From Streptomyces lomondensis (lineage in GTDB: Bacteria > Actinomycetota > Actinomycetes > Streptomycetales > Streptomycetaceae): a DNA stretch of 64,000 bases. The notes below the pieces were generated by a model. The model was given only the letters and a program-made list of their open reading frames with translations. It did not search any database and was not told where the DNA came from. The DNA is taken from contig NZ_BMWC01000010.1 in assembly GCF_014651035.1 (NCBI RefSeq), positions 62,001 through 126,000 on the forward strand. The letters run 5' to 3'. Shown here in pieces: positions 1 to 64,000 of the stretch (position 1 is its first letter; each line of letters opens with the position of its first letter). The translations under genes and the position numbers were made by a program.

Positions 1-1368
<1,368 letters not shown>

Positions 1369-1626
1369 GGGTTGAAGGCCACCCGATCGGCGCATACCAG
1401 ATGCATACGGGTGGCCGGGGCGCATTCGGGCAACCGTCGGCGACCGCTGCCCGTGGAAGCCTTCTGCGGCCTACTGTTGAGATGTGCGCCTGCCGTGCCC
1501 AGCTGCGGTCGGGGCATCTTCGTGCTCGCGCAGAGCACGGGGAAGGGTTTGCCGGCGCGGGCCGTTGAGGGTTGTCGGGCACCGGGCCGCGTGGCGTGGG
1601 CACCGCCGGCTGTGAGAGGGACGGGA

Positions 1627-3903
1627 ATGGAACCGACCGAGAGCGCCGTGCCGGGCTCACGGCTGCGCCTGCGCCGCATGGCGGTGGCATGGCGTGCAGT
1701 CCGTGGGGCCGGCCGGCCGGCGGGGCGTCCGGGCGCGGAGACACGCGCCGTCGGACAGTACACCGCGGACGGGCGCGCCGCCGGGGGGCGCGCCGCACAG
1801 CCGGTCAGCGAGCACACCCCCGGACTGACCGGCGAGGACACGGAGACCGAACGGCACCTGACCTGGCCCGCGCTGCCCGCGGCGGTCGTCGCGGCGGCCG
1901 GATTCGTCCTGGGCGCCGGCTTCTACCGCGCCTTCACCGGCGGCCACGCGCTCTTCCCGTCGGGCACGGCCGGCTGGGCGCTGGCCGTGCTCACCGGCAT
2001 CATCGTCGGACACCTCGTCATGCTCGGCCGCTCCCGCTGGTGGGGCGGCACCGGCTCGGGCGCCGCCCTCACCCTCGCCGTGCTGCTGCTGTACGGCTGG
2101 GTCCCGGCCGGCATGGTCAGCCTCACGGTCGTCGTGCTGGTCGGCATAGCCCGCCGCGCCCGCTGGCGCCAGGGCGTGCTGCACGGGTCGGTCGACCTCC
2201 TCGGCATCGGGGCCGGCGCCCTGGTGCTGGGCTCCTTCGGGACCGTGCCGTCCGTCGAGTCCCCCGCGGAGCCCGGCGCCTGGACGCTCGGGACCGCGCC
2301 CCAGGTGGCCCTGGTCGCCGTCGCCTACCTGGCGGTCACCCGCGTGCTGCTCTGGTACCTGCACGCCCCGCGCCGCGGCCTGCCCACGGTCGCCCGCACC
2401 GCCCTGGTCAGACAGGGCCTGGTCGCGGTCGCGCTGCTGGGGATCGCGCCGCTGGTGTGCGTGGTGGCCGTGGCCAAGCCGATCCTGCTGCCGCTGTTCT
2501 CCATCCCCCTCATCGCCCTGGACTCCACGCTGTGGATAGCCCGGGCCCGGGCGGAGGAGCAGCTGCGCGACCCGCTGACCGGGCTGCCCAACCGCCAGTG
2601 GCTGCTGGAGCGCATCTGGACCGCGCTGGACGACGCCGAGCGGATCGACGCCCGCGCCGCCCTGATGCTGATCGACCTCGACCGGTTCCGATCGGTCAAC
2701 GACACGCTCGGTCATCTGGCCGGTGACCGGCTGCTGCTCCAGATCGCCGACCGGCTGCGGGTGGCGCTGCCGCGGGGGGCCGAGGCCGCCCGGCTCGGCG
2801 GGGACGAGTTCGCCGTCTTACTGCCGGTCGCCGACTCCACGACGTCCGCGACCCGGGTCGCCCGCAATCTGGTCGCCGCGCTCAGCTCCCCGCTCGACCT
2901 CGACGGCCTCACCCTCGTCCTGGAGGCCAGCGCCGGAGTCGCCGTCTTCCCCGACCACGCCCTGGACGCCGAGGGGCTGCTGCGCCGGGCGGACGTGGCG
3001 ATGTACCAGGCGAAGCGGGACCGTACGGGCGTCGAGGTCTACGAGTCCAAGCGCGACTCGAACACCCCCGACCGGCTCGGTCTGCTGGGCGATCTGCGCC
3101 GCGCCCTCGACGCGCACGAGGTGCATCTGCACTACCAGCCCAAGGTCCGCTTCGACGGACAGGTCGCGGGCCTGGAGGCCCTGGTCCGCTGGGTGCACCC
3201 GGAGCGGGGCAAGGTGCCGCCGGACGAGTTCATAGCGATCGCCGAGTCCTCGGGCCTGATGCCCCACCTCACCGAGTACGTCCTGGAGACCGCGCTCGGC
3301 CAGGTCGCCCGCTGGCGCGCCCAGGGCCTGTTCGTGCCGGTCGCGGTGAACGTCTCGCCGCGGGATGTGCACACCCCCGGCTTCGCGGGTTCCGTCGCCG
3401 CCCGGCTGGCCCGGCACGGCGTCCCGGCGGGAGCGCTCCAGCTGGAGATAACGGAACACGTCCTCCTGGAGGACCCGCAGCGCGCCGCCGACACGCTCAA
3501 CGGGCTGACCGGGCACGGCGTGAAGATGTCCCTGGACGACTTCGGCACGGGCTACTCGTCGCTGGTGCACCTGCGCAAGCTCCCGGTCAGCGAGCTGAAG
3601 ATCGACCGCTCGTTCGTGGCCCGGCTGGCGGTCGACAACGAGGACGCGGAGATCGTGCGCTGCACGGTCGACCTCGCCCACTCCCTCGGTCTGCTCGTCG
3701 TCGCCGAGGGCGTCGAGGACGACGAGACCTGGGAGCGCCTGCGCGACCTCGGCTGCGACGCCGTGCAGGGCTGGCTGGTCGCCGCCGCGATGCCCCCCGA
3801 GGAGACCACGGCCTGGCTCCGCGCCCGGGGCTCCCGGGGCTGGCAGCGCCCTCGGGCCGCGCTCCCGGCGGCCGCCGCGGACGACTCGGGCCGGGTGGGC
3901 TGA
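1627..3903 (+). CDS. rmdB: membrane GGDEF-EAL cyclic-di-GMP enzyme, RmdB type
   Basis: Predicted cyclic-di-GMP turnover protein of 758 residues. A hydrophobic N-terminal sensor region with roughly eight membrane segments (about residues 80-320) is followed by a GGDEF domain with an intact GGDEF motif at 391-395, then an EAL domain with intact EAL at 517-519 and DDFGTG near 637. The catalytic signatures of both domains are present, and the EAL domain looks competent as a phosphodiesterase. The ATG at 1627 was chosen because GAGGGACGGGA precedes it and the sequence upstream reads as low-complexity non-coding. The position just after ligA matches S. coelicolor RmdB (SCO5495, from memory), a phosphodiesterase that affects colony development. 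The 258 bases between ligA and this start hold no other gene. Confidence 0.88.
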
Positions 3904-4040
3904 CCCGGGCCTTCGGCCGGGGCGGAAGACACGGTCGGCCGCCTCTCCTCGCGAGGACCGGCAAACCGTTTCACGGGCACCGCCCGCCGCCCCATAGGAT
4001 TGGGCCAAACCACATTCACTCACCCCCAGAGGATCGCTGC

Positions 4041-4337
4041 ATGCCTGGCATCACGCGCGAGGAGGTCGCCCACCTCGCCCGGCTGGCGCGTCTGGAGCTG
4101 AAGCCCGAAGAGCTCGACCACTTCGCGGGACAGCTGGACGACATCATCGGCGCGGTCGCCCGCGTCAGCGAGGTCGCCGACCAAGACGTACCGCCGACCT
4201 CGCACCCGCTCCCGCTGACGAACGTCATGCGCCCGGACGAGGTCCGTCCCTCGCTCACCCCCGAGCAGGCGCTCTCCGGCGCCCCGGCCCAGGAGCAGCA
4301 GCGTTTCAAGGTGCCGCAGATCCTGGGGGAGGACTAA
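4041..4337 (+). CDS. gatC: aspartyl/glutamyl-tRNA amidotransferase subunit C
   Basis: Small subunit (98 residues) of the GatCAB amidotransferase, which converts misacylated Glu-tRNA(Gln) or Asp-tRNA(Asn) to the cognate form in the cytoplasm. The N-terminus ([17 protein letters not shown]) and the C-terminal RPDEV ... FKVPQIL segment are typical of GatC, and the length is normal. AGAGGA lies just upstream of the ATG. A TAGGAT at 3995-4000 could be a -10 element, but I see no good -35. It starts the gatC-gatA-small gene-gatB unit and ends 4 bases before gatA. Confidence 0.96.
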
Positions 4338-4341
4338 GACC

Positions 4342-5835
4342 GTGACGGACATCATCAAGCTCACCGCGGCCGAGACCGCCGCGAAGATCGCCTCCGGCGA
4401 GCTCACGGCCGTCGAGGTCACCGAGGCCCACCTCGCCCGCATCGAGGCCGTCGACGAGAAGGTGCACGCCTTCCTGCACGTCGACCGCGAGGGCGCCCTC
4501 GCCCAGGCCCGTGCCGTCGACGAGAAGCGGGAGCGGGGCGAGAAGCTCGGCCCCCTCGCCGGCGTCCCCCTCGCGCTGAAGGACATCTTCACCACCGAGG
4601 GCGTGCCCACGACCGTCGGCTCGAAGATCCTGGAGGGCTGGATCCCGCCCTACGACGCGACGGTCACCCAGCGGCTGAAGGCCGCCGACGTCGTCATCCT
4701 CGGCAAGACCAACATGGACGAGTTCGCCATGGGGTCCTCCACCGAGAACAGCGCCTACGGCCCGACCGGCAACCCCTGGGACCTCACCAAGATCCCCGGC
4801 GGCTCCGGCGGCGGTTCGTCCGCCGCGCTGGCCGCGCACATGGCCCCGCTCGCCATCGGCACGGACACCGGCGGCTCCATCCGCCAGCCCGCCGCCGTCA
4901 CCGGCACGGTCGGCGTGAAGCCGACGTACGGCGCGGTGTCCCGGTACGGCATGGTCGCCTTCTCCTCCTCCCTCGACCAGGGCGGCCCCTGCGCCCGCAC
5001 CGTCCTGGACGCGGCGCTGCTGCACGAGGTCATCGCCGGGCACGACCCGCTCGACTCCACCTCCATCGCCGAGCCCGTCCCGCCGGTCGTCGAGGCCGCC
5101 CGCAACGGCAGCGTCGAGGGCATGCGCGTCGGCGTCGTCAAGCAGTTCCGCGGCGAGGGCTACCAGGCCGGCGTCATCCAGCGGTTCGACGAGTCGGTCG
5201 CGCTGCTCAAGGAGCTGGGCGCCGAGGTCGTCGAACTGGACTGCCCGTCCTTCGACCTGGCGCTGTCGGCGTACTACCTGATCGCGCCCTCGGAGTGCTC
5301 CTCCAACCTCGCCCGCTTCGACGGCCTGCGCTACGGCCTGCGCACCGGCGACGACGGCACGCACTCCGCCGAGGAGGTCACCTCCCTCACCCGCGAGGCC
5401 GGCTTCGGCCCCGAGGTCAAGCGCCGCATCATGCTCGGCACGTACGCGCTGAGCTCCGGCTACTACGACGCCTACTACGGCAGCGCCCAGAAGGTCCGCA
5501 CGCTCATCAAGCAGGACTTCGACAAGGCGTTCGAGCAGGTCGACGTCATCGTCTCCCCGACGACCCCGACCACCGCCTTCCCGATCGGCGAGCGCGCCGA
5601 CGACCCGATGGCGATGTACCTCGCCGACCTGTGCACCATCCCGACCAACCTGGCGGGCAACGCGGCCATGTCGCTGCCGTGCGGTCTCGCCCCGGAGGAC
5701 AACCTCCCGGTCGGCCTGCAGATCATCGCCCCTGTCATGAAGGACGACCGCCTGTACAAGGTGGGTGCCGCCGTCGAGGCCGCCTTCGTGCAAAAGTGGG
5801 GCCACCCGCTGATCGAGGAGGCTCCGTCGCTGTGA
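4342..5835 (+). CDS. gatA: aspartyl/glutamyl-tRNA amidotransferase subunit A
   Basis: Amidase subunit (497 residues) that releases ammonia from glutamine for tRNA-dependent amidation. It carries the amidase-signature Ser-cisSer-Lys elements: the Lys in [14 protein letters not shown], the glycine/serine stretch [13 protein letters not shown] and the nucleophile region [13 protein letters not shown]. The start is GTG at 4342, four bases after gatC ends. The stop overlaps the start of the next small gene by four bases (GTGA), so translation is probably coupled. Normal length and placement. Confidence 0.97.
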
Positions 5836-6071
5836 GCGCACTGTCCAAGGCCAAGGGCTTCAAGAGCTCCAAGTCCGGTCTGTACATCTCGATGGCCACG
5901 TCGGCCTTCGGCGCCGTCGGCGTCTACAAGCAGATCAAGAAGGCCCGCGGAGACAACGACACGCTGCGGCTGCTCGACGCCGTCGTGACCGGAGCGGCGG
6001 TCGTCACCAACCTGGCCATTCTCTACCGCGAGCTGAAGCGGCTGGGCGACGACGACGTCCTGCTGGGCTGA
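5832..6071 (+). CDS. small conserved protein between gatA and gatB
   Basis: A 79-residue protein starting at a GTG that overlaps the gatA stop by four bases and ending 15 bases before gatB. It has two mildly hydrophobic stretches ([17 protein letters not shown] and [16 protein letters not shown]) separated by a basic, charged linker, so it may be a small membrane-associated protein. I do not know its function. Its position inside the gatCAB unit implies co-expression with the amidotransferase, but nothing in the sequence shows a part in tRNA amidation. High GC at third codon positions and tight packing support it as a real gene. Confidence 0.8.
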
Positions 6072-6086
6072 GAGGGAAGTTTCACC

Positions 6087-7601
6087 GTGACCACCACGAC
6101 CGACCTGGTGTCGTACGAGGACGCACTCGCGTCGTACGACCCCGTCATGGGCCTCGAGGTCCATGTCGAACTCGGCACCAAGACGAAGATGTTCTGCGGC
6201 TGCTCGACCGCCCTCGGCCAGGACGCCAACACGCAGACCTGCCCGGTCTGCCTCGGCCTGCCCGGCGCGCTCCCGGTCGTCAACGCGACCGGCGTCGAGT
6301 CCGCCATCAAGATCGGCCTCGCGCTGAACTGCGAGATCGCCGAATGGTGCCGCTTCGCCCGGAAGAACTACTTCTATCCGGACATGCCGAAGAACTTCCA
6401 GACCTCCCAGTACGACGAGCCGATCGCCTTCAACGGCTACCTCGACGTGCAGCTGGAGGACGGCGAGACCTTCCGCGTGGAGATCGAGCGCGCCCACATG
6501 GAGGAGGACACCGGCAAGTCGACGCACGTCGGCGGTGCCACCGGCCGCATCCACGGCGCGTCCCACTCCCTGCTCGACTACAACCGCGCCGGCATCCCGC
6601 TCATCGAGATCGTCACCAAGCCGATCGTCGGCGCGGGCGACCGTGCCCCGGAGGTGGCGAAGGCCTACGTCCGTGAGCTGCGCGAGGTCATCCGCGCGCT
6701 CGGCGTCTCCGAGGCCCGGATGGAGATGGGCCAGATGCGCTGCGACGTGAACCTGTCGCTGCGCCCGCACGGCACCGAGAAGTTCGGCACCCGCTCGGAG
6801 ACGAAGAACGTCAACTCGCTGCGGTCCGTGGAGCGCGCGGCCCGCTACGAGATCCAGCGGCACGCGGCCGTGCTGAGCGGTGGCGGCACGATCATCCAGG
6901 AGACCCGGCACTTCCACGAGGACACGGGGTCCACGACCTCGGGCCGCGTGAAGGAGGAGGCCGAGGACTACCGGTACTTCCCGGAGCCCGACCTGGTGCC
7001 GGTCGCCCCGTCCCGCGAGTGGGTCGAGGAGATCCGCGCCGGTCTGCCGGAGCTGCCGCTGGTCCGCCGCAACCGGCTCCGCGAGGAGTGGGGCGTCTCG
7101 GCCACCGACATGCAGGCGATCCTCAACGCCGGTGCGCTGGAGCCGATCGTCGCCACGATCGAGGCCGGGGCGGACGCCGCCTCCGCCCGCAAGTGGTGGA
7201 TGGGCGAGCTGGCCCGCAGCGCCAACGAGTCGGGCAAGGCGCTCGACGAACTGGCGATCACGCCGGCGCAGGTGGCCCGGGTCACCGAGCTGGTGGCCAA
7301 GGGTGACCTGAACGACAAGCTGGCCCGTCAGGTCATCGAAGGCGTCCTCGCGGGCGAAGGCACCCCGGACGAGGTCGTCGACAAGCGCGGTCTGAAGGTC
7401 GTCTCCGACGAGGGCGCCCTCACCACCGCCGTCGAGGAGGCCATCGCCGGCAACCCCGCCATCGCGGACAAGATCCGCGGCGGCAAGGTGGCCGCGGCCG
7501 GCGCGCTGGTCGGCGCGGTCATGAAGGCGACCCGGGGCCAGGCCGACGCGGCCCGCGTCAAGGAACTGATCCTGGAGAAGCTGGGCGTCAGCGAGGGCTG
7601 A
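6087..7601 (+). CDS. gatB: aspartyl/glutamyl-tRNA amidotransferase subunit B
   Basis: tRNA-binding and kinase subunit (504 residues) of GatCAB; it phosphorylates the misacylated aminoacyl-tRNA and passes it ammonia from GatA. Diagnostic motifs are [19 protein letters not shown], the second cysteine pair [12 protein letters not shown] (probable zinc site), [21 protein letters not shown]-like sequence, and the C-terminal YqeY-like tail ending [14 protein letters not shown] start at 6087 behind GAGAGGGAAG. Last gene of the unit, followed by a strong terminator. Confidence 0.97.
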
Positions 7602-7620
7602 GCCCTTCGCGGACCCGACA

Positions 7621-7654
7621 GAGGGGGATGCACCGAACCCGGTGCATCCCCCTC
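7621..7654. terminator. bidirectional hairpin terminator after gatB
   Basis: A 14-bp perfect inverted repeat: GAGGGGGATGCACC at 7621-7634 pairs with its complement at 7641-7654 around a six-base loop. It lies between the convergent gatB and methyltransferase genes and can serve both. Confidence 0.85.
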
Positions 7655-7662
7655 TCAGCTGT

Positions 7663-8466
7663 TTACAGGCGACGCCCCACGACCCGGACGAAGCCCAGCG
7701 TGCCGCCCTGGTCGAGCCGCAGCATCTCGGCGCACTGTCCGGCCATCCGGATGTGGAACTCGTCCGTGTGCTCCTCGGCGACGACCTCGCACCAGCGCAG
7801 CCAGTCGCGCCAGCCGTCCTCCAGCCAGTCCGCGGTCTCGACCTCCACAGCCCCGCTGCGGGTCCAGTGGCGCCGCCACCAGCCGGCGGTGTGGAAGGAC
7901 CAGAATCCGGGCTCCCAGTACGGCTTGAGGTGCTCCGGCGGCTCGACGCCGTCGATCTCCTCGCGCAGCGCCGGTACGACGACCCCGATCCGCCCGCCCG
8001 GCTTCAGCAGCCGGGTCAGCTCGGGCAGGTACAGGTCATCGGTGCCGAAGTAGTGGTAGGCGTCGACGGAGACGATCGCGTCGAAGCTGTGTTCGCCGAA
8101 CGGCAGGTCGTGCGCCTCGGCGAGCACGGGCAGGACGCGGTCGGCGAGGCCGGCCTCGGCGATGCGCCCGGCGTTCTCGCCGGGCTTGACCCACAGGTCG
8201 GCGGCGGTGACCTGGACGTCGTACTCCTTGGCGAGGAAGATCGACGTCATGGCACGGCCGCAGCCCAGGTCGAGCACGCGCGAGCCGGGGCTCAGGGTGT
8301 CCAGCCCCAGGGCGGGGGCCAGCCACTCCAGCAGCCACAGCGCGTGCGGGCCCATCTGGTTCTCGACGGTCCAGCGGGCGTCGTAGCCGTTGCTGCGCGG
8401 GTAGCCGGGGTGGCTCACACGGTCAGCGAGGGGGATGTTCGAGGTCCGGGAAGTGATGTCCGACAT
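7663..8466 (-). CDS. class I SAM-dependent methyltransferase
   Basis: A 267-residue methyltransferase of the Rossmann class. Motif I is VLDLGCGRAMTSIFLAKEY, followed by an acidic strand (VTAADLW) that should bind SAM, and a motif near SFDAIVSVDAYHYFGT that matches the post-motif region of small-molecule methyltransferases. The substrate cannot be told from sequence. The ATG at 8466 is preceded by AAGGAG eleven bases away. It is transcribed alone, convergent with gatB and divergent from the small membrane protein at 8658. Confidence 0.85.
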   Translation of the reverse strand: MSDITSRTSNIPLADRVSHPGYPRSNGYDARWTVENQMGPHALWLLEWLAPALGLDTLSPGSRVLDLGCGRAMTSIFLAKEYDVQVTAADLWVKPGENAGRIAEAGLADRVLPVLAEAHDLPFGEHSFDAIVSVDAYHYFGTDDLYLPELTRLLKPGGRIGVVVPALREEIDGVEPPEHLKPYWEPGFWSFHTAGWWRRHWTRSGAVEVETADWLEDGWRDWLRWCEVVAEEHTDEFHIRMAGQCAEMLRLDQGGTLGFVRVVGRRL

Positions 8467-8657
8467 CGGTGAACGGGCTCCTTGAGTCCTTGAGGGAGAA
8501 AGGGGATGCGTCGGAGCTCGGTCGGACCGTCAAACAATGCACCTGCTTCGGCCGGGCGGCGAGATGCCGCGGGCGTTCCTCGGACCAGCGGACGCTAACA
8601 GCCGGCCCGTCGGCCCCGCACCCGGTTTTTTCCATCCGACGCGCTACCGTCTCGGCC

Positions 8658-8990
8658 ATGAGTGGACGCACTGATTCCGACACCGATCCAGAGATAGCGG
8701 ACTCGGAGGCGACCGCCGAGCAGGATGATGCCGAAGACCTCCTGGAAGACGCCCGCCGGGCCCGCTGGACCGCCGTCGGCACCGGTGCCGCCCTGACCCT
8801 CGCCGGCCTGGCCGCGGCACTGCTCCGCCTCACCCGCTCCGCCCCCGCGCTGGTCCCGGCGGCGTACGCTTCCGGAGCCGCCGTCTGCGCCGCCGCCGCG
8901 GTGCTGGGCTCCCGGGGCCGCACCCGGCGCGCGCTGTGGCTGCTGATCGCCGGGGTGATGGTGATGGCGCTGGGGGACCAGTTCGACTGA
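8658..8990 (+). CDS. small membrane protein with acidic N-terminus
   Basis: A 110-residue protein. The first 35 residues are rich in Asp, Glu and Ser, followed by about three hydrophobic segments (GAALTLAGLAAALL, ALVPAAYASGAAVCAAAAVLG, ALWLLIAGVMVMALG) with short arginine-rich turns. Function unknown. The ATG at 8658 has no Shine-Dalgarno sequence, but a -10-like TACCGT lies at 8645-8650, seven bases upstream, which suggests a leaderless transcript. An earlier in-frame start would run through the divergent promoter region. Confidence 0.7.
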   Translation: MSGRTDSDTDPEIADSEATAEQDDAEDLLEDARRARWTAVGTGAALTLAGLAAALLRLTRSAPALVPAAYASGAAVCAAAAVLGSRGRTRRALWLLIAGVMVMALGDQFD

Positions 8991-9148
8991 GTGCGCCCGC
9001 TGTGAATAAGCCCACGAAAGCGACAAATGATCTTCTGAGCCTGTAAGAGTGATTTCGCATTGCTCATGCGATCTTTGCGGGCTGTTCAGTTCATGGACGA
9101 CTGCTCCCGGTCAAAGATCCACAAAAAGTAACTCTGGGAGCACGATTC

Positions 9149-11395
9149 GTGGCAGCCCTCGCACGCTGGTGTGTCCAACGCCGTCTGGTCACCGTTCTGC
9201 TGTGGCTCCTCGCCTTCGCGGGGGTCACCGCGGGCGCCGCCGTCGCCGGCACCACGTACTCGAACGACTACAAGGTCCCCGGCACCGAATCCGGCCGCGC
9301 CACCGAACTGCTGCACGAGGGCTTCCCGCAGCTCGGCGGCGACAGCGACACCGTCGTCTGGCACACCGCGTCCGGCAGCGTCCGCGCCGCCGACGTCGAG
9401 CAGACGATGAGCCGCACCCTGGACCGGATCGAGAACCTGCCCGGCGTCGCCTCCGTGACCAGCCCCTACGACGGTCCGGGCACGGGCCGCGTCAGCGAGG
9501 ACGGCCGGACCGCCTACGCCACGGTCACCTTCGAGGACCAGGCCCAGGACATCGACAAGGGCGAGGCCCAGGCCGTCGTCGACACCGCCAAGAGCGCCGA
9601 GACCGACGGGCTCCGGGTGGAGCTCGGCGGCAGCGCCGTCGGGCTGACCGAGGACTCCGGCGGGCACCTCGCCGAGATCGTCGGCGTGGCGGTCGCCGCG
9701 GTCGTGCTGTTCCTCGCCTTCGGCTCGCTCGCCGCCTCCCTGCTGCCCATCGCCACCGCCCTGGTCGGCGTCGGCACCGCCTACGCCGGGATCGTGCTGC
9801 TCGGGCACGCCATGACGGTCGCCGACTTCGCCCCCATGCTCGGCATGCTGATCGGGCTCGGCGTCGGCATCGACTACGCGCTGTTCATCGTGACCAGACA
9901 CCGGCGGGGGCTGAAACGCGGGCTGTCCGTCACCGAGGCGGCCACGAACGCCGTCGCGACCACGGGACGGGCGGTCGTCTTCGCGGGTGCGACCGTCTGC
10001 ATCGCGCTGCTGGGCATGCTGATCCTTCAGCTCGGCTTCCTCAACGGGGTGGCGATCGCCGCCTCGCTCACCGTGATCCTGACGGTCGCGGCCTCCGTGA
10101 CCCTGCTGCCCGCCCTGCTGTCCTTCATCGGCATGCGCGCCCTCAGCCGCCGCGAGCGCCGCCGCCTGGCGGAGCACGGGCCCGAGCCCGAGCTGCCCAC
10201 CGGGTTCGCCGCCCGCTGGTCGGCGTTCGTCGAGCGCCACCCGAAGGTGCTCGGCGCGGTCGCCCTGGTCGTCATGGCGGTCCTCGCGCTGCCCACGTTC
10301 TCCCTGCACCTGGGCACCTCCGACCAGGGCAACGACCCGAAGACGGCCACCACCCGCCAGGCCTACGACCTGCTCGCCGACGGCTTCGGCCCCGGCGTGA
10401 ACGGCCCGCTCACCCTCGTCACCAAGGTCGACGGGGCCGAGGACAAGCTCGCCCTGGACAACCTCGACAGCACGCTCCACGCCACCGAGGGCGTCGCCTC
10501 GGTGACCCCGGTGACGTTCGACTCCGGCGGGCACACCGCCTACCTCACCGTCGTACCGGAGTCCTCCCCGCAGTCGAAGCAGACCAGCGACCTCGTCGAC
10601 CGGCTGCGCGACGAGGTGCTGCCGCGCGCCGAGGCGGGCACCTCGCTCGACGTGCAGGTCGGCGGTGTGACGGCGGGCTACGACGACTTCGCCGACGTCA
10701 TCGTCTCCAAGCTGCCCGTCTTCGTCGGGGTGGTGATCGGCCTGGGCTGTCTGTTGCTCCTGCTCGCCTTCCGGTCCATCGGGATCCCGCTGAAGGCCGC
10801 CGCGATGAACGTCGCCGCCGTGGCCTCCGCCTTCGGGGTGGTGGTCGCGATCTTCCAGTGGGGCTGGGGCAGCGAACTGCTCGGCCTCGGCAGCGCGGGG
10901 CCCATCGAGCCCTTCCTGCCCGTGATCATGGTGTCGGTGCTCTTCGGCCTCTCCATGGACTACCAGGTGTTCCTGGTCAGCCGGATGTACGAGGAGTGGC
11001 TGGAGACCGGCGACAACCGGCGGGCCGTCCGGGTCGGCCTCGCCGAGACCAGCCGGGTGATCAACTCGGCGGCGGTCATCATGATCTCCGTCTTCCTCGC
11101 CTTCGTGCTCAGCGGCGACCGCGTGATCGCGATGTTCGGCATCGCGCTGGCCGCCGCCGTCGCCCTGGACGCCTTCGTCCTGCGCACGCTGCTCGTCCCC
11201 GCCCTGATGCACCTGCTCGGCGGCGCCAACTGGTGGCTGCCCCGCTGGCTCGACAAGCGCATGCCGCGCATCAGCATCGAACCGCCCGAGAGCCGTGCCG
11301 CCCATGAGAGGCTGGCCGCCGCGACGGACGCCGAGGCGGCGGACGTCCTGGCGGAGGAGGAGCGGCAGCGGGATGTACGCGATATCCCTGGGTGA
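9149..11395 (+). CDS. MMPL/RND-family membrane transporter
   Basis: A 748-residue RND-superfamily exporter of the MMPL type, probably exporting lipids or secondary metabolites. The protein is two repeats. Each has one membrane helix, a large extracytoplasmic loop and a bundle of five to six helices (residues about 15-365 and 375-700). The helix-4 motif GLGVGIDYALFIVTRHR and its repeat in the second half (FGLSMDYQVFLVSRMYEEW) carry the Asp-Tyr pair expected for proton relay. GTG start at 9149 with GGGAG upstream. It overlaps the next gene by 23 bases. The 158 bases before it are AT-richer than the surroundings and contain the inverted repeat GATCTTTG (9070-9077 / 9112-9119), which may be regulatory. 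Confidence 0.88.
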   Translation: MAALARWCVQRRLVTVLLWLLAFAGVTAGAAVAGTTYSNDYKVPGTESGRATELLHEGFPQLGGDSDTVVWHTASGSVRAADVEQTMSRTLDRIENLPGVASVTSPYDGPGTGRVSEDGRTAYATVTFEDQAQDIDKGEAQAVVDTAKSAETDGLRVELGGSAVGLTEDSGGHLAEIVGVAVAAVVLFLAFGSLAASLLPIATALVGVGTAYAGIVLLGHAMTVADFAPMLGMLIGLGVGIDYALFIVTRHRRGLKRGLSVTEAATNAVATTGRAVVFAGATVCIALLGMLILQLGFLNGVAIAASLTVILTVAASVTLLPALLSFIGMRALSRRERRRLAEHGPEPELPTGFAARWSAFVERHPKVLGAVALVVMAVLALPTFSLHLGTSDQGNDPKTATTRQAYDLLADGFGPGVNGPLTLVTKVDGAEDKLALDNLDSTLHATEGVASVTPVTFDSGGHTAYLTVVPESSPQSKQTSDLVDRLRDEVLPRAEAGTSLDVQVGGVTAGYDDFADVIVSKLPVFVGVVIGLGCLLLLLAFRSIGIPLKAAAMNVAAVASAFGVVVAIFQWGWGSELLGLGSAGPIEPFLPVIMVSVLFGLSMDYQVFLVSRMYEEWLETGDNRRAVRVGLAETSRVINSAAVIMISVFLAFVLSGDRVIAMFGIALAAAVALDAFVLRTLLVPALMHLLGGANWWLPRWLDKRMPRISIEPPESRAAHERLAAATDAEAADVLAEEERQRDVRDIPG

Positions 11396-11945
11396 CGACG
11401 CCGAACTGCGGCCCCTGGAGCCCTGGCACGCCGGGGAGTTCCTGGCGCACCTGGAGCGGGGCCGGGAGTTCATCGGGCAGTACATCCCGTTCGGGACGAC
11501 CGAGACGGACCTGGCCTCGGCCCGGGCGAAGCTCCAGCGGTACGCCGACATGCGGGCCGCCGACACGGGGTCCGTGCACGGCCTGTGGCTGGAGGGGAAG
11601 CTCGTGGGCGGGGTGCTCTTCCTGAACTTCGACGCGGCGAACGGCAGCTGCGAGGTCGGCTGCTGGCTGGAGCCCGCCGGAACCGGCCGCGGGCTCGTCA
11701 CGCGCGCGATGCGGGTGCTGATCGACTGGGCGGTCGAGCAGCGCGGCATCCACCGCGTCGAGTGGGTCGCCGCCGCGGGCAACCAGCCGAGCCTGAACGT
11801 GGCGCGGCGGCTCGGTATGACCCGCGACGGTGTGCGCCGCGAGGCCCACCACTACCGTGGCGTACGGCACGATCTCGAAGTCTGGTCGCTGCTGGCGCCC
11901 GAGTGGCGTGCCGCACGCGCGCGTGCCGCTCACGACGATCATTAA
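11373..11945 (+). CDS. GNAT N-acetyltransferase, RimJ/RimL type
   Basis: A 190-residue acetyl-CoA-dependent acetyltransferase. It opens with a substrate region typical of RimJ/RimL enzymes (LRPLEPWHAGEFLAHLERG), carries the acetyl-CoA loop region GCWLEPAGTGRGLVTRAM, and has the late motif ... NQPSLNVARRLGMTRDGVRR. The target could be a ribosomal protein N-terminus or a small molecule. The ATG at 11373 lies inside the 3' end of the MMPL gene and is preceded by GCGGAGGAGGAG, so the two are probably translationally coupled. Confidence 0.85.
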   Translation: MYAISLGDDAELRPLEPWHAGEFLAHLERGREFIGQYIPFGTTETDLASARAKLQRYADMRAADTGSVHGLWLEGKLVGGVLFLNFDAANGSCEVGCWLEPAGTGRGLVTRAMRVLIDWAVEQRGIHRVEWVAAAGNQPSLNVARRLGMTRDGVRREAHHYRGVRHDLEVWSLLAPEWRAARARAAHDDH

Positions 11946-11980
11946 GAGACTTCTCAGACAGCGACCCTACGGTGCGAGAC

Positions 11981-12541
11981 ATGGCAACGAACGCAGTGGA
12001 CGAGACCGAGGCCACCGAGGCCACGACCGACGAGAAGGCGGTGGACACCACCGAGTCCGACAAGGTGACCCGGACCGAGGTCCCGGCCGGGGCCGCGGCC
12101 CCGGAGACCGACGCGCAGACCGACTCGGAGACCAAGGAGGAGAGCTCCTACGGCGTCGGCCAGGGCGCCGGTGCCGTGGTCTCCGCCGCGCTGGGCGTCG
12201 TCTCGCTCACCGGCAGCTGGGTCGGCACCGTGGCGGCCGCCCGCCGGAACCTCATCGGTCAGCTGGAGACCGCGCAGAACGCGAGCGTCGCCAAGCAGAT
12301 CCAGGCCGTCTACGGCGACGCCTGGCAGACCACGGCCCTGTGGGGCGGCCTGTTCGCCCTGACCGCCCTGGTCGTCGGCGTCGTGGTGCTCGCCCGGCCC
12401 GCCTTCGGCACGCCCGGCAGGATCCAGGCCCCCTGGATCAAGTCCGTCGCCTGGGCCGGTGTCGTGCTCGGTGTCATCGGCCTGTTCCTGGCCGTCCTGA
12501 AGTACACCGGCATCCTGCTCGGCCTGCCGTCCGCGAGCTGA
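11981..12541 (+). CDS. membrane protein with Thr/Glu-rich cytoplasmic N-terminus
   Basis: A 186-residue protein. Residues 1-55 are dominated by Thr, Glu, Asp and Ala and look disordered. Then come three or four hydrophobic segments, the clearest being ALWGGLFALTALVVGVVVLA and SVAWAGVVLGVIGLFLAVLKY. No family recognised. The ATG has no ribosome binding site, but TACGGT at 11968-11973 sits seven bases upstream, which fits a leaderless transcript. It is followed by a long hairpin. Confidence 0.75.
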   Translation: MATNAVDETEATEATTDEKAVDTTESDKVTRTEVPAGAAAPETDAQTDSETKEESSYGVGQGAGAVVSAALGVVSLTGSWVGTVAAARRNLIGQLETAQNASVAKQIQAVYGDAWQTTALWGGLFALTALVVGVVVLARPAFGTPGRIQAPWIKSVAWAGVVLGVIGLFLAVLKYTGILLGLPSAS

Positions 12542-12556
12542 GTCACCGCAGGTCCT

Positions 12557-12608
12557 GAGGGGTCTTAGGACGTTCCGTAAGCACCTTACGGAGGTCCTAA
12601 GACCCCTC
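12557..12608. terminator. long two-tier hairpin terminator
   Basis: The outer arms, 15 bases each (12557-12571 and 12594-12608), are perfect complements reading GAGGGGTCTTAGGAC. A second 7-bp stem (CCGTAAG at 12575-12581 and CTTACGG at 12585-12591) sits inside with a three-base loop. There is no T-tract. It most likely ends transcription of the membrane protein gene, but its length and symmetry would also suit a protein-binding site. Confidence 0.7.
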
Positions 12609-12739
12609 ACGCGCGTCTAAGGTCCCGCCCGCCGCCGAAGATGCGGAACTCTCCCGATGTGGCCGCCCCGCCTGGGAGACGAGGGTGGAGGCATCGCGGC
12701 GAAGCCCCGCCGCGACCGCCCTCTCACCAAGGACACGCC

Positions 12740-12916
12740 ATGTACGAGTACGAGCTCCAGCAGATGCGCGCCGCCGACCTCATCCGCCGGGCCGAGCACG
12801 AGCGCCTCGTCCGCGAGGCCGCCCGCGCCGCCCGCCGTGAAACCGCGGTGAGCTCCGCCGAGCACGAGAGCCATAGCCGCCGCTCCCACCGGCCCCGGTC
12901 CGCCCGGGCCACGTGA
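12740..12916 (+). CDS. small basic helical protein upstream of the LuxR regulator
   Basis: A 58-residue protein that begins MYEYELQQMRAADLIRRAEH and is rich in Arg, Ala and Glu, so most of it is probably one amphipathic helix with a basic, Ser/Arg-rich tail. AAGGA precedes the ATG at a good distance. The stop overlaps a possible GTG start of the downstream regulator by four bases. No function can be assigned. The first 25 residues look like a conserved Streptomyces small-protein type, but that is recollection, not proof. Confidence 0.6.
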   Translation: MYEYELQQMRAADLIRRAEHERLVREAARAARRETAVSSAEHESHSRRSHRPRSARAT

Positions 12917-13089
12917 GACTCGGGGCGGGACGGGCCGTTGCCGTGACCGTTCGTACGGGAATCGCGGCCGGTGCCGTGGCCGTTCGTGCCGGATCCGGAT
13001 CCGGTGCCGTGGCCGTCGATACGGCGGCCGCGGCCGGTGCACTCGCCGGTCGCCGGAAAACCGGTGCCGCGCTGTCGGACCCTCATGCG

Positions 13090-16000
13090 ATGCTCGGGGC
13101 CGTGGAGACCAGGTCCGTCAGCCCCGTGTTCGTCGGCCGTGCCGAGGAGTTGGGCACACTGAACGACGCGCTCGTACGTTCCTGCGGGGGAGAGCCGCAG
13201 GCCCTGCTCATCGGCGGGGAGGCCGGCGTCGGCAAGACCCGCCTGGTCGAGGAGTTCGCCGGCGCCGCCCGCCGCCGGGGGGCGGTGGTCGCGCTCGGCG
13301 GCTGCGTGGAGATCGGCGCCGACGGACTGCCCTTCGCCCCCTTCTCCACCGCGCTGCGCGCGCTGCGCCGCCAACTTCCCGGCGAGCTGGCCGCCGCTGC
13401 CGCCGGACAGGAGGAGGAACTGGCCCGGCTGCTGCCCGAGCTGGGGGAGTCGGGCACCGGGCGGCACGACGAGGACGGCATGGCCCGCCTCTTCGAGCTC
13501 ACCGCCCGCCTGCTGGAGCGCGTCGCCGCCGAGCACACCGTGGTCCTCGCCCTGGAGGACCTGCACTGGTCCGACGCCTCCACCCGCCACCTGCTCTCCT
13601 ACCTCCTGCGCACCCTGCGCACCGGCCGCCTGGTCATCCTGGCCACCTACCGCTCCGACGACATCCACCGCCGCCACCCCCTGCGGCCCCTGCTCGCCGA
13701 ACTCGACCGGCTCCGCACGGTCCGCCGCATCGAACTCGCCCGCTTCACCCGCGAGGAGGTGGGCCGCCAGGTCGCCGGCATCCTCGCCCACGAACCCGAC
13801 CCGGACCAGGTCGACGCGATCTTCGAACGCTCCGACGGCAACGCCTTCTTCGTCGAGGAACTCGCCGTCGCCGCCGAAGAGGGCTGCCGCACGGGCCTGA
13901 CCGACTCCCTGCGCGATCTGCTGCTCGTCCGCGTGGAGGGGCTGTCGGAGACCGCCCAGCAGGTCGCCCGGATCGTCGCCGAGGGCGGCTCCACCGTCGA
14001 GCACCGGCTGCTGGCCGCCGTCGCCCAGCTCCCCGAGGACGACCTCATCGAGGCGCTGCGGGCCGCCGTGAACGCCGGCATCCTCAGCCCCGCACCCGGC
14101 GGCGACGGCTACCGCTTCCGCCACTCCCTGGTCCGCGAGGCCGTCAGCGACGACCTGCTCCCCGGCGAACGCTCCCGCCTCAACCGCCGCTGCGCCGAAG
14201 CCCTGGAGGCCGACCCGGGCCTGGTCCCCGCCGACCAGCGGGCGACCCGTCTGGCCAGCTACTGGTACCACGCCCACGACGCCGCCAAGGCCCTGCCCGC
14301 CGTCCTCGACGCCGCTGTCGAAGCCCGCCGCCGGCACGCCTACGCCGAGCAACTGCGGCTGCTGGAACGGGCGATGGAACTGTGGGACACCGCCCCCGAC
14401 GACGTCCGCCGGACCCTGCGCCCCGTCGACTACGCCGAGGCCTACCCTCCCTGCGGCTGCGACCCGGCCACCACCGCGCTGCGCCACCTCGACCTGCTGG
14501 CCGAGGCCGCCGTGGCCGGACGCCTCTGCGGGGAACGGGAACGCGCCCTGAAGATCACCAAGCGGGCGCTGCGCCTGCTGGACGACGAGGGCGACCCGCT
14601 GCGCGCCGCCTGGTTCTGGATCCAGCGCTCCCGGCTGGTGCAGGGGCTCGCGCGCGGCGACGGCTGGAAGGAGATCGCCACCGCCCAGGACCTGGTCAGA
14701 GGCCTGCCGCCGTCCGAGGTGCACGCCGAGGTGCTCGCCACGGCCGCCCACTGGTCGATGCTCCACGAACCCGGACCCGAAGCCCTGACGGCCGCCGAGC
14801 GGGCCGTCGAGTACGCGCGCATGGTGGGCGCCGACGACATCGAGTCCCACGCCCGGCTCACCCTCGGCGGACTCATGGTCGACGCCGGGCAGATCGAGGC
14901 CGGGCTCAGGCACATGTACGAGGTCAGGGACGAGGTGGTAGCCCGGGGGCTGGTGCCGGTCGTGGGCCGCAGCCATGTGAACCTGCCCTCGGTCCTGGAA
15001 GGCGTCGGCCGCTCCGAGGAGGCCGTCGGCATCCTGCACGAGGGCCTGCGGCTCACGGAGAAGATGGGCCTGCGGGACGCCGAGGCCTGGATCTGGAGCA
15101 ACCTCGCCGAGTCGCTCATCTCCCTGGGCCGCTGGGACGAGGCGGCCGAGGCGGCGGTCAACGCCCAGCGGCGCGGGCAGACGGCCGGGCCGCACGGATC
15201 CGGGGCCAACAGCCTGGCGTTCCTCGCACTCGCCCGCGGCCTTGTGCCCGAGGCAGCCCGGTATCTCGCCGAGGGCCGGGCCGCCTACGGGCCGCACGAT
15301 CCCATGCCGCAGCACGACCTGCCGATCTCCTGCCTCACGATCGCCGTCGCCGTCGCCGAGGACCGCCTGCCCGACGCCCGCGCGGAACTGGCCCGCACCC
15401 TGGAGTCCGGCTTCCCGCCCGGCACCCAGCGCTACGCCTGGCCGCTGCTGCTCGAAGCGGCCACCGCCGAGGCCGACGCCCGCGGGCTGCCCGCCGCGCG
15501 GGACGGCCGCGGCGAGGTGCTCGCCGGCATCTTGAGCACCGTCAAGCGGCTCACCACCAACGCCCCCGTGTGGCTCGCCCACGAGCAGTGGGTCCGCGCC
15601 GAACTCCACCGCGCCGAGGGCCGGTGCACCCCGGGCACCTGGTCGGAGGTGGTCACCGCCTTCGAACCCCTGGAGCGGCCCTACGACCTCGCCCGGGTCC
15701 GCTACCGGCTGGCCGAGGCCCTGCTGGCGGACGGCGGCGAGGACGAGCGCGACCGCGCCACGGAGCTGCTCCGCCTGGCCCACGCCGTCGCCCGGCACCT
15801 CGGTGCCCGGCCGCTCGCCGACGCCGCCACCGCGCTCGCCCGGCGCGCCCGCCTTCCGCTCACCCCCGCCACGGAACCGGCCCTCGCCCCCGCCGACCCC
15901 GCCGAGGCCCTCGGCCTCACCAGCCGGGAACGGGACGTACTGCGCCTGGTCGCCGCCGGCCACACCAACCGCCGGATCGCCGAGGAGCTGTTCATCTCCC

Positions 16001-16134
16001 CGAAGACCGCGAGCGTCCACGTCTCCAACATCCTCGCCAAGCTCGGCGTCTCCGGACGCGGCGAGGCGGCGGCCGTGGCGCACCGGCTGGGGCTGTTTCC
16101 GGCCGAATTCCTCACGTCCGGACGGGCGGGCTGA
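13090..16134 (+). CDS. LuxR-family (LAL) ATP-binding transcriptional regulator
   Basis: A large regulator of 1014 residues from this start. An N-terminal STAND/AAA ATPase has a Walker A motif (IGGEAGVGKTRLVEEF) and a Walker B region (VVLALEDLHWSD), then a long TPR-like helical middle, then a C-terminal LuxR helix-turn-helix (GLTSRERDVLRLVAAGHTNR ... KTASVHVSNILAKLGV). This layout is that of LAL regulators, which activate transcription in response to an unknown inducer. The reading frame stays open back to a GTG at 12913 that overlaps the small upstream gene. The extra 59 residues are a low-complexity Ala/Val/Arg/Gly repeat, so I prefer the ATG at 13090, though coupling at 12913 is possible. 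The target genes are not evident. Confidence 0.85.
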   Translation: MLGAVETRSVSPVFVGRAEELGTLNDALVRSCGGEPQALLIGGEAGVGKTRLVEEFAGAARRRGAVVALGGCVEIGADGLPFAPFSTALRALRRQLPGELAAAAAGQEEELARLLPELGESGTGRHDEDGMARLFELTARLLERVAAEHTVVLALEDLHWSDASTRHLLSYLLRTLRTGRLVILATYRSDDIHRRHPLRPLLAELDRLRTVRRIELARFTREEVGRQVAGILAHEPDPDQVDAIFERSDGNAFFVEELAVAAEEGCRTGLTDSLRDLLLVRVEGLSETAQQVARIVAEGGSTVEHRLLAAVAQLPEDDLIEALRAAVNAGILSPAPGGDGYRFRHSLVREAVSDDLLPGERSRLNRRCAEALEADPGLVPADQRATRLASYWYHAHDAAKALPAVLDAAVEARRRHAYAEQLRLLERAMELWDTAPDDVRRTLRPVDYAEAYPPCGCDPATTALRHLDLLAEAAVAGRLCGERERALKITKRALRLLDDEGDPLRAAWFWIQRSRLVQGLARGDGWKEIATAQDLVRGLPPSEVHAEVLATAAHWSMLHEPGPEALTAAERAVEYARMVGADDIESHARLTLGGLMVDAGQIEAGLRHMYEVRDEVVARGLVPVVGRSHVNLPSVLEGVGRSEEAVGILHEGLRLTEKMGLRDAEAWIWSNLAESLISLGRWDEAAEAAVNAQRRGQTAGPHGSGANSLAFLALARGLVPEAARYLAEGRAAYGPHDPMPQHDLPISCLTIAVAVAEDRLPDARAELARTLESGFPPGTQRYAWPLLLEAATAEADARGLPAARDGRGEVLAGILSTVKRLTTNAPVWLAHEQWVRAELHRAEGRCTPGTWSEVVTAFEPLERPYDLARVRYRLAEALLADGGEDERDRATELLRLAHAVARHLGARPLADAATALARRARLPLTPATEPALAPADPAEALGLTSRERDVLRLVAAGHTNRRIAEELFISPKTASVHVSNILAKLGVSGRGEAAAVAHRLGLFPAEFLTSGRAG

Positions 16135-16185
16135 GGCATACGCTGTCAGGGACGTCGGGGGTGTCGCGGCCCAGGGAGGGCTCCG

Positions 16186-16377
16186 TTGTTCAACGTGTTC
16201 GAGGAACTGTTCTCACCGGGCCGCAAGCACACCCGCGACGAGCAGAAGCGCCTGGAGCTGACCCGGGAGGACGTCGGGGACGGCGATCCCGGACGCGGCC
16301 CGATAGACCTGGCGTCCGGGAAGGTCGTCGTCCGCCCGCCGCGGGAGGAGGAGCCGGAAGCCCCCGAGGACTCCTAG
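16186..16377 (+). CDS. small DUF6191-type protein
   Basis: A 63-residue protein starting at TTG 16186, with GGAGG eight bases upstream. It begins FNVFEELFSPGRKHT and contains DPGRGPIDLASGKVVVR, which I recognise as the small streptomycete DUF6191 family. The tail is acidic and proline-rich. Function unknown. It ends nine bases before the convergent end of the sugar dehydrogenase gene. Confidence 0.75.
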   Translation: MFNVFEELFSPGRKHTRDEQKRLELTREDVGDGDPGRGPIDLASGKVVVRPPREEEPEAPEDS

Positions 16378-16386
16378 AGCCCGCCG

Positions 16387-17553
16387 TCACGTCACCCGCA
16401 CTTCCAGGATCCGGTCGTCCCCGTCCTGCGGACTGCCCCGGCCGTCCGTGTTGCTGGTCACGAGCCACAGTCGGTCGCCGCCCGCCGGGACCACCGTGCG
16501 CAGCCGGCCGTACTCGCCCTCCAGGAAGGCCTGCGGTTCGGCCGAGGCCTCCGTGCCGTTCAGCGGGATGCGCCACAGCCGCTTGCCGCGCAGGCCCGCC
16601 ATCCAGATCGAGCCCTCGGCGTAGGCGATGCCGCTGGGGGACGCCTCGGCCGTGGTCCACTGGTCGACCGGGTTGTGGAAGTCCCCGTCGTCGGACCGGC
16701 CCTCGGCCTCCGGCCAGCCGTAGTTGTCGCCCGGCTTGATCGCGTTCAGCTCGTCCCAGGTGTCCTGGCCGAACTCCGAGGCGAACAGCCGCTGCTTGGC
16801 GTCCCAGGCGAGGCCCTGCACATTGCGGTGGCCGTACGAGTACACCGGCGAGTCCGGGAACGGGTTGCCCGGCGCCGGCTCGCCCTCCGGGGTCAGGCGG
16901 AGGATCTTGCCGCCCACGGAGTCCTTGTCCTGGGACAGGCCGGTGTCGCCGCTCTCGCCCGTGCCGACGTACAGCATCTTGTCCGGGCCGAACTCGATCC
17001 GGCCGCCGTTGTGGACGAAGCCCTTGGGGATGCCCCGGAAGACCGTGTCGGGCGCGGCGAGCTGCTCGCCCGGGGCCTTCTTCTCGTCGTAGATCATGCG
17101 GACGACGCGGTTGTCGGAGACCGAGGTGAAGTACGCGTAGACCATGCGGTCCGAGGCGTAGTCGGGGGAGAGGGCGATGCCGAGGAGGCCGCCCTCGCCG
17201 GCCGCCGACACCCCGGGCACCTCGCCCAGCTCGGTCTTCCTGCCGGTCTTCTCGTCGACCCGGACGATCGTCCCGTCGTCCCGCGAGGAGACGAGCAGGC
17301 CGCCGCCCGGCAGGGGAGCGAGCCCCCAGGGGGAGTCCAGGCCCTCGGCGACCGTCCGCACCACCCGCACCGAGCCCTTGGCGGGCGGTGTCTCCTCGGC
17401 GGCCTGCCGCGTCGGCGCGGAGGCTCCCGGTGTCGTACGGCTCGGTGAGGCGCTCGCGTCGCTGCCGGACGTTCCCCCGCCGTCGGAGGAACAGCCGGCC
17501 GTCAGCAGGAGCGCGGCGGCGGCCGACACGGCCGGCGCGGCTCGACGTTGCAC
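16387..17553 (-). CDS. PQQ-type glucose/sorbosone dehydrogenase lipoprotein
   Basis: A predicted cell-surface lipoprotein (388 residues) of the soluble aldose-sugar dehydrogenase family, a six-bladed beta-propeller. The signal peptide ends in the lipobox LTAGC near residue 20, followed by a Ser/Gly/Thr-rich linker and the propeller from about residue 60. Family signatures are GLDSPWGLAPLPGG, FVHNGGRIEFGPD, GGKILRLTPEG, YSYGHRNVQGLAWD and DNYGWPEAEG. It probably oxidises an aldose outside the membrane using PQQ. Whether this strain makes PQQ cannot be seen here. ATG start at 17553. Confidence 0.87.
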   Translation of the reverse strand: MQRRAAPAVSAAAALLLTAGCSSDGGGTSGSDASASPSRTTPGASAPTRQAAEETPPAKGSVRVVRTVAEGLDSPWGLAPLPGGGLLVSSRDDGTIVRVDEKTGRKTELGEVPGVSAAGEGGLLGIALSPDYASDRMVYAYFTSVSDNRVVRMIYDEKKAPGEQLAAPDTVFRGIPKGFVHNGGRIEFGPDKMLYVGTGESGDTGLSQDKDSVGGKILRLTPEGEPAPGNPFPDSPVYSYGHRNVQGLAWDAKQRLFASEFGQDTWDELNAIKPGDNYGWPEAEGRSDDGDFHNPVDQWTTAEASPSGIAYAEGSIWMAGLRGKRLWRIPLNGTEASAEPQAFLEGEYGRLRTVVPAGGDRLWLVTSNTDGRGSPQDGDDRILEVRVT

Positions 17554-17683
17554 GATCTTGGTCCCTTCGACGGGGGTGTCTTCTCCCTGTCATACACCGC
17601 CCGCGCCTCCCAAGTTCCCGATCACCGAAGGCCGAACCGCGAACACCGGGTTTGCCCGAAACGCCCCGGGGGTCACTCCCGGC

Positions 17684-18682
17684 TCAGTCCCACGAGCCCT
17701 GCGCCGCCGGAAGGTCCGCCACCTCTTTCAGATCCTCGGGCGTCAGCCGCAGCGCCGCCGCGGACGCGTTCTCCGTGACCCAGCGCTCCTGCTTCGTGCC
17801 CGGGACCGGGACCACGTGCCGGCCCTGGGCGAGGACCCAGGCGAGGGCGACCTGGGCGGGCGTGACGTCCGGGCCGTGCCGGCCGGCCACCCGGCGCAGG
17901 CCCGCGACGATCGGCTGGTTCGCGGCCATCATCTCGGCCGTGAAGCGGGGGTGCCGGGCGCGCAGGTCGTCCGCCTCGAAGCCCGCGCCGGGCCGCAGCC
18001 TGCCGGTCAGGAAGCCGTTGCCCAGCGGCATCGCGGCCAGGAACCCGACGCCCCGCGTCTCGCACCACGGCAGCAGCGTCTCCAGCGCCTCCGGCGACCA
18101 CACCGACAGCTCCGCCTGCACCGCGCTCACCGGGAAGACCTGCTGCACCCGCTCCAACTGCCGGACCGTCGCGTCGTGCAGCCGGGCCCCGCCCCTGCGC
18201 GACGACCGGGCGCCCACCGCGCACAGCCCCAACGCCCGTACCTTCCCGGCCTGAACGAGCTCCGCCATCGCGCCCCAGGTCTCCTCGACAGGCACCTCGG
18301 GGTCGGCCCGGTGCAACTGGTAGAGGTCGATGACGTCCGTCTGAAGGCGCCGCAGCGACGCGTCACAGGCCCGCTTCACATACCCCGGGCGGCCGTTGGC
18401 GACGATGTGCTGGTCGCCCACGAGCAGCCCGACCTTCGTCGACACGAACGCGTCGGACCGCCGCTCCTTCAGCGCCCGGCCCACCAGCAGTTCGTTGGTG
18501 AAGGGGCCGTACATGTCGGCCGTGTCCAGCAGGGAGGAGCCCAGGTCGAGCGCCCGGTGCACCGCCCTGAGCGACTCGTCGCCACGCTGCCGCGACGCGC
18601 TGTAGGCCCAGCTCATCGGCATGCACCCCAGTCCGACGGCCCCCACCGCGAGCGCCGCCGCGCCGATCGTCCTGCGCTCCAC
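17684..18682 (-). CDS. aldo/keto reductase
   Basis: A 332-residue NADPH-dependent oxidoreductase of the TIM-barrel aldo/keto reductase superfamily. The catalytic tetrad can be seen as Asp and Tyr in LLDTADMYGPFTNE, Lys in FVSTKVGLL and His in DLYQLHRADPEVP. The C-terminal cofactor region is VPVPGTKQERWVTENASA. The substrate is unknown. GTG start at 18682, with GGAGGG about eleven bases away. It is divergent from the broken dehydrogenase gene at 18760 and separated from it by 77 bases. Confidence 0.87.
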   Translation of the reverse strand: MERRTIGAAALAVGAVGLGCMPMSWAYSASRQRGDESLRAVHRALDLGSSLLDTADMYGPFTNELLVGRALKERRSDAFVSTKVGLLVGDQHIVANGRPGYVKRACDASLRRLQTDVIDLYQLHRADPEVPVEETWGAMAELVQAGKVRALGLCAVGARSSRRGGARLHDATVRQLERVQQVFPVSAVQAELSVWSPEALETLLPWCETRGVGFLAAMPLGNGFLTGRLRPGAGFEADDLRARHPRFTAEMMAANQPIVAGLRRVAGRHGPDVTPAQVALAWVLAQGRHVVPVPGTKQERWVTENASAAALRLTPEDLKEVADLPAAQGSWD

Positions 18683-18759
18683 CTGGTCGTGACCCTCCCT
18701 GTTCCGGCCACCCCAACCTAACCTCTGCCGTGGCGCGCTCCTGACATAGCCTCCAGAGC

Positions 18760-19709
18760 ATGACTGCTGACGTGTGGCTGCCCATCCCGCCGGACGAGAT
18801 CGACGGACTCCCCGAAGGGCTCGACTACCGCTTCTGGAACGGCGAGGAGACCTTCCCGGCGGACCCGGCCGACTGCGCCTTCTACGTCGTCCCTACATGA
18901 AGCCCAGCCCGCTGTGCGTACGGCCCCTGCCCCGGATGAGCCACGTGCAGGTCGTGCAGACGCTCTCCGCCGGGATCGACCACGTCGAGCCGGGGCTGGG
19001 GCACCTGCCTCCCGGCGTGCGGCTCTGCAACGCGCGCGGAGTGCACGAGGCCAGCACCGGGGAACTCACCCTCGCGCTGATCCTGGCCTCGCTGCGCGGT
19101 GTCCCCGACTTCGTCCGCGCCCAGGACCGGGGGGAGTGGCTCGGCGGATTCCGTCCCGCGCTCGCCGACAAGAACGTCCTCATCGTGGGATACGGATCGA
19201 TCGGCGCGGCCATCGAGGACCGGCTCGTTCCGTTCGAGGTGGCGCGGGTGGCGCGCGTCGCGCGCTCCGAGCGCACCACGGCGCGCGGGCCGGTGCATCC
19301 GCTCACCGAACTGCCCGCCCTGCTCCCGGAAGCGGACGTCGTCATCCTGTCCACTCCGCTCACCGAAACCACCCGTGGCCTGGCCGGAGCCGACTTCCTG
19401 TCCCGGATGAAGGACGGCGCGCTGCTGGTCAACGTCGCCCGCGGCCCCGTCGTCGACACCAAGGCCCTGCTCGCCGAACTGGAGACCGGCCGCATCACCG
19501 CCGCCCTCGACGTCACCGATCCCGAGCCCCTGCCGCGCGAACACCCCTTGTGGCGTGCGCCGGGGGTACTCATCAGCCCCCACGTCGGCGGTCCCACCTC
19601 CGCGTTCCTTCCGCGCGCCAAGCGGCTCCTGGTGGACCAGTTGAACCGTTATGTGAACCGGGAGCCGCTCCGCAACGTGATCCTTACGACGGGTGCACCA
19701 ACCGGCTGA
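18760..19709 (+). pseudogene. D-2-hydroxyacid dehydrogenase, frameshifted
   Basis: NAD-dependent D-isomer-specific 2-hydroxyacid dehydrogenase split by a one-base loss. From the ATG at 18760 the frame encodes a good N-terminus (MTADVWLPIPPDEIDG ...) and stops at TGA 18898-18900. The following frame continues the same protein with PYMKPSPLCVRPLP, then QTLSAGIDHVEPGL, the Rossmann loop VGYGSIGAAI, LVNVARGPVVDTKALLAEL and SPHVGGPTSAF. Inserting one C in the CCC run at 18891-18893 restores a single frame. Either the gene is broken or there is a base-call error. An internal ATG at 18897 could still give about 270 residues. A -10-like TAGCCT at 18747-18752 suggests leaderless transcription. Confidence 0.85.
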
Positions 19710-19791
19710 TCCCGCTCGGGTACCGTCCGCAATCCTTCGGGTGCGGTGGGTACTCATATATCTGTCGATCGTCACGGAGAGTAGAGAACCT

Positions 19792-19881
19792 ATGTCCCTG
19801 AGTGACGAGACTGGTGTATCGTCCCGACAGGGGATGCGCCGCGGACCGTTCGGCGCCGGGGATGAACACTTCGGACTGTGA
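19792..19881 (+). CDS. possible 29-residue upstream ORF before cdgE
   Basis: A short frame (MSLSDETGVSSRQGMRRGPF followed by GAGDEHFGL) starting at ATG 19792, with GGAGAG about ten bases upstream. Its stop overlaps a GTG (19878) that is in frame with cdgE. It is the most gene-like item in the 423 bases between the dehydrogenase gene and the preferred cdgE start, but it has no recognised homology. Confidence 0.3.
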   Translation: MSLSDETGVSSRQGMRRGPFGAGDEHFGL

Positions 19882-19896
19882 GGGGGGCGACAGGCG

Positions 19897-20136
19897 ATGC
19901 ACGGCCTATGGACGAGCGATCCGACGGGGCGGGGCTGCCGGCGGCGACCCTGGCGGACGGCCGCGAGCAGACGCGGTCACCACGCCGATCACGGCGGCCA
20001 CCACACCCAGCACAGCGACCACCACACCGACCACAGCCATCACCACCGCAGGCCCGGCAGCCGCAGAAGGCATGCCCAGCCGGCGCACAGGGGCCCGCGG
20101 GACCCGGGGGCGACACGGACCGGGAGGGTCCGGTGA
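19897..20136 (+). CDS. possible His/Arg-rich 79-residue ORF overlapping cdgE start
   Basis: An open frame from ATG 19897, with GAGGGGGG about eleven bases upstream, that ends in a four-base GTGA overlap with the preferred cdgE start at 20133. Its middle is a run of His mixed with Asp, Gly, Thr and Ser (about 17 His in 27 residues). Third codon positions in that part are very GC-rich, as in real genes here. The His run may simply reflect the CAC-rich DNA repeat. Weak candidate only. Confidence 0.22.
   Translation: MHGLWTSDPTGRGCRRRPWRTAASRRGHHADHGGHHTQHSDHHTDHSHHHRRPGSRRRHAQPAHRGPRDPGATRTGRVR
19977..20048. repeat. degenerate CACCAC/GACCAC simple repeat
   Basis: About 70 bases built from imperfect CACCAC, GACCAC and CACAGC units. 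Depending on frame it reads as His-rich, Thr/Ala-rich or Pro/Arg-rich, and on the minus strand as a Val/Ala/Gly hydrophobic stretch. It lies just upstream of cdgE and confuses start assignment there. Confidence 0.7.
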
Positions 20137-23129
20137 GCGCGCCCCCGACCCCCACGCTGAACGGAGCGCTGCGGGCACAGCCTCCGTCCCCGGGAGCCCT
20201 GCTGCCCCGCACACCGGCCGCCGGCCACCGGCCAGGCGTGGCCCTCCAACTCGCCCTCACCCTGGCCTGCGCGGGATACGCCGTCGGTTCCGCGCTCGGC
20301 TGGGGCTCGTACGAAGCGGCCCTGATCATGGGCGACTTCGGGCTGAGCGCCGCGGCCGCCACCGCCGCCGTCTCGTGCTTCCTCTACGCCCGCAGCCGCC
20401 GCACCCGCTTTCGATCCGCCTGGCTGCTGTTCGGCCTCTCCTCGGCCATGGCGTCCCTGGGCAACCTGGTCTGGGGGTGGTACGAGGTGGTCCTCGGACT
20501 GCCCGTGCCCAGTCCCAGCTATGCCGACCTGTTCTTCCTCTGCTTCGCGCCGCCCGCGATCGTCGGGCTGCTCGTGCTCGCCAAGCGGCCGGTGACCAAG
20601 GCCGGCTGGGTCTGCCTCGGGCTCGACGCCTGGCTGATCGGCGGCTCGCTGCTCACCCTGGCGTGGAGCCTCGCCCTCGCCCAGGCCGCGAAGTCGGAAG
20701 GCCCGAGCGTGGCACACACCGCGCTGTCGCTGGCGTATCCGCTGCTCGACATCGCGCTGGTCAGCATGGTGCTCGCGCTGCGCTTCCGGCGCTCGGCGGT
20801 GAACCGCTCGGCGGTCAACACCGCCATCGGCGCGCTCGCGCTGACCGTCATGTGCGACGCCCTGTTCACCTCGCCGCTGATGCACCACGACTACCGCTCC
20901 GGCCATCTGCTCGACGCGGGCTGGTTCGCCGGCTCGCTGCTCCTGGCGTACGCCCCCTGGGCCGCGCCCCGCGCACCGGAGACCGACCGGCACGGCACGG
21001 CGGGCCACACCCGCGTGGTGCACGAGCACGTGCCGGGCCAGCGCAGCGGACCGCACCCTCTGCCCCCGCCCGCAGGCGAGCACAGCCGGTACCCGGCCTC
21101 CCGGCCCATCGCCGGCTCCCTCGCCGCCCTCACGCCCTATCTCGCGGCCGCCGTGTGCACCCTGGGGATCCTCTACAACGTCCTAAACGGCCGCAGCGTC
21201 GACCGCGTGGTCCTGCTGACGGGGGGCACGGTCGTGCTCGCGCTCGTCGTACGCCAGGGCATCATGCTGCTCGACAACATCACCCTCACCCAGGAACTGG
21301 CCCAGAAGGAGAACCACTTCCGCTCCCTGGTGCAGGGCTCCAGCGACGTCATCATGATCGCGGCCCCCAGCGGCGTCCTGAGGTACGTCTCCCCGGCCGC
21401 CGCCGGCGTCTACGGCCGCCCGGCGGAGGATCTGGTGGGCACGGAACTGGCCGACCTCATCCACCCGGAGGACCTGGGCTGCGTCGTGCACGAGGTGCGC
21501 AGATTCCTCGCCGCCGACCCGGTCGAGGAACCCACTACCCGCATCGAGTGCCGTTTCCGCTCGGGCGGCGGAGGCTGGCTGAACGTCGAGTCGACCGTCA
21601 ACCGCCACCACGGAGGCCTCATCTTCAACAGCAGGGACGTCACCGAAAGGGTGCGGCTCCAGGCCCAGCTCCAGCACAACGCCGAGCACGACCCGCTCAC
21701 GGACCTGCCCAACCGCGCCCTGTTCACCAAGCGCGTCCAGCACGCGCTGTCGGGCCGCCGCGCCTCCGACCGGGGCGTCGCCCTGCGGAACACGGCCGTG
21801 CTCTTCATCGACCTCGACGGCTTCAAGGCCGTCAACGACACCATCGGACACCAGGCCGGGGACGAGCTGCTCGTCCAGGCCGCCCGTCGGCTCCAGGACT
21901 CGGTCCGGCAGGGCGACACCGCCTCACGGCTGGGCGGCGACGAGTTCGCCGCCCTGATCGTCGGGGACAACACCCGCGACCGGGACGCCCGGGAGCGGCA
22001 CATCGTCGAGCTCGCCGACCGCCTCAGGACGACGCTGTCCCAGCCGTACCTCATCGACGGCAACGATGTCCGTGTCAACGCCTCCATCGGCGTGGCCTTC
22101 GCGGAACAGGGCCTCGGCGCGGGCGAGCTGCTGCGCAACGCCGACCTGGCGATGTACCGGGCCAAGGCCGGCGGCAAGGGCCGGGTCGAGCTGTACAAGC
22201 CGCAGATGCAGCAGGACGTCGTACGCAAGGCGGAGCTGGCCACGCGTCTGCGGGCCGCGCTGCACGACGGCGAGTTCGCCCTGCTGCACCAGCCGGTGGT
22301 GTCCCTGGAGGACGGCCGGATCACGGCGGTGGCCGCACAGGCGCGCTGGCGCTCCTCGCAGGGGGTGCTCTTCACCCCGGCGGAGTTCCTGCGCGTGGCC
22401 GAGGACAGCGACAAGACCGCCGAGCTGGGCCGGTGGATGGTCGAGGAGGCCGTCGAACAGGCGGCGGAGCGGCACGCGACCGGGCTGTCCGTGCCGGTCG
22501 TCGTCCGGATGAGCGCCCGCCGGCTGCTGGACAAATCGATGCCGCTCGGCTCGGTCGAGGCGCTGCTCACCCGGCACGGGCTGCCGTCCGGGTCGCTGGT
22601 CATCGAGCTGTCCGACGCCGACCCCAGGGTCTCGCTGGACGAGCTGGAGCGGCGCCTGGGTGCCCTGCGGCGGGTCGGCGTGCGGATCGCGCTCGACGGG
22701 TTCGGCAGCGGCTGCGCCGCGATCACGGCCCTGCGGCGGCTCCCGGTTGACGTCCTGAAGCTGGACCGCGGTCTGGTCGAGGGCGTCGTCGAGTCCGCGC
22801 GCCTGCACAAGATCACCAGCGGGCTGCTGCGCATCGCCACCGACCTCGGGCTGAAGTCCGTGGCCGAGGGGGTCGACCTGCCCGAGCAGGTCGTCGCCCT
22901 GCGCGCGATGGGCTGCACGCACGGCCAGGGCATGGCGTTCTCCGGGCCGCTCGACGAGTACCGGCTGCGCCGGGCGCTCGCCGGCGGCCACTATCCGGTG
23001 CCGCACGGACCGGTCGAGCCGGCGTTCGCGGGCGGTGGCCCGCGGGTGTACAGCTCGGGCGTGTCCGCCGTCATCGGAGGCGGCACGGCCCTCCGCTCAC
23101 ATAATGAGACTCCCGTCCCACCCACTTGA
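20133..23129 (+). CDS. cdgE: PAS-GGDEF-degenerate EAL protein, CdgE type diguanylate cyclase
   Basis: Membrane cyclic-di-GMP signalling protein of 998 residues from this start. About eight to ten membrane helices (residues 30-390) precede a PAS domain (about 392-505, [20 protein letters not shown]), a GGDEF domain with intact GGDEF at 601-605 and a C-terminal EAL-like domain. That last domain has lost its catalytic signature: EAL is replaced by AAQ at 734-736 and DDFGTG by DGFGSG near 855. So it should be a cyclase, with the EAL-like part a sensor or scaffold. The GTG at 20133 has GGAGG five bases upstream. The frame is open back to 19878, but that part crosses a simple repeat. Its position before ilvB matches S. 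coelicolor CdgE (SCO5511, from memory). Confidence 0.85.
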
Positions 23130-23162
23130 CAGTGAGTGCGTGCCGGGGAGAGGGTCTGTGCC

Positions 23163-23204
23163 ATGCGCACCCGAATTCTCGTACTTGGACAGCGCGTCGG
23201 CTGA
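23163..23204 (+). CDS. ilvB leader peptide
   Basis: A 13-residue peptide, [13 protein letters not shown], preceded by GGAGAGGG at 23147-23154. The consecutive Ile-Leu-Val-Leu codons are the regulatory residues expected for attenuation by branched-chain aminoacyl-tRNA. It sits 40 bases before a terminator and about 160 bases before ilvB. Confidence 0.8.
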
Positions 23205-23278
23205 CGCTGAGCCTCGACCGCTCAGCGACTCCACCCGGCGCGCTCCCCTCGCTTGCCTTATGGCACGAGGGGTTTTTT
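23205..23278 (+). promoter_or_regulatory. ilvB transcription attenuator
   Basis: Downstream of the leader peptide, CGCTGAG (23205-23211) can pair with CTCAGCG (23221-23227). The terminator follows: CCCCTCG (23245-23251) pairs with CGAGGGG (23266-23272), with an inner TGCC/GGCA stem, then six T residues at 23273-23278. The CCTCG in the first hairpin loop could compete for the CGAGG arm of the terminator. Ribosome stalling at the Ile-Leu-Val codons would then favour read-through into ilvB. A CATAAT at 23100-23105, inside the end of cdgE, may be the -10 of the promoter. Confidence 0.78.
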
Positions 23279-23362
23279 GTTGCACAGGCGCCTTCCGTGC
23301 AACAGCCGAAAATCGCACAAACCTCGCAAAAAACCCCCTCAGTATCTGAGAAGAGAATGCCG

Positions 23363-25210
23363 ATGACCGAGCAGGCCACCGGGGCCCACCACCCGCAGCC
23401 CCGGCCCCGATCCGGAGGACAGCACTCCGCCCCCGAGCAGGTGACGGGCGCGCAGTCCCTCATCCGCTCTCTCGAGGAGGTCGGCGCCGACACGGTATTC
23501 GGCATTCCCGGCGGTGCGATCCTCCCGGCCTACGACCCGCTGATGGACTCCACCCGGGTGCGCCACGTCCTGGTCCGCCACGAGCAGGGCGCCGGGCACG
23601 CCGCCACCGGCTACGCGCAGGCCACCGGCAAGGTCGGCGTCTGCATGGCCACCTCCGGACCCGGCGCCACCAACCTGGTCACCCCGATCGCCGACGCGCA
23701 CATGGACTCCGTGCCGCTGGTCGCGATCACCGGCCAGGTGGCGTCCAAGGCGATCGGCACGGACGCCTTCCAGGAGGCGGACATCGTTGGCATCACCATG
23801 CCGATCACCAAGCACAACTTCCTCGTCACCAAGGCCGAGGACATCCCGCGGGTCATCGCGCAGGCGTTCCACATCGCCTCCACCGGCCGCCCCGGCCCGG
23901 TCCTGGTCGACATCGCCAAGGACGCCCTCCAGGCGAAGACGACCTTCTCCTGGCCGCCCACCATGGACCTGCCCGGCTACCGCCCGGTGACCAAGCCGCA
24001 CGCCAAGCAGATCCGCGAGGCCGCCAAGCTGATCACCCAGGCCCGCCGGCCCGTGCTGTACGTCGGCGGCGGCGTGCTCAAGGCCAAGGCCACCGCCGAG
24101 CTGAAGGTCCTCGCGGAGCTGACCGGCGCGCCCGTCACCACCACGCTGATGGCGCTCGGCGCGTTCCCCGACAACCACCCGCAGCACCTGGGCATGCCCG
24201 GCATGCACGGCTCGGTGGCCGCCGTCACCGCCCTGCAGAAGGCGGACCTGATCGTCGCCCTCGGCGCCCGCTTCGACGACCGCGTCACCGGCAAGCTGGA
24301 CAGCTTCGCCCCGCTCGCCAAGATCGTCCACGCGGACATCGACCCGGCCGAGATCGGCAAGAACCGCGCCGCCGACGTGCCGATCGTCGGGGACGCCCGC
24401 GAGGTCATCGCCGACCTGATCCAGGCCGTGCAGAAGGAGCACAGCGAGGGCCACCAGGGCGACTACAGCATGTGGTGGAACGACCTGAACCGCTGGCGCG
24501 AGACCTACCCGCTCGGCTACGACCAGCCCGACGACGGCTCGCTCTCCCCGCAGCAGGTCATCGAGCGCATCGGGCAGCTCGCCCCGGAGGGCACGATCTT
24601 CGCCGCGGGCGTCGGCCAGCACCAGATGTGGGCCGCCCACTTCATCGAGTACGACAAGCCGGGCACCTGGCTGAACTCCGGCGGCGCCGGAACCATGGGC
24701 TACGCCGTCCCGGCCGCCATGGGCGCCAAGGCCGGAGCCCCCGAGCGGGCCGTCTGGGCGATCGACGGCGACGGCTGCTTCCAGATGACCAACCAGGAGC
24801 TCACCACCTGCGCCCTGAACAACATCCCGATCAAGGTCGCCGTCATCAACAACGGCGCCCTCGGGATGGTCCGCCAGTGGCAGACCCTCTTCTACAACCA
24901 GCGGTACTCCAACACCGTCCTGCACTCCGGCCCGGACGACGTCAACCCCGAGGCCCGCGGCACCCGCGTCCCCGACTTCGTGAAGCTGTCGGAGGCCATG
25001 GGCTGCTACGCCATCCGCTGCGAGTCCCCGGAGGACCTGGACAAGGTCATCGAGGAGGCGAACTCCATCAACGACCGCCCGGTCGTCGTCGACTTCATCG
25101 TCCACGAGGACGCGATGGTCTGGCCGATGGTCGCCGCCGGCACCTCCAACGACGAGATCATGGCCGCCCGGGACGTCCGCCCCGACTTCGGCGACAACGA
25201 AGACGACTGA
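23363..25210 (+). CDS. ilvB: acetolactate synthase large subunit
   Basis: Catalytic subunit (615 residues) of acetohydroxyacid synthase, a thiamine-diphosphate and FAD enzyme that forms acetolactate or acetohydroxybutyrate, the first common step to valine, leucine and isoleucine. The Pyr domain has [19 protein letters not shown] and the catalytic Glu in [15 protein letters not shown]. The PP domain has the ThDP-binding motif [19 protein letters not shown] ... [12 protein letters not shown]. An ATG lies at 23357, but the one at 23363 sits nine bases after GAGAAG and was chosen. First gene of ilvB-ilvN-ilvC, controlled by the attenuator just upstream. Confidence 0.96.
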
Positions 25211-25231
25211 GCGAGAGAGACCGAAGAGATC

Positions 25232-26876
<1,645 letters not shown>

Positions 26877-26889
26877 GCCTCACGGCCAA

Positions 26890-26916
26890 GGGGCCGGAGC
26901 GAGCTGCTCCGGCCCC
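26890..26916 (+). terminator. terminator after ilvC
   Basis: An 11-bp perfect stem (GGGGCCGGAGC at 26890-26900 with its complement at 26906-26916) around a five-base loop, 14 bases after the ilvC stop. Confidence 0.85.
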
Positions 26917-27145
26917 TTCGGTCAACCCGGGGTAACGTCGGAGGTACGGCGTTGTCCATCCCGTCCGTCCACGGACGGGTGATCCTTCCGCAGCGGCGTA
27001 AGACGACGCCCCATGCGCCACTAGACTGCTGCACTACATACGCGTCAGGCCCACAGCGTCGTGCGTCTTCCACGCGGCAAGCACCCCTCCACCGCCTGCG
27101 GCCGTCGGGACGGCCGTCCGCAGCACTGGACTTGTGAGGACTCAC

Positions 27146-28735
27146 GTGAGCTCGAAACCCGTCGTACTCATCGCTGAAGAGCTGTCGCCCGCCACCGTCG
27201 ACGCGCTGGGCCCGGACTTCGAGATCCGGCACTGCAACGGCGCGGACCGCGCCGAGCTGCTCCCCGCCATCGCCGACGTCGACGCGATCCTGATCCGCTC
27301 GGCCACCAAGGTCGACGCCGAGGCGATCGCCGCCGCGAAGAAGCTGAAGGTCGTCGCACGAGCCGGCGTCGGCCTGGACAACGTGGACGTCTCCGCCGCC
27401 ACCAAGGCCGGCGTGATGGTCGTCAACGCCCCCACCTCGAACATCGTGACCGCCGCCGAGCTGGCCTGCGGTCTGCTCCTCGCCACCGCCCGGAACATTC
27501 CGCAGGCCAACGCCGCGCTGAAGAACGGCGAGTGGAAGCGCAGCAAGTACACGGGTGTGGAGCTCGCCGAGAAGACCCTGGGTGTCGTGGGTCTGGGCCG
27601 CATCGGCGCGCTCGTCGCGCAGCGCATGTCCGCCTTCGGCATGAAGGTCGTAGCCTACGACCCGTACGTGCAGCCGGCCCGGGCCGCGCAGATGGGCGTC
27701 AAGGTCCTGTCGCTGGACGAGCTGCTGGAGGTCTCCGACTTCATCACCGTCCACCTCCCCAAGACCCCCGAGACCCTCGGCCTGATCGGCGACGAGGCGC
27801 TGCGCAAGGTCAAGCCGAGCGTGCGCATCGTCAACGCCGCGCGCGGCGGGATCGTCGACGAGGAGGCGCTGTACTCCGCCCTCAAGGAGGGCCGGGTCGC
27901 CGGCGCCGGTCTCGACGTGTACGCGAAGGAGCCGTGCACGGACTCCCCGCTGTTCGAGTTCGACCAGGTCGTGGCCACCCCGCACCTCGGTGCCTCCACG
28001 GACGAGGCGCAGGAGAAGGCCGGTATCGCCGTCGCCCGCTCGGTGCGCCTCGCGCTCGCCGGCGAGCTGGTGCCGGACGCGGTGAACGTGCAGGGCGGTG
28101 TCATCGCCGAGGACGTCAAGCCGGGTCTGCCGCTCGCCGAGCGCCTGGGCCGGATCTTCACGGCGCTCGCCGGTGAGGTCGCGGTCCGTCTGGACGTCGA
28201 GGTGTACGGCGAGATCACCCAGCACGACGTGAAGGTGCTGGAGCTGTCCGCCCTCAAGGGGGTCTTCGAGGACGTCGTCGACGAGACGGTGTCCTACGTC
28301 AACGCCCCGCTGTTCGCCCAGGAGCGCGGTGTCGAGGTGCGTCTGACCACCAGCTCCGAGGCGAGCGAGCACCGCAACGTCGTCACGGTGCGCGGCACCC
28401 TCGCCGACGGCGAGGAGGTGTCGGTCTCCGGCACGCTGGCCGGTCCGAAGCACCTCCAGAAGATCGTCGCCGTCGGGGACTACGACGTCGACCTCGCGCT
28501 CGCCGAGCACATGGTGGTGCTGAAGTACGAGGACCGCCCGGGTGTCGTCGGCACGGTGGGCCGCATCCTCGGCGAGGCGGGCATCAACATCGCCGGCATG
28601 CAGGTGTCGCGTGCGGTCGCCGGCGGCGAGGCGCTGGCCGTGCTGACCGTCGACGACACGGTGACCTCCGGGGTGCTGGCCGAGGTGGCGGCGGAGATCG
28701 GCGCGACCTCCGCTCGTTCGGTGAACCTGGTGTGA
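27146..28735 (+). CDS. serA: D-3-phosphoglycerate dehydrogenase
   Basis: First enzyme of serine biosynthesis (529 residues), NAD-dependent oxidation of 3-phosphoglycerate. The long actinobacterial form: substrate and nucleotide domains (ARAGVGLDNVD, VVGLGRIGALVAQRM, NAARGGIVDEEAL, TPHLGASTDEAQEKAG), an intervening domain, then a C-terminal ACT domain (YEDRPGVVGTVGRILGEAGI) for serine feedback. The GTG at 27146 has GAGGA five bases upstream and was preferred over an in-frame GTG at 27134. A TAGACT at 27022-27027 may be the -10. The 269 bases before it hold the ilvC terminator and nothing else recognisable. Confidence 0.96.
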   Translation: MSSKPVVLIAEELSPATVDALGPDFEIRHCNGADRAELLPAIADVDAILIRSATKVDAEAIAAAKKLKVVARAGVGLDNVDVSAATKAGVMVVNAPTSNIVTAAELACGLLLATARNIPQANAALKNGEWKRSKYTGVELAEKTLGVVGLGRIGALVAQRMSAFGMKVVAYDPYVQPARAAQMGVKVLSLDELLEVSDFITVHLPKTPETLGLIGDEALRKVKPSVRIVNAARGGIVDEEALYSALKEGRVAGAGLDVYAKEPCTDSPLFEFDQVVATPHLGASTDEAQEKAGIAVARSVRLALAGELVPDAVNVQGGVIAEDVKPGLPLAERLGRIFTALAGEVAVRLDVEVYGEITQHDVKVLELSALKGVFEDVVDETVSYVNAPLFAQERGVEVRLTTSSEASEHRNVVTVRGTLADGEEVSVSGTLAGPKHLQKIVAVGDYDVDLALAEHMVVLKYEDRPGVVGTVGRILGEAGINIAGMQVSRAVAGGEALAVLTVDDTVTSGVLAEVAAEIGATSARSVNLV

Positions 28736-28739
28736 CCTT

Positions 28740-28833
28740 CCCGGGGGCTCGGCCCCCGGGCCCCCGTTCGCCCTGAACGGGCTCGTCCTCAAGCGCCGGA
28801 CGGGCTGAGTCGGTCAGCTCGTCCGGCGTTTTT
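28740..28833. repeat. intergenic double-hairpin element (serA terminator)
   Basis: The first hairpin, CCCGGGGGC and its complement around TC, spans 28740-28760. The second has arms at 28794-28808 and 28814-28828 with one wobble pair and is followed by five T residues at 28829-28833. The pattern of a G/C-run hairpin, a linker with CTCGTCCTCAAGCGCCGGAC and a second hairpin is one I associate with a widespread Streptomyces intergenic repeat. The second hairpin lies within the 3' end of the convergent MFS gene. Confidence 0.65.
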
Positions 28834-30345
28834 CGTGCCCGGCTCCTCGGGGCCGGGCACCCGCCGGAGCATGATCGCCGCGAGTGCCGCCGCGCCCAGC
28901 AGCAGGGCCGCGCCCGCGATCGCCGCCGCGTGCATGCCGCTGGTGAAGGCCTCGCGGGCCGCCGTCGCCAGGACGTCCCCCGCGCGTCCCGGCAGTTGCT
29001 CGGCCACGGCCAGGGCGCCGCCCAGCGTCTCGTGGGCGGGGGCCGGGGCGGAGCCGGGGATCTCCTGGCGGTAGACCGCCGTGCCGATCGAGCCCAGCAC
29101 CGCCATGCCCAGCGCCCCGCCGAACTCCGCGCCGGTCTCCATCAGGGAGGAGGCGGTGGACGCCCGTTCCACCGGGGCGGCGCCCATGGCGAGGTCCATG
29201 ATCTGGGTGGTCGCCAGGACGATGCCGCAGGCCAGGACGCCACACGCGGTCAGCAGCAGCCACAGCGACCCGGTGCCGGCGAGCGCCAGCAGGACATAGC
29301 CGCCCGCGGCGATGGTGAAGCCCGCCGCGACGACGGTGGCGCGGGAGACGCCCTTCGCGACCAGTCGGGTGCCGAGCGGGGCCGCCAGGCCGATCGGCAC
29401 CGACGGGAGCAGTGCCCACAGGGCCGCCTCCAGCGCGCTCTTGCCGGCCACCGACTGGATGTACTGGGTCGTGAAGTACGCCGAGCCCATCATCGCGAAC
29501 AGGGAGAGCAGGTTCAGCACGACCGCGGGCCCGAACCCCCGGCGGCGGAACAGCGCGGGCGGGATCATGGGCGAGGCGGCGGTGCGCTGGCGGTGGACGA
29601 AGAGGGCCGCGAAGAGCAGGCCGACGGTGATCGAGACGACGTAGCGGACGTTCCAGCCGTCCGTCGTGATCTCCTTCAGGCCGTAGATCACCGGGAGCAC
29701 CGCGGCCATCGACAGCGGCACGCTCAGCCGGTCGAAGCGGCCGGGGGAGGGGTTGCGCGACTCGGGCAGCAGGATCGGGCCGAGGACCAGAAGCAGCGCC
29801 ATCGCGGGCAGGTTGACCAGGAAGACCGAGCCCCACCAGAAGTACTCGACGAGCAGGCCGCTCATCACCGAGCCGAGCGCGACGCCGCCCGTCATCACAC
29901 CGGACCACAGGGCGATCGCCTTCGCGCGCTGCGCGGGGTCGGTGAACATCGTGCGGACCAGCGCCAGCGTCGACGGCATCAGCGTCGCGCCGCCGATGCC
30001 CAGCACCGCGCGGGCCGCGATCAGGGCCTCGGCGCTGTGGGCGTACGCCGCGGCCAGTGAGGCGGCACCGAAGGCGGCGGCGCCGATCAGCAGGAGCCGG
30101 CGGCGGCCGATCCGGTCGCCGACCGCGCCCATCGTCATCAGCAGGCCGGCCAGGACGAAGCCGTAGATGTCGAAGATCCACAGTTGCTGGGTGCCGGTGG
30201 GCTCCAGGTCGGCGCTGATCTCGGGGACCGCGAAGTAGAGGACCGAGACGTCCATCGAGACCAGCAGCAGCGGGAGCATCAGCACGCCGAGAGCCGTCCA
30301 TTCACGGCGGCCGGCGAGCGAAGGAGGGTGCGGTGTCGTCGTCAT
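28789..30345 (-). CDS. MFS drug exporter, DHA2 (QacA/EmrB) family
   Basis: A 518-residue, 14-helix major facilitator exporter. Helix 1 is ALGVLMLPLLLVSMDVSVLY. The motif A loop is GAVGDRIGRRRLLL, and motif C-like sequence follows in GIGGATLMPSTLALV. Probably a proton-driven multidrug exporter. It is divergent from a TetR gene with a large palindromic operator between them, so repression lifted by a drug ligand is likely. Its C-terminal codons lie within the serA terminator region. ATG start at 30345 with GGAGG upstream. Confidence 0.9.
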   Translation of the reverse strand: MTTTPHPPSLAGRREWTALGVLMLPLLLVSMDVSVLYFAVPEISADLEPTGTQQLWIFDIYGFVLAGLLMTMGAVGDRIGRRRLLLIGAAAFGAASLAAAYAHSAEALIAARAVLGIGGATLMPSTLALVRTMFTDPAQRAKAIALWSGVMTGGVALGSVMSGLLVEYFWWGSVFLVNLPAMALLLVLGPILLPESRNPSPGRFDRLSVPLSMAAVLPVIYGLKEITTDGWNVRYVVSITVGLLFAALFVHRQRTAASPMIPPALFRRRGFGPAVVLNLLSLFAMMGSAYFTTQYIQSVAGKSALEAALWALLPSVPIGLAAPLGTRLVAKGVSRATVVAAGFTIAAGGYVLLALAGTGSLWLLLTACGVLACGIVLATTQIMDLAMGAAPVERASTASSLMETGAEFGGALGMAVLGSIGTAVYRQEIPGSAPAPAHETLGGALAVAEQLPGRAGDVLATAAREAFTSGMHAAAIAGAALLLGAAALAAIMLRRVPGPEEPGTKNAGRADRLSPSGA

Positions 30346-30359
30346 GGGCAGGACTGTAC

Positions 30360-30402
30360 GAGCGTCTTAAACGCTTGTCTAGTACGGTCGTTTAAGACGC
30401 TC
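30360..30402. promoter_or_regulatory. TetR operator between the MFS and TetR genes
   Basis: GAGCGTCTTAAACG at 30360-30373 is repeated as a perfect inverted copy at 30389-30402, separated by 15 bases. Each half is itself roughly symmetric around CTTAA, so two repressor dimers could bind. It begins 14 bases from the MFS start codon and ends 29 bases before the TetR start. Confidence 0.75.
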
Positions 30403-30431
30403 GTCTGGATGCTGGAGTAGGGTGAGGCGGC

Positions 30432-31010
30432 ATGGGACACCGTGAGGATCTGCTGGCGGGCGCCAAGCGCTGCCTGCTGGCGAAGGGCTTCCTGCGTACG
30501 ACCGCGCGCGACATCGTCAAGGAGTCGGGGACCAACCTGGCGTCGATCGGCTACCACTACGGATCGAAGGACGCGTTGCTGGCGCAGGCGTACGTCGAGA
30601 TGGTGGAGGGGATGTCCGACGCCTTCGAAGGGAGCGGCGAGCTGCGGGGGGAGCCGGGGTCGCCGGAGCGGTTCGCCGAGGTGTGGGCGAACATCATCGG
30701 CACCATGCGGGAGCCCGGCTCGCTGTGGCGGCTCAGCATGGAGATCGTGGCCATGGGCGACCAGCTGCCGGAGGTGCGCGAGCATCTCGCACGGGCCCAG
30801 CGGGAAGGGGCGCGCGGCATCGTCACGCTCTTCCACGGCGGGCACGAGGACGACGTCCCCGAGGAGGACGTGGACACCCTCGGCTACTTCTATCTGACCC
30901 TGATGATGGGCCTCATGGCGCAGTGGACCATCGACCCCAAGAGCGCGCCCGAGGCCGGCCAGCTCGCCGAGGGGCTCCGCAAGGTGATCGACGCCGCTAC
31001 CCGGACGTGA
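30432..31010 (+). CDS. TetR-family transcriptional repressor
   Basis: A 192-residue one-domain regulator. The N-terminal helix-turn-helix reads FLRTTARDIVKESGTNLASI followed by GYHYGSKDALLAQAY, the classic TetR signature. The rest is the variable ligand domain. It probably represses the divergent MFS exporter and itself through the operator at 30360-30402. Its 3' end overlaps the convergent ABC ATPase gene by 14 bases. Confidence 0.88.
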   Translation: MGHREDLLAGAKRCLLAKGFLRTTARDIVKESGTNLASIGYHYGSKDALLAQAYVEMVEGMSDAFEGSGELRGEPGSPERFAEVWANIIGTMREPGSLWRLSMEIVAMGDQLPEVREHLARAQREGARGIVTLFHGGHEDDVPEEDVDTLGYFYLTLMMGLMAQWTIDPKSAPEAGQLAEGLRKVIDAATRT

Positions 31011-31677
31011 CGCGCCCCTCGCGCATCTCGATCACCCGGTCCGCGACGTGCCGGACGACCGCCCGGTCGTGGCAGATGAACAGGTAGCCGAGGCCCAGGT
31101 CGTCCTGGAGGTCGGCGAGCAGGTTCAGCACGCCCGCGCGCACCGACGGGTCGAGCGACGACACCGGCTCGTCCAGGACCAGCAGGCGCGGGTCGGAGGC
31201 CAGGGCGCGGGCGATGCCGGCGCGCTGGCACTGGCCGCCGGAGAGCTCGTGCGGCCGGCGGTCGCCGTACGCGGGGTCGAGGCCGACGCGGTCGAGGAGT
31301 TCGGCGACGCGGGCCGGACCCTTCTCCGGGTCCCAGCGGCCCTGGACCTTCAGGGGCTCGGCGATGGCGTCCCGGATGCGGTGGCGGGGGCTGAGCGAGC
31401 CGTACGGGTCCTGGAAGACGGGCTGCATACGGGGCCGCAGCGGGCGCAGCTCGGGTTCCGGGAGGGTCGTCAACTCCCGGCCTTCGAAACGGACTTCGCC
31501 GCTGTCCGGGCGGCGCAGCTGGAGCACCGCGAGGGCCGTGGAGGACTTGCCGCAGCCGGACGGGCCGTTCAGGGCGAGGGTCTCGCCGGCGGCCAGGGAG
31601 AACGAGACGCCGTCCACGGCGGTGACCTGTCCGTAGCGGACGACCAGGTCGCGGACGTCGAGCAGGGGATCACTCAT
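30997..31677 (-). CDS. peptide/metal-type ABC transporter ATPase (DppF/NikE-like)
   Basis: A 226-residue ATP-binding subunit. It has Walker A (LNGPSGCGKSSTALAVL), Q-loop region PVFQDPYGSLSPRH, signature LSGGQCQRAGIARAL and Walker B LLVLDEPVSSLD. It is shorter than usual for this class because it lacks the C-terminal oligopeptide-binding extension. The ATG start overlaps the preceding ATPase stop by ATGA. Last gene of the four-gene import operon. Confidence 0.88.
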   Translation of the reverse strand: MSDPLLDVRDLVVRYGQVTAVDGVSFSLAAGETLALNGPSGCGKSSTALAVLQLRRPDSGEVRFEGRELTTLPEPELRPLRPRMQPVFQDPYGSLSPRHRIRDAIAEPLKVQGRWDPEKGPARVAELLDRVGLDPAYGDRRPHELSGGQCQRAGIARALASDPRLLVLDEPVSSLDPSVRAGVLNLLADLQDDLGLGYLFICHDRAVVRHVADRVIEMREGRVTSG

Positions 31678-32642
31678 ACGGGCTGCCGCTCCTTGAGGAA
31701 CAACTCGGTCGCCGGGTGGGGCAGTTCCTCCCAGCGGTGGCAGGCGACCAGGCGTCCGGCGGCCTGCCGGGGCTCCGGTTCCGCCGTGTGGCAGGCCTCG
31801 GCCGCGAGCGGGCAGCGCGGGGCGAAGGCGCAGCCCGGCGGGAGCGCGCCCGGGACGGGCGGGGTGCCGCGCAGGGCGGGCAGACGGCGGCCCGGGGGCG
31901 CGTGCTGCGGGAGGGACGCGAGCAGACCGGCAGTGTAGGGGGCGCGGGGACGGGCCAGCACCTCGTCCGCCGGGCCGAGTTCGGTGAGGCGCCCCGCGTA
32001 CATGACCAGCACGCGGTCCGCGTGGCCCTGGACGACGTCCATGTCGTGCGTGACCAGCACGAGCGCGGCGTCGACCGCCGCACGCTGCTCGGCGAGCAGC
32101 CGCAGCACCTGGTCGCGGCGCTCCTCGTCGAGCGCCGTGGTGGGTTCGTCGGCGACGACGATGTCGGGTTCGTTGATCGTCGCCATGGCGATCACCGCGC
32201 GCTGCCGCATGCCGCCGGAGTACTCGTGCGGGTAGGCCCGCGCCCTGCGCGCCGCGTCCGGGATGCCGACGCGGTCCAGGGCCGCGACCGCCCGGGCCCG
32301 GGCCTCCTTGCGGGAGACCCCGGCCACCGACCGTACGGCGGCGGCGAGCTGGTCGCCGACCGGGTGCACGGGGGACAGGGCGGACAGGGCGTCCTGCGGG
32401 ACCAGGGAGATGCGGCGGCCGCGGTGGGCGGAGAGGTCCGGGCTGATCGTCCCGCTCGTGGTCGCGCCGCGCGGCAGCATGCCGAGGAGCGCGCGGGCCG
32501 TGAGGGACTTGCCCGCTCCCGACTCGCCGACGATCGCCAGCGCCTCGCGCGGGCGCACGTCGAAGGACAGGCCGCGCACGGCCTCGACCCCGTCGAAGGC
32601 GATCCGGAGATCGCGGACGGAGAGCAGTGCCTCAGACGCCAA
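31674..32642 (-). CDS. peptide/metal-type ABC transporter ATPase (DppD/NikD-like)
   Basis: A 322-residue ATPase subunit with Walker A (IVGESGAGKSLTARALLG), signature YSGGMRQRAVIAMA, Walker B DIVVADEPTTALD and the C-terminal cysteine-rich oligopeptide/nickel extension (PPGCAFAPRCPLAAEAC). I chose TTG at 32642, which has AGGAGG upstream and overlaps the permease stop by 11 bases; the longer open frame upstream reads through the permease gene and is not credible. Confidence 0.87.
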   Translation of the reverse strand: MASEALLSVRDLRIAFDGVEAVRGLSFDVRPREALAIVGESGAGKSLTARALLGMLPRGATTSGTISPDLSAHRGRRISLVPQDALSALSPVHPVGDQLAAAVRSVAGVSRKEARARAVAALDRVGIPDAARRARAYPHEYSGGMRQRAVIAMATINEPDIVVADEPTTALDEERRDQVLRLLAEQRAAVDAALVLVTHDMDVVQGHADRVLVMYAGRLTELGPADEVLARPRAPYTAGLLASLPQHAPPGRRLPALRGTPPVPGALPPGCAFAPRCPLAAEACHTAEPEPRQAAGRLVACHRWEELPHPATELFLKERQPV

Positions 32643-34386
32643 CGGGGGCCTCCTTCCTGACCGGAGCCGGGGTGGCTCGCCGTACCCGGCGGCCCTGTGT
32701 GAGCGCCGCGCCCGACACCGCGAGCCCGGCCAGCAGGGCCAGCGCGACCGCCGGGGCGAGGGCCGCCCAGGGGGCGCGTTCCACATAGGCTCGGGACTCC
32801 TCCAGCAGCAGTCCCCACTCGGGGGCGGGCGGCTGGGCGCCCAGGCCCAGGAAGCCCAGCGAGGCCAGGGCCAGGGCGATGCCCGGCAGGCGCAGCAGGG
32901 CGTGCCGGGCGACCGGGCCGGCCACGGACGGCAGGACGTGCCGGGTGAGGATCCAGAACGGGCTCGCCCCGATGGCGCGTTGGGCGGTGAGGAACGCCGA
33001 CGCCCGCACCTCCTGCACCAGCGCCGCCGCGTGCGCGGACAGGGCCGGCCAGGAGATCAGGGCGACCGCGAGGGCCGCGCCGCCGGTGCCGGGTCCGACG
33101 GCCGCCGCGACCAGGATGCCGACGATCACCGGGGGCAGGGCGTTGGCGATGTCCGCCGCGCCCGCCGCGATCCCCGGCAGAAAGCCCAGCAGAAGAGCGA
33201 TCAGCAGGCCCAGCAGGCCGACGGCCGTCGCCGTGCCGACCGTCGAGGCGGCGCCGTGGCCGAGGCGGGCGAGCACGTCACGGCCGAGTCCGTCGGTGCC
33301 CAGCGGGTGCGCCCAGGAGGGCGCGGCGAGCCGGACGGTGGTGTCCACGGCGTAGGGGTCGCGCAGCAGCCCCCAGCCGATGGTGAGGAGCAGGACGGCG
33401 GCGAGCGTCACCGGTACCGCCGGGTGCGCGCGGACCGGGCGGGCCGGCGGCAGCGTCAGACCGGCGTCCCGCAGCGCGGGCCCGAGCAGCCGGCGCCGTA
33501 CGCCCGCCGCGAGCGCGCCCGCGACCAGGCCGAGCAGCAGCAGCGCGAGGACCGCGCCCTGGAGCAGCGGCAGGTCCTGCGACCGGGCCGCGCCGAGGGC
33601 CGTACGCCCGATGCCCGGCACCGCGAACACCGTCTCCACGGCCACCGCGCCGCCGGTCAGGCCGACGGCGACCATCCCGAACTGCGGGACCAGCGGCGGC
33701 AGGACGCGCCGCAGCGCCGCCCCCGCGATCCGCGCCCGGCTCACTCCGGCGCCGCGCCACAGCTCCACCCACCGCTCGTCGAGCACGGCGGGCAGCGCGT
33801 CCGCCACCAGCCGCCCGAGCAGTCCGCCCGCGGGGACGCCGAGGGCGAGCGCGGGCAGCACCATGTATTCGGCGCTCTGCCAGCCGGACGTCGGCAGCCA
33901 CCCGAGCCAGACCCCGAACACCAGCAGCACGACGGTGGCCAGCAGGAACTCGGGCACGGCGGCCAGCATGGCGGCGAACGCCCCGGCCGAGCCGCGCCCG
34001 CGCACCAGCACCGGCGCCACCAGCGCGGCGGCCAGCAGCACCGCCACGGCGAGCGCCGCGCCCATCAGCCCCAGGGACACCTGGAGTCCGGCGAGCACGG
34101 ACGGCAGGACCTCGTGGCCCGACACCCAGGAGGTGCCGAAGTCGCCGCGCAGCAGGTCGGCGGCCCACCTCCCCAGCAGGGACAGCGGACCGGCGTCCAG
34201 CCCGAGGTCCGCGCGGATCGCCGACAGCGCCTCCTCGGTCGCCTCCTGCTCGGCCGACCGGGCGCGCAGCACGGTGAGCGCCGGGTCGCGGTGGGAGAGC
34301 CAGGGCAGGAGCCCGACGACGGCCAGGACGGCGACCAGACCGGCGCAGCGGGTCAGCCCGGCCGCCTTCTTCGCTGCGAACCTCAC
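32632..34386 (-). CDS. fused ABC permease (DppB-DppC in one polypeptide)
   Basis: A single 584-residue permease that joins two membrane subunits normally encoded separately. The first half (residues about 1-310) is DppB/NikB-like, with the EAA-type loop ELWRGAGVSRARIAGAALRR and FAVPGIGRTALGAARSQD. The second half (about 320-570) is DppC/NikC-like, with HPLGTDGLGRDVLARLGHG and the loop QRAIGASPFWILTRHVLPS. The join is a basic/proline-rich linker. About eleven to twelve membrane helices in total. It overlaps the start of the ATPase gene and follows the binding protein with a four-base overlap, so stoichiometry is tightly coupled. Confidence 0.9.
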   Translation of the reverse strand: MRFAAKKAAGLTRCAGLVAVLAVVGLLPWLSHRDPALTVLRARSAEQEATEEALSAIRADLGLDAGPLSLLGRWAADLLRGDFGTSWVSGHEVLPSVLAGLQVSLGLMGAALAVAVLLAAALVAPVLVRGRGSAGAFAAMLAAVPEFLLATVVLLVFGVWLGWLPTSGWQSAEYMVLPALALGVPAGGLLGRLVADALPAVLDERWVELWRGAGVSRARIAGAALRRVLPPLVPQFGMVAVGLTGGAVAVETVFAVPGIGRTALGAARSQDLPLLQGAVLALLLLGLVAGALAAGVRRRLLGPALRDAGLTLPPARPVRAHPAVPVTLAAVLLLTIGWGLLRDPYAVDTTVRLAAPSWAHPLGTDGLGRDVLARLGHGAASTVGTATAVGLLGLLIALLLGFLPGIAAGAADIANALPPVIVGILVAAAVGPGTGGAALAVALISWPALSAHAAALVQEVRASAFLTAQRAIGASPFWILTRHVLPSVAGPVARHALLRLPGIALALASLGFLGLGAQPPAPEWGLLLEESRAYVERAPWAALAPAVALALLAGLAVSGAALTQGRRVRRATPAPVRKEAPVGV

Positions 34387-35876
34387 TTGATGTAGGTCTC
34401 CGCGGTGACGAGTTCCCGCTCGCGCGGGTCGTGCGCGGCGTTCACGACACCGGCGGCGTCGCCCTGGATCACCCGCTCATGGAGCATGGGGACGGCCGCG
34501 TCCTGGGCGAGCACGGCGGCCTCGGCCTGGACGATCGCCTTGCGGCGGGCATCCCCGACCGGCGTGTCGGCGGCCTTCCTGAGGGCCTTGTCGGCCTCCG
34601 GGTCCGCGAAGCGGGAGAGGTTGAAGCTGCCGTCGGAGGCGAAGTCGCTGTAGAGGTACGCGGCCGGGTCGCCGGAGTCGAGGACGGTGGCGCGGGAGAG
34701 GACGAACGCGTCGAAGCGGCCCGCGAGCGCGTCGGACTCGATGTTCGTGTACTCGCGCACGTCCAGCTTGACCTTGAACCCGGCCTTCTGGAGCTGCTGT
34801 TGCAGCGCGGCGGCGACCTCGGGCATCTCGGAGCGGTCGGTGTACGTGCCGATGGTGATGGTCTGGCCGTTCGCCTTGCCGGCCGTGGCGTGCTTCACGG
34901 GCGTGCGCAGCTCGGCGGCCCAGGGTAGCGCGGGGCCGAGCAGGCCCTCGGCGACATCGGCGCGGCCTTCGTAGACGCCCTCCACGATGGCCTTGGCGTC
35001 GATGGCCTCGCGGGCCGCCGCCCGCAGCGCGGGGTTCTTGAAGGCGCCCTTCGCGGTGTTGAGGTAGAGGGTGTTGGTGCGCGGCATCGGGACCTCGGTG
35101 ATGAGGTCCTGGTCGAGGACGGCGGCCTGGGAGACGGGGATCGCCTCGGCGATGTCGGCCTCGCCGCTGCGGAGCGCCGCCGCGCGGGCGGTGCCGTCGG
35201 GCACGAACTTCACGTCGATACCGGGGGCCTTGGCCTTCTCGCCCCAGTAGTCGTCGTAGCGGTCGAGGGTGGCGGAGGAGGTGCCGTTCACCTTCGTCAG
35301 CTCGAACGGGCCGGTGCCCGCGCCGACGGGGTCGACCGTCTTCCCCTTGTACGCCCTGGCCGCCAGGATCGACAGCTGCGGGGAGCTCAGGCGCTGCGGG
35401 ACCAGGGGGTCCACGGTGGCGGTGGTGACGGTGACCTGGTCGCCCTCGGCCTTCGCGGTCAGCTCCACGCCGTCGAGGATGCGGGGCTTGGGAGAGGCGG
35501 TGGCGGCCTTGGTGAGGGAGGCGACGACGGCCTCGGGGGTGAGCTTCGTACCGTCGTGGAAGGTGACGCCGTCGCGGAGGGTGAAGGTCCAGCTCTTCCC
35601 GGACTGCTTCCACTCGGTGGCGAGCGCTGGCTGGGCGTCGCCCTCCTTGTCCAGCTTGACCAGGGTCTCGGCGGTCGACCAGCGCGACAGCTTGAACGCG
35701 TCGTCGGAGAGCGGGGAGAGGCCGGAGCGGGGCGGCTGGAGCATGGCGACGCGTATGCGTTTGCCTCCCGGCCCGGAGTCGTCCGCGGCCGGCTCCGAGC
35801 CGCTGAAGCAGCCGGTGAGCAGGGCGGAGACCGCGGTGAGGGCGGTGAGGGGGACGAGACGAGCGGGGACGCGCAC
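34383..35876 (-). CDS. ABC transporter substrate-binding lipoprotein (family 5)
   Basis: A 497-residue extracellular solute-binding protein of the oligopeptide/nickel family. The signal peptide ends in the lipobox LLTGC near residue 23. Family signatures follow: LATEWKQSGKSWTFTLRDGV, FHDGTKLTPEAVVASL and the C-terminal LARDAAVPMLHERV-type region. The substrate could be a peptide, nickel or a metal chelate. The binding site residues do not settle this. GTG start at 35876. First gene of the operon, behind a Zur-like sequence at 35933-35947. Confidence 0.9.
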   Translation of the reverse strand: MRVPARLVPLTALTAVSALLTGCFSGSEPAADDSGPGGKRIRVAMLQPPRSGLSPLSDDAFKLSRWSTAETLVKLDKEGDAQPALATEWKQSGKSWTFTLRDGVTFHDGTKLTPEAVVASLTKAATASPKPRILDGVELTAKAEGDQVTVTTATVDPLVPQRLSSPQLSILAARAYKGKTVDPVGAGTGPFELTKVNGTSSATLDRYDDYWGEKAKAPGIDVKFVPDGTARAAALRSGEADIAEAIPVSQAAVLDQDLITEVPMPRTNTLYLNTAKGAFKNPALRAAAREAIDAKAIVEGVYEGRADVAEGLLGPALPWAAELRTPVKHATAGKANGQTITIGTYTDRSEMPEVAAALQQQLQKAGFKVKLDVREYTNIESDALAGRFDAFVLSRATVLDSGDPAAYLYSDFASDGSFNLSRFADPEADKALRKAADTPVGDARRKAIVQAEAAVLAQDAAVPMLHERVIQGDAAGVVNAAHDPRERELVTAETYIK

Positions 35877-35932
35877 GGGACACCTCGGTCAAGGCCTGGT
35901 AAATGGTTGAACTCGCCATGACCGTAACATGA

Positions 35933-35947
35933 TGACAATCGTTTTCA
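35933..35947. promoter_or_regulatory. Zur-like operator upstream of the ABC operon
   Basis: TGACAATCGTTTTCA is a 7-1-7 near-palindrome resembling the TGAAAATGATTTTCA type of site bound by zinc regulators in actinobacteria (consensus from memory). It lies about 57 bases upstream of the binding-protein start in an unusually AT-rich patch. It suggests zinc or another metal as the regulating signal. Confidence 0.45.
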
Positions 35948-35985
35948 GAAGAGGGGTCTCGTGAGGCGCCCCCGACGTGCCTTCG

Positions 35986-37305
35986 TCAGGGGAGAGGACG
36001 GAAGTACGTCCGCAGCGCCCAGGCCGCGAGCCGCCGACCGGTGTCGCTGCCCACCTCGTCGGCCGTCCGGGTGTGGATCCCGCCCCAGACCCGGGCGTCG
36101 ACGACGTCCCGTTCGTACTCGTGCGCATCGCGGTAGTGGCGGGTCGCGCCGGTGGTGATCGACCGGATGCGCAGGTCGACGCGGGAGGTGCCGAGGACCC
36201 CGGTCAGCATGCGCATCAGCGCGCCGCCCATGGTGGCGTGGCCGCTGAGGTAGTCGGGGTGCGCCGGGGTGACGAGCAGCGGTTCCCAGTGCCGGTCCGC
36301 CCGGGTCGCCGGGTTGCCGTCGGTGTCCGCCTCCCGGATGGCGGTCACGGGCCGCCAGGTGCCGTAGTGGAGTTTGGCGTCCCAGGCGGCGATGACCGCG
36401 TCCGCCTGGGCCGTGTTGGCCGCCGCGTACAGGCGTGCCGTCTCCGCGATGTCGAAGCCGTGCCGGCCGGCGTGGTCGGCCAGGGCCCCTTGCAGGTCCA
36501 GGGCCACGAAGTACCGTGCCGTTTCCGTCTGTTCGGGGGACCGGAGCGAGCCGGTCCGGCCTCCGTAGTGGGCCAGTTCGGCGAGGTCCTTCGCGTACCG
36601 GGCGGAGCGGAGCGCCGGCGGCGGGCCGGGGCGGAACTGGTGCGGGGAGTCCATCAGCAGCGGCCGGACCCTGCCGATCCAGGCACTGGTGAAGGGCTCG
36701 TGTCCGGGCGGGGTGGGCCGCCAGACGCCGGGGCGCGGGTGGACGGGGAAGGGCACCGACGCGCCGCGGCCGTCGTCGCGGCGGAGGTCGATGATGTGGT
36801 GGGCGGCGAGCTTCCCGAACGCGACGCCCTGGTCCTCGGCCTCGCCGTCGGGGATCGTCGCGAGGGTGCCGGTAAGGGCGGCGTCCAGCCGGGGCGCGGC
36901 CCCGGGGAAGTGATGGCGCAGCACCTGGTGCGCCGCCGCGGCGGCGGCCGCCGCGGACGAGGCCGTACCAGGCGCCCGCTCGTCCCACTTGTACGGGGTG
37001 AAGCGGCCCTCGACGCCGACGACGGCGTTGTAGACGGCGGTGGAGACGTAGGCCTGCCAGATGAAAAGCTCGCCCGGGGTCGGGCGGGCCTCGGCCTCGA
37101 TGGTGGCATCCGCCGTGCGCATCCACTCGATGACGGCCGAGGGGCTCCGTTCGCCCTGGCCGGTGTACTCGGGCCCGGACGCCGCTCGGGCGGCAGGGCC
37201 GGGACCGGCACTCGCGGGGGCGCCCGGCAGTCCGAGCGCGAGCACCCCGCAGGCCAGCCCCGCCACCACCGTTCGCGTCGCAGACCAGGCGCGTCGGTTC
37301 CGCAC
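35986..37305 (-). CDS. secreted vanadium-dependent haloperoxidase/PAP2-like protein
   Basis: A 439-residue secreted protein with a signal peptide (RTVVAGLACGVLALGLPGAPASA). The C-terminal half shows the vanadate/phosphate pocket motifs of vanadium haloperoxidases and PAP2 phosphatases: AKLHYGTWRPVTAIR (Lys and Arg), YLSGHATMGGAL (Ser-Gly-His) and DARVWGGIHTRTAD (Arg and His). The pocket is complete, so it may be a haloperoxidase or a phosphatase. The GTG at 37305 has GGGAGGAG five bases upstream and directly precedes the signal peptide, so I prefer it to an in-frame start 45 bases further out. Transcribed alone. Confidence 0.82.
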   Translation of the reverse strand: MRNRRAWSATRTVVAGLACGVLALGLPGAPASAGPGPAARAASGPEYTGQGERSPSAVIEWMRTADATIEAEARPTPGELFIWQAYVSTAVYNAVVGVEGRFTPYKWDERAPGTASSAAAAAAAAHQVLRHHFPGAAPRLDAALTGTLATIPDGEAEDQGVAFGKLAAHHIIDLRRDDGRGASVPFPVHPRPGVWRPTPPGHEPFTSAWIGRVRPLLMDSPHQFRPGPPPALRSARYAKDLAELAHYGGRTGSLRSPEQTETARYFVALDLQGALADHAGRHGFDIAETARLYAAANTAQADAVIAAWDAKLHYGTWRPVTAIREADTDGNPATRADRHWEPLLVTPAHPDYLSGHATMGGALMRMLTGVLGTSRVDLRIRSITTGATRHYRDAHEYERDVVDARVWGGIHTRTADEVGSDTGRRLAAWALRTYFRPLP

Positions 37306-37407
37306 GTGCACTCCTCCCAGCCGATGGCACACCGGGAGAACCGTGACCACGCGCGGCGCCGGAGGGTGTGGGCCCGTCCCGCAAACCGCCCGTTCGGGCG
37401 ACAGGTC

Positions 37408-38667
37408 TCACCCGGACGGCCCGCCGGCCTCGCCGTGGGTGAGCCGCGCCCCCTTCAGCGTCATGTGGAGGAGCAGCCGGTCCTCCCCGTCGTCCAGGTC
37501 CAGGCCCGTGAGCTTCTCGATCCGGGAGAGGCGGTAGTAGAGGGTCTGGCGGTGGATGCCCAGCTCGGCGGCGGCCCGGGCGGCCTGGCCGGCGCAGTCG
37601 AGGTAGACCTCGGCGGTCCGGGCGAACTCCTGGTGGACGGGGAAGAGCAGGGTGTGCACGACGGGGTCGCGGGCCACCTCCGGCGGCAGGGCGGTGAGCA
37701 GCCGGAACGGCCCGATCGACGCCCACTCGGCCACGGGCCCCAGCCGGGGCTCCGCCAGCGCGGCCCGCGCCGCCGCCGACGCCTCCCACCAGGCCGTTCC
37801 CAGCTCGGCGAGGCCCGAGCGGGGGGTGGCAACACCGGCGGCGGCCTCGCCCGCTCCGCGCGGGGCCGTACCCGTCCGCCCCCCTGGTGGGACGCCCGGG
37901 CCGGCTCCGCCGCGCGCCCGTTCCAGCAGCCGCCCCGCCGCCGTCATGGCCGGCGTCGGTACGTCCGTGGAGCGGAGCCGGATCAGCACGGCGACGCACT
38001 GGGCCGTCGCCCCCCACGGCAGGGTGCACAGCGCGGTCGCGCCCGGCATCGCGCGGACCGACGGGGCGTCGTCGGGGTCGGCCGAGGGCCAGGGGGCGAC
38101 GCACACCACCGTGTGCGGGACGTCGGCGCGCGGGCCGAGGGCGGTGCGGAGTTCCGCGATGGCCATGTCGCGCTGCCAGCCGCGCTCGGCGGTGAGCACC
38201 GCCCGCAGCTCGCGGCTGAGGTCGGCGCCGTGCTGGGCCTCGTCGGCGAGCAGGGCGCCGATCCGGGCCGTGACCCCCATGGCGGCGGACAGCTGCCGTT
38301 CGCTCGGACCGGGGTCGTCGTCCAGCAGCCACACATAGCCGTGGACCACGCCCCGGTGACGGACGGGCAGGCAGATCCGGCCCCGGTAGACGCCGGCCTC
38401 CGGAGTCGGAGGGATACGGACCGGGCCCGTCGCGCGCGTGATGCCGAAGCCCTCGAACCAGGCCCGGACGGCCGCCGTCGAGCGGCGGGTGAGGATCGAG
38501 CGGGTGCGCACCGGGTCCAGGGCCGACGGATCGAGGTCGCCCTCGCTGTCGTACGCCCCGAAGGCGATCAGCTCGAAGTCCCGGTTCTCCAGCGTCGCGG
38601 GCGCGCCGAGCAGCTCCGAGATCTCGTCGACCAGCTCCTCGTAGTCGCCCCTGTGTTCCGACGTCAT
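37408..38667 (-). CDS. PucR-family transcriptional regulator, likely proline catabolism activator
   Basis: A 419-residue regulator. The C-terminal PucR/CdaR helix-turn-helix is clear: [22 protein letters not shown] followed closely by [21 protein letters not shown] (quoted in two parts). The N-terminal two thirds form a GAF/diguanylate-cyclase-like sensor region without catalytic motifs. It is divergent from the proline dehydrogenase gene, and PucR regulators adjacent to proline genes commonly sense proline, so a PutR role is likely but inferred. The ATG at 38667 was chosen; the frame is open 60 bases further, into the divergent promoter region. Confidence 0.85.
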
Positions 38668-38859
38668 GCGGGCATTGTCCCGCACTCCAAAGGCGGCCTT
38701 CATACATCTGTCTGAGATCTGCGGCACGGATGCGTGACAGCTGTCGATGGCCGACGATCGGAGGGATCCTTAGGTTTCACGGTGGTTCTCCGTGCCGTAC
38801 CCGACGCCTCACCCGCGAGGGGTCCGGCCGTCACGTTGCTTGTGCTCTGGAGGTGCCCC

Positions 38860-39786
38860 GTGCTGGGTCCCGTGATTCTCGCCGCGTCACGCAGCGACCG
38901 GATGCGACGCCTGATCTCGGCCGCCCCGGTGACCAAGCAGGTCGTCGACCGCTTCATCCCGGGCGAGGACGTCGACGACATCGTCCCGGTCGTCCGGGAC
39001 CTCACCGACCAGGGCCTGGAGCTGACGATGGACGTCGTCGGCGAGGACATCACCAACCCCGCGCAGGCCGCCGCCGCCCGCGACGCCTACCTGGAGCTGG
39101 TCGACCGGCTCAAGCCGCTGGAGCTCGGCACCCGCGCCGAGATGTCCGTGAAGCTGTCGATGTTCGGGCAGGCGCTGGAGGACGGTCACGAGCTGGCCCT
39201 GAAGAACGTCCGCCCGGTCGTCGAGGCCGCCGCCGAGATCGGCACCACCGTCACCCTGGACGCGGAGGACCACACCACCCTGGACTCGATGTTCGCCATC
39301 CACGAGGAGCTGCGGAAGGACTTCCCGCAGACCGGCTGCGTCATCCAGGCGTACCTCTTCCGCACCGAGGCCGACGCCCGCCGCCTCGCCGCGAACGGCA
39401 GCCGGGTGCGCCTGGTCAAGGGCGCGTACAAGGAGCCCGCCTCGGTGGCGTACCAGGACAAACACGAGATCGATCGGGCATACGTTCGTATTCTCCGGAC
39501 GTTGATGGAGGGGGAGGGGTACCCGATGATCGGGTCCCACGACCCGCGCCTGATCGCCATCGGCCAGGAACTCGCCCACCGCGCCGGGCGAAAGCTCGAC
39601 GAGTACGAGTTCCAGATGCTCTACGGCATCCGCACCGAGGAGCACCTGCGGCTGGCCGCCGAGGGGCACCGGATGCGCGTGTACACCGCGTACGGCACGG
39701 ACTGGTACGGCTACTTCATGCGGAGGCTGGCGGAGAAGCCGGCGAACCTGCGCTTCTTCGCGCGCAGCATGATCACCAAGGGCTGA
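38860..39786 (+). CDS. proline dehydrogenase
   Basis: A 308-residue monofunctional FAD-dependent proline dehydrogenase, first step of proline to glutamate. The TIM barrel shows the signature ... VRLVKGAYKEPASVAYQDK and the FAD/substrate region MLYGIRTEEHLRLAAEGHRM followed by RVYTAYGTDWYGYFMRRLAE. GTG start at 38860 with GGAGG six bases upstream; the open frame before it crosses the divergent promoter region. It is followed 53 bases later by the second enzyme of the pathway. Confidence 0.92.
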   Translation: MLGPVILAASRSDRMRRLISAAPVTKQVVDRFIPGEDVDDIVPVVRDLTDQGLELTMDVVGEDITNPAQAAAARDAYLELVDRLKPLELGTRAEMSVKLSMFGQALEDGHELALKNVRPVVEAAAEIGTTVTLDAEDHTTLDSMFAIHEELRKDFPQTGCVIQAYLFRTEADARRLAANGSRVRLVKGAYKEPASVAYQDKHEIDRAYVRILRTLMEGEGYPMIGSHDPRLIAIGQELAHRAGRKLDEYEFQMLYGIRTEEHLRLAAEGHRMRVYTAYGTDWYGYFMRRLAEKPANLRFFARSMITKG

Positions 39787-39839
39787 CAGCCTTCAAGGGC
39801 TGAGACCGACACACCGCTCAGTAAGGAGTTACGGAAACC

Positions 39840-41471
39840 ATGGACGCTGTGACCCAGGTCCCCACCCCCGTCAACGAGCCGGTGCACGGCTACGCCCCCG
39901 GCTCGCCGGAGCGGGCCCGGCTGGAGGCCAGGCTGAAGGAGCTGGCCGACAACCCCGTCGACCTGCCCTGCACCATCGGCGGCGAGAAGCGGATGGGCGG
40001 CGGTGAGGCCTTCCAGGTCGTCCAGCCGCACAACCACCAGGCCGTGCTCGGCACCTACCGCAACGCCACGCAGCAGGACGCCCAGGACGCCATCGACGCG
40101 GCCCTGGCCGCCGCGCCCGCCTGGCGTGCCATGAAGTTCGACGACCGCGCGGCGATCATCCTGCGCGCCGCCGAGCTGCTCGCCGGCCCCTGGCGCGAGA
40201 CCCTCGCGGCCTCCACCATGCTCGGCCAGTCCAAGACCGCCCAGCAGGCCGAGATCGACACGCCCTGCGAGCTGATCGACTTCTGGCGCTTCAACGTCTC
40301 CTACGCCCGCAAGCTCCTCGCCGAGCAGCCCCCGGCGAACGCCCCCGGCGTGTGGAACCGTCTGGACCACCGCCCGCTGGAGGGCTTCGTCTACGCGATC
40401 ACGCCGTTCAACTTCACCGCGATCGCGGGCAACCTGCCGACGGCCCCGGCCCTGATGGGCAACGTCGTCGTCTGGAAGCCGTCCCCGACGCAGACCCACG
40501 CCGCCGTGCTGCTGATGCAGCTGCTGGAGGAGGCCGGTCTGCCCAAGGGCGTCATCAACCTCGTCACCGGCGACGGCATCGAGGTCTCCAAGGTCGCCCT
40601 GGAGCACCGGGACCTCGCCGGCATCCACTTCACCGGCTCGACCAAGACCTTCCAGTACCTGTGGAAGACGGTCGGCAACAACATCGAGAAGTACCGCACC
40701 TACCCGCGCCTGGTCGGCGAGACCGGCGGCAAGGACTTCCTCGTCGCCCACCCGTCGGCCGACCCGGCCATCCTGAAGACGGCGCTGACCCGGGGTGCCT
40801 TCGAGTACCAGGGCCAGAAGTGCAGCGCCACCTCCCGGGCGTACATCCCCGCCTCGATCTGGAACGCCGGCTTCAAGGAGGAGTGGGCGGCCGAGGTCGA
40901 CGGCATCAAGATGGGTGACGTCACCGACCTGTCGAACTTCATCGGCGCCGTCATCGACGAGCGTGCCTTCGCCAAGAACAAGGCCGCCATCGACCGCGCC
41001 AAGGAGGACCCGGCCTGCACGATCGTCGCGGGCGGCACCTACGACGACTCCGAGGGCTGGTTCGTCCGCCCGACCGTCATCGAGTGCACCGACCCGGAGA
41101 ACGAGGTCTTCCGCACCGAGTACTTCGGCCCGATCATCGCCGTGCACGTCTACGAGGACGAGAAGTACGACGAGATGCTGACCCAGATGGAGTCCGTCTC
41201 CGACTACGCCCTCACCGGCTCGGTCATCGCCAACGACCGCGCGGCGGCGGCCTACACGGCCGACAGGCTCCGCTACGCGGCCGGCAACTTCTACATCAAC
41301 GACAAGTCGACCGGCGCCGTCGTCGGCCAGCAGCCCTTCGGCGGCGGCCGGGCCTCCGGCACCAACGACAAGGCCGGCGCGCCGCAGAACCTGATGCGCT
41401 GGACCCTGACCCGCGCCATCAAGGAGACGCTGGTCCCGCCGACCGACTACACCTACCCGCACATGGGCTGA
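39840..41471 (+). CDS. pruA: L-glutamate gamma-semialdehyde (P5C) dehydrogenase
   Basis: A 543-residue NAD-dependent aldehyde dehydrogenase that oxidises glutamate semialdehyde to glutamate, completing proline catabolism. The general base Glu is in RLVGETGGKDFLV and the catalytic Cys in EYQGQKCSATSRAYIP. The C-terminal family signature is NFYINDKSTGAVVGQQPFGG. ATG at 39840 with AAGGAG upstream. It forms a two-gene unit with proline dehydrogenase and ends at a perfect palindromic terminator. Confidence 0.95.
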   Translation: MDAVTQVPTPVNEPVHGYAPGSPERARLEARLKELADNPVDLPCTIGGEKRMGGGEAFQVVQPHNHQAVLGTYRNATQQDAQDAIDAALAAAPAWRAMKFDDRAAIILRAAELLAGPWRETLAASTMLGQSKTAQQAEIDTPCELIDFWRFNVSYARKLLAEQPPANAPGVWNRLDHRPLEGFVYAITPFNFTAIAGNLPTAPALMGNVVVWKPSPTQTHAAVLLMQLLEEAGLPKGVINLVTGDGIEVSKVALEHRDLAGIHFTGSTKTFQYLWKTVGNNIEKYRTYPRLVGETGGKDFLVAHPSADPAILKTALTRGAFEYQGQKCSATSRAYIPASIWNAGFKEEWAAEVDGIKMGDVTDLSNFIGAVIDERAFAKNKAAIDRAKEDPACTIVAGGTYDDSEGWFVRPTVIECTDPENEVFRTEYFGPIIAVHVYEDEKYDEMLTQMESVSDYALTGSVIANDRAAAAYTADRLRYAAGNFYINDKSTGAVVGQQPFGGGRASGTNDKAGAPQNLMRWTLTRAIKETLVPPTDYTYPHMG

Positions 41472-41484
41472 GCCCTTGGGCGAA

Positions 41485-41518
41485 CCGACGGGCCAGGTCG
41501 TACGACCTGGCCCGTCGG
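41485..41518. terminator. 34-bp perfect palindrome terminator
   Basis: A perfect 17-bp inverted repeat centred between 41501 and 41502 (left arm starts CCGACGGGCCAGGTCG). It lies between the convergent pruA and oxidoreductase genes and can end both. Confidence 0.85.
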
Positions 41519-41527
41519 CGTACCGGC

Positions 41528-42475
41528 TCAGGGATGCGGTACCAGCACGATCCCGCCCCGCGCACGGCCCTCCTCGCCCAGTTCGTGGGCCTTGGCGGCC
41601 TCCGCCAGCGGCAGGGTGGTCGTCACGTGGACGCGGACGCGGCGGTCGGCGAGCAGCGGGGCGGTCCGCGCCAGGAGGTCGCCCGACGGGCCGGTCGGGA
41701 CGAGGGCGAAGCGCAGTCCGCGGGCCTCCGCGTCCTCGGGGGCGAGGCCCAGGTCCTCGGGGACGGTGCAGAGCAGGATGCCGTCCGGGCGCAGGGTGTC
41801 GAGGGTGGGCAGGGCGTGGTCGCCGCCGACCAGGTCGAGGGCGGCGTCGATGCCGTGGACGGACTCCGCGAGGTCGCCGGCCGTGTCGTCGACGAGTTCG
41901 TCGGCGCCCAGGTCGCGCAGGAAGCCGTGGTCCTCGGGGCGCGCGACGCCGACGACGTGGGCGCCCTCCGCCTTGGCCAGCTGCACCGCCACGTGTCCGG
42001 CCCCGCCGGCCGCCGCGGGGACCAGCACGCGGCTGCCCGGGCCGACCCGGGCGATGTCGATCAGGGCGTGCCAGGCGGTGAGCGTCGCCGTCGGGGCGGC
42101 GGCCGCGTGGGCGTGGTCGAGACCGGCCGGTTTCGCGGCGAAGTGGCCGGCCGGCGCGGTGACGTGCGTGGCGTGGCCGCCGCCGTCGATCCGGCCGAAC
42201 ACCTCGTCGCCGGGCCGGAACCGGGTGACGTCGGCGCCCACCTCCTCGATCTCCCCCGACACGTCCTGCCCGAGCGTGAACGGCGGCTCCCCGAAGAGCG
42301 GCGCGGCCCCGGAACGGGCCAGCAGGTCCGCCGGGTTGACCCCGGCCGCGTGCACCCGCAGCAGCACCTCGCCGGGGCCGGGCTCGGGCCGGGGGCGTTC
42401 CTCGATCTCCAGGACGTCCGGGCCGCCGAAGCGGTGCTGGGTGATCATCTGCGCGCGCGGCTCTGCCGTGGTCAT
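41528..42475 (-). CDS. zinc-less NADP quinone oxidoreductase/alcohol dehydrogenase (MDR family)
   Basis: A 315-residue medium-chain dehydrogenase/reductase. The N-terminal domain carries VLLRVHAAGVNPADLLARSG and the catalytic-domain loop PFTLGQDVSGEIEEVGADV. The Rossmann motif is VLVPAAAGGAGHVAVQLAKA. The zinc-ligand residues of alcohol dehydrogenases are absent, which fits a quinone reductase type. ATG at 42475 with GGAGGGAG upstream. Divergent from the acetyltransferase at 42560. Confidence 0.85.
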   Translation of the reverse strand: MTTAEPRAQMITQHRFGGPDVLEIEERPRPEPGPGEVLLRVHAAGVNPADLLARSGAAPLFGEPPFTLGQDVSGEIEEVGADVTRFRPGDEVFGRIDGGGHATHVTAPAGHFAAKPAGLDHAHAAAAPTATLTAWHALIDIARVGPGSRVLVPAAAGGAGHVAVQLAKAEGAHVVGVARPEDHGFLRDLGADELVDDTAGDLAESVHGIDAALDLVGGDHALPTLDTLRPDGILLCTVPEDLGLAPEDAEARGLRFALVPTGPSGDLLARTAPLLADRRVRVHVTTTLPLAEAAKAHELGEEGRARGGIVLVPHP

Positions 42476-42559
42476 CGGGTCTCCCTCCCGGAGCCGGACC
42501 CTTCCATCGTGCTCGCATATCGGGTCGAGAGCCACCCGGCCCGTTCGCATACTGGGCCG

Positions 42560-43102
42560 ATGACCCTCCGCGTCCGCACCGCCCACACCGCCGACCTCGA
42601 CCCCGCCGAACTCGACGCCGTACGGGCCCTGGTGGAGGCCGCCTTCGACGGCGACTTCGGCGACGAGGACTGGGACCACGGCCTCGGCGGCCTGCACGCC
42701 CTCGTCCTCGACGACTCCGGGCTCGCCGCGCACGGGGCGGTCGTGATGCGCCGGGTGCGGCACCGCGGCCGGTGGCTGCGCACCGGGTACGTCGAGAACG
42801 TCGCCGTCCGCGCCGACGCCCGCCGCACCGGCCTCGGCGGGCGGGTCATGGCCGAGCTGGAACGCGTCGTCGACCGCGCCTACGACCTCGGCGCCCTCTC
42901 CGCCAGCGACGCCGGCGCCCGCCTCTACACCGCACGCGGCTGGCACCTGTGGCGCGGCGCGGTGCACGCCCTCAGCCCGGACGACGGCATCGTCCGCCTG
43001 CCGGAGGAGGAGGGCAGCACGTACGTCCGCGCCGCTCTCGCAGGCTCCCTCGATCCCGCGGGCGAGCTGGTCTTCGACTGGCGCGACGGCGATGTGCTCT
43101 AG
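42560..43102 (+). CDS. aac(2'): AAC(2')-type aminoglycoside 2'-N-acetyltransferase homologue
   Basis: A 180-residue GNAT acetyltransferase that closely follows the mycobacterial AAC(2')-I pattern along its whole length: AAFDGDFGDEDWDHGLGGLH, GRWLRTGYVENVAVRADARR (acetyl-CoA loop region), AYDLGALSASDAGARLYTAR and the C-terminal DWRDGDVL. Similarity from end to end makes the family call stronger than a generic GNAT. The enzyme may acetylate aminoglycosides or a cell-wall amine. The ATG has no Shine-Dalgarno sequence; CATACT at 42548-42553 lies six bases upstream, suggesting a leaderless transcript. A near-copy of the 15-base start region occurs at 42514-42528. Confidence 0.85.
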   Translation: MTLRVRTAHTADLDPAELDAVRALVEAAFDGDFGDEDWDHGLGGLHALVLDDSGLAAHGAVVMRRVRHRGRWLRTGYVENVAVRADARRTGLGGRVMAELERVVDRAYDLGALSASDAGARLYTARGWHLWRGAVHALSPDDGIVRLPEEEGSTYVRAALAGSLDPAGELVFDWRDGDVL

Positions 43103-43124
43103 GAATCACCGCAGGTCAGCGGGG

Positions 43125-43353
43125 TGTGACCCAGTCCACTGTCTCAGATAGTAGGAAGTCCGAGTAATTGTGGAGACAGACGCTCCGGACTCCCTTAGTT
43201 TTGTAGGAGCCGAACGTCTCGCTCGACCAAGCGAATGGCGGTCGTGAGCCGGGCCCCGCGCAGGCAATCCCTGCGGCACCGCTCCCCGCCCCATCCGGCG
43301 TCTCAAAGCCCCTTTTTCCGCACTCCGTGCTGTAGCGAAGGAGTCGATTTCCC
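43125..43353 (+). promoter_or_regulatory. promoter and long structured 5' leader of the small basic protein
   Basis: TGTGAC (43125-43130) and GATAGT (43147-43152), 16 bases apart, make a good vegetative promoter. Transcription would start near 43159, leaving a leader of about 195 bases. The leader is AT-richer than its surroundings and can fold: AGTCCG (43157-43162) with CGGACT (43186-43191), the overlapping GGAG (43172-43175) with CTCC (43183-43186), and GCAGG (43260-43264) with CCTGC (43270-43274). Confidence 0.5.
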
Positions 43354-43485
43354 ATGGCCGAGACGACCGTCCGCCGCCGAGTCCGTCACGTCTCCCGGAC
43401 GAGCGAGTCCGAGCGCAAGAACGCCGCCGCCGCGCTCCAGCGCGCCCTCGACCGCAGAGACAACGGCGGATCCACCGGCCACTGA
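43354..43485 (+). CDS. small basic conserved protein (43 residues)
   Basis: Begins MAETTVRRRVRHVSRTSESE and continues with KNAAAALQRALDRRDNGG. It is strongly basic at the N-terminus, with a probable helix in the second half. GAAGGAG lies nine bases upstream of the ATG. I think near-identical peptides occur in other streptomycetes, but this is recollection. Function unknown; the basic charge would allow RNA or DNA binding. It is preceded by a long structured leader and followed by a hairpin at 43522-43550. Confidence 0.7.
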   Translation: MAETTVRRRVRHVSRTSESERKNAAAALQRALDRRDNGGSTGH

Positions 43486-43521
43486 GCCGCACCAGGACCG
43501 GGAGCCGCACCCGATCGAGGC

Positions 43522-43550
43522 GCGGTGCGGGGCCTCACGCCCCGCGCCGC
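43522..43550. terminator. hairpin between convergent genes
   Basis: A 12-bp stem with one G-T pair (43522-43533 with 43539-43550) and a five-base loop. It overlaps the last codons of the phosphatase gene and can serve both convergent genes. Confidence 0.55.
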
Positions 43551-45100
43551 ACCTCGAAATGGTCGATCCGCTCACCGCCCGACGTCAGCGCCGACACCTC
43601 CAGCCTCGGCGCCGCGCCGCTCACCGCCTCCACCGAGAGGAACGAGAAACCGCGGTAGCGCACCCGCGACCACTCGACCGACTCCGCCCTGGTGTCCCGG
43701 GACTTGGTCCACCGGAACGTCGCGACCGACTCCCGGTCGGCGGTGTTCCCCTCGTAGCTCTCCTTCACGCCGTCCGGGAAGCCGTACAGTTCCTTGCCGC
43801 CGCCGCCCGCGGTGACGTACACGATCCCGTCCCGCCGCGGATCCGTCGTCCCGCCGACCGGCACCGGCCTGCCCACCTCACCGTCGCGGATGGCGTCGGT
43901 CCGCTCGTAGACGTGGTTGTGCCCGTTGATCACCAGGTCCACCTGGTGCCGGGCGAACAGCGGCAGCCACTCGGCGCGCACCCCGCCGTCGGAGGCGTGC
44001 GTGGACGTCGAGTACGCGCAGTGGTGGAAGAAGACGACGATGAAGTTGACGTCCTTCGAGGACCTCAACTCGCCGAGCTTCTCGTCCAGCCACCTCGTCT
44101 GCCGGCCCTCCGTGTAGCCGAAGTTGGCGGGGATCTCGTACGAGACGTCGTTCGCGTCCAGCGCGACGACGCCGACGTTGCCGTACGTGAACGCGTACAC
44201 GCCCGGTGCCGTGCGCGCGTCGAAACCGCTCTCCGGCAGGGAGAAACGGGCGAGTTGGCCGCCGTAGCCCTCCGGGGAGTACCAGGCCTCCATGTCGTGG
44301 TTGCCGGTCGTCACCATCCACGGCACCGACCTGGCCACCGGCTCGGTCTGCTTGAGGAACCGGTCCCACTGGCTCGCGTCGAAGACGTCCGACTCCTTGC
44401 CCTTGCCGGTCGGGTCGGCGTAGCAGATGTCGCCCGCGTGTAGATGGAAGGCCGGGTTCCGGCGCAGCAGCGTCCGGTCGTTGAGGGCGGCCTCCTCGCC
44501 CACGCCCTGGTCGCCGAACGCGGTGAACACGAACCGCCCGGGCGGGCTCGCGGGTGCCGTGCGGAAGGAGGTGAGGGCCGACCGGTGCCGCGGGGACGCC
44601 GGGTCGAAGCCCTCGTGGCCGACGCCGTAGTAGTACGTCGTGTCCGGGCGCAGGCCGTCCAGCGCCGCGTGCAGGTAGTACTGGTCGACCGCCGGGCGGA
44701 CGCCCTTCAGCTCCGGGGTGTGCAGGTCGCGCAGCTCGGCTTCGATCCTGCGGCCCAGGTCGTCGGGGCGCAGGCCGACGCGGACGTACGGCTTGCGCAC
44801 CGCGAGCGGCACCTGCCAGGAGATCCGCATCTGCGTCCTGGGGTCGGCGCCGAAGGCGAGATGACGGCCGAAGGGGGTGACGTAGGAGCCGGGGGCCTTC
44901 GACGTGCTCGGCGACGGGCTCCCGCTCGCCGTGCTGCCCGGCCCCGAGCCGGAACAGCCGGTCAGCAGCCCGCCCGCCACCGCGCCCGCCGTCACCAGCG
45001 TGCGCCGCCGCGACAGCCGGGTCCGCAGGTACTCGTGCTGTTCCGCCATGCTCATCCGGCGCGCGAGCTCGGGCGGGATGCCGAAGTGGGGGATCTCCAT
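43535..45100 (-). CDS. purple acid phosphatase-like metallophosphoesterase, Tat lipoprotein
   Basis: A 521-residue exported phosphatase. The N-terminus has a twin-arginine motif (LSRRRTLVTAGAVAGG) ending in the lipobox LLTGC, so a folded, lipid-anchored protein is expected. A fibronectin-like purple acid phosphatase N-domain (about residues 70-190) precedes the metallophosphoesterase domain with GDQGVGEEAALND, HAGDICYAD, TTGNHDMEAW, VFFHHCAYS and INGHNHVYERTD, the full set of metal ligands. The start at ATG 45100 leaves about 27 residues before the twin arginines. Probably scavenges phosphate from organic esters outside the cell. Confidence 0.9.
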   Translation of the reverse strand: MEIPHFGIPPELARRMSMAEQHEYLRTRLSRRRTLVTAGAVAGGLLTGCSGSGPGSTASGSPSPSTSKAPGSYVTPFGRHLAFGADPRTQMRISWQVPLAVRKPYVRVGLRPDDLGRRIEAELRDLHTPELKGVRPAVDQYYLHAALDGLRPDTTYYYGVGHEGFDPASPRHRSALTSFRTAPASPPGRFVFTAFGDQGVGEEAALNDRTLLRRNPAFHLHAGDICYADPTGKGKESDVFDASQWDRFLKQTEPVARSVPWMVTTGNHDMEAWYSPEGYGGQLARFSLPESGFDARTAPGVYAFTYGNVGVVALDANDVSYEIPANFGYTEGRQTRWLDEKLGELRSSKDVNFIVVFFHHCAYSTSTHASDGGVRAEWLPLFARHQVDLVINGHNHVYERTDAIRDGEVGRPVPVGGTTDPRRDGIVYVTAGGGGKELYGFPDGVKESYEGNTADRESVATFRWTKSRDTRAESVEWSRVRYRGFSFLSVEAVSGAAPRLEVSALTSGGERIDHFEVRRGA

Positions 45101-45219
45101 GTCCAGTGAACTTCCCAGCGGAGCCCAACAGCCGCACCACATACGGGTGAACGGAAGCCGACGGGCGCGTGCGGCCCGGGCCGGGTACCCGGATCACCTG
45201 TCCGCATCACGGACAGCCC

Positions 45220-45248
45220 GTGTCATTCCATGGGACGAGGAGTAGGGT
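45220..45248 (+). promoter_or_regulatory. leuB promoter
   Basis: GTGTCA (45220-45225) and TAGGGT (45243-45248) are 17 bases apart. The start codon follows six bases later, so the transcript would be leaderless or nearly so. Confidence 0.55.
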
Positions 45249-45254
45249 GCCCGC

Positions 45255-46298
45255 ATGTCTCGCAGCATCAATCTCGCAGTGATTCCCGGTGACGGCATCG
45301 GCCAGGAGGTCGTGGCCGAAGGTCTCAAGGTCCTCTCCGCCGTCCTTCCGCAGGATGTGAAGCTGGAGACCAAGGAGTACGACTTCGGCGCCAAGCGTTA
45401 CCACGCCACCGGTGAGACCCTCACCGACGCCGACCTCGACGCCCTGAAGAAGCACGACGCCATCCTGCTCGGCGCGATCGGCGACCCGAGCGTGCCCTCC
45501 GGCGTCCTGGAGCGCGGCTTCCTGCTCAAGCTCCGCTTCGCCTTCGACCACCACGTCAACCTGCGCCCCTCGAAGCTGCTCCCGGGTGTCGCCACCCCGC
45601 TCGCGGGCGAGCCGCAGATCGACTTCGTCGTGGTCCGCGAGGGCACCGAGGGCCCGTACACCGGCAACGGCGGCACGATCCGCAAGGGCACCGAGCACGA
45701 GGTCGCCACCGAGGTCTCCGTGAACACGGCCTTCGGTGTCGAGCGCGTGGTCCGCGACGCCTTCGCCCGTGCCCAGGCCCGCCCGCGCAAGAAGCTGGCG
45801 CTGATCCACAAGAACAACGTGCTGACCTTCGCGGGTCACCTGTGGACGAACATCTTCAACAAGGTGGCCGAGGAGTTCCCCGAGGTCACCACCGAGTACA
45901 TGCACGTGGACGCGGCGACGATCTACCTCGTCACGCAGCCCGAGCGCTTCGACGTGATCGTCACCGACAACCTCTTCGGCGACATCGTCACCGACCTCGC
46001 CGCGGCCGTCGCCGGCGGCATCGGCGTCGCCGCCAGCGGGAACATCAACCCGTCCGGCGAGTTCCCCTCGATGTTCGAGCCCGTGCACGGCTCGGCCCCG
46101 GACATCGCCGGCCAGGGCAAGGCCGACCCGACCGCCACGGTGCTGTCCGTCGCCCTGCTGCTGCGCCACCTCGGCTACGAGGCCGAGGCCGCCCGGATCG
46201 ACGAGGCGGTCGCCGCCGACCTGTCGGAGCGCACCGGCAAGCCCGCCCGCTCCACCTCGGAGATCGGCGACGCGCTCGCCGTACGCGTAGCCGGCTGA
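45255..46298 (+). CDS. leuB: 3-isopropylmalate dehydrogenase
   Basis: NAD-dependent oxidative decarboxylase (347 residues) of leucine biosynthesis. It opens with [19 protein letters not shown] and has the substrate arginines in the [20 protein letters not shown] region, [12 protein letters not shown] and the metal-site motif [20 protein letters not shown]. The C-terminal motif is [20 protein letters not shown]. Length and motifs are those of the actinobacterial short LeuB. It stands alone, ended by a strong hairpin, with ilvE downstream as a separate unit. Confidence 0.96.
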
Positions 46299-46317
46299 CC
46301 CGCCGCTGCTTTTCCGC

Positions 46318-46350
46318 AAGCCGCCGGGTCGCATCCGCACCCGGCGGCTT
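46318..46350 (+). terminator. terminator after leuB
   Basis: A 12-bp perfect stem (AAGCCGCCGGGT at 46318-46329 and its complement at 46339-46350) with a nine-base loop, 19 bases after the leuB stop. Confidence 0.85.
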
Positions 46351-46541
46351 CCGCATGTCCCCGCCGGGTGTCACCATCGACCACCGGGCCGCATTCACCC
46401 CGTTCCGTCCTCCGTCGCCCCCGGGCGATAATCGAACGCGAGGCCGCGCGGCGAGGGAATGCTCGGACGTCCTAGCACTGGTCACCATCAGAGCTGTACC
46501 GAGCGCGGCCCGTCACTACAACCGGTGAAGGACTTCAACGC

Positions 46542-47630
46542 ATGACGACGCCCACGATCGAGCTCAAGCCGTCCGCCAACCCGCTCTCCGCCGCGGAACG
46601 GGAGGCAATCCTGGCCAACCCCGGGTTCGGCCGCCACTTCACCGACCACATGGTGACGATCAAGTGGACGGAGGGCCGCGGCTGGCACGACGGCCAGCTC
46701 GTGCCGTACGCGCCGATCTCCCTCGACCCCGCCACCACGGTCCTGCACTACGCGCAGGAGATCTTCGAGGGGCTGAAGGCCTACCGCCGCCCCGACGGCT
46801 CGGTCGCCACGTTCCGCCCGGAGAAGAACGCCGAGCGCTTCCAGCGGTCCGCGCGGCGGCTGGCGATGCCCGAGCTGCCGGTCGAGACGTTCATCGAGGC
46901 GTGCGACGCCCTGGTGAGGCAGGACAAGGCATGGGTCCCGGCGCACGGCGGTGAGGAGTCCCTCTACCTGCGCCCGTTCATGATCGCGACCGAGGTCGGG
47001 CTGGGTGTGAAGCCGGCCAACGAGTACCTGTTCCTGGTGATCGCCTCCCCGGCCGGCGCGTACTTCCCGGGCGGTGTGAAGCCGGTCTCCATCTGGGTCT
47101 CCGAGGACCGCGTCCGCGCCGTCCCCGGCGGCATGGGCGACGCCAAGACGGGCGGCAACTACGCGGCGTCCCTCCTCGCGCAGGCCGAGGCCGCGACCAA
47201 GGGCTGCGACCAGGTCTGCTACCTCGACGCCGTGGAGCACCAGTGGGTCGAGGAGCTCGGCGGCATGAACCTGTACTTCGTGTACGGCGACAAGATCGTC
47301 ACCCCGTCCCTCACCGGCTCGATCCTGGAGGGCGTCACGCGCGACTCCCTGCTCACCGTCGCGCGTGACCTCGGCTACGAGGCCGAGGAGGGCCGGATCT
47401 CGGTCGACCAGTGGCAGCGGGACTCGGAGAACGGGTCGCTCACCGAGGTGTTCGCCTGCGGTACGGCCGCGGTGATCACGCCGGTCGGGACGGTCAAGCG
47501 GGCCGGGGCGGAGTGGAAGCAGAGTGGGGGTGAGCCGGGCGAGGTCACGCTGCGGCTGCGGCAGGCGCTGCTGGATATTCAGCGGGGTACGGCTGCGGAC
47601 CCGCACGGCTGGATGCACCAGCTGGGCTGA
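46542..47630 (+). CDS. ilvE: branched-chain amino acid aminotransferase
   Basis: PLP-dependent class IV aminotransferase (362 residues) that carries out the last step of valine, leucine and isoleucine synthesis. Diagnostic sequences are [20 protein letters not shown], the PLP lysine region [20 protein letters not shown], and [23 protein letters not shown] at 46542; GAAGGA lies about ten bases upstream. The 243 bases between leuB and ilvE hold the leuB terminator. A Leu/Val/Ile-rich stretch just before ilvE has no start codon in frame, so I do not call a leader peptide. Confidence 0.96.
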
Positions 47631-47643
47631 TTCCCCCTGGCCA

Positions 47644-47662
47644 CCGGGGGCTCCGCCCCCGG
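47644..47662. repeat. GC hairpin of the common intergenic type after ilvE
   Basis: CCGGGGGC (47644-47651) pairs with GCCCCCGG (47655-47662) around TCC. It resembles the first hairpin of the element at 28740-28760 and may end ilvE and the convergent permease gene. Confidence 0.6.
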
Positions 47663-47671
47663 ACCCCCGGC

Positions 47672-49123
47672 CTATGCCCACCCGCCACCCGAAGCGGTTG
47701 GGCTGGACGTACGACTTGCCTCATCGGCTCCGCGCTTCGCTGAAACCGTGCCCGGAGCCGACAGCCCATACGCCGCCCCGCCCACCAGCCCCGACAGCAG
47801 GAAGCTCACGTCCACCCCGCCGGTGAGCGCCAGCAGCGGGCCCTCGTACGACGGCAGGGACACCGCCAGGACGCCGACGGTCGCGCCGGCCGCCCAGGAG
47901 AGGGTCGCCGGGACGTTCCAGCCGGCGCGGTACCAGTAGACGCCGCCCCGCGCGCGGCGGTTGAAGACCTGGAGGGCATCCGCGTCGTACACCCCGCGGC
48001 AGCGGGCGAAGCCGATCAGGGTGATGACCGCCCAGGGTGTGCCGATCGCGGTCAGGAGGAGCACGAAGGACGTCATCGCGTCCTGGGCCGTCGAGAACCA
48101 GTGCCCGGCGAAGACCGCGGCCGTGGCCACCACGGCGACCACGTACGTCGCCCGGGCCCGTGACGCGCGCGGCAGGATCGCGTCCAGGTCGAGGCCCATC
48201 GAGTACAGCATCAGACCCGCGTTGCCGACCGAGCCCGCCGAGGCCGCGAGCAGCAGCGGGACGAGGTACCAGCCGGGCGCGGCGGCGACGAGCGGACCCG
48301 CGTAGTCGAGGGCCGCCCCGGCCGCGTACGCCGTGAACGTGCCGAACAGCTGCGGCACCAGCAGGCCCAGCATCAGTCCCAGCCAGGTCGCGTGCAGCAC
48401 CCGGCGGGAGGAGTGGCGGGCCGGGGAGATGTAGCGGGTGTAGTCGCCGAGCAGGGTGATGAAGGCGATCGGGCCGGACAGCCCGGCCGCCACGGCCGCG
48501 AGCAGCCAGGTCGGCCAGAACCCGCCCAGCAGATAGCCGCCGGCCTCCGGCAGCGCGCCGGTCGTGAAGTCGGGGGCGTAGGCGATCACACCGAGCGCCA
48601 GCAGTGCCGTCATGCCGAACGCCAGGGCCCGGGACATGGCGAGCAGCACCCGGTAGCCGTAGATCGCGCCCGCCACCGTGGCCGCCGCGAGCAGCCCGTA
48701 GACGATCCCGTACGACAGGTCGCGCTGCGGCAGACCGGCCAGCCGGCCCAGCACGCCCACCATCACGTCACCGCCGATCCACACGGTCAGCGCGGTGTAG
48801 CCGAGGGCCAGGAGCAGGCCGACCACCGAGCCGACCAGGCGGCCCCGGACGCCGAACTGGGCGCCGGAGGAGGTCGACAGGTTGGTGCCGGTGCGCAGCG
48901 AGACCAGCGCCAGGGGAGCCGTGAAGACCACGCCCACCACCGTGCCCGCCACGACCGCGCTGACCGACGACCACCAGTCCAGGCCGAAGGACGGCGGCAG
49001 CCAGCCGAAGACGATCACGCCCAGGCAGAGGTTGGAGCCGAGCAGGATCGAGACGAGGTCGCGCGGCCCGCTGGTCCGCTCCTCCTCGGGGATGGTGTCG
49101 ACTCCGCGCTGTTCGATCGGCAT
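47672..49123 (-). CDS. NCS1-family permease (cytosine/allantoin/hydantoin type)
   Basis: A 483-residue permease with about twelve helices. Near the N-terminus it reads GPRDLVSILLGSNLCLGVIV, and an aromatic-rich GFWPTWLLAAVAAGLSGPIA region and DYTRYISPARHSSRR loop follow, all typical of the CodB branch of NCS1 transporters. Substrates of the family are nitrogen-rich compounds such as cytosine, allantoin and hydantoins. It is divergent from the urease-like genes and shares a duplicated operator with them, so it probably imports the nitrogen source that pathway uses. ATG at 49123 with GAGGGAG upstream. Confidence 0.87.
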   Translation of the reverse strand: MPIEQRGVDTIPEEERTSGPRDLVSILLGSNLCLGVIVFGWLPPSFGLDWWSSVSAVVAGTVVGVVFTAPLALVSLRTGTNLSTSSGAQFGVRGRLVGSVVGLLLALGYTALTVWIGGDVMVGVLGRLAGLPQRDLSYGIVYGLLAAATVAGAIYGYRVLLAMSRALAFGMTALLALGVIAYAPDFTTGALPEAGGYLLGGFWPTWLLAAVAAGLSGPIAFITLLGDYTRYISPARHSSRRVLHATWLGLMLGLLVPQLFGTFTAYAAGAALDYAGPLVAAAPGWYLVPLLLAASAGSVGNAGLMLYSMGLDLDAILPRASRARATYVVAVVATAAVFAGHWFSTAQDAMTSFVLLLTAIGTPWAVITLIGFARCRGVYDADALQVFNRRARGGVYWYRAGWNVPATLSWAAGATVGVLAVSLPSYEGPLLALTGGVDVSFLLSGLVGGAAYGLSAPGTVSAKRGADEASRTSSPTASGGGWA

Positions 49124-49138
49124 GCTTGTCTCCCTCGG

Positions 49139-49154
49139 TTAGAGCGACGTTCAA
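49139..49154. promoter_or_regulatory. operator copy 1 (permease side)
   Basis: TTAGAGCGACGTTCAA, matching the copy at 49207-49225 in all but a few positions. It lies directly downstream of the permease -10, where repressor binding would block initiation. Confidence 0.65.
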
Positions 49155-49182
49155 TGTGATAGGCGCGGTGGTCCGCCGTCAA
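49153..49182 (-). promoter_or_regulatory. permease promoter
   Basis: On the minus strand, TTGACG (49182-49177) and CACATT (49158-49153) are separated by 18 bases and lead straight into operator copy 1. Confidence 0.5.
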
Positions 49183-49206
49183 CCTTTCGGGCAAGGGGAA
49201 TTTATG

Positions 49207-49225
49207 TTTAGAGTGACGTTCTAAA
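49207..49225. promoter_or_regulatory. operator copy 2 (urease side)
   Basis: TTTAGAGTGACGTTCTAAA, a palindrome with perfect TTTAGA/TCTAAA arms. It sits 13 bases before the urease start codon. A possible -10, TATGTT at 49203-49208, overlaps its left end. The likely ligand is the TetR protein encoded at the end of this gene run. Confidence 0.7.
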
Positions 49226-49238
49226 CGGAGGGAGTGAC

Positions 49239-49943
49239 ATGCGGCTGACCCCGACCGAACGCGACCGGCTGCTGCTCTTCGGCGCCGCCGAGCTCGCCCG
49301 CGCCCGCAGGGCCAGGGGACTGCGGCTCAACGTCCCCGAGGCGACCGCGCTCATCGCCGACACGGTGTGCGAGGCCGCCCGGGACGGCAGGCGGCTCGCG
49401 GAGGCCGTCGAGGCCGCCCGGTCCGTCCTCGGTCCCGGCGACGTGCTGCCCGGGGTCGCCGACGTCGTCACCGAGGTGCACGTCGAGGCGGTCTTCGACG
49501 ACGGCTCGCGGCTCGCGGTCGTCTCCGACCCCCTCGGCGGCGGATCGGGGCCGGACGCCCCGGGCGCCCTGCTGCCCGGGCCGGAACACGCCGAGCCGGA
49601 GCCGGTCGAGCGGCTGACCGTCACCAACACCGCGACCGTGCCCGTCTCCGTCACCTCCCACTTCCACTTCTTCGAGGCCAACCCGCGCCTCGACTTCGCA
49701 CGGGAGAGGGCCTACGGGATGCGGCTCGCCGTGCCCGCGGGGTCCTCCGTGCGGTTCGGGCCGGGGGAGAGCGTCGAGGTGTGGCTCGTGCCCATCGGGG
49801 GCGAGCGGATCGCGATCGGGTTCGCCGGACTCGTCGACGGGCCCCTGGACGCGCCGGGCGCCCGCGAGGAGGCGCTGCGCCGCGCCGCCGCCTGCGGCTA
49901 CCTCGGCGCGGCGGACACACCTGACCAGGAGGTCGAGCGATGA
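49239..49943 (+). CDS. ureAB: urease gamma-beta fusion subunit
   Basis: A 234-residue fusion. Residues 1-100 are gamma-like (MRLTPTERDRLLLFGAAELA, LNVPEATALIADTVCEAARD, EVHVEAVFDDGSRLAVVSDP). Residues about 125-215 are beta-like (VTSHFHFFEANPRLDFARER, GMRLAVPAGSSVRFGPGE). Between them is a Gly/Pro-rich linker. The ATG follows CGGAGGGAG at a good distance. The stop overlaps the ureC start by ATGA. It belongs to a divergent paralogue of urease rather than the standard ureABC-FGD cluster, because no accessory genes are nearby. Confidence 0.9.
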   Translation: MRLTPTERDRLLLFGAAELARARRARGLRLNVPEATALIADTVCEAARDGRRLAEAVEAARSVLGPGDVLPGVADVVTEVHVEAVFDDGSRLAVVSDPLGGGSGPDAPGALLPGPEHAEPEPVERLTVTNTATVPVSVTSHFHFFEANPRLDFARERAYGMRLAVPAGSSVRFGPGESVEVWLVPIGGERIAIGFAGLVDGPLDAPGAREEALRRAAACGYLGAADTPDQEVER

Positions 49944-51649
49944 GCCGCCCAGGAGGCCACCCCGCCGAGGCCCGCCGCCTCACCACGTACGAGTACGCCG
50001 CCACCCACGGCCCCCGCGCCGGCGACCGTATCCGCCTCGGCGACTCCGGGCTGACCGTCCGCGTCGAGTCCGACTCCCAGCGCTACGGCGACGAGTTCCT
50101 CGCCGGGTTCGGCAAGACCGCCCGCGACGGGCTGCACCTCAAGGCCGCCGCCGTCCGGGACACCTGCGACGTCGTGATCAGCAACGTCGTGGTGATCGAC
50201 GCCGTGCAGGGCATCCGGAAGGTGTCCATCGGCATCCGCGAGGGCCGGATCTGCTCGATCGGGCGGGCCGGGAACCCGGACACCCTCGACGGGGTCGACG
50301 TCGTCGTCGGGACGGGAACGTCGATCGTGTCCGGGGAGGGGCTCATCGCCACCGCCGGGGCCGTCGACACCCACGTCCATCTGCTGTCGCCGCGCGTCAT
50401 GGAGGCCTCGCTGGCATCCGGCGTGACCACCATCATCGGGCAGGAGTTCGGGCCCGTGTGGGGCGTCGGCGTCAACTCGCCCTGGGCGCTGCGGCACGCG
50501 TTCGGCGCGTTCGACGCCTGGCCGGTCAACATCGGCTTCCTGGGCCGGGGTTCGTCGTCCTCCGCCGCGCCCCTGGTCGAGGCCCTCGCCGAGGGCGGCG
50601 CCTGCGGCTTCAAGGTGCACGAGGACATGGGCGCCCACACCCGCGCCCTGGACACCGCCCTGCGCGTCGCCGAGGAGCACGACGTCCAAGTGGCCCTGCA
50701 CAGCGACGGCTTGAACGAGTGCCTCTCCGTGGAGGACACCCTGCGCGTGCTGGAGGGCCGGACCATCCACGCCTTCCACATCGAGGGCTGCGGCGGCGGG
50801 CATGTCCCCAACGTCCTGAAGATGGCGGGCGTGCCGAACGTCATCGGCTCCTCCACCAACCCGACCCTGCCCTTCGGCCGGGACGCCGTCGCCGAGCACT
50901 ACGGCATGATCGTCTCCGTCCACGACCTCAAGACCGACCTGCCCGGCGACGCCGCCATGGCCCGGGACCGCATCCGCGCCGGCACCATGGGCGCCGAGGA
51001 CGTCCTGCACGACCTGGGCGCGATCGGCATCACCTCGTCGGACGCGCAGGGCATGGGCCGCGCGGGCGAGACGGTCCGCCGTACGTTCGCGATGGCCGGG
51101 AAGATGAAGGCCGAGCTCGGCGCCCCCGACGCGCACGACAACGCACGCGTCCTGCGCTACATCGCCAAGCTGACCATCAACCCGGCCATCGCGCACGGAC
51201 TTTCGCACGAGGTCGGGTCGATCGAGACCGGCAAGCTCGCCGACATCGTCCTGTGGCGGCCGGAGTTCTTCGGCGCCAAACCGCAGCTGGTGCTGAAGGC
51301 CGGCTTCCCGGCCTACGGCGTGACCGGCGACCCGAACGCGGCGACCGACACCTGCGAACCCCTCGTGCTGGGCCCGCAGTTCGGCGCCCACGGGGCGACA
51401 CCGGCCGACCTCTCGGTGGCGTTCGTCGCCCGGGCCGCCCTCGACCAGGGGCACGACTGGCTTCCGACCCGCCGCCGCCGGGTCGCCGTGCGCGGCACGC
51501 GCGGCATCGGCCCGGCCGACCTGCGCCTCAACTCCCGTACCGGGGCCGTCGACGTGGACCAGCGCACCGGCCTGGTCACCCTCGACGGCGAGCCGCTGCG
51601 CTCGGAGCCCGCCGAGTCCGTCTCCCTCAACCGTCTCTACTTCCTCTGA
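49940..51649 (+). CDS. ureC: atypical urease alpha subunit
   Basis: A 569-residue amidohydrolase of the urease alpha family. The nickel ligands and catalytic residues align with Klebsiella urease: His145 and His147 (DTHVHLL), carbamylated Lys225 and His227 (GFKVHEDMG), His254 (ALHSDGLNE), His280 (FHIEGCGGGH) and Asp368 (SSDAQGMGR). The mobile flap differs: the usual Cys-His-His is Val327-His328-Asp329, so the general acid His is kept while the flanking Cys and second His are lost. Other active-site regions are also shifted (HLLSPR in place of HFI-type sequence). It may hydrolyse urea poorly or use another ureido compound. No ureD, E, F or G is in the window. Confidence 0.9.
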   Translation: MSRPGGHPAEARRLTTYEYAATHGPRAGDRIRLGDSGLTVRVESDSQRYGDEFLAGFGKTARDGLHLKAAAVRDTCDVVISNVVVIDAVQGIRKVSIGIREGRICSIGRAGNPDTLDGVDVVVGTGTSIVSGEGLIATAGAVDTHVHLLSPRVMEASLASGVTTIIGQEFGPVWGVGVNSPWALRHAFGAFDAWPVNIGFLGRGSSSSAAPLVEALAEGGACGFKVHEDMGAHTRALDTALRVAEEHDVQVALHSDGLNECLSVEDTLRVLEGRTIHAFHIEGCGGGHVPNVLKMAGVPNVIGSSTNPTLPFGRDAVAEHYGMIVSVHDLKTDLPGDAAMARDRIRAGTMGAEDVLHDLGAIGITSSDAQGMGRAGETVRRTFAMAGKMKAELGAPDAHDNARVLRYIAKLTINPAIAHGLSHEVGSIETGKLADIVLWRPEFFGAKPQLVLKAGFPAYGVTGDPNAATDTCEPLVLGPQFGAHGATPADLSVAFVARAALDQGHDWLPTRRRRVAVRGTRGIGPADLRLNSRTGAVDVDQRTGLVTLDGEPLRSEPAESVSLNRLYFL

Positions 51650-51658
51650 GGATCAACG

Positions 51659-52696
51659 ATGTCCGCAGCCGCCGACGGCTTCCGCATGCCCGCCGAGTGG
51701 GCCCCGCACGAGCGCACCTGGATGGCCTGGCCGGGCCCGAACCCCACCTTCGACGACCCGGGAGGTCTCGCCGCCGCCCGGGTCGCCTGGGCCGCGGTCG
51801 CCCGGGCCGTCCGCCGCTTCGAACCGGTGACGGTGGTGTGCGGGCCGGGCCAGTCCGGTGAGGCGCGGGCGCTGCTGGGGGAGGGGATCGAAACGGTCGA
51901 GCGGGACCTCGACGACGCGTGGATGCGGGACATCGGCCCGACCTTCCTCACCGACGGCAAGGGCCGACTGGCCGCCGTCGACTGGACGTTCAACGGCTGG
52001 GGCGCCCAGGAGTGGGCCCGCTGGGAGCACGACGCGAAGATCGCCGCGCACGTCGCGGACCTCGCGGGGGCCCGGACGTACGCCTCCCGGCTCGTCAACG
52101 AGGGCGGGGCGATCCACGTGGACGGCGAGGGCACGGTCCTGCTGACCGAGACCGTCCAGCTCGGCCCCGAGCGCAACCCGGACTGGACGCGGGAACGGGT
52201 CGAGGCCGAGATCCACGCCCAGCTCGGCACCCGCAAGGCGATCTGGCTGCCACGCGGCCTGACCGGCGACTATCCGCCCCACGGCTTCGGCACCCTCGGC
52301 CACGTCGACATCGTCGCCGCCTTCGCCCGCCCGGGTGTCGTCGTGGCGCACACGCAACCGGACCCCGCCCACCCCGACCACGAGGTGACCAAGGAGGTCG
52401 TCGGCCTGCTGAGGTCCCAGACGGACGCGCGGGGGCGGCGCCTGGAGGTCGTGGAGGTCCCCGCCCCGACCGTCCTGGAGGCCGACGGCCACTGGGCCGA
52501 CTACTCCTACATCAACCACTACCTCTGCAACGGCGGGGTCGTGCTGTGCGGCTTCGGCGACCCGCGCGACGAGATCGCGGCCGGGATCTTCCGCCGGCTG
52601 TTCCCCGAGCGGACCGTGACGCTGGTGGACGCCCGTACGATCTTCGCGGGCGGTGGAGGCATCCACTGCGTCACGCAGCAGCAACCAAGGATCTAG
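51659..52696 (+). CDS. aguA: agmatine deiminase (PPAD-type)
   Basis: A 345-residue guanidino-group hydrolase that converts agmatine to N-carbamoylputrescine and ammonia. Motifs: PAEWAPHERTWMAWPGPN at the N-terminus, DDAWMRDIGPTFL (substrate Asp), HGFGTLGHVDIVAAF (His) and the nucleophile Cys337 in GGGGIHCVTQQQP. Starts nine bases after ureC, so it is in the same operon. Related enzymes act on other guanidino compounds, so agmatine is the best guess, not proven. Confidence 0.9.
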   Translation: MSAAADGFRMPAEWAPHERTWMAWPGPNPTFDDPGGLAAARVAWAAVARAVRRFEPVTVVCGPGQSGEARALLGEGIETVERDLDDAWMRDIGPTFLTDGKGRLAAVDWTFNGWGAQEWARWEHDAKIAAHVADLAGARTYASRLVNEGGAIHVDGEGTVLLTETVQLGPERNPDWTRERVEAEIHAQLGTRKAIWLPRGLTGDYPPHGFGTLGHVDIVAAFARPGVVVAHTQPDPAHPDHEVTKEVVGLLRSQTDARGRRLEVVEVPAPTVLEADGHWADYSYINHYLCNGGVVLCGFGDPRDEIAAGIFRRLFPERTVTLVDARTIFAGGGGIHCVTQQQPRI

Positions 52697-52704
52697 GAGC
52701 GCAC

Positions 52705-53304
52705 ATGGCCGGTGGGCGAAGGCAGGCCCCGCCCCGCGAGGACGTCCTCGCCGCCGCCATGGAGATGATCGCCGACCGCGGTCTGGAGAAGCTCACCATG
52801 GCGGCGCTCGGCCGCGAGGTCGGGATGAGCAGCGGGCACCTGCTCTACTACTTCGGCTCCAAGGACGAGTTGCTGCTGCGCACCCTGGAGTGGAGCGAGG
52901 GCCGGCTCGGTGCCGAGCGCGGACGGCTGCTGACCCGCCCCGCCACGGCCCGCGAACGCCTCGACGCCTACGTCGACCTGTACGTCCCCGACGGCCACGG
53001 CGACCCGCACTGGACCCTCTGGCTGGAGGTCTGGAACCGTTCGAAGAAGGCCGACGACGACGCCCGCGACCGGCAGGCCGCCATCGAGGGCGCCTGGCAC
53101 CGCGACCTGGTCGCCCTGCTCGCCGAGGGCATCTCCCGGGGCGAGTTCCGCCGCGTCGACCCGGACCGCTTCGCCGCCCGCCTGCGGGCGCTGCTGGACG
53201 GCTTCTCCATCCACGTGGCGATCGGCCTGCGCGGCACGGACCGGGCCCAAGTCCTGGCGCACGTGCACGAGTTCCTCGCCGACAGCCTCCTCGCGGACGC
53301 CTGA
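52705..53304 (+). CDS. TetR-family regulator of the urease/agmatine deiminase operon
   Basis: A 199-residue repressor whose helix-turn-helix reads LEKLTMAALGREVGMSSGHL followed by LYYFGSKDELLLRTL. The C-terminal half resembles TetR_C regulators of nitrogen and polyamine compounds (HWTLWLEVWNRSKKADDDAR). It is the last gene of the run that starts at ureAB, with AGGAG before its ATG. It probably binds the paired operators at 49139-49154 and 49207-49225 and controls both the operon and the divergent permease. Confidence 0.88.
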   Translation: MAGGRRQAPPREDVLAAAMEMIADRGLEKLTMAALGREVGMSSGHLLYYFGSKDELLLRTLEWSEGRLGAERGRLLTRPATARERLDAYVDLYVPDGHGDPHWTLWLEVWNRSKKADDDARDRQAAIEGAWHRDLVALLAEGISRGEFRRVDPDRFAARLRALLDGFSIHVAIGLRGTDRAQVLAHVHEFLADSLLADA

Positions 53305-53430
53305 ACGCACGCCCGGGTTGTACTCAATACGACGGATTGACCGTGTGGTCCGTGGTGCTGTTGGCTCTGGGGAAGCCCTCGGCGCGGGGCCGGGGGAGAA
53401 GCGTCAACGGGGAAAACAGGGGGAACAGCA

Positions 53431-54681
53431 ATGACCAGCACCAGGAGGGCCACGTCGACCGCGCTCGGCGTGGCCCTGGCCGTCACGCTCGGCGCCGCCG
53501 CCGCGCTGCCCGCGACCGCCGTGCCCACACCGGCGCCGCGGACCGAGAAGGCGAGCGTCGCCCCGGACGGTACCGACGGCAACGGCCCCTCGGGCGGGCC
53601 GAGCCTGAGCGCCGACGGCCGCCATCTGGCCTTCGTCTCCAGCGCCGACAACCTCGTCGCCGGTGACACCGACGGCGCCGCCGACGCCTTCGTCCGCGAC
53701 CTCAAGACCGGCACGACCCGCCTGGCGAGCACCGCGCCGGACGGCGGCTCCGTCGACGACGTCGCCCTGAGCGGCAACGGCCGCCACCTGGCCTTCAGCG
53801 CCACCGACCCCGGAGACGGCCGCAGCCACATCTGGGTCAAGGACCTGAGGACCGGCGCACTCCAGCGCATCGCGGACACCGTCGACCCGGGCTACGACAC
53901 CGGCCGGCAGCCCGCCCTCAGCGCCGACGGCCGCTACGTCGCCTTCGTCGCCCAGCAGTCCGGCCTCGGGGAGGGCGAGGACCGCTGGGGACGGGTCTAC
54001 CGCGTCGACCGCACCAGCGGCGAGGCCGTCCGCATCAGCCAGGTGCCCGCCGCGGGCGACCGGAAGACCGCCGCCACCCACCCGTCCATCAGCGCCGACG
54101 GCACGCGCGTCGGCTACCAGCTCTTCGTCCCGCACCCCTCCTCGGGCGACTGGAGCGACGCCTACGTGCGGGACGTGCCCAGCGGCGAGCTGTTCCAGGC
54201 CGACCGGGCGCCGGACGGCCAGAAGTCCGACGGACAGACCGAGGCCCCGCAGGTCAGCGCCGACGGCCGGTACGCCGTCTTCAACTCGCTGGATTCGCGC
54301 CTCACCCCGGGCGACACCAACAAGGGGCACAACGTCTTCGTCCGCGACCTGAAGACCGGGGAGCTGCGCCGGATCGACGCCGCCGACCCGGCCGCCTACA
54401 CCGGCTCTCCGCAACTCAGCGCCGACAGCCGGTACCTGGCCTTCGTCTCGGCCGACCCGGGCGACACGAACCACACCACCCGCGCGTACGTCCGCGACCT
54501 GCGCACCGGCCGCACGACCCTCGCCAGCCCGGACGCCGGCGGCGGCCCGAACGACCAGGACGTGTCCGCCGCGGTGCTCGACCGGCACGGCCGCACGGTC
54601 GCCTTCCGCAGCGCCTCACCCGACCTGGTGCCCGGCGACACGTACGACACCACGCATGTCTACGTCCGCCACATGAGGTGA
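53431..54681 (+). CDS. secreted TolB/WD40-like beta-propeller protein
   Basis: A 416-residue exported protein. The signal peptide (ALGVALAVTLGAAAALPATAVP) is followed by six or so repeats of about 55 residues. Each has the pattern LSADGRHLAFVSSADNLVAG, then DTDGAADAFVRDLKTG, typical of TolB-type propellers. There is no enzyme motif. It may be a binding or scaffold protein at the cell surface. Long 5' space from the TetR stop (126 bases) suggests its own promoter. Confidence 0.82.
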   Translation: MTSTRRATSTALGVALAVTLGAAAALPATAVPTPAPRTEKASVAPDGTDGNGPSGGPSLSADGRHLAFVSSADNLVAGDTDGAADAFVRDLKTGTTRLASTAPDGGSVDDVALSGNGRHLAFSATDPGDGRSHIWVKDLRTGALQRIADTVDPGYDTGRQPALSADGRYVAFVAQQSGLGEGEDRWGRVYRVDRTSGEAVRISQVPAAGDRKTAATHPSISADGTRVGYQLFVPHPSSGDWSDAYVRDVPSGELFQADRAPDGQKSDGQTEAPQVSADGRYAVFNSLDSRLTPGDTNKGHNVFVRDLKTGELRRIDAADPAAYTGSPQLSADSRYLAFVSADPGDTNHTTRAYVRDLRTGRTTLASPDAGGGPNDQDVSAAVLDRHGRTVAFRSASPDLVPGDTYDTTHVYVRHMR

Positions 54682-54739
54682 CCGACCGCATCCTGAGACA
54701 ACCGTGAGCGAGGCGCGGAGGCTGTGCCACACTGCCTCC

Positions 54740-54790
54740 GTGCTCTCGTTCGCCACGATTATTGGCAGCAGGCGCGCCGGTCCGCAGTGA
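54740..54790 (+). CDS. cimA leader peptide
   Basis: MLSFATIIGSRRAGPQ, starting at GTG 54740. The two consecutive Ile codons are ATT ATT, which is rare in this genome, and such codons serve as the regulatory site in attenuators. There is no Shine-Dalgarno sequence. A CACACT at 54728-54733, with GTGAGC at 54704-54709 eighteen bases before it, would put the transcript start at the GTG itself. Confidence 0.65.
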   Translation: MLSFATIIGSRRAGPQ

Positions 54791-54844
54791 CCGCCACGTA
54801 CGACCAGGTACGGGCGGACACCGTCGTCCTCGACCCGCGCGCAG

Positions 54845-54870
54845 ACCTCTCGCACCCGCGAGAGGTTTTT
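54845..54870 (+). terminator. attenuator terminator upstream of cimA
   Basis: ACCTCTCGC (54845-54853) pairs with GCGAGAGGT (54858-54866) around a four-base loop and ends in five T residues (54866-54870). It lies 54 bases after the leader-peptide stop and 112 bases before cimA, which places it as a conditional terminator. The 301-base gap between the propeller gene and cimA holds this leader and nothing else recognisable. Confidence 0.8.
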
Positions 54871-54982
54871 CGCATTTCTGGCCCACCCACAGCCGGAGGC
54901 GAGAGCGCGAGGGAGTATGTGAGGGCGGTGGAGCCGGTCATTCCGGTACGACCGAGATCCCATCCTCAGGAGCCTTGACACC

Positions 54983-56587
54983 ATGACCGCTACCAGCGAC
55001 CTCGACGATTCGTTCCACGTCTTCGACACCACCCTGCGCGACGGCGCCCAGCGGGAGGGCATCAACCTCACCGTCGCGGACAAGCTGGCCATCGCACGGC
55101 ACCTGGACGACTTCGGCGTGGGCTTCATCGAGGGCGGCTGGCCGGGCGCCAACCCCCGCGACACCGAGTTCTTCGCCCGCGCCCAGCAGGAGATCGACTT
55201 CCGGCACGCCCAGCTGGTCGCGTTCGGCTCCACCCGCCGCGCCGGCACCACCGCGGGGCAGGACCCGCAGGTCAAGGCCCTCCTGGAGTCCGGCGCGCAG
55301 GTGATCACGCTGGTCGCCAAGTCGCACGACCGCCATGTCGAGCTCGCCCTGCGCACCACCCTCGACGAGAACCTGGCGATGGTCCGCGACACGGTGTCCT
55401 TCCTGCGGGAGCAGGGCCGCCGCGTCTTCGTCGACTGCGAGCACTTCTTCGACGGCTACCGCGCCAACCCCGAGTACGCGAAGTCGGTCGTCCGTACGGC
55501 GTCGGAGGCCGGCGCGGACGTCGTCGTCCTGTGCGACACCAACGGCGGCATGCTCCCGGCGCAGATCCAGGCCGTCGTCTCCACGGTCCTCGCCGACACC
55601 GGCGCCCGGCTCGGCATCCACGCCCAGGACGACACCGGCTGCGCGGTGGCGAACACGCTGGCCGCCGTCGACGCGGGCGCGACCCATGTGCAGTGCACGG
55701 CCAACGGCTACGGCGAGCGCGTCGGCAACGCCAACCTCTTCCCGGTCGTGGCGGCCCTGGAACTGAAGTACGGCAAGCAGGTCCTGCCCGCGGGCCACCT
55801 GCGCGAGATGACCCGCATCTCGCACGCCATCGCCGAGGTCGTCAACCTCACCCCCTCCACGCACCAGCCCTACGTCGGCGTCTCCGCCTTCGCGCACAAG
55901 GCCGGCCTGCACGCCTCGGCGATCAAGGTCGACCCGGACCTGTACCAGCACATCGACCCCGAGCGGGTCGGCAACACCATGCGGATGCTGGTCTCCGACA
56001 TGGCCGGCCGCGCCTCCATCGAGCTCAAGGGCAAGGAACTCGGCATCGACCTCGGCGGCGACCGCGAGCTGGTCGGCCGGGTCGTGGAGCGGGTGAAGGA
56101 GCGCGAGCTCAAGGGCTACACGTACGAGGCGGCCGACGCGTCCTTCGAACTCCTGCTGCGCACCGAGGTCCAGGGCAAGCCTCTGCGCTACTTCGAGGTC
56201 GAGTCCTGGCGTGCCATCGTCGAGGACCGGCCCGACGGGTCCCACGCCAACGAGGCCACCGTCAAGCTCTGGGCCAAGGGCGAGCGCATCGTCGCCACGG
56301 CCGAGGGCAACGGCCCGGTCAACGCCCTGGACCGGGCCCTGCGCGTGGGCCTGGAGAAGATCTACCCGCAGCTCGCCAAGCTGGACCTGGTGGACTACAA
56401 GGTCCGCATCCTGGAGGGCGTGCACGGCACCCAGTCCACGACCCGCGTCCTGATCTCCACGTCCGACGGCTCCGGCGAGTGGTCGACGGTGGGCGTCGCC
56501 GACAACGTCATCGCGGCGAGCTGGCAGGCCCTGGAGGACGCGTACACATACGGGTTGCTGCGCGCGGGGGTCGCTCCGGCCGAGTAG
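54983..56587 (+). CDS. cimA: citramalate synthase
   Basis: A 534-residue DRE-TIM metallolyase that condenses pyruvate with acetyl-CoA to citramalate, giving 2-oxobutyrate for isoleucine. The catalytic motif is FDTTLRDGAQREGINLTVAD, with metal-binding HAQDDTGCAVANTLAAVDAG and TAFGERVGNANLF-like sequence (here TANGYGERVGNANLFPV). The C-terminal LeuA dimer/regulatory domain starts near residue 400. The family also includes 2-isopropylmalate synthases. The length, the CimA-type pattern and the Ile-Ile leader favour citramalate synthase. ATG at 54983. Confidence 0.9.
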   Translation: MTATSDLDDSFHVFDTTLRDGAQREGINLTVADKLAIARHLDDFGVGFIEGGWPGANPRDTEFFARAQQEIDFRHAQLVAFGSTRRAGTTAGQDPQVKALLESGAQVITLVAKSHDRHVELALRTTLDENLAMVRDTVSFLREQGRRVFVDCEHFFDGYRANPEYAKSVVRTASEAGADVVVLCDTNGGMLPAQIQAVVSTVLADTGARLGIHAQDDTGCAVANTLAAVDAGATHVQCTANGYGERVGNANLFPVVAALELKYGKQVLPAGHLREMTRISHAIAEVVNLTPSTHQPYVGVSAFAHKAGLHASAIKVDPDLYQHIDPERVGNTMRMLVSDMAGRASIELKGKELGIDLGGDRELVGRVVERVKERELKGYTYEAADASFELLLRTEVQGKPLRYFEVESWRAIVEDRPDGSHANEATVKLWAKGERIVATAEGNGPVNALDRALRVGLEKIYPQLAKLDLVDYKVRILEGVHGTQSTTRVLISTSDGSGEWSTVGVADNVIAASWQALEDAYTYGLLRAGVAPAE

Positions 56588-56612
56588 CGCAACGGCCTCC
56601 CCGGGGCCCGGT

Positions 56613-57299
56613 TCACATCGCCGTGTCCCGGGACCGCGGCCCCGGCACCTCGCCGCCCCGGTCGCGGCCCGGTGCGCGGTCGAGGCGGAAGAGGCCCGCG
56701 GAGTGGGGGCGCTGGCCGGTGGCGTGGGCCGTGGAGCGGGTCAGCTCCTCCACGCCGTCGGCCAGATAGCCGACCCAGGCCGTGCCCTCCTCCTCGATGA
56801 TCCGCTGGGCGTCCGTCCGCAGCCGCTCGATCACCCCGAGCAGCGCGGCCTGCTCCTTGTCGCTGGGCGAGTCGGTGGTCCTCAGGAACGCCTGCGCCCA
56901 GTCGGACTGGGCCTTCTTGAGGATCTGCTGCAACGCCAGTTCGGTACGGATATAACGCGTCCAGGACGCCGAGAAGCCGAAGATCCGGTCGAAGAGGACG
57001 CAGCCCGCCCCGCCGGCCAGGAACACGAAGCCCCACTCGGGCTGCACGGTCGTCGGAGCGGCGGCGTGCACCAGCGGGGTGAGCGTGCCGACGATCCCCA
57101 GCAGCGCCGCGAGCGCCCGCAGCGAACGCGACCACAGCGCCGGCCCCCGGCGCCGGGCCAGGTACCAGCCGATCGCCGACGTCACCTCCGCCTCGGCATG
57201 CCGGAACAGCTCCCACAACAGATCGGCCCGCGTCCGCGACCGGTCCAGCTCGGTGAGTGCGGACACCGTCATGTCCGCGGCTCTGCGTCGTCCGACCAT
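56613..57299 (-). CDS. SLATT-like two-transmembrane protein
   Basis: A 228-residue protein. After a short N-terminal helix (AEAEVTSAIGWYLARRRGPA) come two hydrophobic segments (LRALAALLGIVGTLTPLVHA and EWGFVFLAGGAGCVLFDRIF). A long cytoplasmic helical region follows (SASWTRYIRTELALQQILKK ... DWAQAFLR). This layout is that of SLATT domains, predicted membrane effectors often linked to nucleotide-sensing systems. No SMODS, SLOG or other partner gene is adjacent. The ATG at 57299 was chosen; the longer frame reads into the divergent promoter. Some SLATT proteins form defence effectors, but that is not shown here. Confidence 0.7.
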   Translation of the reverse strand: MVGRRRAADMTVSALTELDRSRTRADLLWELFRHAEAEVTSAIGWYLARRRGPALWSRSLRALAALLGIVGTLTPLVHAAAPTTVQPEWGFVFLAGGAGCVLFDRIFGFSASWTRYIRTELALQQILKKAQSDWAQAFLRTTDSPSDKEQAALLGVIERLRTDAQRIIEEEGTAWVGYLADGVEELTRSTAHATGQRPHSAGLFRLDRAPGRDRGGEVPGPRSRDTAM

Positions 57300-57445
57300 G
57301 CCCCTGTTCCCGCCCCTTCCGCTGCGGCCGGCGGGCCGACCGGCCCACGGCAGTAAGTCCGAGGGCATCGTAGGCGCAGCGGCCTCCCGAAATCCCCGCC
57401 CCGACGGATATCCGTTTCTGTACCGATTCGGGTAGCTTCGAACAT

Positions 57446-58798
57446 ATGAAGGCCGCACTGGTGCGTACCGTCGTACGTCTGCTGATCGTGCCGGTCGCCG
57501 CCGTACTGGCGGTGCTGCTGGCCGGTGCGCCGGGCGCGCACGCGGCCACCGACCTCTCGAAGGTCGCCCAGGAGCTGCGCGAGAACCCCGTCTACGTCGA
57601 TCCGGCGGCCTCCGGCCAGCTGGCCGCGTCGGACGCCGAGGCGCTCGCCGACAAGATCAAGGACGCGGACAAGCCCGTCTTCGTGGCGGTCCTCCCGGCC
57701 GACTACCCCACGCAGGACCTCTTCCGGAACCTGCGCACCGAGACCGGCGTCACCGGCCTGTACGGCATCCGCGTCGGCGACGAGTTCGACGCCCGCGCCG
57801 ACAGCGCGGTGATGAGCCGCCAGGCGGTGTCCAACCTGGTCACGGCCGTCCAGGGTGCGGGTGACGTCAAGGCCCAGCTGAACGACTTCGTCGACGACGC
57901 CCTGCGCAACGTGGGCGGTTCGGCGCCGAGCAGCTGGAGCGACGGCTCGGGCACCGACGTGCCGGTCGGCGGCCTGATCACGGTCGGCGCCCTGGCCGCG
58001 GCCGGCGGCGCGGGCGCGTACGCCCTGGTCCGGCGCAACCGGCGCCGCCACGCGGAGGAGCAGCGGGCCGCGCTGGAGAAGCTGCGGGTGGTCGTCGACG
58101 AGGACATCACCGCCTTCGGCGAGGAACTCGACCGCCTCGACTTCCACCCCGGGGAACCGGGCGCCGACGACGGGATGCGCGCCGACTACGAGCATGGCCT
58201 GGACGCCTACGAGCGGGCGAAGTCGCTGATGGCGGCCGCGACGAAACCGGAGGACGTCCGGGCCGTCACCCAGGCCGTGGAGGACGGCCGGTTCTCCCTG
58301 GCCCGGCTCGCGGCCCGCCGCGAGGGCGCACCGCTGCCGGAGCGCCGCCCGCCCTGCTTCTTCGACCCGCGCCACGGCCCCTCGGTCGCCGACGCGAGCT
58401 GGACGCCCCCGGGCGGTGCCGCGCGTGAGGTCCCGGTCTGCGCGGCCGACCGGACGCGTCTCGCCGAGGGCCGCGACCCGGTGGTCCGCGAGGTCGACAC
58501 CGACTACGGCCGCCGCCCGTACTGGGAGGCGGGCCCGGCGTACGGCCCCTGGGCCGGCGGCTACTTCGGCGGCGGCATCCTGCCCGGCCTCCTCATCGGC
58601 ACCATGCTCGGCAGCATGATGGCCGGCCCCGCCTACGCGGCCGACTACGGCTCCGGCTACGGAGACTTCGGCGGCTACGAGGGCGGTGACGTCTCCGGCG
58701 CGGACTTCGACACCGGCGACTTCGGCGGCGGCTTCGGAGGGGGCTACGGCGGAGGCGACTTCGGCGGCGGGGGCGGCGACTTCGGCGGCGGCTTCTGA
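57446..58798 (+). CDS. exported protein with one TM helix and Gly/Phe/Asp-rich tail
   Basis: A 450-residue protein. A signal peptide (LLIVPVAAVLAVLLAGAPGAHA) precedes an extracellular domain of about 140 residues (DLSKVAQELRENPVYVDPAA ...). A single membrane helix (VGGLITVGALAAAGGAGAYAL) with a basic stop-transfer follows, then a coiled cytoplasmic segment. The C-terminus is a hydrophobic patch and a tail of about 60 residues built from GGxFGGG and GDFGG units. Function unknown. The ATG at 57446 lacks a ribosome binding site; TAGCTT at 57433-57438 suggests a leaderless transcript. Confidence 0.75.
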   Translation: MKAALVRTVVRLLIVPVAAVLAVLLAGAPGAHAATDLSKVAQELRENPVYVDPAASGQLAASDAEALADKIKDADKPVFVAVLPADYPTQDLFRNLRTETGVTGLYGIRVGDEFDARADSAVMSRQAVSNLVTAVQGAGDVKAQLNDFVDDALRNVGGSAPSSWSDGSGTDVPVGGLITVGALAAAGGAGAYALVRRNRRRHAEEQRAALEKLRVVVDEDITAFGEELDRLDFHPGEPGADDGMRADYEHGLDAYERAKSLMAAATKPEDVRAVTQAVEDGRFSLARLAARREGAPLPERRPPCFFDPRHGPSVADASWTPPGGAAREVPVCAADRTRLAEGRDPVVREVDTDYGRRPYWEAGPAYGPWAGGYFGGGILPGLLIGTMLGSMMAGPAYAADYGSGYGDFGGYEGGDVSGADFDTGDFGGGFGGGYGGGDFGGGGGDFGGGF

Positions 58799-58852
58799 CC
58801 TCCCTGCTGCCGGTGCCACGGGGTGGGGACCTCCAGGGCGGTTCCCGGCACT

Positions 58853-58876
58853 CGGGCCGTTCAGCTCAGCGGCCCG
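58853..58876. terminator. hairpin between convergent genes
   Basis: CGGGCCG (58853-58859) pairs with CGGCCCG (58870-58876) around a ten-base loop, between the Gly-rich protein gene and the convergent exporter gene. Confidence 0.6.
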
Positions 58877-58906
58877 TGGTCCCCGCCCGCACACCCGAGC
58901 CGGAGC

Positions 58907-60079
58907 TCAGCTCCGTACCACCTCCCTGCCCACGATCCGCTCCCGCTGCCGCCATGCCACCCCGGCCACGGCGCCCGCCAGCACGACCAGCCCCGCGCTG
59001 ACCCACACCGGTGACCGGTAGCCGAACCCGGCGCCGATGGCCACGCCGCCGGCCCAGGGGCCCAGTGCGGCGCCCACGTTGAACGCGGCCGTGGCGAAAC
59101 CGCCGGCCAGCGTGGGCGCGCCCGGCGCCGCGTACAGCACCTGGGAGATCAGCGTGGAGCCGACGCCGAACGACAGCGCCCCCTGTGCGAAGACGAGCCC
59201 GAGGGCCAGGACCGGGTGCCCGGCACCGAGCGCCAGGGCGCACCAGCCCACGCACACCGCGACGCCCCCGCCGACGAGGACCGCCGCGGGACGCCGGTCG
59301 GCGAACCGGCCCGCCGCGCTCACCCCCGCGAACGACCCGGCGCCGAACAGCGCGAGCACCCCGGGCACCCAGCCGCTGCCCAGCCCCGTCACCTCGGTGA
59401 CCAGCGGCGCGAGATAGGTGAAGGTGCAGAACGTCGCGCCGTTCACCAGGGCGCCCAGCAGCAGCGTGACGACCAGCCGGGGGCTGCGCAGCGACCGCAG
59501 TTCACCCCGCAGCGCGGGCGGCGCGCCCTCGGCCCTGCCCCCGGGCACGGACCGCGCCACCGCCACCAGCGCGGGCACCGACACCAGCGCCACGGCCCAG
59601 AACGCCGTACGCCAGCCCCACAGTTCGCCCAGCACGGCCCCGGCGGGCACCCCGGCCACACACGCCAGCGTCACCCCGCCCAGCAGCATGGACGTCGCCC
59701 GCCCCTTCGCGTCCGCCGGGACCATGCCCACGGCGGCCACCAGGGCGACGGCGAGGAACCCGGCGTTGGCCAGCGCCCCCACGACCCGTGTGGCGAGCAG
59801 CACCTCGAAACTGCCGGTGAGCGCACCGACGACATGGACGGCGAGGAAGACGCCGAGGAACGCCAGCAGCGCACCCCGCCGCGGCCAGCGCCGCGCGAGC
59901 CCCGCCACGAGCGGCGCCCCCACGACCATCCCCACCGCGAAGGCGGAGGTCAGCGCCCCCGCCGCGGGAACGGACACCCCCAGATCCCGCGCGATGTCGG
60001 GCACCAGCCCGGACAGCATGAACTCGGACGTGCCTTGCGCGAACACGGCAAGGCCCAGCAGAAGAACAGCGAATGGCAT
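58907..60079 (-). CDS. MFS exporter of the chloramphenicol (Cml/CmrA) family
   Basis: A 390-residue, twelve-helix exporter. The N-terminus MPFAVLLLGLAVFAQGTSEF followed by MLSGLVPDIARDLGVS, and the motif TRVVGALANAGFLAVALVAA, match actinomycete chloramphenicol efflux pumps from memory of the family. It probably exports phenicols or related drugs. The ATG at 60079 was chosen because GGAG lies seven bases upstream and the family starts there; an in-frame ATG is at 60115. It is preceded by a leader peptide and possible SD-masking structure, and sits downstream of the EamA gene on the same strand. Confidence 0.87.
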   Translation of the reverse strand: MPFAVLLLGLAVFAQGTSEFMLSGLVPDIARDLGVSVPAAGALTSAFAVGMVVGAPLVAGLARRWPRRGALLAFLGVFLAVHVVGALTGSFEVLLATRVVGALANAGFLAVALVAAVGMVPADAKGRATSMLLGGVTLACVAGVPAGAVLGELWGWRTAFWAVALVSVPALVAVARSVPGGRAEGAPPALRGELRSLRSPRLVVTLLLGALVNGATFCTFTYLAPLVTEVTGLGSGWVPGVLALFGAGSFAGVSAAGRFADRRPAAVLVGGGVAVCVGWCALALGAGHPVLALGLVFAQGALSFGVGSTLISQVLYAAPGAPTLAGGFATAAFNVGAALGPWAGGVAIGAGFGYRSPVWVSAGLVVLAGAVAGVAWRQRERIVGREVVRS

Positions 60080-60086
60080 GAAAGAA

Positions 60087-60145
60087 CTCCGCACCCGGAA
60101 GTCGACGACGGACATGACACGTCGGACGGCAGACCGGCAGCGGAG
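60087..60145 (-). promoter_or_regulatory. possible SD-masking structure before the exporter
   Basis: The exporter's ribosome binding region GCGGAG (minus strand, 60092-60087) is complementary to CTCCGC (minus strand, 60145-60140), which lies just after the leader peptide. Upstream in the leader, GGGCC/GGCCC can form a hairpin with the leader stop codon in its loop, and GCCACCGG/CCGGTGGC at 60185-60204 forms another. The set fits translational attenuation. Confidence 0.5.
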
Positions 60146-60155
60146 CGAGCGGGCC

Positions 60156-60233
60156 TCAGCGGCCCGGCATCAGCGTCACGAACAGCCACCGGAAAGCCGG
60201 TGGCCGCAGTCTGGACGCTTCGGGGCTGGACAT
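60156..60233 (-). CDS. putative leader peptide of the exporter
   Basis: A 25-residue peptide, MSSPEASRLRPPAF then RWLFVTLMPGR, starting 11 bases after the EamA stop and ending 76 bases before the exporter. There is no Shine-Dalgarno sequence, so it could be translated by ribosomes coming off EamA. The hydrophobic end of the peptide and its position next to hairpins suggest a ribosome-stalling leader for an antibiotic-induced pump. Confidence 0.45.
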   Translation of the reverse strand: MSSPEASRLRPPAFRWLFVTLMPGR

Positions 60234-60243
60234 GGGCGCCAGG

Positions 60244-61182
60244 CTAGGTGGACCCGGGGGACCGGGTCCACCGGTTTTCCCGCCGCTCTCCCCGGGCGGT
60301 GGCCGGGCCCGTGCTCCGCCGGCCGGCACCGCGATGGACGATGACGACGGCCGCGAGGCAGACGGCCAGCCCCAGGGCGGTCTGGAGGCCGAACGGCTCA
60401 CCGAACATGAGCGCGCCCCAGACGGCCGTGACCGGGGCCATCAGGAACATCAGCGTGTTGACCTTCGTGACGCCGGAGCGCTCCAGGATCAGCCAGTACA
60501 GCCCGTACCCGCCGAACGTGGACAGGCCCACGAGCCAGGCGACCGCCACCCAGAACGCACCCTCGGCGGGCGGCGCGGCGGCTCCGGTGCCCAGGGCCAG
60601 CGCGGTGAACAGGACGGCGCTGGTGGCGCAGTGGACGGTCAGCGACACCGAGGGAGCGACCCGCGCGCGGGACCGGCTCTCCAGGAACGTCGCCGCGACC
60701 AGGGACAGCATGCCGAGCAGCGGGACGGCGTACGCCCACCAGGCCACGCCGGTGCCCGCCGCGGCGTCGGCCAGGGTGACCACGGCGACGCCGCTCAGCC
60801 CCAGGCCCAGGCCGATCCACTGCCGGCCCGAGACGTACTGGCCCAGCAGCGGCCCCGCGAGGGCACCGGCGACCAGGGGCTGGACGCCGTCGATCAGGGC
60901 CGTCGTGCCGCTGGAGACGCCGAGCTGGATGGCGTAGTAGACGCTGAGCAGATAGCCGCTCTGCGACAGTAAGCCGATCACGGCCTGCCGGGTCACGTCC
61001 CGGGCCGTGAGCCCCCGCCACGCGCCGCGCATGAGGACGGCGACGGCGAGCAGGACGACGGCCAGCGGCAGGAACCGCCACATCAGGACGGTGATCGCGG
61101 ACGCGCTGCCGGCGCCGAGCTTGGCGCCGATGAACCCGGAACTCCAGCACAGGACGAAGGCGAGGGACAGGAGGATGTTCAC
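60244..61182 (-). CDS. EamA (DMT) family transporter
   Basis: A 312-residue transporter with ten helices in two EamA repeats. It starts MNILLSLAFVLCWSSGFIGA, and each repeat ends with the typical GV-rich helix pair (IGLGLGLSGVAVVTL, and the C-terminal ALGLAVCLAAVVIVH). It probably exports an amino acid or other metabolite. The GTG at 61182 lies about a dozen bases from a -10-like TCTAGT on the minus strand, so its leader is very short. It is divergent from a TetR gene with two operators between. An 11-bp perfect hairpin (60247-60272) lies inside its last codons. Confidence 0.87.
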   Translation of the reverse strand: MNILLSLAFVLCWSSGFIGAKLGAGSASAITVLMWRFLPLAVVLLAVAVLMRGAWRGLTARDVTRQAVIGLLSQSGYLLSVYYAIQLGVSSGTTALIDGVQPLVAGALAGPLLGQYVSGRQWIGLGLGLSGVAVVTLADAAAGTGVAWWAYAVPLLGMLSLVAATFLESRSRARVAPSVSLTVHCATSAVLFTALALGTGAAAPPAEGAFWVAVAWLVGLSTFGGYGLYWLILERSGVTKVNTLMFLMAPVTAVWGALMFGEPFGLQTALGLAVCLAAVVIVHRGAGRRSTGPATARGERRENRWTRSPGST

Positions 61183-61195
61183 GACATCACAACCA

Positions 61196-61213
61196 CTAGA
61201 CAGATCGGTATAC
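61196..61213. promoter_or_regulatory. TetR operator copy 1 (EamA side)
   Basis: CTAGACAGATCGGTATAC, a near-copy of the site at 61228-61245 and overlapping the predicted EamA -10. Confidence 0.7.
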
Positions 61214-61227
61214 CCGTTCCGCGCCCA

Positions 61228-61245
61228 CTATACAGATCGGTATAG
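61228..61245. promoter_or_regulatory. TetR operator copy 2 (TetR side)
   Basis: CTATACAGATCGGTATAG, with perfect CTATAC/GTATAG arms. It overlaps TATAGT (61241-61246), the likely -10 of the TetR gene, so the repressor should also control itself. Confidence 0.78.
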
Positions 61246-61254
61246 TCGGATGCC

Positions 61255-61839
61255 ATGGGCACCACCTCACCGAACCCCCGCCGCGTCACGATGACGCCCG
61301 CCGCCCGCCGCGTCCTGGCGGCCGCCGCCCGGCTGTTCTACGAGCGCGGCATCCACGCGGTTGGGGTCGACCTCATCTCCGCCGAGGCCGGGGTGACGAA
61401 GAAGACCCTCTACGACCGGTTCGGCTCCAAGGAGCAGATCGTCGTGGAGTACCTCGCGGACCGTGACGAGCGCTGGCGGGCCTTCCTCGCCGAGCACCTG
61501 GACGCGGCGGGGCCGGACCCCCGGGAGCGCGTCCTGGCGGTCTTCGACGCCTCGCGGGCCTGGGCGCGGGAGCTGAGCCCCAAGGGATGCAGCATGGTCA
61601 ACGCCCACGCGGAGATCAGCGACCCCGCCCATCCGGCCCACCCGGTCATCACCGGCCAGAAGCAGTGGATGCTCGCCCTGTTCACGCGCCTCACCGCGGA
61701 CATCGCGCCCGAGAGGGCGGACTCTCTGGCCCGGACGCTGATGCTCCTGCACGAGGGCGCCCTCGTCGCCCACGGGCTGGCCGTCTTCCCGGACCCCATC
61801 GCCCACGCCCGCGACCAGGCGCGCGCGTTGCTCGCATAG
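61255..61839 (+). CDS. TetR-family repressor of the EamA transporter
   Basis: A 194-residue regulator with a clear TetR helix-turn-helix (IHAVGVDLISAEAGVTKKTL then YDRFGSKEQIVVEYL). A -10-like TATAGT ends eight bases before the ATG and there is no ribosome binding site, so the mRNA is probably leaderless. It most likely represses the divergent EamA gene and itself. The inducer is unknown. Confidence 0.88.
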   Translation: MGTTSPNPRRVTMTPAARRVLAAAARLFYERGIHAVGVDLISAEAGVTKKTLYDRFGSKEQIVVEYLADRDERWRAFLAEHLDAAGPDPRERVLAVFDASRAWARELSPKGCSMVNAHAEISDPAHPAHPVITGQKQWMLALFTRLTADIAPERADSLARTLMLLHEGALVAHGLAVFPDPIAHARDQARALLA

Positions 61840-61878
61840 CGGACGGAATCTGTCCTCTTTCCTGCCTACGGTGGTGCC

Positions 61879-62457
61879 ATGACCACCTCCGACGGAACCG
61901 CCCCTCTCGCCTTCGCGACCGTGGCCGCGCTGGACTCCTGGCTGACCGCCCATCCCGCCCCGCATCCCGGCCTCTGGGTCAAGGTCGCGAAGAAGGGCTC
62001 GGGCATCCCCTCCGTCACCGCCGCCGACGTCAACGACGTGGCGCTGTGCCACGGCTGGATCACCGGGCAGCGCAAGGGACTCGACGACTCCTGGTATCTC
62101 CAGCGGATCACCCCGCGGCGGCCCGGCAGCCTCTGGTCCATGGTCAACGTCCGCCGGGTCGAGGAGCTGACCGCCGCCGGGCGGATGCGGCCCGGCGGGC
62201 TCGCCGAGGTGGCGGCCGCGCGGACGGACGGGCGCTGGGAGGCGGCGTACGCGTCCCAGAAGGAGGCCGGGGTCCCCGAGGAACTGGCGGCGGCGCTGGA
62301 GCGGAGCCCGCGCGCCGCCGCGGCCTTCGAGGCGCTCGGCCGGACAGACCGGTACCTCGCGATGCTCGGCGTGCTCCGGGCCCGCACCGCGCGCAGCCGG
62401 CAGGCCCAGGCGGAGGCGGCGGTGCGGAAGCTGGAGTCAGGAGGGACGGACCGATGA
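61879..62457 (+). CDS. YdeI/OmdA-family protein
   Basis: A 192-residue cytoplasmic protein of the bacteriocin-protection YdeI family. It contains the family core KVAKKGSGIPSVTAADVNDV, ALCHGWITGQRKGLDDSWYL and QRITPRRPGSLWSMVNV, and the typical C-terminal YdeI helix pair. The molecular role of the family is not settled. A TACGGT at 61867-61872 lies six bases before the ATG, suggesting a leaderless transcript. It ends before a strong hairpin. Confidence 0.85.
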   Translation: MTTSDGTAPLAFATVAALDSWLTAHPAPHPGLWVKVAKKGSGIPSVTAADVNDVALCHGWITGQRKGLDDSWYLQRITPRRPGSLWSMVNVRRVEELTAAGRMRPGGLAEVAAARTDGRWEAAYASQKEAGVPEELAAALERSPRAAAAFEALGRTDRYLAMLGVLRARTARSRQAQAEAAVRKLESGGTDR

Positions 62458-62488
62458 GGCCGGCGGAGGCCGTCACCTCGCACGCGTC

Positions 62489-62516
62489 GGGCCCGGCGCC
62501 GAACGGCACCGGGCCC
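62489..62516. terminator. hairpin between convergent genes
   Basis: GGGCCCGG (62489-62496) pairs with CCGGGCCC (62509-62516), with an inner GCC/GGC pair set. It sits between the YdeI-like gene and the convergent protease gene. Confidence 0.7.
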
Positions 62517-62540
62517 ACAGGCTGCCGGAGACGGGGCGGG

Positions 62541-63374
<834 letters not shown>

Positions 63375-63415
63375 TCAGATTGACGAGGGCATGTCAGCAG
63401 CAAGGCAAAAGAAAC

Positions 63416-63435
63416 GTCCATGTGCTGGCATGGAC
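63416..63435. promoter_or_regulatory. palindrome upstream of the protease gene
   Basis: GTCCATGTGCTGGCATGGAC has 7-bp arms (GTCCATG/CATGGAC) around six bases, about 90 bases before the protease start in an AT-rich patch. It could be a regulator binding site; no regulator is identified. Confidence 0.4.
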
Positions 63436-63497
63436 TGGTCAAATTCTGCTGCTGGATTATGGGAACGCCGACAGTTCTCGCACAAGGGGCGCGATTC

Positions 63498-63533
63498 GGC
63501 CACGCCGCACGACCTCGGCCGTGCGGCGTGGCC
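63498..63533 (-). terminator. terminator after the YceI-family gene
   Basis: A 13-bp perfect stem (GGCCACGCCGCAC at 63498-63510 with its complement at 63521-63533), extended by one G-C pair, eight bases beyond the stop of the YceI gene. Confidence 0.8.
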
Positions 63534-63541
63534 GCCGCGGT

Positions 63542-64000
63542 TCAGGCGTTCCTGATCGCCGAGACGTCGAAGTTCAGCTTGATCTTGTCGGAGACCAGGA
63601 CGCCGCCGGTCTCCAGGGCGGCGTTCCAGGTCAGGCCCCACTCGGAGCGCAGGATCTCCGCCTTGCCCTCGAAGCCGACGCGCTCGTTGCCGAAGGGGTC
63701 CTTCGCGGCGCCGTTGAACTCCAGGTCGATGGTCAGGGGGCGGGTGGTGCCGAGGATCGTCAGGTCGCCGGTGATGCGGTAGTCGTCACCGCCGAGGGCC
63801 TCCGCCTTCGTGGAGCGGAACGTCATGGTCGGGAACTCGTCCGCCTTGAAGAAGTCCGCGCTCTTGAGGTGGCCGTCGCGGTCCGCGTTGCCCGTCTCGA
63901 TGCTGTCCATCACGACGTCGAGGGAAGCCGTGGACCGGGACGGGTCGGTGCCGTCGAGGTGGAGCGTTCCGGAGAAGTCCTGGAAGCTGCCCTTGACGTT
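63542..64000 (-). CDS. YceI-family lipid-binding protein, N-terminus outside window
   Basis: The last 152 residues of a YceI-family protein, which folds as a lipocalin-like barrel that binds polyisoprenoids. The start lies beyond the right edge. Family sequences are SLDVVMDSIETGNADRDGHL, KSADFFKADEFPTMTFRSTK, GDLTILGTTRPLTIDLEFNG and RSEWGLTWNAALETGGVLVS. It is closed by a strong hairpin. Confidence 0.92.
   Translation of the reverse strand, partial: NVKGSFQDFSGTLHLDGTDPSRSTASLDVVMDSIETGNADRDGHLKSADFFKADEFPTMTFRSTKAEALGGDDYRITGDLTILGTTRPLTIDLEFNGAAKDPFGNERVGFEGKAEILRSEWGLTWNAALETGGVLVSDKIKLNFDVSAIRNA

Follow-up and report, generated by a model that had tools for sequence, protein, structure and literature searches.

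In this work, we used a computational approach to study a urease-like gene cluster within a 64-kb stretch of DNA (the window), and we propose, with moderate confidence, that it encodes an inducible guanidino module in which an agmatine-deiminase-family protein (AgDI) would act first and UreABC would follow on a monosubstituted urea, most likely N-carbamoylputrescine. The cluster would be induced by a guanidino compound, most probably agmatine; AgDI would remove the imine nitrogen, turning the guanidino group into a ureido group with release of NH3 and yielding N-carbamoylputrescine or a close analogue; and UreAB-UreC would split this monosubstituted urea into an amine, CO2, and NH3, making UreABC a substitute for the nitrilase-type amidase AguB. 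The original prediction had put forward a deiminase-linked ureido substrate other than urea, an idea that gains partial support from synteny, from AguB-like genes in the UreC slot, from a group-specific active-site loop, and from the distribution of UreG.

The gene order and strands first described, with an NCS1 permease divergent from UreAB-UreC-AgDI-TetR, were confirmed (Table 1), and the ureAB and ureC genes overlap by 4 bp. For comparison, we used the best 80 of 576 candidate Streptomyces loci, which are near copies of each other. The permease, for which no solved homologue was found by sequence at E 0.001, is encoded in 60 of these 80 loci, some of which are truncated, and TetR has a match of 82 to 94% identity in 79 of them. 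Part of the Streptomyces loci carry an extra ORF of ∼165 amino acids between AgDI and TetR, with cysteine pairs where inspected.

Table 1. Features of the urease-like/deiminase cluster, in window coordinates
Feature	Position	Strand	Basis
NCS1-family permease (cytosine/purine/allantoin type)	47672..49123	-	PF02133, 336.8 bits
Imperfect operator copy, permease side: GTTAGAGCGACGTTCAATG	49138..49156		four mismatches to palindrome
Operator with perfect six-base arms: TTTAGAGTGACGTTCTAAA	49207..49225		0 mismatches
Fused UreA-UreB subunit	49239..49943	+	PF00547, PF00699; NF009671, 318 bits (cutoff 243)
UreC-like catalytic subunit, short-loop group	49940..51649	+	PF00449, PF01979
Rebuilt active-site loop, UreC residues 164-182: TIIGQEFGPVWGVGVNSPW	50429..50485	+	four-residue gap versus ordinary ureases
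UreC flap, residues 323-334 (V327-H328-D329): MIVSVHDLKTDL	50906..50941	+	alignment
AgDI, agmatine-deiminase-family protein	51659..52696	+	PF04371, 364.9 bits
TetR regulator, BetI-like	52705..53304	+	PF00440 (TetR_N), PF13977 (BetI-type C domain)

With ∼50% identity to solved ureases, the fold of UreC can be regarded as fixed. The protein has the six metal-ligand positions (H145, H147, K225, H254, H280, and D368) together with H227, H328, and R344, residues that we take to play the roles known from ureases (metal ligands, general acid). That all nickel ligands and His328 are kept was borne out well beyond the window: the four His, the Lys, and the Asp of the metal site and the general-acid His are present in 129 of 129 aligned sequences (identity of at least 60%, window UreC included), and the metal-site and catalytic positions are invariant in these and in 20 more distant sequences. 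The flap triplet is indeed Val-His-Asp rather than Cys-His-His, and across the 129 sequences position 327 is occupied by V (116), A (10), or S (3) and never by Cys, with H328 present throughout. However, ordinary ureases vary there as well, since structure 4z42, presumably from Yersinia, aligns with a C-H-N flap; as a case for altered function the change is therefore weak alone, and we dropped it as main evidence.

The active-site loop is the stronger evidence. Where ordinary ureases have GGGTGPAxGTxATTxTPGxW, the window UreC reads GQEFGPVWGVGVNS, with a gap of four residues, and this short loop is found in all 129 sequences and likewise in each of the 20 sequences taken from another actinobacterial class, a check that left out G688 and the second UreC of G625. 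In some ureases with an ordinary flap (L140, L193, L194, and L197), the loop also departs from the usual form, with a gap that spans three residues. The shortening at residues 164 to 182 had been overlooked in the first reading. UreC scores 630 against the urease-alpha equivalog TIGR01792, under its cutoff of 680, and passes the subfamily model NF009686 (742 versus 354). In a tree of the 57 rows left once two duplicates had been dropped, the short-loop sequences form a group of 39 rows with a support of 97, and the 16 ordinary ureases fall on one side of a branch with a support of 100. Judged by sequence, short-loop UreC is a group apart from ordinary ureases.

Synteny between ureC and the deiminase holds in Streptomyces and in some other lineages. 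AgDI adjoins short-loop UreC in all 80 named Streptomyces loci and lies beside UreC in five more distant genomes (G064, G068, G069, G071, and G002, the last with a changed order and AgDI upstream). Synteny is missing from three f26 genomes, whose AgDI is located elsewhere in the genome, and of 20 loci in the other actinobacterial class only 4 showed it (G303, G672, G614, and G691), about half of the 20 having 1.5-kb flanks only. Polyamine-type ABC transporters stand beside UreC in the three f26 genomes and in G622, with only the ATPase scoring over its cutoff. Within the window's genus, short-loop UreC occurs in 32 of 60 genomes, three of which have it in pieces only (G039, G041, and G042).

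At two loci, the slot of UreC is held by an AguB-like gene. In G067, a cluster of a transporter, TetR, and three deiminases, with roughly 55 to 75% identity to its counterparts, is without UreC and has an AguB-like amidase that overlaps AgDI by 4 bp and whose closest solved relative is N-carbamoylputrescine amidohydrolase (180 bits versus 125 for the next enzyme). In a Tsukamurella plasmid operon (L212), an AguB-like nitrilase (122 versus 111 bits, a narrow margin) likewise overlaps by 4 bp an AgDI that is 54% identical to that of the window, and its neighbours are an aminobutyraldehyde dehydrogenase and an amine oxidase. Both proteins score under the AguB cutoff of 410 (237 for G067 and 186 for Tsukamurella), and the model itself, TIGR03381, cannot separate AguB from its kin, since it has a below-cutoff match in all 33 genomes and one over cutoff in none. 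Two genomes (G005 and G015) have AgDI-TetR without UreABC and without an adjacent AguB. Contig C3 of the window's own genome holds, in another context, two AguB-like genes accompanied by genes that, by eye, encode a hydantoinase-like protein, an aminotransferase, and a permease; the two AguB-like genes resemble the G067 protein by only 35 to 37%, and we rejected them as the missing step and took them to belong to pyrimidine breakdown, although one of these nitrilase-family genes reaches 261 bits against the AguB model, above the G067 protein.

AgDI, the first enzyme of the proposed module, has the motifs WMRD, NEGG, GHVD, and GGGIHC, to which we assign the presumed catalytic Cys, His, Glu, and Asp. 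Its score against TIGR03380 (AguA) is 309 bits, below the cutoff of 381.8, and in an alignment without the G002 deiminase row the stretches around GHVD and SYINH are unlike those of the Arabidopsis type; because of these two features, its substrate may be other than agmatine.

The statement that no ureDEFG genes are present proved true of the locus and not of the strain, whose only ureF and ureD matches and only over-cutoff ureG are found on contig C4, next to an ordinary ureC. All 32 short-loop carriers in the genus also have an ordinary ureC, a co-occurrence of little weight because 56 of the 60 genomes have one regardless. In the other actinobacterial class, where UreG was the accessory protein searched for, it was found in none of the 20 genomes whose only UreC is short-loop (at a cutoff of E ≤ 1e-100, which a weaker ordinary UreC could escape) and in all nine chosen genomes with another UreC; among the three f26 carriers, neither UreG nor UreF was found. 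These distributions suggest that many carriers may load their metal without UreDFG. On the other hand, G064, G069, and G071 possess short-loop UreC only, yet have orphan ureF, ureG, and ureD elsewhere in the genome, a retention that fits a need for maturation and speaks against accessory independence.

Of the duplicated operators first described, two sites do lie in the divergent gap and one is perfect, but the second has four mismatches. TTTAGAGTGACGTTCTAAA is the sole site at three or fewer mismatches within the window, whereas GTTAGAGCGACGTTCAATG is one of eight at four or fewer (TTTAGAGTGACGTTCTAAA included) and is unremarkable alone. At least one operator-like site is found upstream of ureAB in all 77 Streptomyces loci counted (3 of the 80, without a full UreAB start, were omitted), and two or more in 58 of them. 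No site at one mismatch or fewer was found in L114, L116-L119, L145-L147, L154, L156, L158, or L160, which limits the TetR-operator link to the Streptomyces locus type. With a helix-turn-helix domain in TetR and a palindrome in the divergent promoter gap, TetR is a putative repressor of both transcription units and would act through the paired sites.

Compared to urease (UreABC, EC 3.5.1.5), the window enzyme is alike in its subunits, their order, the fusion type, the metal-ligand positions, and the general-acid His and Arg, with UreC about 46 to 50% identical to ordinary ureases; it is unlike in its rewritten loop, four residues shorter, the absent flap Cys, the locus without maturation genes, the UreC score below the TIGR01792 cutoff, and the UreG not found in the 20 other-class carriers. 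The AguA-AguB pathway shares with it an AgDI family member with catalytic motifs, the proposed second step, and the AguB-like gene in the slot at two loci. However, the second enzyme of the window is a urease-fold metalloenzyme of the amidohydrolase superfamily and not a nitrilase, so that only the proposed role is alike, and AgDI lies below the AguA cutoff. The UreA2B2 urease of Helicobacter hydrolyses urea and is not known to need accessory proteins. In the excerpts of PMC11541087, this iron enzyme is a second urease-type enzyme beside the ordinary one and provides a precedent for a metal other than nickel; the window differs from it by the altered substrate loop and by the deiminase and, in the group, polyamine-type neighbours. 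Going by the labels in parts of PMC3293853 and PMC2492869, SCO5525-5526 of S. coelicolor, ure(AB)C, are probably the same pair, and these parts treat them as urease genes, with no function of their own and no link to a deiminase. More broadly, in excerpts of the open-licence PMC literature no function is recognisably assigned to the ure(AB)C-deiminase pair.

These comparisons leave other explanations to be weighed. UreABC could be a true urease, matured by the strain's UreDFG and hydrolysing urea that the deiminase frees, for instance from guanidine. The kept metal ligands and general acid and the ureFGD genes, both in the strain and in the three genomes without an ordinary ureC, are what this explanation would predict, and Streptomyces ure(AB)C clusters are listed under ureolysis in a portion of PMC5489568 and as urea-utilising in one of PMC3293853. 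We nevertheless consider it unlikely: the group-specific loop sits at the substrate site, the slot can hold an AguB-like gene, the enzyme type for monosubstituted ureas, 20 carriers are without UreG, and the neighbours include polyamine-type transporters and putrescine-pathway genes. That UreABC is a decaying or non-catalytic remnant carried along with AgDI and TetR appears very improbable, as the metal-site and catalytic positions are invariant in 129 plus 20 sequences, the gene is present in 32 of the 60 genomes of the genus and in distant lineages, and it is kept inside an operon with NRPS genes; the two genomes that keep AgDI and TetR without ureABC, and the missing maturation genes at the locus, are the points in favour of such decay.

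Other neighbours occur as well. NCS1-type permeases recur beside AgDI (in the window, in G002 and G004, and as a "cytosine permease" in Arthrobacter), the UreC gene overlaps a glycerate kinase gene in G636, G638, and G583 (Pfam-confirmed in G638 only), as if glyoxylate were made, another branch of UreC has NRPS genes as neighbours, in NRPS operons, and the window AgDI departs from the Arabidopsis type. All this would suit a ureido-hydrolase family with several substrates, of which the window copy takes an NCS1-imported ureide or ureido acid and not N-carbamoylputrescine. We find this explanation rather improbable for the window, given that a window-type AgDI stands in Tsukamurella beside aminobutyraldehyde dehydrogenase, a putrescine-pathway enzyme, and that 20 of the 80 loci, truncated ones among them, yielded no NCS1 gene.

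Beyond the guanidino module that we favour for the window, we tentatively raise a broader possibility, itself doubtful, in which an actinobacterial urease-fold group has left both urea and UreDFG, loads its own metal (perhaps not nickel), hydrolyses monosubstituted ureas, takes over the role of AguB in agmatine breakdown without being homologous to it, and has been drawn into one or more families of NRPS operons. Urease is regarded as nearly urea specific and dependent on nickel chaperones. If true, the group would offer a natural experiment on urease specificity and on the need for maturation proteins, many "ureC" genes would have been misinterpreted in surveys of genomes and of soil nitrogen, and agmatine breakdown in Streptomyces would gain a second step.

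The cluster lies on contig C10 of an 8.78-Mb genome (G000) that its matches place in Streptomyces, with an NCS1 permease gene on the minus strand and genes for fused UreAB, UreC, an agmatine-deiminase-family protein (AgDI) and a TetR regulator on the plus strand, all between two flanking genes. The 4-bp overlap of UreAB and UreC and the short gaps ahead of AgDI and TetR suggest a single transcript. The original prediction that accessory genes are missing holds for this locus but not for the strain: a second ureC, of the ordinary type, is followed by ureF, ureG, and ureD on contig C4, and the strain therefore owns a maturation system.

The comparison took in 129 distinct UreC sequences, the window's own and those that share 60% or more identity with it. 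None of them varies at the six metal-ligand positions or at H227, H328, or R344. Whereas ordinary ureases carry the loop GGGTGPAxGTxATTxTPGxW after the HxH strand, 125 of the 129 have the type GQEFGPVWGVGVNS----PW, counting small variants, and four, from plasmids, have SQNFGPTWGCGVT with the same gap. The flap-cysteine position is occupied by valine (116), alanine (10), or serine (3), and never by cysteine. Twenty sequences from a second actinobacterial class, 45 to 65% identical to the window's, likewise lack the four loop residues and the flap cysteine and keep all the invariant residues. The rewritten loop covers what we take to be the stretch of Ala167 in Klebsiella aerogenes and Ala170 in Sporosarcina pasteurii, whose carbonyl is reported to bind the distal urea nitrogen. 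Loop length alone is not diagnostic of the short-loop group, because another loop, in which the gap is three, occurs in some sequences whose flap is the ordinary C-H-H. In a 57-row UreC tree (quick search, LG+G4, no bootstrap), the 16 ordinary ureases form one side of a branch with support 100, and the 39 short-loop rows join at support 97. L190 (genome G625) and L191 (G718) carry a further divergent UreC, whose short loop is of another kind (MGYGGAFDLGIGP); the tree places it beside the ordinary ureases on long branches, a join about which the program warns.

AgDI adjoins UreC in all 80 named Streptomyces loci (the best 80 of 576 candidates, near copies of each other and so not independent), accompanied by UreAB in 79, TetR in 79, and NCS1 in 60, some loci being incomplete. 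AgDI also follows UreC in four genomes of other genera (G064, G068, G069, and G071); in G002, it comes ahead of UreAB and next to another NCS1 permease (27% identity). Of 20 short-loop loci viewed in the second class (1.5-kb flanks where the contig allowed, longer for 11), four have AgDI adjacent, behind UreC in G303 and before UreAB in G672, G614, and G691. That the pair stays together across several gene orders points to a functional link. Some genomes of the genus (G004, G012, G038, and G447) hold two short-loop copies at separate places; the second lies between two deiminases in G012, whereas that of G004 and G038 is clustered with TetR genes, genes for an Opp-type transporter, and several deiminases, of which some show leader-like N termini (by eye). 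Such clusters (L154 to L157, L159, and L160) carry up to five agmatine-deiminase paralogues and several TetR genes, and several paralogues have leader- or lipoprotein-like N termini by eye, so that deimination there is perhaps extracellular.

A palindromic putative operator precedes ureAB in the window, and its permease-side copy has four mismatches. At four mismatches or fewer, all 77 of the 80 Streptomyces loci with a usable ureAB start have at least one such site upstream, and 58 have at least two; a search of more distant loci found no site with at most one mismatch. At the window's chromosomal site, G005 and G015, of the same genus, have AgDI-TetR without ureABC, which is thus an insertable or losable piece. 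G015 retains NCS1, and its NCS1-AgDI gap keeps two sites, each one mismatch from consensus; those of G005 are weaker. Since sites also stay in these loci, we infer that TetR binds them and most likely controls both the permease and the deiminase operon with or without ureABC. In some Streptomyces loci (L036, L037, L048, and L049), an additional open reading frame of ∼165 aa, containing cysteine pairs, separates AgDI from TetR.

The place beside AgDI can hold a different enzyme. G067, with no UreC at E 0.001, carries a cluster of the G004/G038 type (transporter, TetR, and three deiminases, of which two look exported and the third cytosolic; roughly 55 to 75% identity to their counterparts), in which an AguB-like amidase overlaps a deiminase by 4 bp; the best solved relative of this amidase, at 180 bits, is N-carbamoylputrescine amidohydrolase, and the next enzyme reaches 125 bits. 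The AgDI that best matches the window's among plasmid sequences (54%) comes from Tsukamurella tyrosinosolvens and likewise overlaps an AguB-like nitrilase by 4 bp (122 bits to the same enzyme; next, 111), near aminobutyraldehyde dehydrogenase and primary-amine oxidase genes. This was the only nitrilase in four plasmid AgDI loci examined: the next match, on an Arthrobacter plasmid, is accompanied by TetR and a cytosine-type permease, and the stretch viewed shows no nitrilase annotation, and an Azospirillum locus has polyamine-transporter genes. Both nitrilases score under the cutoff of the AguB model, on which G000 has a further nitrilase-family gene that outscores them; G015 has a G004/G038-type cluster with neither UreC nor such an amidase. 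Judged from these two gene pairs, the step after the deiminase can apparently be filled by a nitrilase type cleaving R-NH-CO-NH2, which is why we favor a monosubstituted urea over urea itself as the probable UreABC substrate.

UreC was found at E ≤ 1e-100 in 42 of 299 second-class genomes, and UreG, the accessory protein covered, was sought in 34 chosen genomes, with 13 further UreC-positive ones left out. It was found in none of 20 whose sole UreC at that threshold is short-loop (loop checked in 19; 11 at least 90% complete) and in all nine with other UreC, namely, seven with a checked ordinary flap, one of which (G313) has a short-loop copy besides, plus G625 (L190 type and a second UreC beside ureG, its loop outside the check) and G718 (L191 type only seen). 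UreG was also not found in five genomes without UreC at 1e-100. The other, non-short-loop UreC of this class scored ∼1e-104 to 1e-139, so that a weaker one could have escaped this threshold in the short-loop genomes. Within genus g132, two short-loop genomes lack UreG and one ordinary genome has it; in family f26, UreG and UreF were not found in three genomes with the short-loop type only, nor UreD in the one searched (G098). Against independence from accessory proteins, G064, G069, and G071 have short-loop UreC only, yet keep ureF, ureG, and ureD together elsewhere in the genome. Given both patterns, the need for accessory proteins may vary from branch to branch, or else these orphan sets may be relics. 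The G064 set adjoins purine-breakdown-like genes (by eye, L125). A precedent for another metal is the iron urease of Helicobacter (PMC11541087). In G672, an Nramp-type metal transporter and an MgtE-N/CBS protein directly behind UreC are a possible hint at the metal, as a single case.

Features of the cluster and of related loci (G, genomes; C, contigs; L, loci examined)
Feature	Location	Coordinates	Remark
ilvE-like gene	Window	46542-47630	Flank; named by eye
Operator TTTAGAGTGACGTTCTAAA	Window	49207-49225	Perfect palindrome, six-base arms; sole window site at ≤3 mismatches
Citramalate/isopropylmalate-synthase-like gene	Window	54983-56587	Other flank; named by eye
AgDI-TetR without ureABC	L161	7369-9124	
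AgDI-TetR without ureABC	L165	5884-9189	
UreC-glycerate kinase	L200	8724-11497	
UreC-glycerate kinase	L207	7588-10379	
UreC-glycerate kinase	L201	4522-7295	
Fused UreAB and short-loop UreC	L145	11312-13698	NRPS operon
Fused UreAB and short-loop UreC	L146	11318-13683	NRPS operon
Fused UreAB and short-loop UreC	L147	11273-13653	NRPS operon
UreC with Nramp-type and MgtE-N/CBS genes behind it (G672)	L204	6615-9241	
ureF-ureG-ureD	G069:C1	6753956-6755812	No ureC beside
ureF-ureG-ureD	G071:C410	2278-4128	No ureC beside
ureF-ureG-ureD	G064:C393	26062-28095	No ureC beside
ureF-ureG-ureD	G068:C412	26914-28743	No ureC beside

Other surroundings of short-loop UreC vary. Polyamine-type ABC transporter genes, best modeled as Pot proteins with the ATPase alone passing a cutoff, lie tail to tail with UreC in f26 (three close genomes) and G622. 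UreC overlaps a glycerate kinase gene by 1 to 4 bp in G636, G638, and G583 (called by Pfam PF02595 in G638 and by eye in the others), which hints at a glyoxylate-yielding ureide as the substrate of this branch. Plasmids from Embleya, Streptomyces NBC_00637, and S. anulatus carry a 65 to 67% identical UreAB-UreC pair within an operon with NRPS genes (an FkbM-methyltransferase gene, two adenylation genes, a condensation gene, a phosphotransferase, and a 528-aa protein; in NBC_00637 also an annotated 2OG-Fe(II) oxygenase); the pair is also present in Kitasatospora NBC_01519, on an unannotated record. Because of this variety, the group probably acts on more than one substrate.

Earlier reports note a ure(AB)C-only cluster in S. 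coelicolor and S. avermitilis (PMC2492869), list ureABC SCO5525-5526 among urea-utilizing genes and SCO5527 among arginine decarboxylase pathway homologues (PMC3293853), and include ure(AB)C among the types of cluster counted for ureolysis (PMC5489568); our search of open-license PMC papers found none giving it another function. The proposal of a non-urea ureido substrate tied to the deiminase gains from the UreC-AgDI synteny, the AguB-like gene in the same place, the group-specific loop, and the UreG pattern. That synteny holds in Streptomyces and some other lineages, is absent in the three f26 genomes, and was seen in only 4 of the 20 second-class loci. A more far-reaching reading, with the bolder part that metal loading is accessory free, seems to us less likely than not. 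Short-loop UreC makes up a genuine enzyme group, conserved and still under-explained, and we lean toward UreABC being a hydrolase with the urease fold that acts on monosubstituted ureas and would complete agmatine breakdown, with AgDI deiminating agmatine and UreABC then hydrolyzing the resulting monosubstituted urea.
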